Source: an uncultured Pelagibacteraceae bacterium (GTDB lineage Bacteria; Pseudomonadota; Alphaproteobacteria; Pelagibacterales; Pelagibacteraceae). Taken from it: 48,055 nt of DNA. A program made the translations under genes and the position numbers. Numbering within the stretch: position 1 is the first letter of the stretch; each line of letters opens with the position of its first letter. The notes under the pieces were generated by a model. That model was not told the origin of the DNA. It saw only the letters and a list, made by a program, of their open reading frames with translations, and searched no databases. The stretch is taken from assembly GCA_902634695.1 (NCBI GenBank), contig CACPLE010000004.1, positions 1-48,055 of the forward strand. The letters run 5' to 3'. Shown piece after piece: positions 1-48,055 of this stretch.

Positions 1-186
1 ATCAAATATACTACACTCGACAATCTCAATATAACCGGGATTGCCTAAAGGTTTTAAATAGTAACCTTTGCGATGAACACTTCTTGTTACTAATGTAACC
101 TTAAAATTATTTGATGTGAGCTTTCTTATTAAATGACGCCCAATTAGCCCGGATGCGCCAAAAATTAGACAATTTTTAGGTTTCAT
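1..186 (-). CDS. NAD(P)-dependent epimerase/SDR (complex I NDUFA9-like), partial, runs off window start
   Basis: Reverse strand from ATG at 186 reads MKPKNCLIFGASGLIGRHLIRKLTSNNFKVTLVTRSVHRKGYYLKPLGNPGYIEIVE; Rossmann GASGLIGRHL motif. Confidence 0.75.
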   Translation of the reverse strand, partial: MKPKNCLIFGASGLIGRHLIRKLTSNNFKVTLVTRSVHRKGYYLKPLGNPGYIEIVECSIFD

Positions 187-203
187 ATATATATAAATAT
201 AAA

Positions 204-830
204 ATGAATATAGATATAAAACTACATAAAGATGATCTTCCGGCAAATCTAGAATTAGGACCTGTAGTCGCATGTGACTGCGAGTTTACAGGTTTAAACC
301 CACCTAAAGATAAGCTGTGTCTTATACAGTTATACTCGGTTGGATCTAAAGAAGTTCACATAGTACAATTTATTAATAGAGATTCTTACAATGCTCCGAA
401 CTTAATAAAATTATTAACTAATCAAAATATCAAAAAAATTTTTCACTATGCGCGTAAAGATCTTCAAATGATATACTGGGCTCTAAATAAACATGTAAAC
501 AATGTAGAATGCACAAAACTTCAAAGCAAATTAGCTAGGGGTTATTCTAATCAACATTCTTATAAAACTTTGGTTCAAGAATTTTGTAATGTTGCAATTT
601 CAAAAGCTAAACAATCCTCAGATTTTGGAAAAAAAGATTTAGACCCGGAACAGCTAAAATATTCAAGTAATGATGTTTTGTATATAGAAAAAATAAACAA
701 AGAATTAAATCATATATTGGAAAGAGAAAAAAGAATGGATCTTTATAAAAATTCTTTAAAATATTTAAAAACAAGAGTGGAACTAGATATAGCCGGATTT
801 GAAAAAATAGATATTTGGAATCATGAATAA
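204..830 (+). CDS. rnd: Ribonuclease D-like 3'-5' exonuclease
   Basis: DEDD motif start VACDCEFTGL, FHYARKDLQ, later YSSNDVLYI. Confidence 0.8.
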   Translation: MNIDIKLHKDDLPANLELGPVVACDCEFTGLNPPKDKLCLIQLYSVGSKEVHIVQFINRDSYNAPNLIKLLTNQNIKKIFHYARKDLQMIYWALNKHVNNVECTKLQSKLARGYSNQHSYKTLVQEFCNVAISKAKQSSDFGKKDLDPEQLKYSSNDVLYIEKINKELNHILEREKRMDLYKNSLKYLKTRVELDIAGFEKIDIWNHE

Positions 831-1800
831 AAATAAAAATTATAAAAAGTCAGCAATAAATACGATTAATCTTCAAATTCTAGCTTTAAAAAAATTGAAA
901 AAAACAATTGGAAGTTCATTTAATAAAGCTGTTAAAACAATCGGAGACTGTCAGTCAAAATGTATTCTTGTTGGTGTTGGAAAATCTGGGCATCTGGCTA
1001 ACTTAATTGCTTCTTCATTAAGTTCTATTGGAGCAAGTTCTTTTGCTCTACAGTCTGCTTCGGATGCCGCTCATGGCGATCTGGGAGCAATATCTACTTC
1101 AACAAAAAAAGATGTTTTAATATTAATTAGTAACTCTGGTTCTTCTTCTGAACTTAATCCAATAATATCATTTGCTAAAAAACATAACGTTCCATTAATA
1201 GGTATAACTTCTAAAAAAAATTCAACGTTACATAAAGCTTCAAATATAAAAATATTAATTCCAGAAGTAAAAGAGGCAGGAGAAGGTTCTTTAGTACCAA
1301 GTAGTAGCCTGATAACTCAAGCATCTTTAGGTAGCTCTTTAGTGATAGCAGTTATGGAATATAAAAAGCATGGTCTAAAAATTTTTCAAAAACTCCATCC
1401 TGGTGGATCTTTGTCAAAGAAACTTTTAACGTCAGGCGATTTAATGACCAAACCACCTTTCGTACCAGAAAATTATAAAATGAAAAAAGCTCTAAAAATT
1501 CTATCAGAAAAAAAATTAGGTATGCTTGTTGCTAAGAATAAGAAAAAACATACAAGTGGAATAGTAGTAGATGGAGACATCAAGAGAGCTAGTGAAAAAT
1601 ATAAAAACTTACATGATTTAAAAGTTAAAGATATTATGATTAAGAATCCTTTAAGTGTAGATAAAGACATGCTTGCAATACAATGTTTAAATTTAATGAA
1701 TAAAAAAAGAATAACTAGTTTACTTGTGCATAAGAATAATAAGAAAAATAAAACAATTGGGGTGTTAACAATACATACGGTTCTAGAGAACGTTCAATAA
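823..1800 (+). CDS. kdsD: Arabinose-5-phosphate isomerase (SIS + CBS domains)
   Basis: VGVGKSGHLANLIASSLSSIGASSF, AAHGDLGAI, LHPGGSL motifs, C-terminal CBS pair; next to lptC/lptB. Confidence 0.88.
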   Translation: MNKNKNYKKSAINTINLQILALKKLKKTIGSSFNKAVKTIGDCQSKCILVGVGKSGHLANLIASSLSSIGASSFALQSASDAAHGDLGAISTSTKKDVLILISNSGSSSELNPIISFAKKHNVPLIGITSKKNSTLHKASNIKILIPEVKEAGEGSLVPSSSLITQASLGSSLVIAVMEYKKHGLKIFQKLHPGGSLSKKLLTSGDLMTKPPFVPENYKMKKALKILSEKKLGMLVAKNKKKHTSGIVVDGDIKRASEKYKNLHDLKVKDIMIKNPLSVDKDMLAIQCLNLMNKKRITSLLVHKNNKKNKTIGVLTIHTVLENVQ

Positions 1801-2391
1801 ATGAACAAAAAAATAATAATTCAAATATTATTATTAATAATACTATTAGTAATAATTTTATCTGTTTTTTTTATTTATTTTAAGAGTGAAAAAAAACCAT
1901 TAGAAGAAATAACAGAAACCAGCGATAATACTAAATTAATAATTGATGAAGAAACAGCAACTCTAATTAATAACTTAAATTATTCATTTTCAGACCCCGC
2001 AGGAAACAATTATGAACTTTCCTCAGAAATTGGAAAAATAGATATAAATGATTCAAATAAAATGTTTATGACAAATGTAAAAGCTTTTATTTATTTAAAA
2101 AATTCATCACCAATTAAAATAGTTTCAAAATATGCCAATTATAACAAAGAAAGTCATGAGACTAATTTTTTTGAAAATGTTGTATTAACCTATTTAGTTC
2201 ACAAAGCGAATAGCGAAAATTTGGATATTTCCTTTAACAAAAATACCGCATCAATGTATAACAATTTAGTTTACAACAAACCTGGAACTCAATTAACAGC
2301 TGATAGATTGGAAATTGACTTAGTTACAAAAAATACGAAAATTTTTATGGATAATAAGTCTGAAAAAATTAAAATAGTAAATAAAAAATAG
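1801..2391 (+). CDS. lptC: LPS export periplasmic protein LptC-like
   Basis: N-terminal TM helix plus LptC/OstA-like beta repeat text, located between kdsD and lptB. Confidence 0.7.
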   Translation: MNKKIIIQILLLIILLVIILSVFFIYFKSEKKPLEEITETSDNTKLIIDEETATLINNLNYSFSDPAGNNYELSSEIGKIDINDSNKMFMTNVKAFIYLKNSSPIKIVSKYANYNKESHETNFFENVVLTYLVHKANSENLDISFNKNTASMYNNLVYNKPGTQLTADRLEIDLVTKNTKIFMDNKSEKIKIVNKK

Positions 2392-2393
2392 TT

Positions 2394-3173
2394 ATGGCTA
2401 TAATAAAAAAATTTAGAATTAAATCATTTAAAAAACAAAAACCAATTGTTTCACTAAAAAAAATTTCTCTTACCTATGGAAAAAGACAAATTCTTGATAA
2501 TATTAACTTTGAGGTAAACGAAGGACAAATTTTAGGATTATTAGGTCCGAATGGAGTTGGAAAATCTACTATATTTAATTTAATTACAGGTTTGGTAAAA
2601 CCTAGTTATGGTTCAATATTTTTCACTGGCATAGATGCAACAAACTATCCCATCTATGAAAGGACAAGAAAGTTTAACATAGGTTTTTGCCCTCAATATG
2701 GAGGGTATTTTTCAGATTTAACACTATTTGAAAATTTAAAATGCATAGCAGAAATCTTAATTAAAGATAACAAAATAAGAGATGAAAAAATTAATAAACT
2801 AATTTCAAAATTTGAACTTGATTCAGTTAAAGATGTAAAAGCAAGATTATTATCTGGGGGTCAAAAAAAGAAATGTGTAATTGCTCTGGCATTGCTTGGT
2901 GATCCTAAAATACTTTTGCTTGATGAACCATATTCAGCACTAGATATATTAACGATAAAAATGGTTCAAGAAATAATTGTAAACTTGCAAACTGAAAACC
3001 CAAAAATCTCTATTATAATTTGCGATCATGCTGCTCGTGATATCTTAGCTGTTGCTGACACTTCTATAATTTTATCTAATGGCAAGGTTATAGCACAAGG
3101 AACACCTACTCAACTTATGAATGATGTAAAAGCAAGAAGTCATTATTTTGGCGATTCTTTTAAATTTAGTTAA
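2394..3173 (+). CDS. lptB: LPS export ABC transporter ATP-binding protein
   Basis: Walker A GPNGVGKST, LSGGQKKK signature, LLLDEPYSALD. Confidence 0.88.
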   Translation: MAIIKKFRIKSFKKQKPIVSLKKISLTYGKRQILDNINFEVNEGQILGLLGPNGVGKSTIFNLITGLVKPSYGSIFFTGIDATNYPIYERTRKFNIGFCPQYGGYFSDLTLFENLKCIAEILIKDNKIRDEKINKLISKFELDSVKDVKARLLSGGQKKKCVIALALLGDPKILLLDEPYSALDILTIKMVQEIIVNLQTENPKISIIICDHAARDILAVADTSIILSNGKVIAQGTPTQLMNDVKARSHYFGDSFKFS

Positions 3174-3185
3174 TAAAAAATTAAA

Positions 3186-4529
3186 ATGTCAAAATACATT
3201 ATAATTAATAATAAAATAAAAAAATTTGATAAAAAAATTGAAGTGGACGGAGATAAAAGCTTAAGCATACGTTTTGCTCTTCTTGCTTCACAAGCAATTG
3301 GTAAATCAACAGCATATAATTTGTTAAAATCAGAAGATGTATTTAGCGTAGTTAATTGCCTTAAAAAGCTTGGAGTAAAAATAAGATGGAACAAAAAAAA
3401 TAATTTATGTGAAATAATTGGAAATGGATTAAATAGTTACGCATATAAAAAAAATTTAATTCTAAATGGAAATAATTCTGGAACATGTGTAAGGTTATTA
3501 ACTTCGCTTCTAATTAATTCACCAGAAAAAATAAAAATTACTGGTGATAAATCTTTATCTAAAAGAGATATGAAAAGAATAACAGAGCCACTTTCTAAAT
3601 TTGGAGCAAGCTTTTATCCAAAAAATAAAAGTACTTTGCCTCTATATATTAAAGGAAGTAATTACTTGACTCCAATACATTACTTAGAACTTAAGGGATC
3701 GAGTCAATGCAAGAGCGGTGTGATGCTTGCATCTTTATTGACCGAGGGAGAAACTATAATCAAATGCAAACCTTCAAGAAATCATACTGAACATTTATTT
3801 AAATATCTAAAAATTCCAATTAAAATAAAAAAAAAAAATAATTTTGAAATTATAAAAATAAAAGGTAAAAAAAATTTTAACAGTTTTAAATATATTATTC
3901 CTGGAGATATAAGCTCTAGTGCTTTTTTTATCGTTTTAACTTTATTATCTAAAAACAGTAAACTAATTATAAAAAAAGTTGGAGTAAATAAATCTAGAAC
4001 AGGCGTTATTGATATACTAAATAAAATGGGTGCAAAAATTTTACTAAAAAATAAAAAAAATTATAAAGGTGAAAAAATTGCAGATATTCATGTAAAAAGT
4101 TCAAAATCTTTAAAATCTATAAATTGTCCAACAAAATTAAATACTAGTGCTATTGATGAATTTTTAATAATTTTTCTTGCTGCTGCAAAAGCAAAAGGAA
4201 TTTCATACTTTAAAAATCTTGAAGAATTAAATAAAAAGGAGTCCAAAAGATTAGATTGGGGATCAAAAATTTTAAAAATGATTGGAATAAAAAATAAGTT
4301 AATTGGAAATCATGGAATCAAAATATGGGGAAGGCCAAATCTAATTTTAAATAAAAATTATGAAATAAAAAATTATTTAAAAGATCACAGAGTAATGGCC
4401 ATGAGCACGATAGCTGCACTGACACTTGGTGGAAAGTGGAAAATACATGATTCAGATTCAATAAATACTTCATTTCCATCGTTTTTTAATATTTTACAAA
4501 AAGATCTTGGATTAAAAATTTATAGATGA
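3186..4529 (+). CDS. aroA: 3-phosphoshikimate 1-carboxyvinyltransferase
   Basis: GDKSLSIRFALLAS, GNNSGTCVRLL, DHRVMAMS motifs. Confidence 0.92.
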   Translation: MSKYIIINNKIKKFDKKIEVDGDKSLSIRFALLASQAIGKSTAYNLLKSEDVFSVVNCLKKLGVKIRWNKKNNLCEIIGNGLNSYAYKKNLILNGNNSGTCVRLLTSLLINSPEKIKITGDKSLSKRDMKRITEPLSKFGASFYPKNKSTLPLYIKGSNYLTPIHYLELKGSSQCKSGVMLASLLTEGETIIKCKPSRNHTEHLFKYLKIPIKIKKKNNFEIIKIKGKKNFNSFKYIIPGDISSSAFFIVLTLLSKNSKLIIKKVGVNKSRTGVIDILNKMGAKILLKNKKNYKGEKIADIHVKSSKSLKSINCPTKLNTSAIDEFLIIFLAAAKAKGISYFKNLEELNKKESKRLDWGSKILKMIGIKNKLIGNHGIKIWGRPNLILNKNYEIKNYLKDHRVMAMSTIAALTLGGKWKIHDSDSINTSFPSFFNILQKDLGLKIYR

Positions 4530-5191
4530 AACTTAAAAAAAAAATAAAAATTGCTATTGATAGCCCTGCAGCAGCTGGTGCTGGAACACAAGGTAAAATG
4601 ATTTCAAAACACTACAAATTGTTTTTTTTAGATACAGGTAAAATTTATCGATTTTTAGGTTATTATAAAATTAATTACCCTAAAAAATTTAATATTTCTT
4701 TTATAAAAAAAAAAATAAAAAAATTGAAATTAATTGATCTTTCAAAAAAAAAACTGTTAAGTGATCAAGTCGGAGTGGCAGCATCTATAATAGCAAAAAG
4801 AAAAGAAATCCGTAAACTTGTTCATAATTTTCAAATTAAATGTGCCTATTTTCCACCAAAAAAATATAACGGATCTTGTTTAGATGGAAGAGACATAACT
4901 TACAAAATTATCCCAGATGCAGAATTTAAATTCTTTATTACTGCTGATATTAAATCAAGAGCAAAAAGAAGGTATTTGGAGCTTATAAAATTAAAAAGAA
5001 AAGTTTCTTATAATGAGGTGCTTAAAAGCATTAAAAAACGTGATAAAAATGATTATAAAAGAAGAATATCTCCCCTAAAAAAAACAAAAGATTCGATCTT
5101 GATTAATACTACAAATTTATCTAAAAGAGCTTGCTTTTTAAAAATTAAAAAAATAATTGATAAAAAATTGATAATTGATGGAAATTTATAA
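4526..5191 (+). CDS. cmk: (d)CMP kinase (atypical P-loop)
   Basis: IAIDSPAAAGAGTQGK, LDTGKIYR, DGRDITYKIIPDAEFKFFITAD; sits between aroA and rpsA. Confidence 0.85.
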   Translation: MKLKKKIKIAIDSPAAAGAGTQGKMISKHYKLFFLDTGKIYRFLGYYKINYPKKFNISFIKKKIKKLKLIDLSKKKLLSDQVGVAASIIAKRKEIRKLVHNFQIKCAYFPPKKYNGSCLDGRDITYKIIPDAEFKFFITADIKSRAKRRYLELIKLKRKVSYNEVLKSIKKRDKNDYKRRISPLKKTKDSILINTTNLSKRACFLKIKKIIDKKLIIDGNL

Positions 5192-6899
5192 AGATATTCA
5201 AAGCCCTGCTTCTAAAGAATTTATAGAATTGCTAAACACGCAATTATCTAAAGCAAAAATTGAAGAAGGAAAAATAGTTGAGGGCAAAGTTGCAAAAATT
5301 ACTGAAAAGTTTGTATTTTTATTCATTGAAGGTCTTAAATCAGAACCAGTTATAGATGTAAACGAAATTAAAAATATTAAAATTTATGAAAACATTAAAG
5401 TTGGAGATAAAATTTCTGTATTGCTTGAAAGAATAGAAGATAGAAATGGAGAAGTGGTTGTTTCGGCTTCTAAAGCACAAAAAATTAAAGGTTGGTATCA
5501 ATTAGAAAATGCTTATGAAAAAAATGAACCAATTATGGGAAAAATCACATCAAAATGCAAAGGTGGTGTAATAGTTGAACACATTGATACTGGTTCTTTA
5601 ATGTTTTGTCCGGGATCTCAAGTATCAGATAAACCTTTGAAAGATATTTCACATTTAATGAATGAGCCTCAAAAATTTGCGTTAATAAAATTAGACAAAG
5701 TTAGAGGAAATGCATGTGTTTCAAGAAGACAAATAATATCATCTAACAAAAAAGAAGATAAAGCAAAAATAGTTGATAAGTACAAAGTTGGAGATGTTAT
5801 TAAAAATGCAATAGTTAAAGGTTACTCTAGCTTCGGATGTTTTTTTGATGTTAATTCGGAATTAGATGTTCTTGTACACTTGCAGGAAATTAGTTATTCT
5901 AGAATAAATCATCCAGACGAAATTTTTAACATAGGCGAAAAACACGATTTACTAGTTATAAGTGTTGATAAAGAAAAATTACAGGTTGGATGTAGCATAA
6001 AACAACTATCACCAGATCCCTTTGAACATATTTCAAACTATGAATTGAATAAACCTTATAAAGCAACAGTAGTAAAAATAATGGATTTTGGTGCCTTCTG
6101 TGAACTGGAACCTGGATTATCAACTTTGCTACATTCTAGTGAACTGAGTTGGACTAAAAAAAATCCATCTGCAAAAAAAATGTTTAAAATAGGAGACGAA
6201 ATAGAATGCGTAATTACTGAAATTGATAAAGAAAAAAGAAGAGTTGCTATATCTCATCGCCTAACAAAAGAAAATCCTTATGAAGTTATGGAAAAAAAAT
6301 ATCCTGTCGGTTCAGAAGTTGAAGGTGTTGTTAGTAATATAAGTGAATATGCATTATATCTAAAAATAGACAATTTAGAAATTGATGCATTTCTCCACTG
6401 CAATGATTTAACTTATGGAAAAGAGCCTGAAGAAGAGCTAAAAAAATATAATAAAGGTTCTAAATTAAAAGTAAAAGTATTAGAAATTAAAAAAGATCAG
6501 CAAAAAATTAGAGTAGGTTTAAAACAAACTAAAACTGATCCATTTGATTGGTTTAAAGATAAAAAAGTAAATGAAACTATCACTGTTAAAGTGGTAAGTT
6601 CTAATAATAAGGGACTTATTGTCAAACCAGAAGGATGTGAACTAGAATTTTTAATAAAAAAATCTCAAATTGCAATAAGCGCTGCAGATGCAAGACCCTC
6701 TAGATTTGTTGGTTCTGAACGTATAGATGCGGCTATCGCCGAAATAGATATGAATAAAAGAAAAGTTACCTTAAGTATAAAACTTTTAGAAGAACTAAAA
6801 AACAAGGAAGCAGTTTCTAAGTTTAGTTCACCTCTTTCAGGAAAAAATCTACCTTTTTCATCTCTATCGGATGATTTAGAAAAAAAACAAAAAAAATAA
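5175..6899 (+). CDS. rpsA: 30S ribosomal protein S1
   Basis: Multiple S1 RNA-binding repeats (VVKIMDFGAFCELEPGLSTLLHSSELSW etc.); start may be 5178. Confidence 0.93.
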   Translation: MMEIYKDIQSPASKEFIELLNTQLSKAKIEEGKIVEGKVAKITEKFVFLFIEGLKSEPVIDVNEIKNIKIYENIKVGDKISVLLERIEDRNGEVVVSASKAQKIKGWYQLENAYEKNEPIMGKITSKCKGGVIVEHIDTGSLMFCPGSQVSDKPLKDISHLMNEPQKFALIKLDKVRGNACVSRRQIISSNKKEDKAKIVDKYKVGDVIKNAIVKGYSSFGCFFDVNSELDVLVHLQEISYSRINHPDEIFNIGEKHDLLVISVDKEKLQVGCSIKQLSPDPFEHISNYELNKPYKATVVKIMDFGAFCELEPGLSTLLHSSELSWTKKNPSAKKMFKIGDEIECVITEIDKEKRRVAISHRLTKENPYEVMEKKYPVGSEVEGVVSNISEYALYLKIDNLEIDAFLHCNDLTYGKEPEEELKKYNKGSKLKVKVLEIKKDQQKIRVGLKQTKTDPFDWFKDKKVNETITVKVVSSNNKGLIVKPEGCELEFLIKKSQIAISAADARPSRFVGSERIDAAIAEIDMNKRKVTLSIKLLEELKNKEAVSKFSSPLSGKNLPFSSLSDDLEKKQKK

Positions 6900-6905
6900 A
6901 ATAAA

Positions 6906-7196
6906 TTGGCTATTGTAAAATCAAAGCTCTTAAAACAACTAGCAGATAACTATCCAAATTTTTTAAAAAAAGACTTAGAAAAATCAATAAATATTTTACT
7001 TAAAGAAATTAAATTAGCTCTTAAAAAAGGTGAAAACGTAGAGCTGAGAGACTTTGGAACATGGTCATTAAATCTACAAAAAGCTAGAATATCAAGAAAT
7101 CCTAGAACTGGAGAAAAGCTTGAAACTCCAGAGAAAAAAAAAATTCGTTTTAAAATAAGTAAAAAACTTTTTAAAAAAATTAACAACAATGAATAA
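6906..7196 (+). CDS. ihfB: Integration host factor subunit beta (TTG start)
   Basis: HU/IHF fold, ELRDFGTWSL and RNPRTGEKLETPEKKKIRFK. Confidence 0.85.
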   Translation: MAIVKSKLLKQLADNYPNFLKKDLEKSINILLKEIKLALKKGENVELRDFGTWSLNLQKARISRNPRTGEKLETPEKKKIRFKISKKLFKKINNNE

Positions 7197-7860
7197 AAAA
7201 ATTTTTATAGCTTGTGACACTAGAAATATAACCAAAGTTAAAAATATAATTAAGAAAAGCAATACAAAAAAATTAAAAATTGGCTATAAATTTGGATTAG
7301 AATTTTTTAATTCTAAAAATGGTAGAAATTTCATTTCGAAAATAAAAAACAAAATTATATTTGCCGATTTAAAACTTCACGATATTCCAAATACATGCAT
7401 ATCTGCAGTAAAAGCAATTAAAGATTTAAAAGTTAACTATTTAACAATTCATATAAGTTCTGGTTTAGACGCTCTAAAAGCTGTAAAAAAAATTTCTGGT
7501 AAAATTAAAATTGTTGGTGTTAGCACACTAACATCATTAAATAATGAAAAATTAAAACAAACTGGACATACAAGATCAATAAAAAATTTAGTAATGTATC
7601 AAGCAAAGTTGGCCAGAAAAGCAAACTTAGATGCATTAGTTTGTAGCGCACATGAAGTAGCATACGTAAAGAAAATTTTTAAAAAAGAAATTATTACACC
7701 TGGGATTAGGTTTTCGGGTGATAAGGCTATTGATCAAAAACGTATTATGACCCCAAAAAAAGCATTTGAAAATGGCGCCACTTCAATTGTTATTGGACGA
7801 AGTATCACGCAAGGAAATATTAATAATAATATAAAAAGATTAATTAAATCATTAAACTAA
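7189..7860 (+). CDS. pyrF: Orotidine 5'-phosphate decarboxylase
   Basis: FADLKLHDIPNT catalytic DxKxxD motif; TPGIRFSGD; IVIGRSI. Confidence 0.9.
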   Translation: MNKKIFIACDTRNITKVKNIIKKSNTKKLKIGYKFGLEFFNSKNGRNFISKIKNKIIFADLKLHDIPNTCISAVKAIKDLKVNYLTIHISSGLDALKAVKKISGKIKIVGVSTLTSLNNEKLKQTGHTRSIKNLVMYQAKLARKANLDALVCSAHEVAYVKKIFKKEIITPGIRFSGDKAIDQKRIMTPKKAFENGATSIVIGRSITQGNINNNIKRLIKSLN

Positions 7861-7864
7861 AATA

Positions 7865-8476
7865 ATGAAAGTAAAAATATGCGGACTTTCATCGGTAGTA
7901 GATGTAAAAACTTGTATTGACCACGGGGCAGATTATTGTGGATTTATTTTAAATTACCCTAAAAGTCATAGATTTATTCAAATAGATAAAGCTAAAGAAT
8001 TAACAAACATTGAAAAAAAATACACTAAATATGTTGGGGTATTAGTTAGTCCAAAATATCAAGAGTTAGAAAAATTTTCAAAATTAAATTTAGATTATTT
8101 TCAACTTTATGGAGATTATAATGAAAAGTTAATTTATGATATTAAATCAAAGTTTAATAAAAAAATAATTGTCGCAATTCAAGTAAAAAAAAAAGAAGAT
8201 GTGCTTAATTACAAAAAATTTGAAAAAGTTGCGGATATCATTCTTTGGGACAGCTTTGGTTTAGAGCTAAGCTTAGATTGGAATTTTGATTGGATAAAGT
8301 CAATAGAAACTAATGTTACTAAAATGATAGCGGGCAACATTAATGTTGATAAGCTTGAAAAAATTTTCAATTTAGCAGATATAATTGATGTTTCTGGTGC
8401 TTTAGAAACAAATAAAGTAAAAGATATAACAAAAATTAAAAATTTTTTGAATAATTTAAAAAAACTTACAAAATGA
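7865..8476 (+). CDS. trpF: Phosphoribosylanthranilate isomerase
   Basis: MKVKICGL start, GADYCGFIL, C-terminal DVSGALE. Confidence 0.85.
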   Translation: MKVKICGLSSVVDVKTCIDHGADYCGFILNYPKSHRFIQIDKAKELTNIEKKYTKYVGVLVSPKYQELEKFSKLNLDYFQLYGDYNEKLIYDIKSKFNKKIIVAIQVKKKEDVLNYKKFEKVADIILWDSFGLELSLDWNFDWIKSIETNVTKMIAGNINVDKLEKIFNLADIIDVSGALETNKVKDITKIKNFLNNLKKLTK

Positions 8477-9699
8477 AAATTAAAAAAGGTATACCTTTGA
8501 TCGACCAACACGATAAAAATGGTTTCTGGGGTAAAAAATTTGGAGGCAATTTCATTCCTGAAACATTAAAAAAACCAGTCGAAGATCTTGCTTCGTTATT
8601 TGAAAAACTAAGAAAAAACAATAAATTTATCAAGGATAGAGATTACTATTTTGAAAATTGGGTTGGCGCTCCTACCCCATTTGTAAAACTAGAAAACTTA
8701 ACAAATTATTTAGGTGGAGCTCAAATATGGACAAAAATTGTATCTGAGGCAAACGGCGGGGCTCATAAAATTTATAATGCTACAGTTCATTGTCTTATTG
8801 CAAAAAAATCAGGGAAAAAATACATAGTGGGCGACACTGGAGCAGGATATGCAGGAAAAATGCTAAGTATGGCTGCTAAAAAATTTGGCTTAAAATGTAA
8901 AATTTTCATGGGAGCAAAGGATATTAAGAGGCAAAAACCTAACTGCGATGCAATGAGAAAGAATGGTGCTGAAATAGTTCCAGTTTACACAGGAAGTCAA
9001 ACACTAGTTGATGCTGTAAGTGAATGCATGAGATACTGGGTTTCAAACTGTGACACTACTCATATGTGTGTAGGCTCAACTGTTGGACCTAATATTTTTG
9101 TAAAAATTTGTGGGTGGAGTACATCACAAATTTCTAGAGAGCTTTTAGTTCAAATAAAAGAAGAATTCGGAAAAATTCCAAAAAAATTAAAATTGCTGAA
9201 CTGTGTTGGTGGAGGTTCTTCAAGTTTTGGGTTTTGGAATGAGTTCATGGATTACGATAAAAAACAAATTGAGTTTGTTGGTATTGAAGCAGGCGGTCCA
9301 AATAAAAGTAAAAGACACGCAGCTCCTTTAACGTATGGATCAAAAATCGGAATATTGCATGGTGCTGCTCAATATGTAAATCAGAATACAGATGGTCAAA
9401 TAGAAGAAACTGAATCTATTAGTGCAGGCCTAGATTATCCTGGCGTTTCTCCACTGCATTGTTTTTTAAAAGATGCTAAAAGAGCTAGATATACTTCGGC
9501 CAGCGATGAAGAGGCATTAAGTGCATATAAAATAGTTACTAAATATGAAAATTTAAATCCTAGTTTAGAACCAAGCCATGCATTTGCAGAAGCAATAAAA
9601 ATAGCTCCAAAATTAAGTAAGGATACTATTGTTTGCGTAAACAGCTGTGGCGACGCACAAAAAGATCGCGATATTTTAAAGCAAAGGTTAGGTAAATAA
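8473..9699 (+). CDS. trpB: Tryptophan synthase beta chain (divergent)
   Basis: GGAHKI PLP lysine motif, CVGGGSSSFGF, SISAGLDYPGVSP; between trpF and trpA. Confidence 0.85.
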   Translation: MKIKKGIPLIDQHDKNGFWGKKFGGNFIPETLKKPVEDLASLFEKLRKNNKFIKDRDYYFENWVGAPTPFVKLENLTNYLGGAQIWTKIVSEANGGAHKIYNATVHCLIAKKSGKKYIVGDTGAGYAGKMLSMAAKKFGLKCKIFMGAKDIKRQKPNCDAMRKNGAEIVPVYTGSQTLVDAVSECMRYWVSNCDTTHMCVGSTVGPNIFVKICGWSTSQISRELLVQIKEEFGKIPKKLKLLNCVGGGSSSFGFWNEFMDYDKKQIEFVGIEAGGPNKSKRHAAPLTYGSKIGILHGAAQYVNQNTDGQIEETESISAGLDYPGVSPLHCFLKDAKRARYTSASDEEALSAYKIVTKYENLNPSLEPSHAFAEAIKIAPKLSKDTIVCVNSCGDAQKDRDILKQRLGK

Positions 9700-9702
9700 A
9701 AA

Positions 9703-10506
9703 ATGAATATATCTCCAATTAGTTTGGCTTTTAAAAAAACAAAAAAACAAAAAAGACCCGCTTTATTGACTTATACCGTTGCAGGAGACAATACCAAAAA
9801 AAAATCTCTAGAAATATTAAATTCTATTTCAAAATATGTTGATATATGTGAATTAGGTTTTCCTCACAATACACCGATTGGTGATGGAGGACAAATTCAA
9901 ACATCTTCTTATCGTGCAATTAATAATGGAATAAAAATGAAAGATATTTTTGAAATTGTCAGAAGTTACAAAAAAAATAAAAATTCAAAACCTTTAATTT
10001 TAATGGGGTATTACAACATGGTTTACCAATATGGTGAAAATAATTTTTTAAACAAATGCAAAAAAGTTGGAGTAAATGGTTTGATAGTTGTTGATTTGCC
10101 TTGGCCTGATAACAAAATTTTTGCAAAAAAATGCAAAAAAAAAAATATCACTTTTGTACAACTTTTATCTCCAACTACATCAAAAAAAAGAATAAAAATG
10201 ATTATTAATGACTCACATGATATGATCTATTATATAAGTATGCTATCAACCACGGGCGGCAAACTTAAAGTTTCTCCAAAAAAAATTTTGAATAACTACA
10301 ATGTTATAAAAAAGATCAGCAAATTAAAAAATGTTGTAATTGGATTTGGAATAACAGAAAAAACTATTTCATCTCTTAAAAAAGCTGATGGATTGGTTGT
10401 AGGAAGTGCATTATGTAAGAAAATTTCAGAATCTATAAAAAAAAGACAAAATCCTGTCACAAATGTTGTTAGTATAGTATTAAAATTAAAAAATAAAATA
10501 TCATGA
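9703..10506 (+). CDS. trpA: Tryptophan synthase alpha chain (divergent)
   Basis: ICELGFPHNTPIGDGGQIQ (E and D catalytic positions kept), STTGGK, VIGFGI, VVGSAL. Confidence 0.87.
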   Translation: MNISPISLAFKKTKKQKRPALLTYTVAGDNTKKKSLEILNSISKYVDICELGFPHNTPIGDGGQIQTSSYRAINNGIKMKDIFEIVRSYKKNKNSKPLILMGYYNMVYQYGENNFLNKCKKVGVNGLIVVDLPWPDNKIFAKKCKKKNITFVQLLSPTTSKKRIKMIINDSHDMIYYISMLSTTGGKLKVSPKKILNNYNVIKKISKLKNVVIGFGITEKTISSLKKADGLVVGSALCKKISESIKKRQNPVTNVVSIVLKLKNKIS

Positions 10507-11435
10507 ATTGGATAAAACGAGTTCTACATATTGGAGAAAAAATAAAAAGGGTTTTAAAAAAAAGACCAACGAAAGAAGAAGTAGAAAATAGTAATTGGAC
10601 ATCTTGTTGTAAAGGTCCAATTCTAAAAAAAGATCTAGAAGAAAACCTTTGGGTCTGTAATTTATGCGGTAAACATCACAGAATTAATTCACGACAAAGA
10701 TTTGACATTTTTTTTGGAAAAGATAATTACGAAATATTAAAAACTCCAATACCAAAAGATGATCCTTTGAACTGGTCAGACTCCAAAAAATACACTGATA
10801 GATTAAAAGAAGCTAGAAAGAAAACTAACCAAGATTGTGCCGTTATGATTGCACGAGGCCAAGTTAATGGTATCAATATTACAGCTGGAGCAAATAACTT
10901 TGAATTTATGGGAGGTAGTGTAGCGGCTGCTGAGGGTGAGGCAATTATTACTGGAATTCAACATGCTATTGATAACAAAAACCCATTTGTTTTTTTCCCA
11001 TGTGGTGGCGGGCAACGAATGCACGAATCTGCAATATCTCTTTCTCAAATGACTAAAACTACCTTGGCGGTTAATGAATTAAAAAAAAATAATCTTCCTT
11101 ATATAGTTTGTTTTACTGACCCTACCGCTGGAGGAATCACTGCATCTTTTGCAATGTTAGGAGATGTTCATTTTGCAGAATCGGGTGCTTTGATAGCCTT
11201 TGCTGGAAAAAAAGTTGTACAAGCAACTGTAAAAGAGGAACTGCCTGAACATTTTCAAAAAGCAGAGTATGTAAGAGAGTGTGGATTTGTAGATATAATT
11301 GTTGAAAGAAAAGATTTACAACAAAAAATAAGTTCTCTTTTATCAATATTGTTAAAGAAAAATTCTGATATAAATAATGAATTATCAGATGAAACTACAG
11401 AAACTAATTTCAAGACTTCAGCAAAAGCATCCTAG
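10503..11435 (+). CDS. accD: Acetyl-CoA carboxylase carboxyltransferase subunit beta
   Basis: N-terminal zinc-ribbon-like region, FMGGSVAAAEGEAI, DPTAGGITASFAMLGD. Confidence 0.9.
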   Translation: MNWIKRVLHIGEKIKRVLKKRPTKEEVENSNWTSCCKGPILKKDLEENLWVCNLCGKHHRINSRQRFDIFFGKDNYEILKTPIPKDDPLNWSDSKKYTDRLKEARKKTNQDCAVMIARGQVNGINITAGANNFEFMGGSVAAAEGEAIITGIQHAIDNKNPFVFFPCGGGQRMHESAISLSQMTKTTLAVNELKKNNLPYIVCFTDPTAGGITASFAMLGDVHFAESGALIAFAGKKVVQATVKEELPEHFQKAEYVRECGFVDIIVERKDLQQKISSLLSILLKKNSDINNELSDETTETNFKTSAKAS

Positions 11436-12654
11436 AAAAATAGATTTAACTCTAGATAGAACTTTTAAACTTCTAAAAAAACTTGGAAATCCTCAAGATA
11501 AACTCCAAAACGTTATATCAGTTGTTGGAACCAACTCAAAATATAGTATTTGCAAAAGCATAGAGGCTATCCTAAATGAAGCTGGATATAAATGTAATTT
11601 ATATCTATCTCCACACCTCCAATCTTATACGGAAAGATTTATATATAATGATAAAGAAATAAAAGATGAAATATTAATTAATTTACTTGAAGATATTGAA
11701 AAAACTCTAGGCGATGATCAAGCCACTCTTTTTGAAATACTAACATGCGCATATCTTAAATACAGTGAAGAATTTAAAGAAAACGTTACATTAATCGAAG
11801 CAGGTCTTTTTCATCAATTTGATAGCACTAATGTTTTTAAAAAAAATATTGCATCTATTATTGGCTCCATTGGCCTAGATCACTTACATTGGATAAAAAA
11901 TAAAACAATAGAAGGAATAATACACGAAAAAACTGTAAGTTTATTAAACTCTAATATATTTGTTAACAAACAAGATAATATTAAAATAGTATCAAAAATA
12001 GAAAACGCCCTTAAGAATAATAATTCTAAAAAATATTTTTTTGGAAAAGATTTTAATATTTTAAAAGCAGAAAATTCATTTATCCAATATGAAGATTCAA
12101 AAGGATTAATAATTTTGCCAGAGCCAAGTATATTGGGCGATCATCAGCTAGCAAATATAGGTACTTCAATTGCTGCTACAAAACAATTATTTAATATAAA
12201 AGATGAAGATATTAAAAATGGAATTACAAAAATTGATCTTAAAGGAAGACTTCAAGAAATAAAGTCAGGAAGATTAAAAAAAATTGTAGGATTAAATAGG
12301 TTAATTTGTGATGGTGGTCATAATATTAATTCATCAATAGCAATTACTAAGTGGATAAAACAACAAAATGAAGATGTGCATGTAATAATTGGAATGATGA
12401 AAGATAAGGATCATCGAGGATTTATTGAATGTTTTAAAGATGAAGTAAAATCTATTACTTTAATTAATATACCTAACCAAGTAGGATCAATTTCAAAAGA
12501 AGATTTTCAAAATAAATTAAACAAAGTTGAAAAAAAAATTAATTTAGAAAATAGTATAGAAGAAAGCATTCGATCAATGAATAGATATCAAAATAATATC
12601 TGTTTAATTACAGGAAGTTTATATTTAATTGGTGAAGTATTAAATTTAAATTAG
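11389..12654 (+). CDS. folC: Folylpolyglutamate/dihydrofolate synthase (start moved from ORF start 11377)
   Basis: DLTLDRTFKLLKKLGNPQ, VVGTNSKYS (modified P-loop), GLDHLHWI, DGGHNINS. Confidence 0.85.
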   Translation: MKLQKLISRLQQKHPRKIDLTLDRTFKLLKKLGNPQDKLQNVISVVGTNSKYSICKSIEAILNEAGYKCNLYLSPHLQSYTERFIYNDKEIKDEILINLLEDIEKTLGDDQATLFEILTCAYLKYSEEFKENVTLIEAGLFHQFDSTNVFKKNIASIIGSIGLDHLHWIKNKTIEGIIHEKTVSLLNSNIFVNKQDNIKIVSKIENALKNNNSKKYFFGKDFNILKAENSFIQYEDSKGLIILPEPSILGDHQLANIGTSIAATKQLFNIKDEDIKNGITKIDLKGRLQEIKSGRLKKIVGLNRLICDGGHNINSSIAITKWIKQQNEDVHVIIGMMKDKDHRGFIECFKDEVKSITLINIPNQVGSISKEDFQNKLNKVEKKINLENSIEESIRSMNRYQNNICLITGSLYLIGEVLNLN

Positions 12655-12971
12655 ATATTTTCTTTTATCCAAGAAACAATGTTTGATTTGGTGGTTGCGC
12701 CAACTTTTGTAGCTTTAAGTTCTCCACCTTTAAATAATAACATTGTTGGAATTCCTCTTATTCCATACTTTGTGGGAGTATTTGGCTCTTCATCAATATT
12801 ATGTTTTGCTATTATTACATCGTTAGACATTTCATCAGAAATCTCCTCAAGAGTAGGTCCAATTTGCTTACAAGGACCGCACCACTCAGCCCAAAAATCT
12901 ACAACAATAGGTTTTGAAGATTTTACAACTTCATTATCAAAATTTTCGTCTGTTACCTTTACTGTAGCCAT
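12651..12971 (-). CDS. trxA: Thioredoxin
   Basis: VDFWAEWCGPCKQIGP; GIRGIPTMLLF. Confidence 0.95.
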   Translation of the reverse strand: MATVKVTDENFDNEVVKSSKPIVVDFWAEWCGPCKQIGPTLEEISDEMSNDVIIAKHNIDEEPNTPTKYGIRGIPTMLLFKGGELKATKVGATTKSNIVSWIKENI

Positions 12972-13037
12972 GGAATGTATATATAATTAAATTTTATTAA
13001 TTCAATAAAAAAAAATTTTTTTTTTTAATTATCCACA

Positions 13038-14468
13038 TTAAACATTTTCATATTTTTGTTGTATTGACATTATATGTTCGTTAAGTTCATCTAAAAATTT
13101 TAGTTTTTCTTCATCATTTTCATCAGAATATTTATCTCTTAAAGTATCAATTTCGTTAAAACACATTGAAACCGTCCACCATTTTTCTTTTTTTTCACTA
13201 AGAATTCTTTTTGCTATTGCCTTTTTAATTTTTTTTAACATATCTGGGGGTAATACTTCGGGTGCTTCTTGGTAAATTATTTTTTTCCCAAAGCCCACTA
13301 GCCTTTCATCGTCAAACTTTTCTAATAGCTTTAATTTATCTTTCCAAGAGGCTGCATGCCAAGCTGGAAAAAGCGCAGTATCTTTGTTTGATGTAAATTT
13401 GGTATAAATGCTTTCCTCGGGATAAATATCTTCTTGAGATTTTAATTGTTCTTTGTCCTCCGCTATTTCCCTTAGCGCTGTAAGAATATTCTGAGAAAAT
13501 TTTTCATTATTTTTTACTAATTGAGCTCTTTGCTTTATTAAATTGGGGTCCATTGCACTGTATGGTTCTTCCTTCATTCCATATTCAGGACCAAGAATTA
13601 TTGGTGCCTTATTAGATCTTATTGTTCTTAAAAACTTTGGTGTTTTTTTCATCTCGATTTTTATTTCGTTAATCGACATTTGTAACAAAGGTTCGACATC
13701 GACCCGAAGATCTACTGCTTGACCCCATTGATAAATAGGATGAATACAATGTTTTGGATGTAAAGGAGCGCATAAATATAATCGTGATTTTCCATAAAAA
13801 TATTCATTTAAAGTTATTATGCTTTCTTTTTTAAAAATTGTTTCTGCATCTGATCTACTCGCAGTATTTAAAAAAGTACCCCAAGTATTAGGTTGCTTTT
13901 TTTTTACTAAGCCTAATATTTTCATTGTCAAATTTGCATCGAATAATGCCGAGTGAGCATCGGTAGAGTCAAATCCATTCATCCGACTTAAAGATTCTAG
14001 TTTAAATACCGCATTACCTTTTTCATTAATCTCTGTTTCAAGTACATTTGGATCTATTGCATAAGCTGCTCTTGCAATATTTATACCATCATGTCTTTTA
14101 TTTGGTGAGGCATTTGTAATATAAGGGTACCTAATTCCTTTAAAAAACTCTTTTCTAAGCATTTCATCATCAAATCCAATATTTGACCAACCTAAAAAAA
14201 TAGCTGGACTCCATTTTTTAAAAATTTTTTCAATTTCTCCAAGCATTTGATAGTGGCTTAAGTTAATTTTAGTTAACTGATCAACACTTGTTTTGTTGAC
14301 AATTAAAGCCATTGCTTGAGGAATTTCTCCTTCGGGCAATCTACATCTTAAATTAAATCTGTCTTTTTCATTAAAATTTTCATCAACTAATACACCTCCA
14401 ATTTCAATAATGCTTCCAAAATCTGTGATAGCACTTGATGATTCAATATCCCATATAGCTAAATTCAT
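13038..14468 (-). CDS. sbcB: Exodeoxyribonuclease I
   Basis: N-terminal DEDD exonuclease (IWDIESSS), GWSNIGFDDEMLR, HSALFDANLT; ExoI length. Confidence 0.85.
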   Translation of the reverse strand: MNLAIWDIESSSAITDFGSIIEIGGVLVDENFNEKDRFNLRCRLPEGEIPQAMALIVNKTSVDQLTKINLSHYQMLGEIEKIFKKWSPAIFLGWSNIGFDDEMLRKEFFKGIRYPYITNASPNKRHDGINIARAAYAIDPNVLETEINEKGNAVFKLESLSRMNGFDSTDAHSALFDANLTMKILGLVKKKQPNTWGTFLNTASRSDAETIFKKESIITLNEYFYGKSRLYLCAPLHPKHCIHPIYQWGQAVDLRVDVEPLLQMSINEIKIEMKKTPKFLRTIRSNKAPIILGPEYGMKEEPYSAMDPNLIKQRAQLVKNNEKFSQNILTALREIAEDKEQLKSQEDIYPEESIYTKFTSNKDTALFPAWHAASWKDKLKLLEKFDDERLVGFGKKIIYQEAPEVLPPDMLKKIKKAIAKRILSEKKEKWWTVSMCFNEIDTLRDKYSDENDEEKLKFLDELNEHIMSIQQKYENV

Positions 14469-14474
14469 AATTTC

Positions 14475-15404
14475 CTAGTTTAATTTGTTTGGATCTTCTG
14501 CTTCGATTTCTTTAGTTTTTTTTTCTTCTAAATCTAATTCAGCAATTTTTGATGTGTGCTTTTGAATTTTCTCCACAGATGTTCTTGCTTGCCTAAAAAG
14601 TTCTGAAATTTGACTATGTTTAATATCAGCATCAGTAATCCTTTTTGATAGCCTTGTTACATCCTCGTCCAATGCTGCAACTTGTTTTTGAATAATACCC
14701 GATAACATGTACATTTCTCTATTTTGTATTAATAATCTATAAGTTCTTAAAAAACCAAAAATTGTATCGGGAGACACAATAACTACATTTTTTTCTCTGG
14801 CTTTTTTTACAAAATTTTCAGGATGTTTTGCAATATCTCTAAACACTCCCTCTGATGCAACAAACATTAAAGCTAAAGGTGCAGTTTCTCCTGTAATTAT
14901 ATATCTTTCCGAAATATCTTTGATATGTTTTTCAATATCTTCTCTAAATGATTTTGCTAAGCTTTTTTTAATTTGTTCATCTTTTTCCTCATGCATTTTT
15001 TTATAATTTTCCCAGCTAAACTTTGAATCAATACAAATTGATTCTTCCGCAGAACCAAAAGTTAAAAAACAGTCAGGTCTTTTACCGTTGCTTAGTGTGT
15101 GCTGAAATTTATAGTGTTTTTTATTAATTGAGTCTTTTACGATATCTTCGAGATATTCTTCTCCAAATTTACCTCTTTCAGTTTTGTTATTAAAAAGATT
15201 CTTAAAATCGACCATGTCGCCTTGTAAACCTTCAATTTTTTCCTTTGTTTCTGCAATTGTAGTAAGTTTTGTTTTTATTTCTCCGAGTCCTGCATTTACT
15301 GCTCTTTCTACTCCTAGATTGTCGCCACTATTAATTTTTTGATAAATTAAAAAAATTAAAACCAAAAGGATTCCTAGAAAACCAATGATTATATATTCCA
15401 ACAT
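14475..15404 (-). CDS. rmuC: DNA recombination protein RmuC family (ORF extends to 15488; likely start 15404)
   Basis: N-terminal TM, coiled coil, RGKFGEEYLEDIV, CIDSKFSWENY, SPDTIFGFLRT. Confidence 0.85.
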   Translation of the reverse strand: MLEYIIIGFLGILLVLIFLIYQKINSGDNLGVERAVNAGLGEIKTKLTTIAETKEKIEGLQGDMVDFKNLFNNKTERGKFGEEYLEDIVKDSINKKHYKFQHTLSNGKRPDCFLTFGSAEESICIDSKFSWENYKKMHEEKDEQIKKSLAKSFREDIEKHIKDISERYIITGETAPLALMFVASEGVFRDIAKHPENFVKKAREKNVVIVSPDTIFGFLRTYRLLIQNREMYMLSGIIQKQVAALDEDVTRLSKRITDADIKHSQISELFRQARTSVEKIQKHTSKIAELDLEEKKTKEIEAEDPNKLN

Positions 15405-15535
15405 AAATAATTCCTTTTCAATAAGGTACTGTTTAGAAGGATTGTGAAGTAATTTCTTTATAGAAACTAAATCGCCGTGTCTAAACAAGTAACTTTAATT
15501 TAGTATCTCCACTATATAAAATTAGTTTTATAATG

Positions 15536-16222
15536 TCAAGGTAAATTTTTTAATTCATTAAATTTTTTTAATCTTCCAAGAAATAAATTTTGATACATAG
15601 TTAATTCTGCTCCATCAATTTTAAAATCCTGAAACAAATTATCCACGGTACATAATAAAATTACACCTGAGGTAATAGATGTTTTATAAACAATATTATG
15701 CGCCAAAGTATATGCTCCTAATTGAAGAAAATAATCTTGAATGAAGTCTATTTTCTTTGGTTTATTACTTTGCTTAAAATCTATAATCGCTTCTTGACCT
15801 TGGTAAATACCCACAAGATCTGCTGTACCAGCGTATTTTTCTGGATAATGAAGTATAGTTTCCATTCCATATATTTCTTCTAATTTTCCTTTAATACCTT
15901 TTTCGATTATTTCTTTTGCCATATTTTTATACTGTTCATTACTCTCAAAAAAACTTTTATTAACCCTACCTCTTAAAAAATCTTCGATAAATGAGTGCAT
16001 AGATGTGCCTCTGCTAGATGCTTCAGTTTTGATTTTATGAGCTTCTTTATAACCAACTCGCTGTTTCCAATTTTCTAAAGATGCTTTATCTTCTTCTGAT
16101 TTAGTTGCTTGCAAAATAGAAGTGACACTTGGTAATTTTTCATCTCCAAACAAGTATTTTCTTAGGCCATTTTCAATGGTTCTTGATGATTTTGGATAAT
16201 TAAATTTATTATTCCATTTCAT
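15536..16222 (-). CDS. PD-(D/E)XK nuclease resembling mitochondrial genome maintenance exonuclease 1 (MGME1)
   Basis: PSVTSIL, AGTADLVGIYQGQEAIIDFKQSNKPK (D-x12-DxK). Confidence 0.65.
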   Translation of the reverse strand: MKWNNKFNYPKSSRTIENGLRKYLFGDEKLPSVTSILQATKSEEDKASLENWKQRVGYKEAHKIKTEASSRGTSMHSFIEDFLRGRVNKSFFESNEQYKNMAKEIIEKGIKGKLEEIYGMETILHYPEKYAGTADLVGIYQGQEAIIDFKQSNKPKKIDFIQDYFLQLGAYTLAHNIVYKTSITSGVILLCTVDNLFQDFKIDGAELTMYQNLFLGRLKKFNELKNLP

Positions 16223-16911
16223 TTTTTCGAAAAAATTTTAATAAGACTTTTTATATTTTGTTTATTTAAACTTTTTTTTGAAATCATCAAACATGCTTGT
16301 GATTTTAAAATTTCTCCATCTTTTAGAATCCTTAAATTATTAGCCTTTAATGTGGCTCCTGTGCTTGTTATATCTGATATAATTTCTGCAGTTCCTGTAA
16401 ATGGAGCTACCTCGGTGCTTCCTAAACTTTGAACTAATTGAAATTGAGTTACTCCCTTAGAATACAAAAATTGTCTGGTTAAATTTGGATATTTTGTTGC
16501 TACCCTTAATAGTCTTTTTTTCTTTTTTTTGAATTCGTCTGCAACTTCATCTAAATCTAACAATGTTTGAACATCTATCCACAAATCTGGAATGGCTAAC
16601 ACTAGATTTGCATTACCAAAATCATATTTTTTACTAATTAAAATTTTTTTTTGTATATTGATTTCACTTTCTTTAAACAAGTCATATCCTGAAAAACCAA
16701 TATCAATATTCCCTAATGACAACTGCTCAATGCATTCCCTTGCGTGCAAATAAATAATCTTAACATTGGCAAGTTTTTTAATATATCCAAATAAATCTCT
16801 TTCTCCTCTTTCAGAATAAATATTTAATTTATTCTTTTTAAATATATTAATTGTATCATGCTTTAATCTCCCTTTAGATGGAAGTCCGATGTTAATAATA
16901 TTTTTAATCAT
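16219..16911 (-). CDS. hisG: ATP phosphoribosyltransferase, short (HisZ-dependent) form
   Basis: GLPSKGRL start, DIGFSGYDL, DITSTGATLKANNLRIL; 230 aa; hisZ adjacent. Confidence 0.92.
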   Translation of the reverse strand: MIKNIINIGLPSKGRLKHDTINIFKKNKLNIYSERGERDLFGYIKKLANVKIIYLHARECIEQLSLGNIDIGFSGYDLFKESEINIQKKILISKKYDFGNANLVLAIPDLWIDVQTLLDLDEVADEFKKKKKRLLRVATKYPNLTRQFLYSKGVTQFQLVQSLGSTEVAPFTGTAEIISDITSTGATLKANNLRILKDGEILKSQACLMISKKSLNKQNIKSLIKIFSKK

Positions 16912-17959
16912 ATAAATTCATATTTACAGCTGCACCTACTGCAGAAACTTTTCTAAATCCTAAATTATTAGTTAGCTGATCATATCTTCCGCCTGATATG
17001 AAATTTTTAAATTTTGATTTTATTTTAACTTCTATAGAAAAAATCATTGAACTATAAAATTCAACTTCTCTACCATTTGAAGCGGTGAATTTTATTTTTA
17101 AATTTTTATCATTACTTCTTCCTAAAGGAAAAAAACCTTTTCCGACTATTATATTAATTTTATTTTTTTTAAAAAATGAATTTAAAACTTGAGGTGCTTT
17201 TTCTAAGGGACATTTTATTTTTAAAAATTGCTTTATAATATTTGTATTTTTTTTACCAGTTGAAGATTTTCTTGGATCTTTAATCTTCATATTAAATCTA
17301 TCTAATACTTCCTTGTAAGTTCTAGAAGCAATAATTTTATTTTGGTTTTGTTTTTGCATTTTTTGATATCTATACTTATCTGTTTCAACAAATACTGGAT
17401 CTATGTCCGAATTTGTTTCTAGTCTTTTTAATAATTCATTGAAATAATTTTCATTCCAATAGTATCTTTTAAGTCTATTTTTCCATCTTCTGGGAATATC
17501 TAATTTGTCAATTAACAAATTGAACAATTCAACATTCCCAATTTTTAAAATAGATTTTTTAAAACCACTATTTTTTAAAACTTTTAATGACGTATCTATA
17601 ATCTCCTTATCATCTTTCTGTTTATTTTTAGATCCCAAAATTTCATAACCAATTTGATTTTTTATAATGCTGTCTTTTTTTTGATAAGTTTTTCTAAATG
17701 CTTCACCACTATAAAAAACTTTTTCTCTACTATCTTTTTTATTTTGAATAAATCTTATTACTGAAGAGATCGTCAAATCTGGTCTTAAACAAAGTTCTTT
17801 ACCGTTTAAATCATAAAATGAAAATAAAAATTTCTTAAAATTCTCACCAGATCTTTGAAGAATATATTTGGTCTCAAGAACTGGATCTAAAGTAATATTG
17901 TTAAAACCCCTAGATTTAATTGATCTAAGGATTTTTTCAGATAATTTTTTTGATTTCAT
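16904..17959 (-). CDS. hisZ: ATP phosphoribosyltransferase regulatory subunit
   Basis: HisRS-like class II fold text (LRPDLTISSVIRF, ISGGRYDQLTNNLG) between hisS and hisG. Confidence 0.88.
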   Translation of the reverse strand: MKSKKLSEKILRSIKSRGFNNITLDPVLETKYILQRSGENFKKFLFSFYDLNGKELCLRPDLTISSVIRFIQNKKDSREKVFYSGEAFRKTYQKKDSIIKNQIGYEILGSKNKQKDDKEIIDTSLKVLKNSGFKKSILKIGNVELFNLLIDKLDIPRRWKNRLKRYYWNENYFNELLKRLETNSDIDPVFVETDKYRYQKMQKQNQNKIIASRTYKEVLDRFNMKIKDPRKSSTGKKNTNIIKQFLKIKCPLEKAPQVLNSFFKKNKINIIVGKGFFPLGRSNDKNLKIKFTASNGREVEFYSSMIFSIEVKIKSKFKNFISGGRYDQLTNNLGFRKVSAVGAAVNMNLYD

Positions 17960-19328
17960 CTATTAGACTTTCTTCTGAAACAGTTTTTTGATCATTTTCT
18001 TTTGAAGACTTGAGATTTTTTAAAGTAAATTTATTTTCTTTAATTTCAGATTCTCCAACTATAATCGCAACTGGACAACCTTTTTTGTCTGCATAAGTTA
18101 GTTGTTTTTTTAAATTTTTTGATGAGTCTAAATATACTTCTGAGTTTATTCCATTTTCTCTTAAATAATCTAAAGTTTCATTATATTTTTTTAAATATTT
18201 ACTATCTAAAATACAAATAAGAACCGGTTCATTATTTTTTGGTTTAATTGAACCAATTTGATTTAAAACAAATAACAACCTATCTACACCAATACTCATT
18301 CCTGTTCCTGGAAAGTCAGCACCTTTAAACCTAGATATAAGTTTGTCATAACGACCCCCGGACGCAATACTTCCAATATCTACTTCTTTTCCTTTTGGAT
18401 TTTTAACCTTAAAATTAAGATTAGTTTCTACACAAAAACCATCATAATAAGCAAGACCACGCACTATTGTAAAATTTGGTTGAATTAATTTAGTATACTT
18501 TCCATAACTTACGATTTCCAAAAGATCTTCTGTTTCCTTAATTCCTTCAGTAGATAAAGAGTTTTTTAAAATAGACTTTAAATCTTTAAGATTTTTTATT
18601 TTTAAAAAATCTAAAATTTCTGATGCTTGAGCGTCAGATAAATTAGCACCTTTTGTAACTGCTCCCGATGAATCTGTTCTTTCTTTTTTAAGTAAATCTT
18701 CTACACCTTTTAATCCAATTCTATCTAACTTATCGATAGCTCTAATTACTTTTAATTCTTGAACCTTATCATTAATCTTTAACTGATTAATCAATCCTTG
18801 GACTATTTTTCTATTACTTATATTTACTCTAAATTCTTTTTCACTCAGTCCACATTTTAGCAAAGTGTCAGCAATAGTATTGCAAATTTCAGAGTCTGCC
18901 TGGCTTTTGTTTACATTCCCAATAATATCAACATCGGCTTGGGTAAACTCACGATATCTTGCATTTCCACTTTTTTCATTTCTCCAAACATTTCCTATTG
19001 CATATCTTTTGTAAGGAAAAGGAAGTTCTCTATAGTTTTGAGCGACAAATCTACTTAAAGGGCTGCTTAAATCATATCTAAGAGTTATCGTCTCGTTATC
19101 ATCATTAAATGTAAATACACCAGACATAGAATTATCTTCATCGTCTGCCAAAAACGATCCTATGTTTTTACTAATTTCAAAAGATGGTGTTTCTAAAGGG
19201 TCAAAACCAAACTTTAAAAAATTATTTTCAATTATCTCAATTAATTTCTTTTTTAATGATAATTGTTTATTCCATCTATCTTCAAAACCTGAAGGTAGTC
19301 CAGGTGTTAATTTTTCATCTTTTTTCAT
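17937..19328 (-). CDS. hisS: Histidyl-tRNA synthetase (start corrected to 19328; the ORF track runs into tRNA-His)
   Basis: GFEDRW, TLRYDLSSPLSRFVA, WRNEKSGNARYREFTQADVDIIG, GLAYYDGFCVE, ASGGRYDKL. Confidence 0.93.
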   Translation of the reverse strand: MKKDEKLTPGLPSGFEDRWNKQLSLKKKLIEIIENNFLKFGFDPLETPSFEISKNIGSFLADDEDNSMSGVFTFNDDNETITLRYDLSSPLSRFVAQNYRELPFPYKRYAIGNVWRNEKSGNARYREFTQADVDIIGNVNKSQADSEICNTIADTLLKCGLSEKEFRVNISNRKIVQGLINQLKINDKVQELKVIRAIDKLDRIGLKGVEDLLKKERTDSSGAVTKGANLSDAQASEILDFLKIKNLKDLKSILKNSLSTEGIKETEDLLEIVSYGKYTKLIQPNFTIVRGLAYYDGFCVETNLNFKVKNPKGKEVDIGSIASGGRYDKLISRFKGADFPGTGMSIGVDRLLFVLNQIGSIKPKNNEPVLICILDSKYLKKYNETLDYLRENGINSEVYLDSSKNLKKQLTYADKKGCPVAIIVGESEIKENKFTLKNLKSSKENDQKTVSEESLIDEIKKII

Positions 19329-19332
19329 TTTT

Positions 19333-19407
19333 TGGTACCGCCTCTTGGAATTGAACCAAGATTGAGAGTTCCACAAACTCCAGGATTAACCATTATCCGA
19401 AGGCGGC
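19333..19407 (-). tRNA. tRNA-His(GTG), CCA encoded
   Basis: Reverse complement GCCGCCTTCGGATAATGGTTAATCCTGGAGTTTGTGGAACTCTCAATCTTGGTTCAATTCCAAGAGGCGGTACCA; anticodon loop TTGTGGA; cloverleaf drawn by eye. Confidence 0.93.
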
Positions 19408-19459
19408 ATCCTTCCTTTATTTTATACTAATTATTATTAATTTTAAATTTATAAAATGA

Positions 19460-19534
19460 TTAAATTGCTAGCGTGCAGCCAGCATGAAAATGATGTCTGT
19501 GTGAATTCCTTAATACTTTAATCTTTTTAATCAT
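19460..19534 (-). CDS. Candidate His-rich leader peptide MIKKIKVLRNSHRHHFHAGCTLAI upstream of tRNA-His-hisS-hisZ-hisG
   Basis: 24-codon ORF with 4 His in 6 codons (CAC AGA CAT CAT TTT CAT), in an otherwise AT-rich intergenic gap. Confidence 0.45.
   Translation of the reverse strand: MIKKIKVLRNSHRHHFHAGCTLAI
19466..19484 (-). promoter_or_regulatory. Hairpin overlapping the end of the candidate leader ORF
   Basis: Reverse strand TGCTGGC-TGCAC-GCTAGCA (one G-U pair). Confidence 0.4.
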
Positions 19535-19541
19535 TGCGATT

Positions 19542-19569
19542 TAGATAACACTTATTTTTATAAAAACAA
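19542..19569 (-). promoter_or_regulatory. Possible promoter for leader/tRNA-His/hisS transcript
   Basis: TTGTTT-N16-TATCTA on minus strand, 7 nt before ATG at 19534; weak consensus in an AT-rich background. Confidence 0.25.
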
Positions 19570-19575
19570 GTAAAT

Positions 19576-19627
19576 TTTGTATAGGAACTAAAAAGCTTAC
19601 TTAAGGCTTTTAAAATTCCTATACAAA
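19576..19627 (-). terminator. Long stem-loop downstream of cspA
   Basis: TTTGTATAGGAA (19576-19587) pairs perfectly with TTCCTATACAAA (19616-19627); inner AAAAGC/GCTTTT pairing; 17 nt past cspA stop. Confidence 0.6.
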
Positions 19628-19643
19628 TTAATGTGAATTAGAA

Positions 19644-19853
19644 TTAAGAGGTTTTTTGCAGTTTTACTGCGGCAGGACCTTTTTCTCCATCTTCAACTTC
19701 AAATGTAAGCTCATCACCTTCGTTTAAAAATTTTAAACCAGCATCTCTTACTGCAGATGCATGAACAAACACATCTTTTTCTTTATCTTCTCGCTCAATG
19801 AAACCATAACCTTTTTTGCCATTGAACCATTTTACTTTACCTTTTAGACTCAT
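19644..19853 (-). CDS. cspA: Cold-shock protein
   Basis: [31 protein letters not shown]. Confidence 0.95.
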
Positions 19854-19882
19854 TATTACTCTTTCGTTTATTGTTTTACTTT

Positions 19883-19897
19883 AGCTAAACTTTAGCT
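19883..19897. promoter_or_regulatory. Dyad in the cspA 5' leader
   Basis: AGCTAAA-C-TTTAGCT perfect inverted repeat. Confidence 0.3.
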
Positions 19898-19903
19898 TGT
19901 GAC

Positions 19904-19932
19904 TAATTAGTAGATTTTATTATTTATTGCAA
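19904..19932 (-). promoter_or_regulatory. Possible cspA promoter
   Basis: TTGCAA-N17-TAATTA on minus strand upstream of cspA. Confidence 0.35.
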
Positions 19933-19963
19933 GTTAAATGAAAACTTTTTTTGGCTTATTTAG

Positions 19964-20038
19964 TGGTGGCTTCGGTTAGAATCGCACTAACGACACATAC
20001 CTTTTCAGGGTACTGCTCTACTACTGAGCTACGAAGCC
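19964..20038 (-). tRNA. tRNA-Phe(GAA), CCA encoded
   Basis: Reverse complement GGCTTCGTAGCTCAGTAGTAGAGCAGTACCCTGAAAAGGTATGTGTCGTTAGTGCGATTCTAACCGAAGCCACCA; loop CTGAAAA. Confidence 0.88.
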
Positions 20039-20042
20039 TTAT

Positions 20043-20258
20043 TTAAAACCTAAAAATAATTCTTCCTTTTGTTAAATCGTAGGGTGTAACTTCTACTGTA
20101 ACATTGTCTCCTTGTAAAACTCGAATTCTATTTTTTCTTAGTTTGCCGGCTGTATGAGCTGTTACAATATGATTATTTTCTAGCTGGACCCTAAACATAG
20201 CATTTGGAAGTAGTTCAACTACCTTTCCTTTAAATTCAAGTAAATCTTGTTTTGACAA
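20043..20258 (-). CDS. infA: Translation initiation factor IF-1
   Basis: [62 protein letters not shown]. Confidence 0.95.
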
Positions 20259-20260
20259 TC

Positions 20261-21544
20261 TTATTTTCTCCCTAATCTAAAATTTATAGATCTAGCATGT
20301 CCTTCTAGACCTTCAAATTTTGCTAAAGTTATAACTGAAGGACCAAGAGTTTCAATACCCTTTTTTGACAAATTTATATATGAAATTCTTTTATAAAAAT
20401 CATAAACACTTAAACCACTTGAAAATCTAGAAGAAGAATTGGTTGGTAAAATATGGTTAGTACCAACATTATAATCGGTTACTGCCATTGCTGAATATTT
20501 TCCCAAACAAATTGAACCTGCATTATTAATTTTGTTTAAAATTTTTTTATATTTTTTTACATTTAATTCTAAATGTTCGGGTCCAATTTCGTTTATAACA
20601 TTTATAATTTGATTATTAGAATAAGTTTTTATAAATACACTATTTAATTCCAAACTTTTTTTTGCAATTGATTTTCTTGGCAAATTTTTTAATTGATGAA
20701 CAATTGAATTTTTAACTTTTTTAATAAAATTATAATCTTTAGAAATTAAAATACATTGAGAATTAATATCGTGTTCAGCTTGTGCTAACAAGTCTGCAGC
20801 TACCCAATCTACATTAGAAAATTTATCTGCTACTACTGTGATCTCTGAAGGCCCTGCTATAATATCTATGCCAACATCGCCAAAAATTTCTTTTTTTGCC
20901 GCTGAAACAAAAATATTTCCTGGCCCAACAATTTTATCAACCTTTTTAATTTTTTTTGTCCCGTATGCAAGTGCGGCTATTGCTTGTGCACCTCCAATTG
21001 AATATATTTCTTTAATTCCTAATTTTTTAGCAGCATATAAAACTCCAGGACTTTGATTTCCATCAAGTTTTGGATTAATCATAACAATTCTTCTAACACC
21101 AGCTATTTTAGCAGGAATTGCATTCATCAAGACCGTGGATGGAAAACTTGCATTTCCACCTGGCACATAAATTGCAATTGAATCGATTGGTTTGTGTTTA
21201 TAAAATATCTTATTTTTCAAGTTATCTTTATAAAATATATTATGAACTTTTTGTTTTGAATGAAATTTGTATATCCTGTTAAAAGCAAAATCTATTGCTC
21301 TTTTAATTTTTGGGTCTAATTTTTTTATACTTTCAGATATTTTTTTCTTATTAGAAATTATACCATAATTGTTGCTGTATTTTTTTTCGTATTTTATTAA
21401 AGCTTTATCGCCACTTTTTTTTATATCTCGAATAATTTTTTGAACAGTCGTTTTAATTTTTTTGTCATTAATTTTATTTTTTTTGAGCAATTTATTTAAA
21501 AAAAAAATATAATTTTTATTTTTACAATCAAATATTTTAATCAT
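20261..21544 (-). CDS. hisD: Histidinol dehydrogenase
   Basis: [54 protein letters not shown]. Confidence 0.95.
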
Positions 21545-21937
21545 CTATATTTTATTTTGATCCTCCAAAGTTACCTCAACAATTTCAGTAGAAAGTGTTA
21601 TAAATGAATTATTATTAAAAATTAAGCTTATTTCAAACCTATCATTATTCTTTATTAAATCTATTGCTATTAGCTCTAAAATTAGATCTTGATTATTTTG
21701 ATCAATATTTTTTGATTTAACAGAATCTATAAATTCAAACTTGCATACGCTATTTATTTTTTCATTATTTTTTTTGTTTTCAACATTGAATCTTTGTAAA
21801 AAAATTAGAAAAATTTGATTTTTTTTCAAATATCTTAATTCTCTGACTTTTAATTTTGCTTTAAAACAGTATGCAGATATCAATTTTAATCCTTCATTAT
21901 CTTTTGCGATAATTCTTGCCAAATATTTTTTGTTCAT
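21545..21937 (-). CDS. DUF2948-like family protein
   Basis: Position between murA and hisD and N-terminal pattern (IAKDNEGLKLISAYCFKAKLKVREL). Confidence 0.55.
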   Translation of the reverse strand: MNKKYLARIIAKDNEGLKLISAYCFKAKLKVRELRYLKKNQIFLIFLQRFNVENKKNNEKINSVCKFEFIDSVKSKNIDQNNQDLILELIAIDLIKNNDRFEISLIFNNNSFITLSTEIVEVTLEDQNKI

Positions 21938-23199
21938 TTTTGTGAAATTCTTCTTATCTTTGCTCCCACATTTCTCAATTTTCTTTCAATATTTTCATAA
22001 CCTCTGTCCAAATGATATATTCTGTTGATTATTGATTTGCCTTTAGCAGTTAAAGCTGCAAGTATTAGCGAAACTGATGCTCTAAGATCTGTTGCCATTA
22101 GCTCTGCGGGCTTAAAAATTACATTTCCTTCAATTATAGCTTTATTTCCAAATATTTTAATTTTAGCTCCCATTCTATTGAGTTCTGAAGCGTGCATAAA
22201 TCTATTTTCAAAAATTTTTTCAGTTATTTGAGATTTTCCAGAAGCTTTACAAAGTAAAACCATTAACTGTGCTTGTAGATCAGTCGAAAATCCTGGGTAA
22301 GGAGATGTAAATATTTTTAAATTTTTTATTTTATTTTTCCCAATGATTCTAATTTTATTTTTTTTAGTTCTTATATCTGCTCCTATTTTTTTTAAAATAT
22401 CAATTTCAGTTTTAATTATTTTAGGTTTAACATTAACAATTTTTAGGTCTCCACCAGTCAAAGCAGCGGCAATCATGTAGGTTCCTGCCTCAATTCTATC
22501 GAACATTATATTATATTTTACTTCTTTTAATTTTTTAACTCCAAATATTGTGATGGTTCTTCTACCAGTCCATTTAATATTGCAACCCATTTTTCTTAAA
22601 AAATTTACTAAATCACTTACTTCAGGTTCAATGGCACAATTTTTTAAAATTGTTTTTCCTTTTGCAAAGCTTGCAGCTATAACTAGGTTTTCCGTAGCAC
22701 CAACAGAAATTTTTGAAAATTTAATTTTATTTCCTATTAAGCCTTTTGGTGCTGTGGCATGTATATATCCGTCTGCTATCTTATATTTTACTCCAAGTTT
22801 TGATAGTGCTTTTAAATGTATATCTACAGGTCTTGCTCCAATTGCACAACCTCCTGGTAGTGAAACTTTTGCCTTCTTAAATCTCGCAAGAAGAGGTCCC
22901 AATACTAATATCCCTGCTCTCATGGTTTTAACTAAATTATATGAAGCATATGTTTTTATTTTTTTAAAATTATGAATATTTACAGATTTTTTTTTTTTAC
23001 TTAAATTAATTTTTGAACCCATTGAGCTTAACAATAGAATCATTGTTTCGATATCCTTAACTGTAGGTAGATTTTGTATTTCTATTTTTTTATTTGATAG
23101 TAATGTTGCTGCCAGAATAGGAAGCGAAGAGTTTTTTGATCCTGAAATATTAATTGTTCCTTTGAGCTTTTTTGCCCCTATAACCTCCAATTTTTTCAT
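21934..23199 (-). CDS. murA: UDP-N-acetylglucosamine 1-carboxyvinyltransferase
   Basis: ISGSKNSSLPILAATLL, LPGGCAIGARPVDIHL, ATDLRASVSLILAAL. Confidence 0.95.
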   Translation of the reverse strand: MKKLEVIGAKKLKGTINISGSKNSSLPILAATLLSNKKIEIQNLPTVKDIETMILLLSSMGSKINLSKKKKSVNIHNFKKIKTYASYNLVKTMRAGILVLGPLLARFKKAKVSLPGGCAIGARPVDIHLKALSKLGVKYKIADGYIHATAPKGLIGNKIKFSKISVGATENLVIAASFAKGKTILKNCAIEPEVSDLVNFLRKMGCNIKWTGRRTITIFGVKKLKEVKYNIMFDRIEAGTYMIAAALTGGDLKIVNVKPKIIKTEIDILKKIGADIRTKKNKIRIIGKNKIKNLKIFTSPYPGFSTDLQAQLMVLLCKASGKSQITEKIFENRFMHASELNRMGAKIKIFGNKAIIEGNVIFKPAELMATDLRASVSLILAALTAKGKSIINRIYHLDRGYENIERKLRNVGAKIRRISQK

Positions 23200-23202
23200 T
23201 TT

Positions 23203-23754
23203 TTATATTTTTGGTAAAGTAACTCCAACTTGACCCATATATTTACCCTTTCTATCAGAATAAGAAACTGCTGGAATTTCATTTCCTTTAAGAAAAACAA
23301 ACTGAGCCACACCTTCATTTGCATAAATTTTAGCTGGAAGAGGAGTTGTGTTTGAAAATTCTAGTGTAACATGTCCTTCCCATCCAGGTTCAAGCGGTGT
23401 AACATTTACAATAATACCACATCTAGCATATGTTGATTTACCCAAACAAATAACCAAAACATCTTTTGGAATTTTAAAGCGCTCAACTGTACTTGCTAAT
23501 ACAAATGAATTTGGTGGCACAATACATTCTGAAACTTTCTTAGTTAAAAAATTACTAGGCTTAAAATTCTTTGGATCAACAATTTCAGAATTTACATTTG
23601 TAAATATTTTAAATTCATCTGACACTCTAGCATCATATCCAAAAGAGGATAGGCCGTAAGAAATTTTACCATCTCTAACTTGTTTTTCTTCAAATGGAGA
23701 AATCATTCCTTCTAATGCCATTTTTTTTATCCATTTATCAGAAAGAACTGGCAT
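23203..23754 (-). CDS. dcd: dCTP deaminase
   Basis: [60 protein letters not shown]. Confidence 0.95.
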
Positions 23755-23756
23755 TT

Positions 23757-23861
23757 TTATTTTTCTTTTTTATTTTTTATTTTTTTTTGAAATATTTTTC
23801 TTTTTCTTAAATTTTTTTTAAGAGCCAATTCTAGCTTGGCATTTTTTTGTCTATTGTTCAT
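23757..23861 (-). CDS. Small basic protein, 34 aa (not in ORF track)
   Basis: Reverse-strand [37 protein letters not shown] with ATGA overlap to the upstream 68-aa gene. Confidence 0.5.
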
Positions 23862-24064
23862 TTGTTTTTGTTTGGATTAGTTATAAAATCAAGAGTAATT
23901 GGTTCTTTTGTATTGATTTTTTTTTCACTTTCCTTTGGTTCTTCTTTTTTCCCTACTTTTGCTTCTCTCTTTGCTTTTTTTTCGGCCAACCTACGTTCTC
24001 TCTTTGCCGCCTTTTCCATAGCCTTCATTCCCCTTGTAGATTTATAATCGTAATGAATTCCCAT
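23858..24064 (-). CDS. Small charged hypothetical protein, 68 aa
   Basis: Lys/Glu-rich ORF co-oriented with dcd-murA. Confidence 0.55.
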   Translation of the reverse strand: MGIHYDYKSTRGMKAMEKAAKRERRLAEKKAKREAKVGKKEEPKESEKKINTKEPITLDFITNPNKNK

Positions 24065-24181
24065 TTGTCTTTTCCTAAAAAAAAATTTTATTATAGATAT
24101 AATTTATTATGTTATAAAAATTAAGGCAATAATTTGAATAAAATTGATTTATACATTAGGTTTTTTTAGCAGATATATTGC

Positions 24182-24257
24182 GCCCATATAGCTCAGACGG
24201 TAGAGCAATTCCATGGTAAGGAAGAGGTCATCAGTTCGATTCTGGTTATGGGCACCA
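24182..24257 (+). tRNA. tRNA-Thr(GGT), CCA encoded
   Basis: GCCCATATAGCTCAGACGGTAGAGCAATTCCATGGTAAGGAAGAGGTCATCAGTTCGATTCTGGTTATGGGCACCA; loop ATGGTAA. Confidence 0.9.
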
Positions 24258-24260
24258 AAT

Positions 24261-24980
24261 TTAATTTTTGAAGAAAAAATTTTTGATTATAAAAACTAAT
24301 ACTAATAAAGATAAAAATAGCAAAATTGGTAAATAAATTTCTGAAGAACTAAAAGCCTCTATCAATGATGGAGGCTCAATATTTTTTTCTATTTGATTTT
24401 CTATTCCTGATCCTAAAGATGCTATTACAAAACATTGAGGAATCATTCCTAGTATAGAACCAATAAAAAAATTTTTTATACTTACTGAAAAAATGCATGG
24501 AATAAGATTTGATATTTGAAATGGTATTCCTCCTATAATACGATATATAATCATATAAGATAACTCTTTTCTTTTGAATCTATTTTCTAAATTTTTAAAT
24601 TTTTTTGAAAATTTTTCTTTTACCAAATCTTTAAAAAAAAAATTTGCAAATATATATATTATTGTAGCTCCAACCGATAAAGAAAATACTACTAGCATTG
24701 CACCCAAATAAGATCCAAAAATGAAGCCCGAAAGTAAGACAACTGGTGAACCAAACCCTTGAAGAAGTACCCATAAAATACAAAATAATATAAAACCAAC
24801 AGAAACTAATATCAAATTGGTTTCTTTTAAATTAATGAAATATTCTCTATTGGTTCTAATAAAATTATAGGTAGTAATTTCCTCAATTCCAAAATTTAAA
24901 ATTAAAAAATAGAAAAAAGCTGAAAGCAACAATAAGTAAAGCAAACCAATCCAAATTTTAACATTTTTCATTCTTTGCAT
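24261..24980 (-). CDS. TVP38/TMEM64 (SNARE-associated/DedA-like) membrane protein
   Basis: LSGFIFGSYLGAMLVVFSLSVGATIIY, YRIIGGIPFQISNLIPC, GSILGMIP. Confidence 0.75.
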   Translation of the reverse strand: MQRMKNVKIWIGLLYLLLLSAFFYFLILNFGIEEITTYNFIRTNREYFINLKETNLILVSVGFILFCILWVLLQGFGSPVVLLSGFIFGSYLGAMLVVFSLSVGATIIYIFANFFFKDLVKEKFSKKFKNLENRFKRKELSYMIIYRIIGGIPFQISNLIPCIFSVSIKNFFIGSILGMIPQCFVIASLGSGIENQIEKNIEPPSLIEAFSSSEIYLPILLFLSLLVLVFIIKNFFFKN

Positions 24981-25039
24981 AATTCAATTTTATACACTAT
25001 AAATACCAAAAATTTTAACAATACTAACATTACAGATAT

Positions 25040-25180
25040 ATGAAAAGAACTTGGAATCCCAAAAAAAAACGTAGAGCTAGAAAGCATGGCTTCAGAAAAA
25101 GAATGAGAACCTTAAAAGGTAGGAAAGTTTTAGCCGCGAGAAGGAAGAAAGCACGAAAAAGATTAACTGTTTCAATCTAA
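25040..25180 (+). CDS. rpmH: 50S ribosomal protein L34 (not in ORF track)
   Basis: [46 protein letters not shown]. Confidence 0.95.
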
Positions 25181-25183
25181 TTA

Positions 25184-25528
25184 ATGAAAACTAAAATTGT
25201 TGCTTTAAAAAAAAATGAAGATTTTAAAAATTTACTAAAAGGACGTAAATTATCGAACAAATATTTTGTTATGTTTTATAAAAAAATACTTAATAAGAAT
25301 TATAATAATTTGAACATAAGCATCGTCACAAAAAAAAAATTGGGTAATGCAGTAAAACGAAACTTTTGTAAAAGACGTTTTAAAAGTCTAGTTAATGAAG
25401 CAGTAAAAAAAACTTTACTAAATTTTAAATATTCTTATTTAATTCTAGCTAAAGATAATTCTTTAAAAAAAGATTCTTTTGAAGATCTAAAAAAAACAAT
25501 GTTTGCCGAATTTAATAAGGTTAAATAA
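25184..25528 (+). CDS. rnpA: Ribonuclease P protein component
   Basis: [23 protein letters not shown]; rpmH-rnpA-yidD-yidC order. Confidence 0.9.
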
Positions 25529-25767
25529 TGAAAATTATAACCTATTTATTAATTGGAATAATAAAAATATATAAAATATGTATTAGCCCAATATTTCCCA
25601 ACAGCTGTCGTTTCGAACCAACATGTAGCAAATACTGTATTGATTCTTTAAAAACTTATGGATTAATAAAAGGTTTAACAAAATCAATTGTTAGAATTTT
25701 AAAGTGCAATCCTTGGTTTGGGTACGGTGGATATGATCCTGTAAGAAATGAAGAGGAAGTAAAATAA
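25528..25767 (+). CDS. yidD: Membrane protein insertion efficiency factor
   Basis: [48 protein letters not shown]. Confidence 0.93.
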
Positions 25768-25769
25768 TT

Positions 25770-27452
25770 ATGGATATCAAAAATGTTATAGCTGCTATTT
25801 CTTTATCTGCTGCAGTAATAATTCTGTATTCTCTTTTTTTTGCTGAACCACCCAATCCAAATAAAATTAATAAGGATCAAGTTGAAAAAACAAAAATTGT
25901 CGAATCTTCTGATGCTCCGGCCTTAGATCAGAACGAAAATTTTTCAAAATTGACAAGAAAAGAAGCTCTTGCCAAAAGCAATAGAATAGCATTTGAAAAC
26001 AATAATGTATTTGGAACAATAAATACTGTGGGAGCTACAATTGACGATTTAACTTTTAAAAATTATAATTTTGAACTTAATGGTAATGAAAAAATTGTTC
26101 TTCTAAATCCAAGAAAAATCAAAAATGGCTATTCAATTGAAAGTGGCTTTGTAACCAATAACAAAAATATAGATGTGCCGAATTCTTCTACAGTTTGGAC
26201 AATTGTAGGAAATGATAAGTTAACAAACAAAAACGCCGTAAAATTGGTGTGGAAAAATTCTCAAGGAATCGAATTTCAAAAAAATATAAGTCTTGATGAT
26301 CAATTTTTATTCACAATTAAAGAAAAAATAATTAATTCATCAAATAAAACTTACAATTTTTATTCGTACGGCCAAATTATTCGAAACAAAAAACCTGAAA
26401 TTTCTGGTTTTTATATATTGCATGAAGGTTTCATAGCAACTCTTGATGAAGAGCTAATTGAAGAAGATTATGATGATATCCGTGATAAAAAGTTTTCTAG
26501 AAATGCTTCAAAAGGATGGCTTGGTATAGGTGATAAATACTGGATTACAAGCATTGTTCCTCCAAGAAATAGAAATTTTAAAACGACTTTTGATTATAAA
26601 AATAAATTTAGAGCAAACTATATATCTGCTGAAGGAATTGAAGCTGGCCCAAATGAAACAATTGAAGAAGAAATACAAATAATTGTTGCTGCAAAGAGAG
26701 TTGAAACAATTGATGGTTATGCTGAAAAATTAAAAATTGAAAAATTTGATTTAGCCATTGACTGGGGTGTATTATATTTTTTAACGAAGCCATTATTCTT
26801 TGCTATTGATTATTTCTTTAAAATGCTTGGAAACTATGGCTTAGCAATCATAGCGGTAACTATTTGCATTAGACTGGTATTCTTTCCTCTCGCCAATTTT
26901 AGTTTTAGAAGTATGGCAAAAATGAAAATGCTTCAACCTGAAATGCAAAGATTAAAAGAGCTTCACAAAGAAGACAAAATGAAATTACAACAAGAAATGA
27001 TGGCTCTATATAAAAGGGAAAAAGTAAATCCCATGAGCGGTTGTTTGCCAATACTTGTACAAATTCCAGTATTCTTTGCTTTGTACAAAGTTTTATTTGT
27101 AACAATAGAAATGAGACATCAGCCTTTCTTTGGCTGGATAAAAGATTTATCAGATAGAGACCCAACATCTATATTTAATCTTTTCGGCCTAATCCCTTGG
27201 GACCCACCTTCTTTTTTATTGATCGGTGCATGGCCTGTAGCAATGGGTGTAAGTATGTGGATACAGCAAAAACTTAATCCGGCTCCGCCTGACCCAGTTC
27301 AGGCAAAAATATTTATGTTTTTTCCAATTTTCTTAACAGTCATACTGGCTCCTTTTCCTTCAGGATTAGTTGTTTACTGGACAATTAATAATATTCTTAC
27401 AATGGCTCAACAAGTAGTAATTATGAAAAGGACGACAGTAAAAACTACATAA
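25770..27452 (+). CDS. yidC: Membrane protein insertase YidC
   Basis: LFFAIDYFFKMLGNYGLAIIAVTICIRLVFFPLANFSFRSMAKMK; PMSGCLPILVQIPVFFALYKVL. Confidence 0.95.
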   Translation: MDIKNVIAAISLSAAVIILYSLFFAEPPNPNKINKDQVEKTKIVESSDAPALDQNENFSKLTRKEALAKSNRIAFENNNVFGTINTVGATIDDLTFKNYNFELNGNEKIVLLNPRKIKNGYSIESGFVTNNKNIDVPNSSTVWTIVGNDKLTNKNAVKLVWKNSQGIEFQKNISLDDQFLFTIKEKIINSSNKTYNFYSYGQIIRNKKPEISGFYILHEGFIATLDEELIEEDYDDIRDKKFSRNASKGWLGIGDKYWITSIVPPRNRNFKTTFDYKNKFRANYISAEGIEAGPNETIEEEIQIIVAAKRVETIDGYAEKLKIEKFDLAIDWGVLYFLTKPLFFAIDYFFKMLGNYGLAIIAVTICIRLVFFPLANFSFRSMAKMKMLQPEMQRLKELHKEDKMKLQQEMMALYKREKVNPMSGCLPILVQIPVFFALYKVLFVTIEMRHQPFFGWIKDLSDRDPTSIFNLFGLIPWDPPSFLLIGAWPVAMGVSMWIQQKLNPAPPDPVQAKIFMFFPIFLTVILAPFPSGLVVYWTINNILTMAQQVVIMKRTTVKTT

Positions 27453-28316
27453 ATGAAAAAAATTGAAGAAGTGAATTTAAAATCAATTTTACCTTCAAAT
27501 GGCCCTTCCATCAACGAAGTTAAAAAATATTTGGAAAAATATAGTGAAGAAAAAATTGTAATAAAATGTGGTGGAAGCGTTTTGTTAGATCCTAATCTCT
27601 TTAATGTTTTTATTGAAGATATCGTTGTTTTAAAAAAAATTGGATTAACTCCAATAATTGTTCATGGAGGTGGGCCAAAGATAAAAAAGAAATTATTAGA
27701 ATCGAATATTCAAAGTACTTTTATCAAAGGTTTAAGAGTAACTGATAAAAAAACTATTAATATAGTTGAGGATGTTTTGATAGAACTTAATAAAGAAATT
27801 GTAAATTCTTTAAAAAGTCAATCTAGTGCCGCAAGAAGCATTACAACAAAAGAGAACAATATTATATATGTTAAACCAGCTGAAAAGGAGCTTGGCTTTG
27901 TTGGTGTACCAAATCAAATTAAAATAGATATTTTAAATAAAATCATTAAGTGTAACGAAATTCCTGTTATTGCTCCAATTGGACAAAAAGATAGTCAAAC
28001 ATTTAATATTAATGCTGACATAACTGCTGGTGCGGTCGCAAAAAAATTAAAATCGAGAAGATTACTTTTGATGACAGATGTTGAAGGTGTGCTTGATAAA
28101 AATAAAAAGCTAGTTACGGAAATAAACACTGATACTGCGAAAAAAATGATAGATGATGAGATTATTACCGGCGGGATGATACCTAAAATTAATACATGCA
28201 TTGATGTAATAAACAATGAAGTTAAAGGAGTGGTTATTATAGATGGAAGAAGACAACATAGTATTCTTTTTGAACTACTTTCTGATAAAGGATCTGGAAC
28301 ATTAATTAGAAAATGA
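27453..28316 (+). CDS. argB: Acetylglutamate kinase
   Basis: IKCGGSVL, IVHGGGPKIKK, LMTDVEGVLD, GGMIPKI. Confidence 0.95.
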   Translation: MKKIEEVNLKSILPSNGPSINEVKKYLEKYSEEKIVIKCGGSVLLDPNLFNVFIEDIVVLKKIGLTPIIVHGGGPKIKKKLLESNIQSTFIKGLRVTDKKTINIVEDVLIELNKEIVNSLKSQSSAARSITTKENNIIYVKPAEKELGFVGVPNQIKIDILNKIIKCNEIPVIAPIGQKDSQTFNINADITAGAVAKKLKSRRLLLMTDVEGVLDKNKKLVTEINTDTAKKMIDDEIITGGMIPKINTCIDVINNEVKGVVIIDGRRQHSILFELLSDKGSGTLIRK

Positions 28317-28984
28317 ATAAATTTAAAAAAATAAAAAATTTTATATTTGATTGTGATGGCGTATTGTATCAAGATTTAGATGCAGTATTTGGCCAAGTCA
28401 GCAAAAGAATGACGAAATATATTTCTGAAAAATTAAATTTAGATTTAATAAAAGCTAAAGAATTACAAACAAACTATTTTCACAAATATAGTACAAGTTT
28501 GAATGGTTTGATGATTCATCACAAGGTTAATCCTGATGAATTTCTTAAGTATGTTCATGATATAAATTTAGATTTTATGGAAAAAGATCTAGTTTTAAGA
28601 GAAGAACTTGTAAAACTTGATGCCAAAAAGTTTGTTTTTACCAACGGATCAAATGAACATGTAAAAAATATTATTAAACATGTTGGTATTGAAGATTTAT
28701 TTGACGGAATCAGTGACATTACTGATTGTAATTTAATTCCCAAACCTTCAATAGAGCCTTACAAAAAATTAGTAGAAAAATTTGGGATTATTCCAGAGGA
28801 AACAGTTTTTATAGAAGATATAGCAAAAAATTTAGAACCAGCAAAAAAATTAGGCATGAAAACAGTATGGTTAATCAATGATGAATATTGGGGTAAACAA
28901 GATTCAGATAAAGATTTTATTGATTTAAAAATTAAAAATCTTTCTAGTTTTCTTAAAGAAATTAATATATTAAAAGTATCATAA
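28313..28984 (+). CDS. HAD-family pyrimidine 5'-nucleotidase-like hydrolase
   Basis: FIFDCDGVLY, VFTNGSNEHV, VFIEDIAKNLEPAKKLGMKTVWL. Confidence 0.8.
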   Translation: MNKFKKIKNFIFDCDGVLYQDLDAVFGQVSKRMTKYISEKLNLDLIKAKELQTNYFHKYSTSLNGLMIHHKVNPDEFLKYVHDINLDFMEKDLVLREELVKLDAKKFVFTNGSNEHVKNIIKHVGIEDLFDGISDITDCNLIPKPSIEPYKKLVEKFGIIPEETVFIEDIAKNLEPAKKLGMKTVWLINDEYWGKQDSDKDFIDLKIKNLSSFLKEINILKVS

Positions 28985-28989
28985 CATTT

Positions 28990-29820
28990 ATGAACAATAT
29001 TGAAAAAATAATTAATGATGCTTGGGAAAATAAAGAAAAAATAAGTAGTAATTCAGATAAATCAATCATAGATGCAATAAATCAAACTATACAAAATCTA
29101 GACCAGGGAAAAATGAGGGTCGCAGAAAAAATAAATGGAAATTGGATAACTCATCAACATATAAAAAAGGCCATAATGTTAAGTTTTCGAATTTATGATA
29201 TGGAAAGTTTGTCTGGACCATACAGTTCATGGCATGATAAAGCTCATTTACTTAAAGGGAAAACAGCCAGTTGGACAAAGGCAGATTTTGAAAAAGCTGG
29301 ATTCAGAATGGTTCCTAATTCTCCTGTAAGAAAAGGATCTTATATTGCAAAAAATGTTGTTCTAATGCCTTGCTTCGTAAATATAGGGGCATATATTGAT
29401 GAAGGAACTATGATGGACACCTTCTCAAGAGCAGGTAGTTGTTGTCAAATTGGAAAAAATTGTCATATATCAGCGGGATCTGGAGTTGGAGGTGTATTGG
29501 AACCAGCTCAAGCACTACCAACAATTATTGAAGACAATGTATTTTTAGGAGCAATGTCTGAAGTTGTTGAAGGAATTATTGTTGGAGAAGGTTCTGTATT
29601 AAGTATGGGTATTTACATTGGACAATCAACAAAAATAGTTGATAGAAAAACAGGAGAAATTACGTATGGAAAAATTCCTCCATATTCAGTCGTTGTACCT
29701 GGTTCTTTACCAGATAAAAAAAATCCAAGCGCTCCATCTCTAAATTGTGCAGTAATAATTAAACAAGTTGATGAAAAAACTAGATCTAAAACTTCAATTA
29801 ACGATCTACTAAGAGAGTAA
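28990..29820 (+). CDS. dapD: Tetrahydrodipicolinate N-succinyltransferase
   Basis: Left-handed beta-helix hexapeptides (GAYIDEGTMMDTFSRAGSCCQIGKNCHISAGSGVGGVLEP). Confidence 0.94.
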   Translation: MNNIEKIINDAWENKEKISSNSDKSIIDAINQTIQNLDQGKMRVAEKINGNWITHQHIKKAIMLSFRIYDMESLSGPYSSWHDKAHLLKGKTASWTKADFEKAGFRMVPNSPVRKGSYIAKNVVLMPCFVNIGAYIDEGTMMDTFSRAGSCCQIGKNCHISAGSGVGGVLEPAQALPTIIEDNVFLGAMSEVVEGIIVGEGSVLSMGIYIGQSTKIVDRKTGEITYGKIPPYSVVVPGSLPDKKNPSAPSLNCAVIIKQVDEKTRSKTSINDLLRE

Positions 29821-29824
29821 TATA

Positions 29825-30976
29825 ATGAAAATTTATAATGAATTAAAATTAGCCAAAGAGCTAATGAGATTTCAAAGCATTACACCTGTAGATGCTGGAA
29901 CCATGAATTTTCTAGCAAAAAAATTAAGGTCCTTAGGGTTTAAATGTAATATCTTAGAATTTAAATCAAAAAATTCAAAACCAGTTAAAAATTTATATGC
30001 AAAGTTAGGAACGTCTAAACCAAATTTTTGTTATGCTGGTCACACAGATGTTGTCCCACCAGGAAATTTAAGTGACTGGACTGTAAATCCATTTAAGCCA
30101 AAAGTTAAAGGAAATCACTTAATTGGAAGAGGCGCAAATGATATGAAAGCTTCCATTGCTTGTTTTATTTCAGCTGTAAGTAAATTTAAAAATAAAAAAT
30201 TTAAAGGCTCTATAAGCTTGTTAATTACTGGTGATGAAGAAGGTGTGGCCATTAATGGAACAAAAAGAGTTGTCGAGTATTTAAAAAAAAAGGGAGAAAA
30301 AATTGATTTTTGTTTAGTAGGTGAACCTACGAATCAAAACAAACTGGGAGAAATGATGAAGATTGGTAGAAGGGGTAGTATTACTGGATACCTCACTATT
30401 AATGGAACACAAGGTCATGTTGCTTATCCAAATCAAGCGAATAATCCTGCTCCTGTTATGGCAAAAATACTAGACCAAATTGAAAATATTAAACTTGATA
30501 AAGGTACAAAAAATTTTCAACCCTCAAATCTTGAAATTGTTAGAATTAACATAAGTAATAATGCTGATAACGTTATACCAGCAAATGCAACAGCTACCTT
30601 TAATGTAAGGTTCAATAATAAACATTCTTCCACTTCTCTAAAAAAAAAATTAAACAATGTTTTTCAAAAAGCTTGTAAAAAAAGTGGCTGTACTTTTAAA
30701 ATTTCATACATGGTTTCTGGAGAAGCTTTTATAACTATTCCCAACAAGACAACCTTGATGATTCAAAACATCATTAAAAAAATAACAAAAATCAAACCAA
30801 AATTATCAACTTCTGGTGGAACATCTGACGCAAGATTTATTAAAAAAATATCTCCGTGTGTAGAATTTGGCCTAGTAGGAAAAACTATGCATAAAGTTGA
30901 CGAAACTGTTTCTTTATCAGACCTTAAAAAGCTGACTACAATTTATAAAAAGATCTTAGAAAATTATTTTAAATGA
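29825..30976 (+). CDS. dapE: Succinyl-diaminopimelate desuccinylase
   Basis: CYAGHTDVVPPG, GRGANDMKASIACF, TGDEEG, TSGGTSDARF. Confidence 0.94.
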   Translation: MKIYNELKLAKELMRFQSITPVDAGTMNFLAKKLRSLGFKCNILEFKSKNSKPVKNLYAKLGTSKPNFCYAGHTDVVPPGNLSDWTVNPFKPKVKGNHLIGRGANDMKASIACFISAVSKFKNKKFKGSISLLITGDEEGVAINGTKRVVEYLKKKGEKIDFCLVGEPTNQNKLGEMMKIGRRGSITGYLTINGTQGHVAYPNQANNPAPVMAKILDQIENIKLDKGTKNFQPSNLEIVRINISNNADNVIPANATATFNVRFNNKHSSTSLKKKLNNVFQKACKKSGCTFKISYMVSGEAFITIPNKTTLMIQNIIKKITKIKPKLSTSGGTSDARFIKKISPCVEFGLVGKTMHKVDETVSLSDLKKLTTIYKKILENYFK

Positions 30977-31899
30977 AGACAGGTTTAATAACTACTAATA
31001 CTTTTTTAAATCATAATACAGGATCGGGTCACCCTGAAAGAGCAGACAGAGTTTCGACAATAATTGAAAACTTAAAAAAATTTGAAAAAAAATTGATATG
31101 GAAAAATCCAGTTACATTTGATAAAAAATTTTTAAAAATTACTCATAGTAGTGAATATGTTGAAAAAATTGAAAATTCTTTTCCAAAAACAAATTTTCAC
31201 TATTTAGATGGAGATACTATAGTTTCGCCAGGAAGTAGAGATGCAACATATGATGCTGTAGGTTCAATTATTTGTGCAATAGACGGCGTTATCAATAAAG
31301 ATTTTAAAAATGCTTTTTGTGCAGTAAGACCACCTGGACATCACAGTGAAAAAGAAAAGGCTATGGGTTTTTGCATATTTAATAATGTTGCGGTTGGCGC
31401 AAACTATTTAATAGATAAATACAAATATAAAAAAGTTGCAATAATCGACTTTGACGTTCATCATGGAAATGGAACTCAAGATATTTTTTATAATAACGAA
31501 AAAGTATTATACATTTCAACTCATCAATACCCTTACTATCCAGGTAGTGGCAGTAGTAAAGAAAAAGGTAAACATGATAATATTTTAAATATTCCTTTGC
31601 CTGCTGGAACAACTTCAAGTGAATACCTTAACGCTTATGAATATGCTTTAAAAAAATTAAAAAAATTTAAACCTGATTTCGTTCTTTTTTCTGCGGGTTT
31701 TGATGCACATAAAGATGATCCCTTGGCACAACTACAGTTAACTTCCAAAGACTATTATGAGATTACGAAAAGAACTTTAAATTGTATAAAAAAATCATGT
31801 CATGGAAAAGTTGTATCAATTCTAGAAGGTGGATATGACTTAAATGCACTGAAAGAAAGCACAGAGCATCATATTAACGCACTATTAGAATTTAATTGA
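30973..31899 (+). CDS. Histone-deacetylase-fold (class II-like) deacetylase
   Basis: HPERADR, RPPGHHSEKEKAMGFCIFNNVAV, IDFDVHHGNGTQDIFY, SAGFDAHKDDPL. Confidence 0.92.
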   Translation: MKTGLITTNTFLNHNTGSGHPERADRVSTIIENLKKFEKKLIWKNPVTFDKKFLKITHSSEYVEKIENSFPKTNFHYLDGDTIVSPGSRDATYDAVGSIICAIDGVINKDFKNAFCAVRPPGHHSEKEKAMGFCIFNNVAVGANYLIDKYKYKKVAIIDFDVHHGNGTQDIFYNNEKVLYISTHQYPYYPGSGSSKEKGKHDNILNIPLPAGTTSSEYLNAYEYALKKLKKFKPDFVLFSAGFDAHKDDPLAQLQLTSKDYYEITKRTLNCIKKSCHGKVVSILEGGYDLNALKESTEHHINALLEFN

Positions 31900-31930
31900 A
31901 AGTTTATTTTTTTTAATTAAATACAATTTA

Positions 31931-32416
31931 ATGAAATTATACAAAATAAAAAAATCAAACATAGATAAAAAAGGACTTTATGCCTCAAAAGATATTGATG
32001 AAGGCACAAAAATAATAAATTATATTGGAAAAATTATTTCAAAAAAAGAGTCAGAAGAAAATAATAAATTTGATAATAAAAAAGACATTTATTTATTTAA
32101 TTTAAATAATAAATTTGATCTTGATGGAGATTTTAAATTTAATACAGCAAGACTTATAAATCATTCTTGCGATCCAAATTGTGAAGTTGAGGGTACGGGA
32201 TTAAAACTTTGGATTTCAGCAATAAAAGATATAAAAAAAGGAGAAGAACTAACTTACGACTACGGATTTAGTTATGATAAAGACTATAAACAATTTCCAT
32301 GTAAATGTGGTAAAAAGAATTGTGTTGGTTACATAGTTCGTTCTGGGTCAAGATGGAGAATAAGTAAAAGATTTAAAAAACAAAAAAATTCAGTAAGTAA
32401 CTTTTTCCAAAAATAA
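31931..32416 (+). CDS. SET-domain protein (putative lysine methyltransferase)
   Basis: KGLYASKDIDEGTKIINYIG, ARLINHSCDPNCE, GEELTYDYGF, post-SET CKCGKKNCVGYI. Confidence 0.88.
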   Translation: MKLYKIKKSNIDKKGLYASKDIDEGTKIINYIGKIISKKESEENNKFDNKKDIYLFNLNNKFDLDGDFKFNTARLINHSCDPNCEVEGTGLKLWISAIKDIKKGEELTYDYGFSYDKDYKQFPCKCGKKNCVGYIVRSGSRWRISKRFKKQKNSVSNFFQK

Positions 32417-33130
32417 TCCACATGCTGGAGCTGGCGGCGCACATAAAGATCTTTTTTTTAATTTAAAAACTTTTTCAAAATATTTTAAACTCCATTTTTC
32501 TTCTGCTAAAAATTTTAAACATCCAACCATTGATCTTACTTGTTGCTGTAAAAAAGACTTAGATTTAATTCTTATTTTAATTGTGCTTTTATTGTTTGAG
32601 ATAGTAAATTTTTTTATCGTTTTTACTGGACTTTTTGCTCCGCAACTAGATGCTCTAAATGTTGAATAATTAAAAGTTCCTGTAAGTTTTTTAGCACCTT
32701 TCTTCATTAAATTGAGATTTAGCTTTCTCTTAATATGCCATACTCTTTCTTTATTTAATGAGGGTGGACTCTCTCTATTATAAATTACATAAAGATAAGA
32801 TCTCATTTTTGCATTATGCCTTGCATGAAATGTTGGCCTTCTTTTCTTAATTTTCAAAATTGAAATAAGATTTTTGTTTAAAAAATAATTACAAGATTTT
32901 AGAAATATTTTATGATTTTTTATTTTTTTTTTACAATCAAAATGTGCTGATTGCTCAATTGCATGTACTCCACTATCTGTCCTTCCTGAACCAGTTAGAG
33001 TTATTTTTTCTTTTAATATTTTTGATAATTTTTTTTGAATAGTGCCTTGTACTGAATATCCTTTTTGTTGAATTTGCCATCCTATAAATTTAGTTCCTAC
33101 ATATTCAATATAAATTTGATATCTAGGCAT
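32390..33130 (-). CDS. truA: tRNA pseudouridine(38-40) synthase
   Basis: GWQIQQKGYSVQGTI, TGSGRTDSGVHAIEQSAHF. Confidence 0.93.
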   Translation of the reverse strand: MPRYQIYIEYVGTKFIGWQIQQKGYSVQGTIQKKLSKILKEKITLTGSGRTDSGVHAIEQSAHFDCKKKIKNHKIFLKSCNYFLNKNLISILKIKKRRPTFHARHNAKMRSYLYVIYNRESPPSLNKERVWHIKRKLNLNLMKKGAKKLTGTFNYSTFRASSCGAKSPVKTIKKFTISNNKSTIKIRIKSKSFLQQQVRSMVGCLKFLAEEKWSLKYFEKVFKLKKRSLCAPPAPACGLFLEKVTY

Positions 33131-34046
33131 TATTTAAATTAGATCCTTTTTTTATTTTCGTACCTAGTAAAAATTCACTAATTTTTTGGGGACGTTTTCC
33201 CTCTCTCTGGATTTCTAAAACTTTAATTGCTCCTTCGTCGCATCCCACTTCAAATTGATCGCTTAAAATATGTCCTATTTCACCAGTTTTATTAGATTCT
33301 TCGGCCCTAAGTATTTTATAACGTTCTCCTTTATAAATAAAAAAAGCGTTTGGATATAAACCATTTATTTTACCAATTATATTTTTTGGTTTATCTAACC
33401 AATTTACTTTTGCTTCCGACTTTAATATTTTATTTGCATAAGTTGCTTTGAGTTCATCTTGAGGCTTAAAAGCTGCTTTATTTTCAAAAATAGCGTCAAT
33501 ATCATCTAATATTTTTTCCGATGCCAAAATAGAAAGTCTTTCTGAAAGACTTTCTAAATTTTCATTTTCTAATATATTTAATGAATAGGAATTACATATG
33601 GGCCCTGTATCAAGTTTTTCTACAATTTTCATAATACTTATTCCGGTTTGTTTATCTAAATTCATTATAGATCTTTGAATAGGTGCGGGACCTCGAAATT
33701 TAGGAAGAAGGGATCCATGAATATTAATAAATCCTTTCTTGGTAAGGCTTAAAATTTCTTTTGGCAATATTTTTCCATAGGCAACTACAATTGCAATATC
33801 TGCTTCTAATTTTTTTAAATAATCATATTCATCTTTATTATTTTTTAACGAATTAGGAGTTCTAAATTCTATATTTAATGTTTCACACATTTTTTGCACA
33901 GGAGTTGCATTAAGCCCCATACCTCTTCGTGACTCTTTTGGAGGTTGTGTGTAAACCACTGAAATTGGATATCCATTTTGATATAATGATTTAAGAACGG
34001 GTACCGCAAATAAGGGGGTACCCATAAAAATAATTTTTTTTAACAT
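33123..34046 (-). CDS. fmt: Methionyl-tRNA formyltransferase
   Basis: IIFMGTPLFAVPVL, FINIHGSLLPKFRGPAPIQRSI. Confidence 0.95.
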   Translation of the reverse strand: MLKKIIFMGTPLFAVPVLKSLYQNGYPISVVYTQPPKESRRGMGLNATPVQKMCETLNIEFRTPNSLKNNKDEYDYLKKLEADIAIVVAYGKILPKEILSLTKKGFINIHGSLLPKFRGPAPIQRSIMNLDKQTGISIMKIVEKLDTGPICNSYSLNILENENLESLSERLSILASEKILDDIDAIFENKAAFKPQDELKATYANKILKSEAKVNWLDKPKNIIGKINGLYPNAFFIYKGERYKILRAEESNKTGEIGHILSDQFEVGCDEGAIKVLEIQREGKRPQKISEFLLGTKIKKGSNLNNA

Positions 34047-34049
34047 TTG

Positions 34050-34574
34050 TTAAACAACAATTCTATCTGGATTATTTTTTTGTTTAGAAAGTTTTTTAAT
34101 TATTATTGATTTTTTTAATTTAGATAAATAATCTATAAAAAGTTTTCCATTACAATGGTCTAATTCATGTTGAATACAAGTAGCGAGTAATCCTGTTGCA
34201 TGTAGAATTTTTTTCTTTCCATCGTAATCTAAATATTCTACTTCGCATTTATTTGGTCTTTGAATCTCAGCGAATTGTCCAGGTACAGATAAACATCCTT
34301 CTTCATAAGTGGCTAGTTCCTCATTTTTATTTTTAATAATTGGATTTACAAAATATCTTGGTTCTTTTTTTTCATCTTCTTTTGATAAATCCATTACAAT
34401 AATTCTTTTTGGGATTCCGATTTGGATTGCAGCCAACCCAATACCACGGGCAGAATACATTGTCTCTAACATATCTTTCATTAGTTTTCTTTCTTCATCT
34501 CCAACTTTTTCTACTGGTTCTGATATTTTTCTTAAAATTTTGTTTGGTTCTGTTAATATTGTTTTTATAGTCAT
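34050..34574 (-). CDS. def: Peptide deformylase
   Basis: GIGLAAIQIG, EEGCLSVPG, IQHELDHCNGKLF. Confidence 0.95.
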   Translation of the reverse strand: MTIKTILTEPNKILRKISEPVEKVGDEERKLMKDMLETMYSARGIGLAAIQIGIPKRIIVMDLSKEDEKKEPRYFVNPIIKNKNEELATYEEGCLSVPGQFAEIQRPNKCEVEYLDYDGKKKILHATGLLATCIQHELDHCNGKLFIDYLSKLKKSIIIKKLSKQKNNPDRIVV

Positions 34575-34605
34575 TTTTAATAATTATATTATTTTATAAT
34601 AAATA

Positions 34606-36366
34606 CTAAACTTTTAAAGGAAGAACTTTTAATAGTAAATTATTTCTTATTTTATCAAGATTAAGCTGGTTTAATATGCTTACAATAAAATATAAAGTTT
34701 CAGAATCTATGTCGGTAATTTTATCTTGACCTATAATTTCTACTAATCTCAACAATACTAGTCCTGGCTCATTTCTATTTATAAATATTTGTATATCATA
34801 AGGTATATTTGGATCAGTTTTTTCATAAATATTTTCATATTTTTTTGGTATTTCCAAACCATCTGATTTTAATGATTCAAGAACAATTAGGTCATTTATA
34901 GAAAAAAAATATTTTTTATCTTTTTTAACTTTTTTTAATATACCTTCTAAAACTTTTTCGATGTTAATTGATTTTGAATCTTCTTTAAAATAGTCTAAAA
35001 TTTTTGACTGATGAATTATTTTATTATTATACTTAATTTTTTTTTCTTCTACATTTTTGCTTTTTCTATACGTATTATAAAATGTAATAAAATTTGATGG
35101 AACTTCATTTTCATCTATAGGCTCTAAAAAATCTTCCAATTTATTATTAAAGGCATTCGAAATACCATTTTTTTCAAAAGAATCTTTTAATAGCTTAATT
35201 AATTTTATTTTCTTTGGTACATTTTCTGTAATTAAAACACCTTGATAAACAAGAGCTCTAGATTCTGAATCTGGTAATAATTTAGAAGAATCTTCAACAG
35301 TTAATAATTGATTAATACTAAATTGAAATCTTTCATAAAGAGAAAATAACTCTTCTTCATTATAATTTCTTTCGTGAGTTGCCATTTCAATTGTGGATAG
35401 TTTTTCTATATCTTCTAAATCAACTAAATCAACATTTTCCAACAAATTTGAATATGATAAATATTTCCAAATTATCTTTGGAGTAGTTTTTTTGGGCTCA
35501 AAATTAAAATCTTTATTTGTTCTGTGAGATAAATGAAAATCTAATAAATTCTTTTCAGAAATTTCATTGTCTAAATTTTCTTCATATTCCATTAAATATG
35601 AAAATTTTTTTTCAAAAAATTTATCTTTGAAATTGTTTTCTTTCATTAAATCAAAATAAAGTTGAGCTTCCTCCCTTTTGTCTAAATTAATTAAACAATA
35701 AATTTTATATTTTGAAACATAGTTTTCATTTATTAAAAGATCTGTCTTATTAAAAATTTCGCAAGACTTAGCAGTATTTGCATGGGACAGATAATAATCT
35801 AAATAATATGTAATTAGTTTATCTCCATAGGGTAAATTATTATTTTTTGATAAATATTCTTCTATCAAAATTAAATTTTTTTGTTTAATTAGCCAGTCTG
35901 ATTTTATTTTTAAAAATTCTTCCCTAGTTATATTTTTTTCTGGAAAATGAGAATTGGTTAACAAGGCTATATTTAAAATTTCTTTTGCGTCATTTGACAA
36001 ATTGATATTATTAATTTTTTCGATAGTTTTTAAAATTATTTCTCCATTCGAATTTTGCCACATATCCATTGATAAATCATTTTCAGCTGGATCATATATT
36101 CCAACAATGTTTATTTTTTCTGAAGTGGAATTTTTTTTTTCTTCAACCTCAATATCACTTTTTTGATTAGTTTGAATTTGAAAAATAGAATCTGATATAG
36201 ATTGTTCTTGATCGAATAAATTTTCATTTTGTAGTGTCTGTTCGTCTGCAGTTTGTTTTTCTAAATTCCAAATATCAACTGGTTCCTCAGAATAAGAATT
36301 TTGAATAAAAAAAAAACTTATTAAAATTGATAAACTTATTTTATTTAACAACTTTAAAATTTTCAT
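34606..36366 (-). CDS. Secreted/periplasmic hypothetical protein, 586 aa, possibly helical-repeat
   Basis: Signal-peptide-like N-terminus MKILKLLNKISLSILISFFFIQNSYSEE; no catalytic motif recognised. Confidence 0.6.
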   Translation of the reverse strand: MKILKLLNKISLSILISFFFIQNSYSEEPVDIWNLEKQTADEQTLQNENLFDQEQSISDSIFQIQTNQKSDIEVEEKKNSTSEKINIVGIYDPAENDLSMDMWQNSNGEIILKTIEKINNINLSNDAKEILNIALLTNSHFPEKNITREEFLKIKSDWLIKQKNLILIEEYLSKNNNLPYGDKLITYYLDYYLSHANTAKSCEIFNKTDLLINENYVSKYKIYCLINLDKREEAQLYFDLMKENNFKDKFFEKKFSYLMEYEENLDNEISEKNLLDFHLSHRTNKDFNFEPKKTTPKIIWKYLSYSNLLENVDLVDLEDIEKLSTIEMATHERNYNEEELFSLYERFQFSINQLLTVEDSSKLLPDSESRALVYQGVLITENVPKKIKLIKLLKDSFEKNGISNAFNNKLEDFLEPIDENEVPSNFITFYNTYRKSKNVEEKKIKYNNKIIHQSKILDYFKEDSKSINIEKVLEGILKKVKKDKKYFFSINDLIVLESLKSDGLEIPKKYENIYEKTDPNIPYDIQIFINRNEPGLVLLRLVEIIGQDKITDIDSETLYFIVSILNQLNLDKIRNNLLLKVLPLKV

Positions 36367-36526
36367 TAGGAATAATTTTTTCTATTTTTTTATTTGGGTA
36401 AGGAAAATTTATTTTGTCTATAACTACAATTATTAAGAATAATACAATAAAAATAAATAGAACCCTGATTAGTATTTTGACTAATCCACCAAGTCCACCT
36501 GCTCTTGTTTTTTTTTGAAATTGCAT
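36341..36526 (-). CDS. Small single-TM hypothetical protein, 61 aa
   Basis: MQFQKKTRAGGLGGLVKILIRVLFIFIVLFLIIVVIDK; overlaps the start of the 586-aa gene. Confidence 0.5.
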   Translation of the reverse strand: MQFQKKTRAGGLGGLVKILIRVLFIFIVLFLIIVVIDKINFPYPNKKIEKIIPNENFKVVK

Positions 36527-36583
36527 ATATCGTTTATTAATTTCAAATTAAGACATATTTGTGTTTTTTCAATAATAATACTT

Positions 36584-37093
36584 ATGAAATTAAAAAAAAA
36601 CCTAATATTAATAGGCATGATGGCTTCTGGGAAATCGACAATAGGCCAACTTTTAGCAAAAAAATTAAGATTAAGATTTTTTGATACAGATTTCATTTTC
36701 GAAAAAAAAATGAAAATGAAAATTGCTGAATTTTTTCATAAAAGAGGTGAAAAAAAATTTAGAAATTTAGAAAAAAAAATTATATTAAATATACTAAAAA
36801 AAAATAATTGTGTAGTATCAATTGGTGGTGGAGCTTTTATTGACCATGAAATTAGAAATATTGCAAATAAAAAACATAAAACAATTTGGTTAAACTGGAC
36901 TTCAGACACATTGATAAATAGAATAAAAAAAAACAACAAAAGACCTTTGGCATTAAATTTAACCAATAATGAACTAAACAAATTAATAGTTGATAGGTCT
37001 AAAATTTACTCTAGGGCAAAATATAAGATAGATTGTGAAAATATGAAAAAAGTTGAAATAGTTAATAGAATTATAGAAGTTATTAATCAATGA
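36584..37093 (+). CDS. aroK: Shikimate kinase (start moved from ORF start 36515)
   Basis: LILIGMMASGKSTIGQLLA, FFDTDFIFEKK, SIGGGAF; aroB follows. Confidence 0.92.
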   Translation: MKLKKNLILIGMMASGKSTIGQLLAKKLRLRFFDTDFIFEKKMKMKIAEFFHKRGEKKFRNLEKKIILNILKKNNCVVSIGGGAFIDHEIRNIANKKHKTIWLNWTSDTLINRIKKNNKRPLALNLTNNELNKLIVDRSKIYSRAKYKIDCENMKKVEIVNRIIEVINQ

Positions 37094-38193
37094 AGATTTC
37101 TAGAATAAAAGTTAAAACCAGCAGTCGTTCATACAATATTATTATTGGAAAAAATATAATCAATAATATATCTAAAATTTTAAATAACAATATAGGCAAA
37201 TTTAACAAATGCCTAATAGTAATAGATAAAAAAGTTCCAAAAAAATTTTTAAAAAAAATTAATTTTTTTCTAAAAAAAAAGAAAATTATCTATTTTTTTA
37301 ATTCTTCTGAAAAAAATAAAAACCAGAACACAATTAATAAAATAATTGAAATTCTATTGAAAAATAATTTTTATAGAAATGATTGTTTAATATCTATTGG
37401 TGGGGGAATAACTGGAGACGTGTCTAGTTTTGCAGCTAGTATTTTCAAAAGAGGTATAAAATTTATAAATGTTCCAACTACTTTATTATCTCAAATTGAC
37501 TCTTCTATTGGTGGTAAAACTGGAATTAACTCAAAATATGGAAAAAATTTAATAGGAACTTTTTACCAACCTCATTTGGTTATTTCAGATACAAATTTCC
37601 TTAAATCTTTGCCCAGTAGAGAAGTTATATGTGGATATGCTGAAATACTTAAACATTCATTAATTATTAATAGAAAATTCTTTTTTTACTTAGAAAAAAA
37701 TGCAAAAAATATTTTAAATTTAAAAAGTCCTTTTTTAGAAAAAGCAATTTTCAAAAGTTGTTTAATTAAAAAAAAAATAGTTGAAAAGGACGAAAAAGAG
37801 AAAAACGTAAGACAAATTTTAAACTTTGGTCATACTTTTGGTCATGCTTTTGAAGCAGCAAAAAAATATTCTAATAAACTTAATCATGGCGAAGCTGTAG
37901 CTCTTGGAATGTTTTGTGCTCTAAATTTTGCAAAAGTCAACGGTAACTTGCATAATAATGATTATAAAATAATTGTAAAACATTATACTAAGTTAAAATT
38001 ACCAATGAACATAAAAAAATATTTTTCAAAAAAGGATTTGAATAAACTTATATCATTTATGAAAAAAGATAAAAAAAACAGCAATAGTAAAATTAACTTG
38101 GTTTTAGTTAATAAAATCGGAAATGCTAATTACAATTGTCAATTCAACAATTCAAAATTATATAATTTTTTATTAAAAAATTTAGTTAATTAA
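37090..38193 (+). CDS. aroB: 3-dehydroquinate synthase
   Basis: SIGGGITGDVSSFAASIFKRGIKFINVPTTLLSQIDSSIGGKTGIN, LNFGHTFGHAFE. Confidence 0.95.
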   Translation: MKISRIKVKTSSRSYNIIIGKNIINNISKILNNNIGKFNKCLIVIDKKVPKKFLKKINFFLKKKKIIYFFNSSEKNKNQNTINKIIEILLKNNFYRNDCLISIGGGITGDVSSFAASIFKRGIKFINVPTTLLSQIDSSIGGKTGINSKYGKNLIGTFYQPHLVISDTNFLKSLPSREVICGYAEILKHSLIINRKFFFYLEKNAKNILNLKSPFLEKAIFKSCLIKKKIVEKDEKEKNVRQILNFGHTFGHAFEAAKKYSNKLNHGEAVALGMFCALNFAKVNGNLHNNDYKIIVKHYTKLKLPMNIKKYFSKKDLNKLISFMKKDKKNSNSKINLVLVNKIGNANYNCQFNNSKLYNFLLKNLVN

Positions 38194-38446
38194 TGGATAT
38201 TTTTATTGAATGAATATATTTATTTATTTCATCATCTAAAATTTTATATATTTTTTTTGTTGCGTCAATTTTATTTAATTCTTTTAGTTCATCAGATACG
38301 ATGCTTAATTCTAAATGAAATTTCCCAATTGTATGTGATGAATGTTTTTTATGTAAAAAAGTTTTATCTGTAATAACAATATTCTGAACAATTATATTTT
38401 TTTCAATTTTTTTTTTAACTTGTAAAATTAATTCGTTTACTTCCAT
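38186..38446 (-). CDS. bolA: BolA family protein
   Basis: KHSSHTIGKFHLELSIVSDEL. Confidence 0.8.
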   Translation of the reverse strand: MEVNELILQVKKKIEKNIIVQNIVITDKTFLHKKHSSHTIGKFHLELSIVSDELKELNKIDATKKIYKILDDEINKYIHSIKISIN

Positions 38447-38475
38447 AAATATTTTTTGTTATTATATTATATACT

Positions 38476-38991
38476 ATGAAAAATATATGTGATTGGAATA
38501 ATTGTTTTAATATCGGCGAATACAAAGCACCCGTAGAGAAAGATAATAGCAAAAAATATCGATTATTATGTTTGAATCATGTTAAAGAATTTAATAAAAA
38601 TTGGAACTATTTTTCTGGAATGAATGATGATCAAATTTTAGAGTTCTTAAAATCTGATGTAACTTGGCATAAACCAACACAAAGCTTTACTTCATCAGAT
38701 AATTTTTTTAAAATTTTGTGGAATAATACACTGAATGACGAGATTGACGCTTCTAAATTTAAGAATATTAATCAGTTCAAATTTAATAATAATGATATCA
38801 AAGCTTTCAGCATATTAGGGATATCCGTGGGTTTAAAATGGAGCAAGATACAAGATAAATTCAAAAAGCTTGTCAAAAAATTTCACCCTGATATGAATTC
38901 TGGAAATAAAAATTATGAGGAAAAACTTAAAGTTATAACTTTAGCTTATACACAATTAAAAAATACATATAGAGGAAAAATTGACACCTAA
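38476..38991 (+). CDS. J-domain protein with N-terminal Cys region
   Basis: C-terminal FSILGIS...KFKKLVKKFHPDMNSG (HPD); N-terminal CDWNNC...LLCLNH. Confidence 0.85.
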   Translation: MKNICDWNNCFNIGEYKAPVEKDNSKKYRLLCLNHVKEFNKNWNYFSGMNDDQILEFLKSDVTWHKPTQSFTSSDNFFKILWNNTLNDEIDASKFKNINQFKFNNNDIKAFSILGISVGLKWSKIQDKFKKLVKKFHPDMNSGNKNYEEKLKVITLAYTQLKNTYRGKIDT

Positions 38992-39955
38992 TTTAAATAT
39001 CGAGCCAGATATAAATTTATCAGTTAAACAAACTTTTGGAATAGAAAGTGACATGGAGGTTAGAGCTTTTTCAAAAAAAAATGAATATGTTCCGGAAATT
39101 GATAAAGACTATAAATTTGACCGTGATACAACTCTGGCAATACTAAGTGGTTTTTCTCATAACAAAAAAGTAATTGTGCATGGATATCATGGAACCGGTA
39201 AAAGTACGCACATAACTCAAGTTGCCGCAAGACTGAATTGGCCATGCATTAGAATAAATCTTGATTCACATATTAGCAGAATAGATTTGATAGGAAAAGA
39301 TGCAATTGTATTAAAAGATGAAAAACAAGTTACAGAGTTTAGAGAAGGAATTTTACCGTGGTCATTTCAAAATCCGGTTGCTTTAGTTTTTGACGAATAC
39401 GACGCTGGTAGAAGCGATGTTATGTTTGTTTTACAAAGAATTTTGGAAAGCGATGGTTTTTTTACTCTGCTAGACAAAAATAAAGTTATAAAACAAAATA
39501 AATATTTTAGATTATTTGCTACTGCAAATACAATTGGATTAGGTGATACAACAGGTTTATATACTGGAACACAACAAATCAATCAAGCGCAGCTTGATAG
39601 ATGGGAAATTGTAACTTCGCTAAATTATTTAAGTTTAGAAAAAGAAATGGAAATTATTTTATCAAAAAATAAAAAGTTAAATAATCCAAAAGGTAAAGAA
39701 AAAGTATCAAATATGATTAAAGTTGCATCTTTAACCAGAAAAGGTTTTATTGCGGGAGACATATCGACCGTGATGAGTCCTCGAACTGTTCTAAATTGGT
39801 GCAACAATACAGAAATCTTTAAAGATACTGGCTACGCTTTCAGAGTTACTTTTTTAAATAAATGCGATGAACTAGAAAAAAATATTATTGCTGAATATTA
39901 TCAAAGGTGTTTTGGAGAAGATTTGCCAGAATCTTTAATAAATGTTCAGATTTAA
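38981..39955 (+). CDS. cobS: CobS-like/MoxR-type AAA+ ATPase
   Basis: GYHGTGKSTHITQVAARLNWPCIRINLDSHISRIDLIGKDAIVLKD, ALVFDEYDAGR. Confidence 0.85.
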   Translation: MTPNLNIEPDINLSVKQTFGIESDMEVRAFSKKNEYVPEIDKDYKFDRDTTLAILSGFSHNKKVIVHGYHGTGKSTHITQVAARLNWPCIRINLDSHISRIDLIGKDAIVLKDEKQVTEFREGILPWSFQNPVALVFDEYDAGRSDVMFVLQRILESDGFFTLLDKNKVIKQNKYFRLFATANTIGLGDTTGLYTGTQQINQAQLDRWEIVTSLNYLSLEKEMEIILSKNKKLNNPKGKEKVSNMIKVASLTRKGFIAGDISTVMSPRTVLNWCNNTEIFKDTGYAFRVTFLNKCDELEKNIIAEYYQRCFGEDLPESLINVQI

Positions 39956-41746
39956 ATGAACAAAGAAGATAATTATAAAGAGAAGTTTAAACAGGCTCTA
40001 ATTTCTACAGTAAAAGTAATATCCGAAGATTATAAAGTAAAAAAGGATAAAAAAAATCAAAGTTCCGATAATATAAATTTTTTTGAAATAGATAATCTAA
40101 CTAATAAATATGACTTTATACGTTTTAGAGCTGAAGCAGATTCTGAGGCATTAAAAAAAAAATTTTCTAATAAAGAAATTTATCAAAATAATTTACCAAA
40201 AAATTCTTCTTATAGATCGTTATACGATATTTCTGAAAAAATCAGATATGAACTACTTGGCTCAAAAATGCTAAGAGGAATATCTAAAAATATTTTTGAA
40301 AATTATATGCAAAAAATAAATTTAAAACGCAAAGATCAATTAAAAAGCAAAGAAGATACAAATGTTGTTGAAGCTTTTGAATTGTATATGTTAAAAAATT
40401 TTTTAGATATAAAACTAAATACGATTTCTACTAAAATCTTGAGTTTCTGGGAAAAGGAATTTAATTCTTCATTAAAAAAACACTTAAAATTCTTGCACGA
40501 TAATCTTGAAAATCAAAAAACATATAATTCAAAATTTTCTAAAATTTTAGAGGAAATGAATATTTTTGAATCTCAAGATGAAAATGAAAAACAGGAAACT
40601 AATGAAGATCAAGAAAACAATGAAAACAATAGCAATAATAACCAATCGGAGGATGAACAAGAAAAAAGTAAGCAAGAAGAAAGCCAGAATGGATTAGATG
40701 GTGAATATAATTTTGATGATTATTCAATGAATGAACAACTTATAGATACAAATTCTGAAGAGCAATCATCTGAAAATATAATTCAAAAAATGAATTTGGA
40801 TTCAATAAATAAAAATTATAATATTTTTTCAACTCAATTCGATGAAGTGGCAAAAGCTGAAAAATTAGAAAATGATGAAGAAATAACTAAATTGAGAAGT
40901 AATTTAGACCAACAACTTGTTAGTTTTCAAGACCTTATAACTAAGCTTGCAAATAAACTTCAAAGACAACTTTTAGCAAAACAAAATAGATCATGGGAAT
41001 TTGATTTAGAAGAAGGATTGCTTGATAGTTCAAAATTAACAAGAATTATAATGGATCCATATCATTCTATATCATTTAAAAAAGAACAAGATTTAGATTT
41101 TAAAGATACGGTTGTTACTTTATTAATAGACAACTCGGGTTCAATGAGAGGAAGGCCAATTACAATAGCAGCATTATGTGCAGACATTTTATCCAGAACC
41201 TTGGAAAGATGCTCGGTTAAAGTTGAAATTTTAGGTTTTACCACAAAAAATTGGAAAGGTGGAAAAAGTAGAGAGCTTTGGAACAATAATAATAAACCAA
41301 AAAATCCTGGACGTTTAAATGATCTACGCCACATTATTTATAAAAATGCAGATACTCATTGGAGGCAATCAAAAAAAAATATAGGACTAATGCTTAAAGA
41401 AGGACTGCTTAAAGAAAATATTGATGGAGAAGCAATTTTTTGGGCATTTAATAGATTAAAAAAAAGAAAAGAAGAAAGAAAAATATTGATGGTAATTTCT
41501 GACGGTGCTCCTGTTGATGATTCAACTCTTTCTGTAAATTCCGGAGATTTTTTAGAAAAACACTTAAAAAAAATTGTAAAATTTATTGAAAATAAAACCG
41601 ATATTGAAATATTGGCAATTGGAATAGGACATGATGTATCAAGATATTATAGTAAAGCCATAAAAATAACTGATGTGCAAGAATTAGGAGATGTTATGAT
41701 CAAACAATTGAGTGGATTATTTGAAAACAAAAAAAGCCTTAATTAA
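39956..41746 (+). CDS. cobT: CobT-like VWA-domain protein
   Basis: Acidic N/Q/E-rich middle; [22 protein letters not shown]; follows CobS-like gene. Confidence 0.85.
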
Positions 41747-43029
41747 ACTTTATTTAAGTCTTTATTATTCCAATTTATTATTACTTCTGCGCAACAATTC
41801 TTATTAGCATTTCTAAAAGTTATATTTGCAAAATTTTTTTCTAATAATGTTTTCCCTATAAATGTTCCAAGTCCCAGCCCATATTTAGAAATATTTTCAT
41901 GACTTGATGATCTAATGTAAGGCTCTCCTAATCTATGTTTATTTATTAAATCATCTGGAAATCCCGGTCCATCATCTTTGATGAAAATTGTTGTGGTATC
42001 TTTATCGCTTGCTAAAGAAATTTCTATTTTTTTTATTGCAAATTTATTTGCATTTCCAATAAAGTTTCTTAAACCATAAATAATCTCTGAAGATTTTTGT
42101 ATATTAAAAGGATTAAAAAAATTTTTTGAATTTACTAAGAATTCTTTTTTACTTATTTCCTTATATGATCTAACTATTTCGTTAATATAATCATATAAAG
42201 AAAGATTGGAATCTATAAAATCGTTATCAATACTTGGGTTTAGAGACAATTTTTTTAAAATATCTTTACACCTAATACTTTGACTCAACAATAAATCTAG
42301 GTCTTTGCTAATTTTTTTATTATTGCCAAATTCTTTTTTTAATTCTGTAACTGTCAATAAAATTGTAGATAAAGGTGTTCCAAGAGAATGTGCTGCTGCT
42401 GCTGCCTGTCCTCCTAAAGATAAAAGTTCATTTTCTTTAGCCATTAATTCTTGAATTTTATCATAAGCTTTTTTTCTAATTCTACTTTCTGATCCAAATT
42501 GAACTCCAAAATATACCAAAAAAATTAACCCAATAATTATTGATAGTGGCACGGCATACAAATAATAATCTGGAGCATGAAAATGTAATTCACCTGGATG
42601 AGGAAGTTCATAATAATAAAAAGTTAATAAAATCAAAATTATAGTTATAAAAAAAACTAATAAAATTGAACTCGAAATTTTTAAGTACTGCGAAGAAAAT
42701 ACAGCAGGTACTATTATTAAGAATATGAAAGGATTAGTTATGCCTCCGGTTAAAAAAAATAAAATTCCTAATTGGATTATATCGTAGCTTAAATATACTG
42801 TGGATAAAGTATTATTAAGTTGAGTTTTTTTTATTTTAAAATTTAAATATAAATTTGTCAAAATGCTAAAAAATACTATTCCGATACATGCAAAATAGTT
42901 AAAATCAAATTTTAGATAAAATTGAACAACTAAAATTGCACTTAGTTGACCAATATATGCAATCCACCTAAGATAAACATATGTGACCTTATTAAGTGAA
43001 AAAAGATTTGAAGTTTCTAAGAACTTCAT
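41743..43029 (-). CDS. regB: RegB/PrrB-type redox sensor histidine kinase
   Basis: [19 protein letters not shown]-box, RCKDIL cysteine, DDGPGFP and [13 protein letters not shown]. Confidence 0.82.
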
Positions 43030-43031
43030 TT

Positions 43032-45116
<2,085 letters not shown>

Positions 45117-45255
45117 TTATATCATTTTTAATCAATTAAATAAAATCTTAATCGGATTAAATAAGGAAAAAACGTTGATAATAAAGAATAATATAAGATT
45201 ATTAAATTTAATTTTCTATTTTTTTTTTTTAAGTAAAAAACATCATTTTTTGGCA

Positions 45256-45274
45256 TCCAAATTATAAATTTGGA
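45256..45274. repeat. Short perfect dyad between gyrB and tRNA-Ser
   Basis: TCCAAATT-ATA-AATTTGGA; no following T tract on either strand. Confidence 0.35.
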
Positions 45275-45304
45275 AAAAATCATTTAATATTTAAAATTAA
45301 ACTT

Positions 45305-45393
45305 TGGCGGAGAGAGTGGGATTCGAACCCACGATACCCAAAAGGTATACACACTTTCCAAGCGTGCGCCTTAAACCACTCGGCCATCTCTCC
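45305..45393 (-). tRNA. tRNA-Ser(GGA), CCA encoded
   Basis: Reverse complement GGAGAGATGGCCGAGTGGTTTAAGGCGCACGCTTGGAAAGTGTGTATACCTTTTGGGTATCGTGGGTTCGAATCCCACTCTCTCCGCCA; long variable arm. Confidence 0.95.
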
Positions 45394-45439
45394 ATAAAAA
45401 TATAATATTACTTATTGAGTAATATGGTAATAATTAATT

Positions 45440-45925
45440 ATGAAAATATTCGATTGTTTTACATATTTTGATGAAAATGAATTATTAGAGATAAGATTAA
45501 ATGAATTAAATAAGTTCGTTGATTATTTTGTAATTATTGAGTCTGGAGAAACACATCAGGGAGGAAAAAAAACAAAAAATATCAACAATAATTTACTTAA
45601 AAAATTTGGTAAAAAAATTAGATATTATTATATAAAAAAATTTAAAAAAAATCAGTCATCTTGGACAAATGAAAACTACCAAAGAAATTGTATCTCAAAA
45701 GGTTTGTATGATGCTAAAAATGAAGACATAATTATCATTTCGGATATTGATGAAATACCTAACTTAAAAAATATAAATTTTAAAAAAATTGAAAATACAA
45801 TTTTTGCATTTAGACAACTTCATTCTATGTATAAATTTAATTTGTTAAGAAAAGATAAATGGCTAGGTACAAAACTATGTTCATTTAATAAATTAATATC
45901 ACCACAATGGCTAAGAAGTTTGTGA
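45440..45925 (+). pseudogene. Family-17 (GnT-III-like) glycosyltransferase, 5' part, interrupted at end of 124-bp repeat
   Basis: MKIFDCFTYFDENELLEIRLNELNKFVDYFVIIESGETHQGGKK...DEDIIIISDIDEIP; stop right after the repeat; C-terminal half continues after the second repeat copy. Confidence 0.75.
45799..45922 (+). repeat. 124-bp perfect direct repeat, copy 1
   Basis: AATTTTTGCATTTAGACAACTTC...CCACAATGGCTAAGAAGTTTG, identical to 47737-47860 (offset 1938 bp). Confidence 0.97.
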
Positions 45926-46187
45926 AAAATTAAAAGATTTAATACCAAGACAGAATTTTATGATACCAGTCCAAGCAGCAATAGGAGGAAAAATTATTGC
46001 CAGAGAGACCATTAAGGGCTTTAAAAAAGATGTTCTAACTAAAATACATGGTGGAGGGGCCAGAGATAGAAAAAGAAAATTACTTGATAAACAAAAGAAA
46101 GGTAAAACAAGATCAAAACAGTTTGGAAAAGTTGAAATACCCCAAGAAGCATTTATTGGAGTCTTAAAAATAAAAAAAAATGATTAA
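45921..46187 (+). pseudogene. lepA: Elongation factor 4 (LepA), C-terminal fragment only
   Basis: In-frame [88 protein letters not shown]; upstream LepA domains absent. Confidence 0.85.
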
Positions 46188-46190
46188 AAC

Positions 46191-47216
46191 TTAATTTTTT
46201 TTTTTTAATATTGTAAATAGATATTCAAACATTATTTTAGCAATTTTCTCAGATCCTTGTGGAGTGGTATGCATTTCATCATAAAAATCATCTTGAGAGC
46301 CCACAAATATTTCATCAAGTTTTAATATATTTATTTTATTTTCATGTGAAAATTTTTTTAAAGTTTCGTTTAATAAAAATAATTTTTCATCTTTAAGCCC
46401 ATTAAATTTTACTTGGGTAATAAAAATTATTTTTGAATTTCTTTTTTTTATTTCTTTGTAAAGACTATTTAATCTTAATTTATATCTTTCATATATATTT
46501 TTGTGTTTTATTTTTAGTTTTTTTAGATCATGTATTTTTTTAGCAGAATTGTAATCAACATATAAAAAATTGTTATATAGATTCTTATGTTGGTTTACAT
46601 CGTATTCAAATTTTATTATTTCAAAGTATTTCCACTTAATTTTTTTTGACAACTCAACAATTATGCTATTATTTGTAATGATATCTCTCAAATTTTTGAA
46701 AACATTGTCATCGTAAGTGAGATCATATTTTTCATCTTGATTCAATACAGTATCGTTTATTCCAACATAAATAATAAAATAATCAGGATTAAATTTTTTT
46801 AATTTTGGAAACCAAATTTGAAGATCATTAATGTGTCCCCTGCTTGTCTTTCCATCAACAGAGGCATTTATTATATTTACAGATTTATTTTTATATGAAA
46901 AAAATTTATTTAAAAGGCCAACAATTGTAAGATTTTCTGGTAAAAATTTTTCATTTCCAGTACTACCACCTAAAAAAACATAATTTACATCTTGAAGTTT
47001 ATTAATTTCTTTTCCCCTGAAACCATAAAAGTTTCTTTTGTAATAATACTTATAATCAACATTATTAATTCTTGTTTTAACTAAATCATTTCTATTGCGA
47101 TGTTTTCGCATATGAATTCCAAAATTATCATCATCAAACCAGTACCCAAACATCAATTCAGATAAGACTAAAAATATGATGAAAATGATGAAATTATAAA
47201 AAATTATTTTTTTCAT
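46191..47216 (-). CDS. SGNH/GDSL-type hydrolase with N-terminal TM
   Basis: VFLGGSTGNEKF, YVGINDTV, DEMHTTPQGSEKIA. Confidence 0.7.
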   Translation of the reverse strand: MKKIIFYNFIIFIIFLVLSELMFGYWFDDDNFGIHMRKHRNRNDLVKTRINNVDYKYYYKRNFYGFRGKEINKLQDVNYVFLGGSTGNEKFLPENLTIVGLLNKFFSYKNKSVNIINASVDGKTSRGHINDLQIWFPKLKKFNPDYFIIYVGINDTVLNQDEKYDLTYDDNVFKNLRDIITNNSIIVELSKKIKWKYFEIIKFEYDVNQHKNLYNNFLYVDYNSAKKIHDLKKLKIKHKNIYERYKLRLNSLYKEIKKRNSKIIFITQVKFNGLKDEKLFLLNETLKKFSHENKINILKLDEIFVGSQDDFYDEMHTTPQGSEKIAKIMFEYLFTILKKKN

Positions 47217-47235
47217 ATAATTAAAATTAATTTTA

Positions 47236-47736
47236 TTATTTTTTAACTAATCTAGTTAAGATTTTTTTTTCTATTGATTTAGCATTAAATTTAGAAGTAT
47301 TAAAAAAAATAACCTTTTTATGAATTGTTTTACTGGATCTATATGTTGTTGAAGGATTGATTAGACTTATAATTTTTTTTTTCATCGAGGCACCGATACA
47401 TATGGGGCCAGATTCATTTCCAACGATAAAATTACATTTTAAAATAATTTTTAAAATTTCAGTTAAATTTTTTTTATAAGTGAATAGAACTTCCTTTTTT
47501 CCCTTAAAAAGAAATAATGTTTTTTTAAAAAATTTTTTATTATTTGGAGAAAAATTTATAAATATAAAATATTTTCTATTAATTAATTTTTTTGTAAGTA
47601 GCATAAAATTTTTTTCCCCCCAGTTGTTTTGATTATGATGGGAATCAATATTCAAAAAAATATATTTTTTTTTATATTTAAAGTTGTTACTAGAGTTTAA
47701 ATTATAATTTTGATTAAATTTGTTCATACCTATTCT
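47236..47736 (-). pseudogene. Glycosyltransferase family 9 (heptosyltransferase-like), N-terminus missing
   Basis: IFLNIDSHHNQNNWGEKNFMLLTKKL, NFIVGNESGPICIGASMKKKIISLINPS; frame runs open into the repeat as NAKIRIGMNKFNQ. Confidence 0.65.
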
Positions 47737-47860
47737 AATTTTTGCATTTAGACAACTTCATTCTATGTATAAATTTAATTTGTTAAGAAAAGATAAATGG
47801 CTAGGTACAAAACTATGTTCATTTAATAAATTAATATCACCACAATGGCTAAGAAGTTTG
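47737..47860 (+). repeat. 124-bp perfect direct repeat, copy 2
   Basis: Identical to 45799-45922. Confidence 0.97.
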
Positions 47861-48055
47861 AAAGTACATAAAAAATATAGCAAGATTAGAATTGATAAAA
47901 TATTTTCTAAAAGTTATGTATCAAACTTTAAAATTATTGAAAATGGAGGTTGGCATTTTGGATGGTTAAAAAAATCAAAATTAATTAAAAAAAAATTAGA
48001 ATCTTACGCTCATTCAGAGCATAATACTAAGGAATTAAAAAATATTAAATCAATT
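47738..48055 (+). pseudogene. Family-17 glycosyltransferase, 3' part, partial at window end
   Basis: Frame reads [106 protein letters not shown]; no start codon. Confidence 0.75.

Follow-up and report, generated by a model that had tools for sequence, protein, structure and literature searches.

A candidate histidine leader peptide ahead of the tRNA-His, hisS, hisZ and hisG genes of SAR11 bacteria

The genomes of SAR11 bacteria are streamlined and encode few transcription factors. For the question of how such cells tune their amino-acid supply and the charging of their tRNAs, a short His-rich open reading frame (ORF) offers a concrete candidate answer. The window considered here is a stretch of 48,055 nucleotides from an uncultured Pelagibacteraceae bacterium (contig CACPLE010000004.1), in which a gap of approximately 235 nt between cspA and tRNA-His carries the ORF on the minus strand. 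The ORF is located directly 5' of tRNA-His, hisS, hisZ, and hisG, while cspA, infA, and hisD lie upstream of it on the same strand. A His-rich short ORF thus stands ahead of matching biosynthesis and charging genes, one of the general marks of leader-peptide attenuators. The original prediction, made from the window alone, took the encoded peptide for a sensor of charged tRNA-His that controls the downstream genes; the ORF sequence, coordinates, codons, hairpin, and promoter motif that it reported are all as it described them. Its gene order, tRNA-His-hisS-hisZ-hisG, also holds: the tRNA is called by ARAGORN, hisS and hisG pass their curated NCBIfam cut-offs, and hisZ scores below its own cut-off, yet the model concerned is its best and a full-length match. 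The genes and the leader ORF are as follows.

19333..19407, minus strand: tRNA-His (GTG), by ARAGORN and Rfam
17937..19328, minus strand: hisS, TIGR00442, 347.6 bits against a cut-off of 286.75
16904..17959, minus strand: hisZ (ATP phosphoribosyltransferase regulatory subunit), NF008953, 283 bits against a cut-off of 384; PF13393
16219..16911, minus strand: hisG (ATP phosphoribosyltransferase), TIGR00070, 176 bits against a cut-off of 75.75
19460..19534, minus strand: leader ORF of 24 codons, MIKKIKVLRNSHRHHFHAGCTLAI, predicted to be probably leaderless and kept across relatives
19534-19532 and 19462-19460, minus strand: ATG and stop codon TAA of the leader ORF, read from the sequence
19484..19501, minus strand: His-codon block CAC AGA CAT CAT TTT CAT (HRHHFH), identified with in-frame CAN counts in relatives
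19501-19499, 19495-19490, and 19486-19484, minus strand: individual His codons of the leader ORF

An ATG ORF with at least four His codons is rarely found in dinucleotide shuffles of the gap (p=0.0002). A second ORF of 12-45 codons with four His codons occurs in the window at 9904, and because its His content is equal, the evidence from one genome is only suggestive. The comparison between species is decisive, and on that comparison the leader ORF is not a product of chance. The hisS gene was searched in 147 Pelagibacteraceae genomes and upstream regions were extracted from 90 loci, 87 of which were usable (two short contig ends and one locus without an ARAGORN tRNA call were left out). Each of these 87 Pelagibacteraceae (SAR11) regions, which represent at least eight genera, has between the upstream gene and tRNA-His a short ORF that begins with ATG and contains 2-6 His codons. 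An equivalent ORF is found in 80/80 loci of a second set with organism names, nearly all of them Pelagibacteraceae or Pelagibacter with a HisS identity of 66-91%; this set partly overlaps the 87. In the sister family, where no tRNA-His stands in front of hisS, 30/30 loci carry an ORF of only 11 aa that fits M[I/F]xxxHHHxHI, apart from single departures, and a hairpin comes after it. The recurrence of the ORF that the original prediction called for is therefore complete, as no homologous region in any of the three sets is without it. The upstream neighbour varies, being cspA in some genera and a tRNA-Phe gene in others, and since the leader is kept with hisS despite these changes, it follows hisS. 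Upstream of hisS in 30 loci of other alphaproteobacterial families, a small sample, scattered His-containing ORFs occur, none of them like the leader. No short ORF with at least two His codons precedes hisB in 30/30 loci, and no leader was seen by eye upstream of ilvB.

The leader peptide ranges from 11 to 38 aa in length, and its N-terminal part and C-terminus vary freely between relatives. The longest leaders, of 33-38 codons, belong to a sub-clade (L003-L005, L007, and L019) and to similar named loci such as L215 and L217; this sub-clade has an extra internal hairpin, CUUUAAGA..UCUUAAAG, instead of the helix P1 described below.

The codons themselves indicate what is being conserved. In-frame CAN codons upstream of the hairpin in the 87 ORFs comprise 148 CAT, 139 CAC, 10 CAA, and 2 CAG, that is, 287 His codons against 12 Gln codons, and the out-of-frame triplets of the same ORFs have no such CAT/CAC bias. 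In three clades, the mean BLOSUM score of differing codons exceeds that of a column-shuffled null (p=0.009, <0.001, and 0.015), these conservative differences being confined to the leader's frame, and in two of the three the changes fall mainly at third codon positions. Among close relatives of the window the same codon-level test does not reach significance (p=0.18), since there is hardly any constraint on the N-terminal half; the conserved part there is the His block, and the evidence consists of this block together with the open frame. These sequence patterns indicate that the leader is translated, with its CAT and CAC codons read as histidine. The proposed conservation of His at the amino-acid level thus stands across relatives, although not at every residue: single His codons are lost in L210, L211, and L212, the first being replaced by Asn in L210 and L212.

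The end of the ORF is tied to RNA structure. The hairpin of the original prediction (P2) and a second helix (P1) have the following positions in the window.

19466..19484, minus strand: hairpin P2, TGCTGGC-TGCAC-GCTAGCA, whose first base is the third position of the final His codon
19526..19535, minus strand: P1 5' strand AATGATTAAA, which includes the start codon, by permutation test and fold
19455..19464, minus strand: P1 3' strand TTTAATCATT, which includes the stop codon, by permutation test and fold

P2 is present in 167/167 regions of the combined, overlapping sets, in 53 distinct sequence variants. Covariation, named earlier as a check on the hairpin, is borne out by compensatory changes such as GCTGGC/GCTAGC, GCAAGC/GCTTGC, ATAGCC/GGCTAT, and ACGGCT/AGCCGT. 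P2 overlaps or directly abuts the last His codon in 87/87 regions, as against 0.4% of shuffles of the 39 nt that follow that codon. In P1, the first codons of the leader pair with the sequence directly 3' of P2 in about half of the lineages. A helix of at least 8 bp is found in 52% of 27 representatives, whereas swapping the partners gives 21% (permutation p=0.0002); the signal is strongest between the ORF start and the stretch just past P2 and drops to 0-7% when either segment is shifted. P1 has 8-10 bp and a quite different sequence from lineage to lineage. As a universal feature it was rejected, being missing in about half of the representatives and in particular from one large clade. Both P1 and the constant abutment of P2 on the last His codon had escaped the original prediction. 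The single strand of the whole leader folds with z=-7.0 in one lineage and -6.5 in another, and the 81-nt leader of the window folds as P1 plus P2 with a modest z=-1.7. Some lineages have a further, small hairpin whose loop holds a His codon (CACUCU-CAC-AGAGUG or CAUUCU-CAC-AGAAUG). P1 and P2 overlap the leader ORF and its stop codon. The stop falls within P2, in the loop or the 3' arm, in 14/87 regions; it is 0-7 nt past P2 in 73/87, and just 5' of P2 in the sister family. This geometry suggests that folding of P1 and P2 would depend on the position of the ribosome. In the sister-family leaders (L121-L129 and L141-L170), a conserved ACAACCCCCU-type stretch lies right 3' of P2, and several of these loci have a hairpin ahead of the hisS start.

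The start of the transcript is constrained by a promoter-like element ahead of the leader.

19542..19569, minus strand: predicted sigma70-type promoter TTGTTT-N16-TATCTA, about 7 nt 5' of the leader ATG

A -35-like TTG occurs 24-44 nt ahead of the leader ATG in 86/86 regions; in relatives it is followed, mostly at a spacing of 16 nt, by an AT-rich -10, and the -10 and the ATG are mostly 4-8 nt apart, or about 15 nt in one clade. Because Shine-Dalgarno-like 4-mers precede the leader ATG in 4/87 regions only, the leader mRNA is probably leaderless, with its predicted start at the AUG. The earlier suggestion of a leaderless start fits both the promoter spacing and this scarcity. Between P2 and tRNA-His, a distance of 47-94 nt, a TTG is found in 1/87 regions, so that the sole conserved -35-like TTG, as far as motif positions tell, is the one ahead of the leader and the tRNA-His-hisS transcript likely originates from the leader promoter or from upstream readthrough. 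A TATAAA-like box, unaccompanied by a -35, lies 5' of tRNA-His in most lineages and may act as a weak internal promoter; a sigma70 promoter at this place was rejected as weak at best, on the single TTG and a PWM score below that of shuffles.

Comparison between genomes shows the ORF, its conserved His codons, the placement of the promoter, P2 and the way it is spaced, and, for roughly half of the lineages, P1; regulation, its direction, ribosome stalling, and the output step are inferred. The leader is, with good probability, a cis-acting His-codon leader-peptide attenuator of SAR11. In the proposed mechanism, the transcript would start at or beside the AUG and a 70S ribosome would read the His-rich peptide without a 5' UTR. 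When charged tRNA-His is plentiful, the ribosome would pass the His codons and get to the stop codon, inside P2 or just past it, where it would open P2 and cover the P1 3' strand, so that P2 and any P1 would be blocked meanwhile; in the sister family, a ribosome at the stop would cover the P2 5' arm, with the same logic. Under a shortage of charged tRNA-His, the ribosome would stall at the upstream His codons, mostly at a distance of 9 or 15 nt from the final His, leaving P2 and P1 free to fold ahead of or around it. This stalled and folded state is taken as the ON state, which would yield more tRNA-His/HisRS/HisZ/HisG transcript, since scarcity of charged tRNA-His calls for more tRNA-His, HisRS, and HisZG. 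In most lineages the output step may be termination, either Rho-dependent or AU-rich, or else RNA turnover. Rho is present in 6/6 genomes tested, but in the window's family the stretch from P2 to the tRNA is AU-rich and not C-rich, so that the evidence speaks neither for nor against Rho. A possible but doubtful extension is that the P1 helix, one strand of which is the start codon of the leaderless mRNA, encloses the His codons and P2, in which case one ribosome would set both the re-reading of the leader and the transcription of the operon without an intrinsic terminator. If true, this switch at the start codon would be an attenuation mechanism unlike the classical one, in very abundant ocean bacteria.

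Classical attenuation would assign a different role to P2, namely that of a Rho-independent terminator whose 5' arm is masked when a ribosome stalls at the last His codon; without such a stall, P2 would form and RNA polymerase would halt in an AU-rich tract. The contact between P2 and the last His codon in every sequence speaks for this, because a ribosome stalled there would mask P2, and in one sub-clade (L002, L006, L009, L011, L012, L014, and L015) the sequence following P2 is UUAUUUAU, and the score of P2 is terminator-like. However, the T-score of the P2 tail reaches at least 3 in 7/87 regions and stays below 3 in the other 80, many tails being almost without U (UAAAUCAC and UAAUAGAA, for example), and P2 as a general intrinsic terminator was rejected for most lineages on these scores. 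Those tails that are rich in U coincide with the 3' strands of P1, which accounts for them in another way. Most His codons, moreover, are upstream, where a stall leaves P2 free, and the stop codon is at the 3' foot of P2 in most lineages, so that a fed ribosome would open P2 too. No terminator-like site occurs on the leader strand of the window's gap, nor is the classical arrangement of a Rho-independent terminator hairpin with a U-tract before the first gene present in most regions. The earlier statement that no U-tract terminator is obvious is accordingly true of most lineages. Both parts of this explanation, the masked terminator and the halt in the AU-rich tract, are in our judgement unlikely.

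The ORF might instead encode a functional His-rich micropeptide, metal-binding for example, that is not a sensor of tRNA-His charging, as its His-X-His-His-type motifs and the action in trans that leader peptides may have (peTrpL of Sinorhizobium, PMC7298713) would allow. It is hard to reconcile this with an N-terminus, a length, and a C-terminus that all vary while only the His content and the position relative to P2 are kept, or with an ORF that is always ahead of hisS, and we give it very little credence. Similarly improbable is the view that what is conserved belongs to the tRNA-His transcript, as a structured RNA or as a processing element, the ORF being incidental. Such an element would account for the strong folds of some lineages, the universal P2, and an AU-rich stretch 5' of the tRNA that is strongly conserved within genera, but not for third-position CAT/CAC variation with hardly any CAA or CAG, for the frame-specific constraint in three clades, or for a sister family that retains the His-rich ORF with no tRNA downstream.

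A His-codon attenuator in SAR11 has several relatives among known systems. Like hisL of gammaproteobacteria (Rfam RF00514), it has a short His-rich ORF, overlapped at its end by hairpins, before histidine genes; unlike hisL, it is probably leaderless, has another RNA architecture without a canonical U-tract terminator, and precedes tRNA-His/hisS/hisZ/hisG. The RF00514 covariance model has no match in the window at the gathering threshold or in eight leader loci at E<=1, and in the whole Rfam library neither a T-box riboswitch nor any other family matches the leader in the window or these eight loci. In Bacillus, the available portion of Naville and Gautheret (2010, PMC2965389) describes a His leader peptide upstream of hisZ and the hisS paralogue hisS*, likewise a His-codon ORF in the 5' UTR of hisS-family genes. 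That leader was found by prediction of premature terminators, which would miss most SAR11 cases; the phylum differs, and the same portion reports no tRNA gene in the unit. The trpL attenuator of Sinorhizobium meliloti is leaderless, its RNA starting at the AUG of the leader ORF (PMC7298713, PMC10117765), and is alphaproteobacterial like the SAR11 leader, whose leaderless start is only predicted; trpL reads Trp and belongs to trpE(G), whereas the SAR11 leader reads His. Structured cis-regulatory RNAs of Pelagibacter ubique were surveyed by Meyer et al. (2009, PMC2704228), and the main text of that survey does not mention histidine, hisS, or leader peptides. A literature search without most subscription journals returned no relevant paper on leader peptides of SAR11 or Pelagibacter. 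The best reading is that the kind of system, His leader-peptide attenuation, is known, and that a probably leaderless form, the tRNA gene within the operon, and the usual lack of a U-tract terminator set the SAR11 case apart. A leader mostly without a terminator may explain its absence from terminator-based attenuator surveys. If the assignment is true, a universal, translation-read histidine sensor would act at the tRNA-His/HisRS/HisZ/HisG operon of regulator-poor cells, and a tRNA gene and its own synthetase would be governed by a leader peptide that reads the same tRNA.

Some minor observations concern the sequence beyond the leader. A DnaA-box-like TTWTNCACA lies between P2 and tRNA-His in L017, L018, L020-L023, L209, L210, L212, and L257 and is not present in the window; DnaA-dependent attenuation has been proposed for the E. 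coli his operon (PMC10989985, available portion). At the tRNA-His/hisS junction (19326-19335), the hisS ATG of the window is 4 nt past the CCA end of the tRNA, and the hisS start is 4-5 nt past CCA in 20/21 loci measured. This spacing leaves no space for a Shine-Dalgarno site of hisS, and the hisS mRNA would be leaderless once tRNA-His is trimmed off. The ilvB mRNA is probably leaderless too, as many of the Pelagibacteraceae ilvB loci (L171-L198) have, by eye, a TTGACC-17-TAGATT-like promoter a few nt before the ATG.
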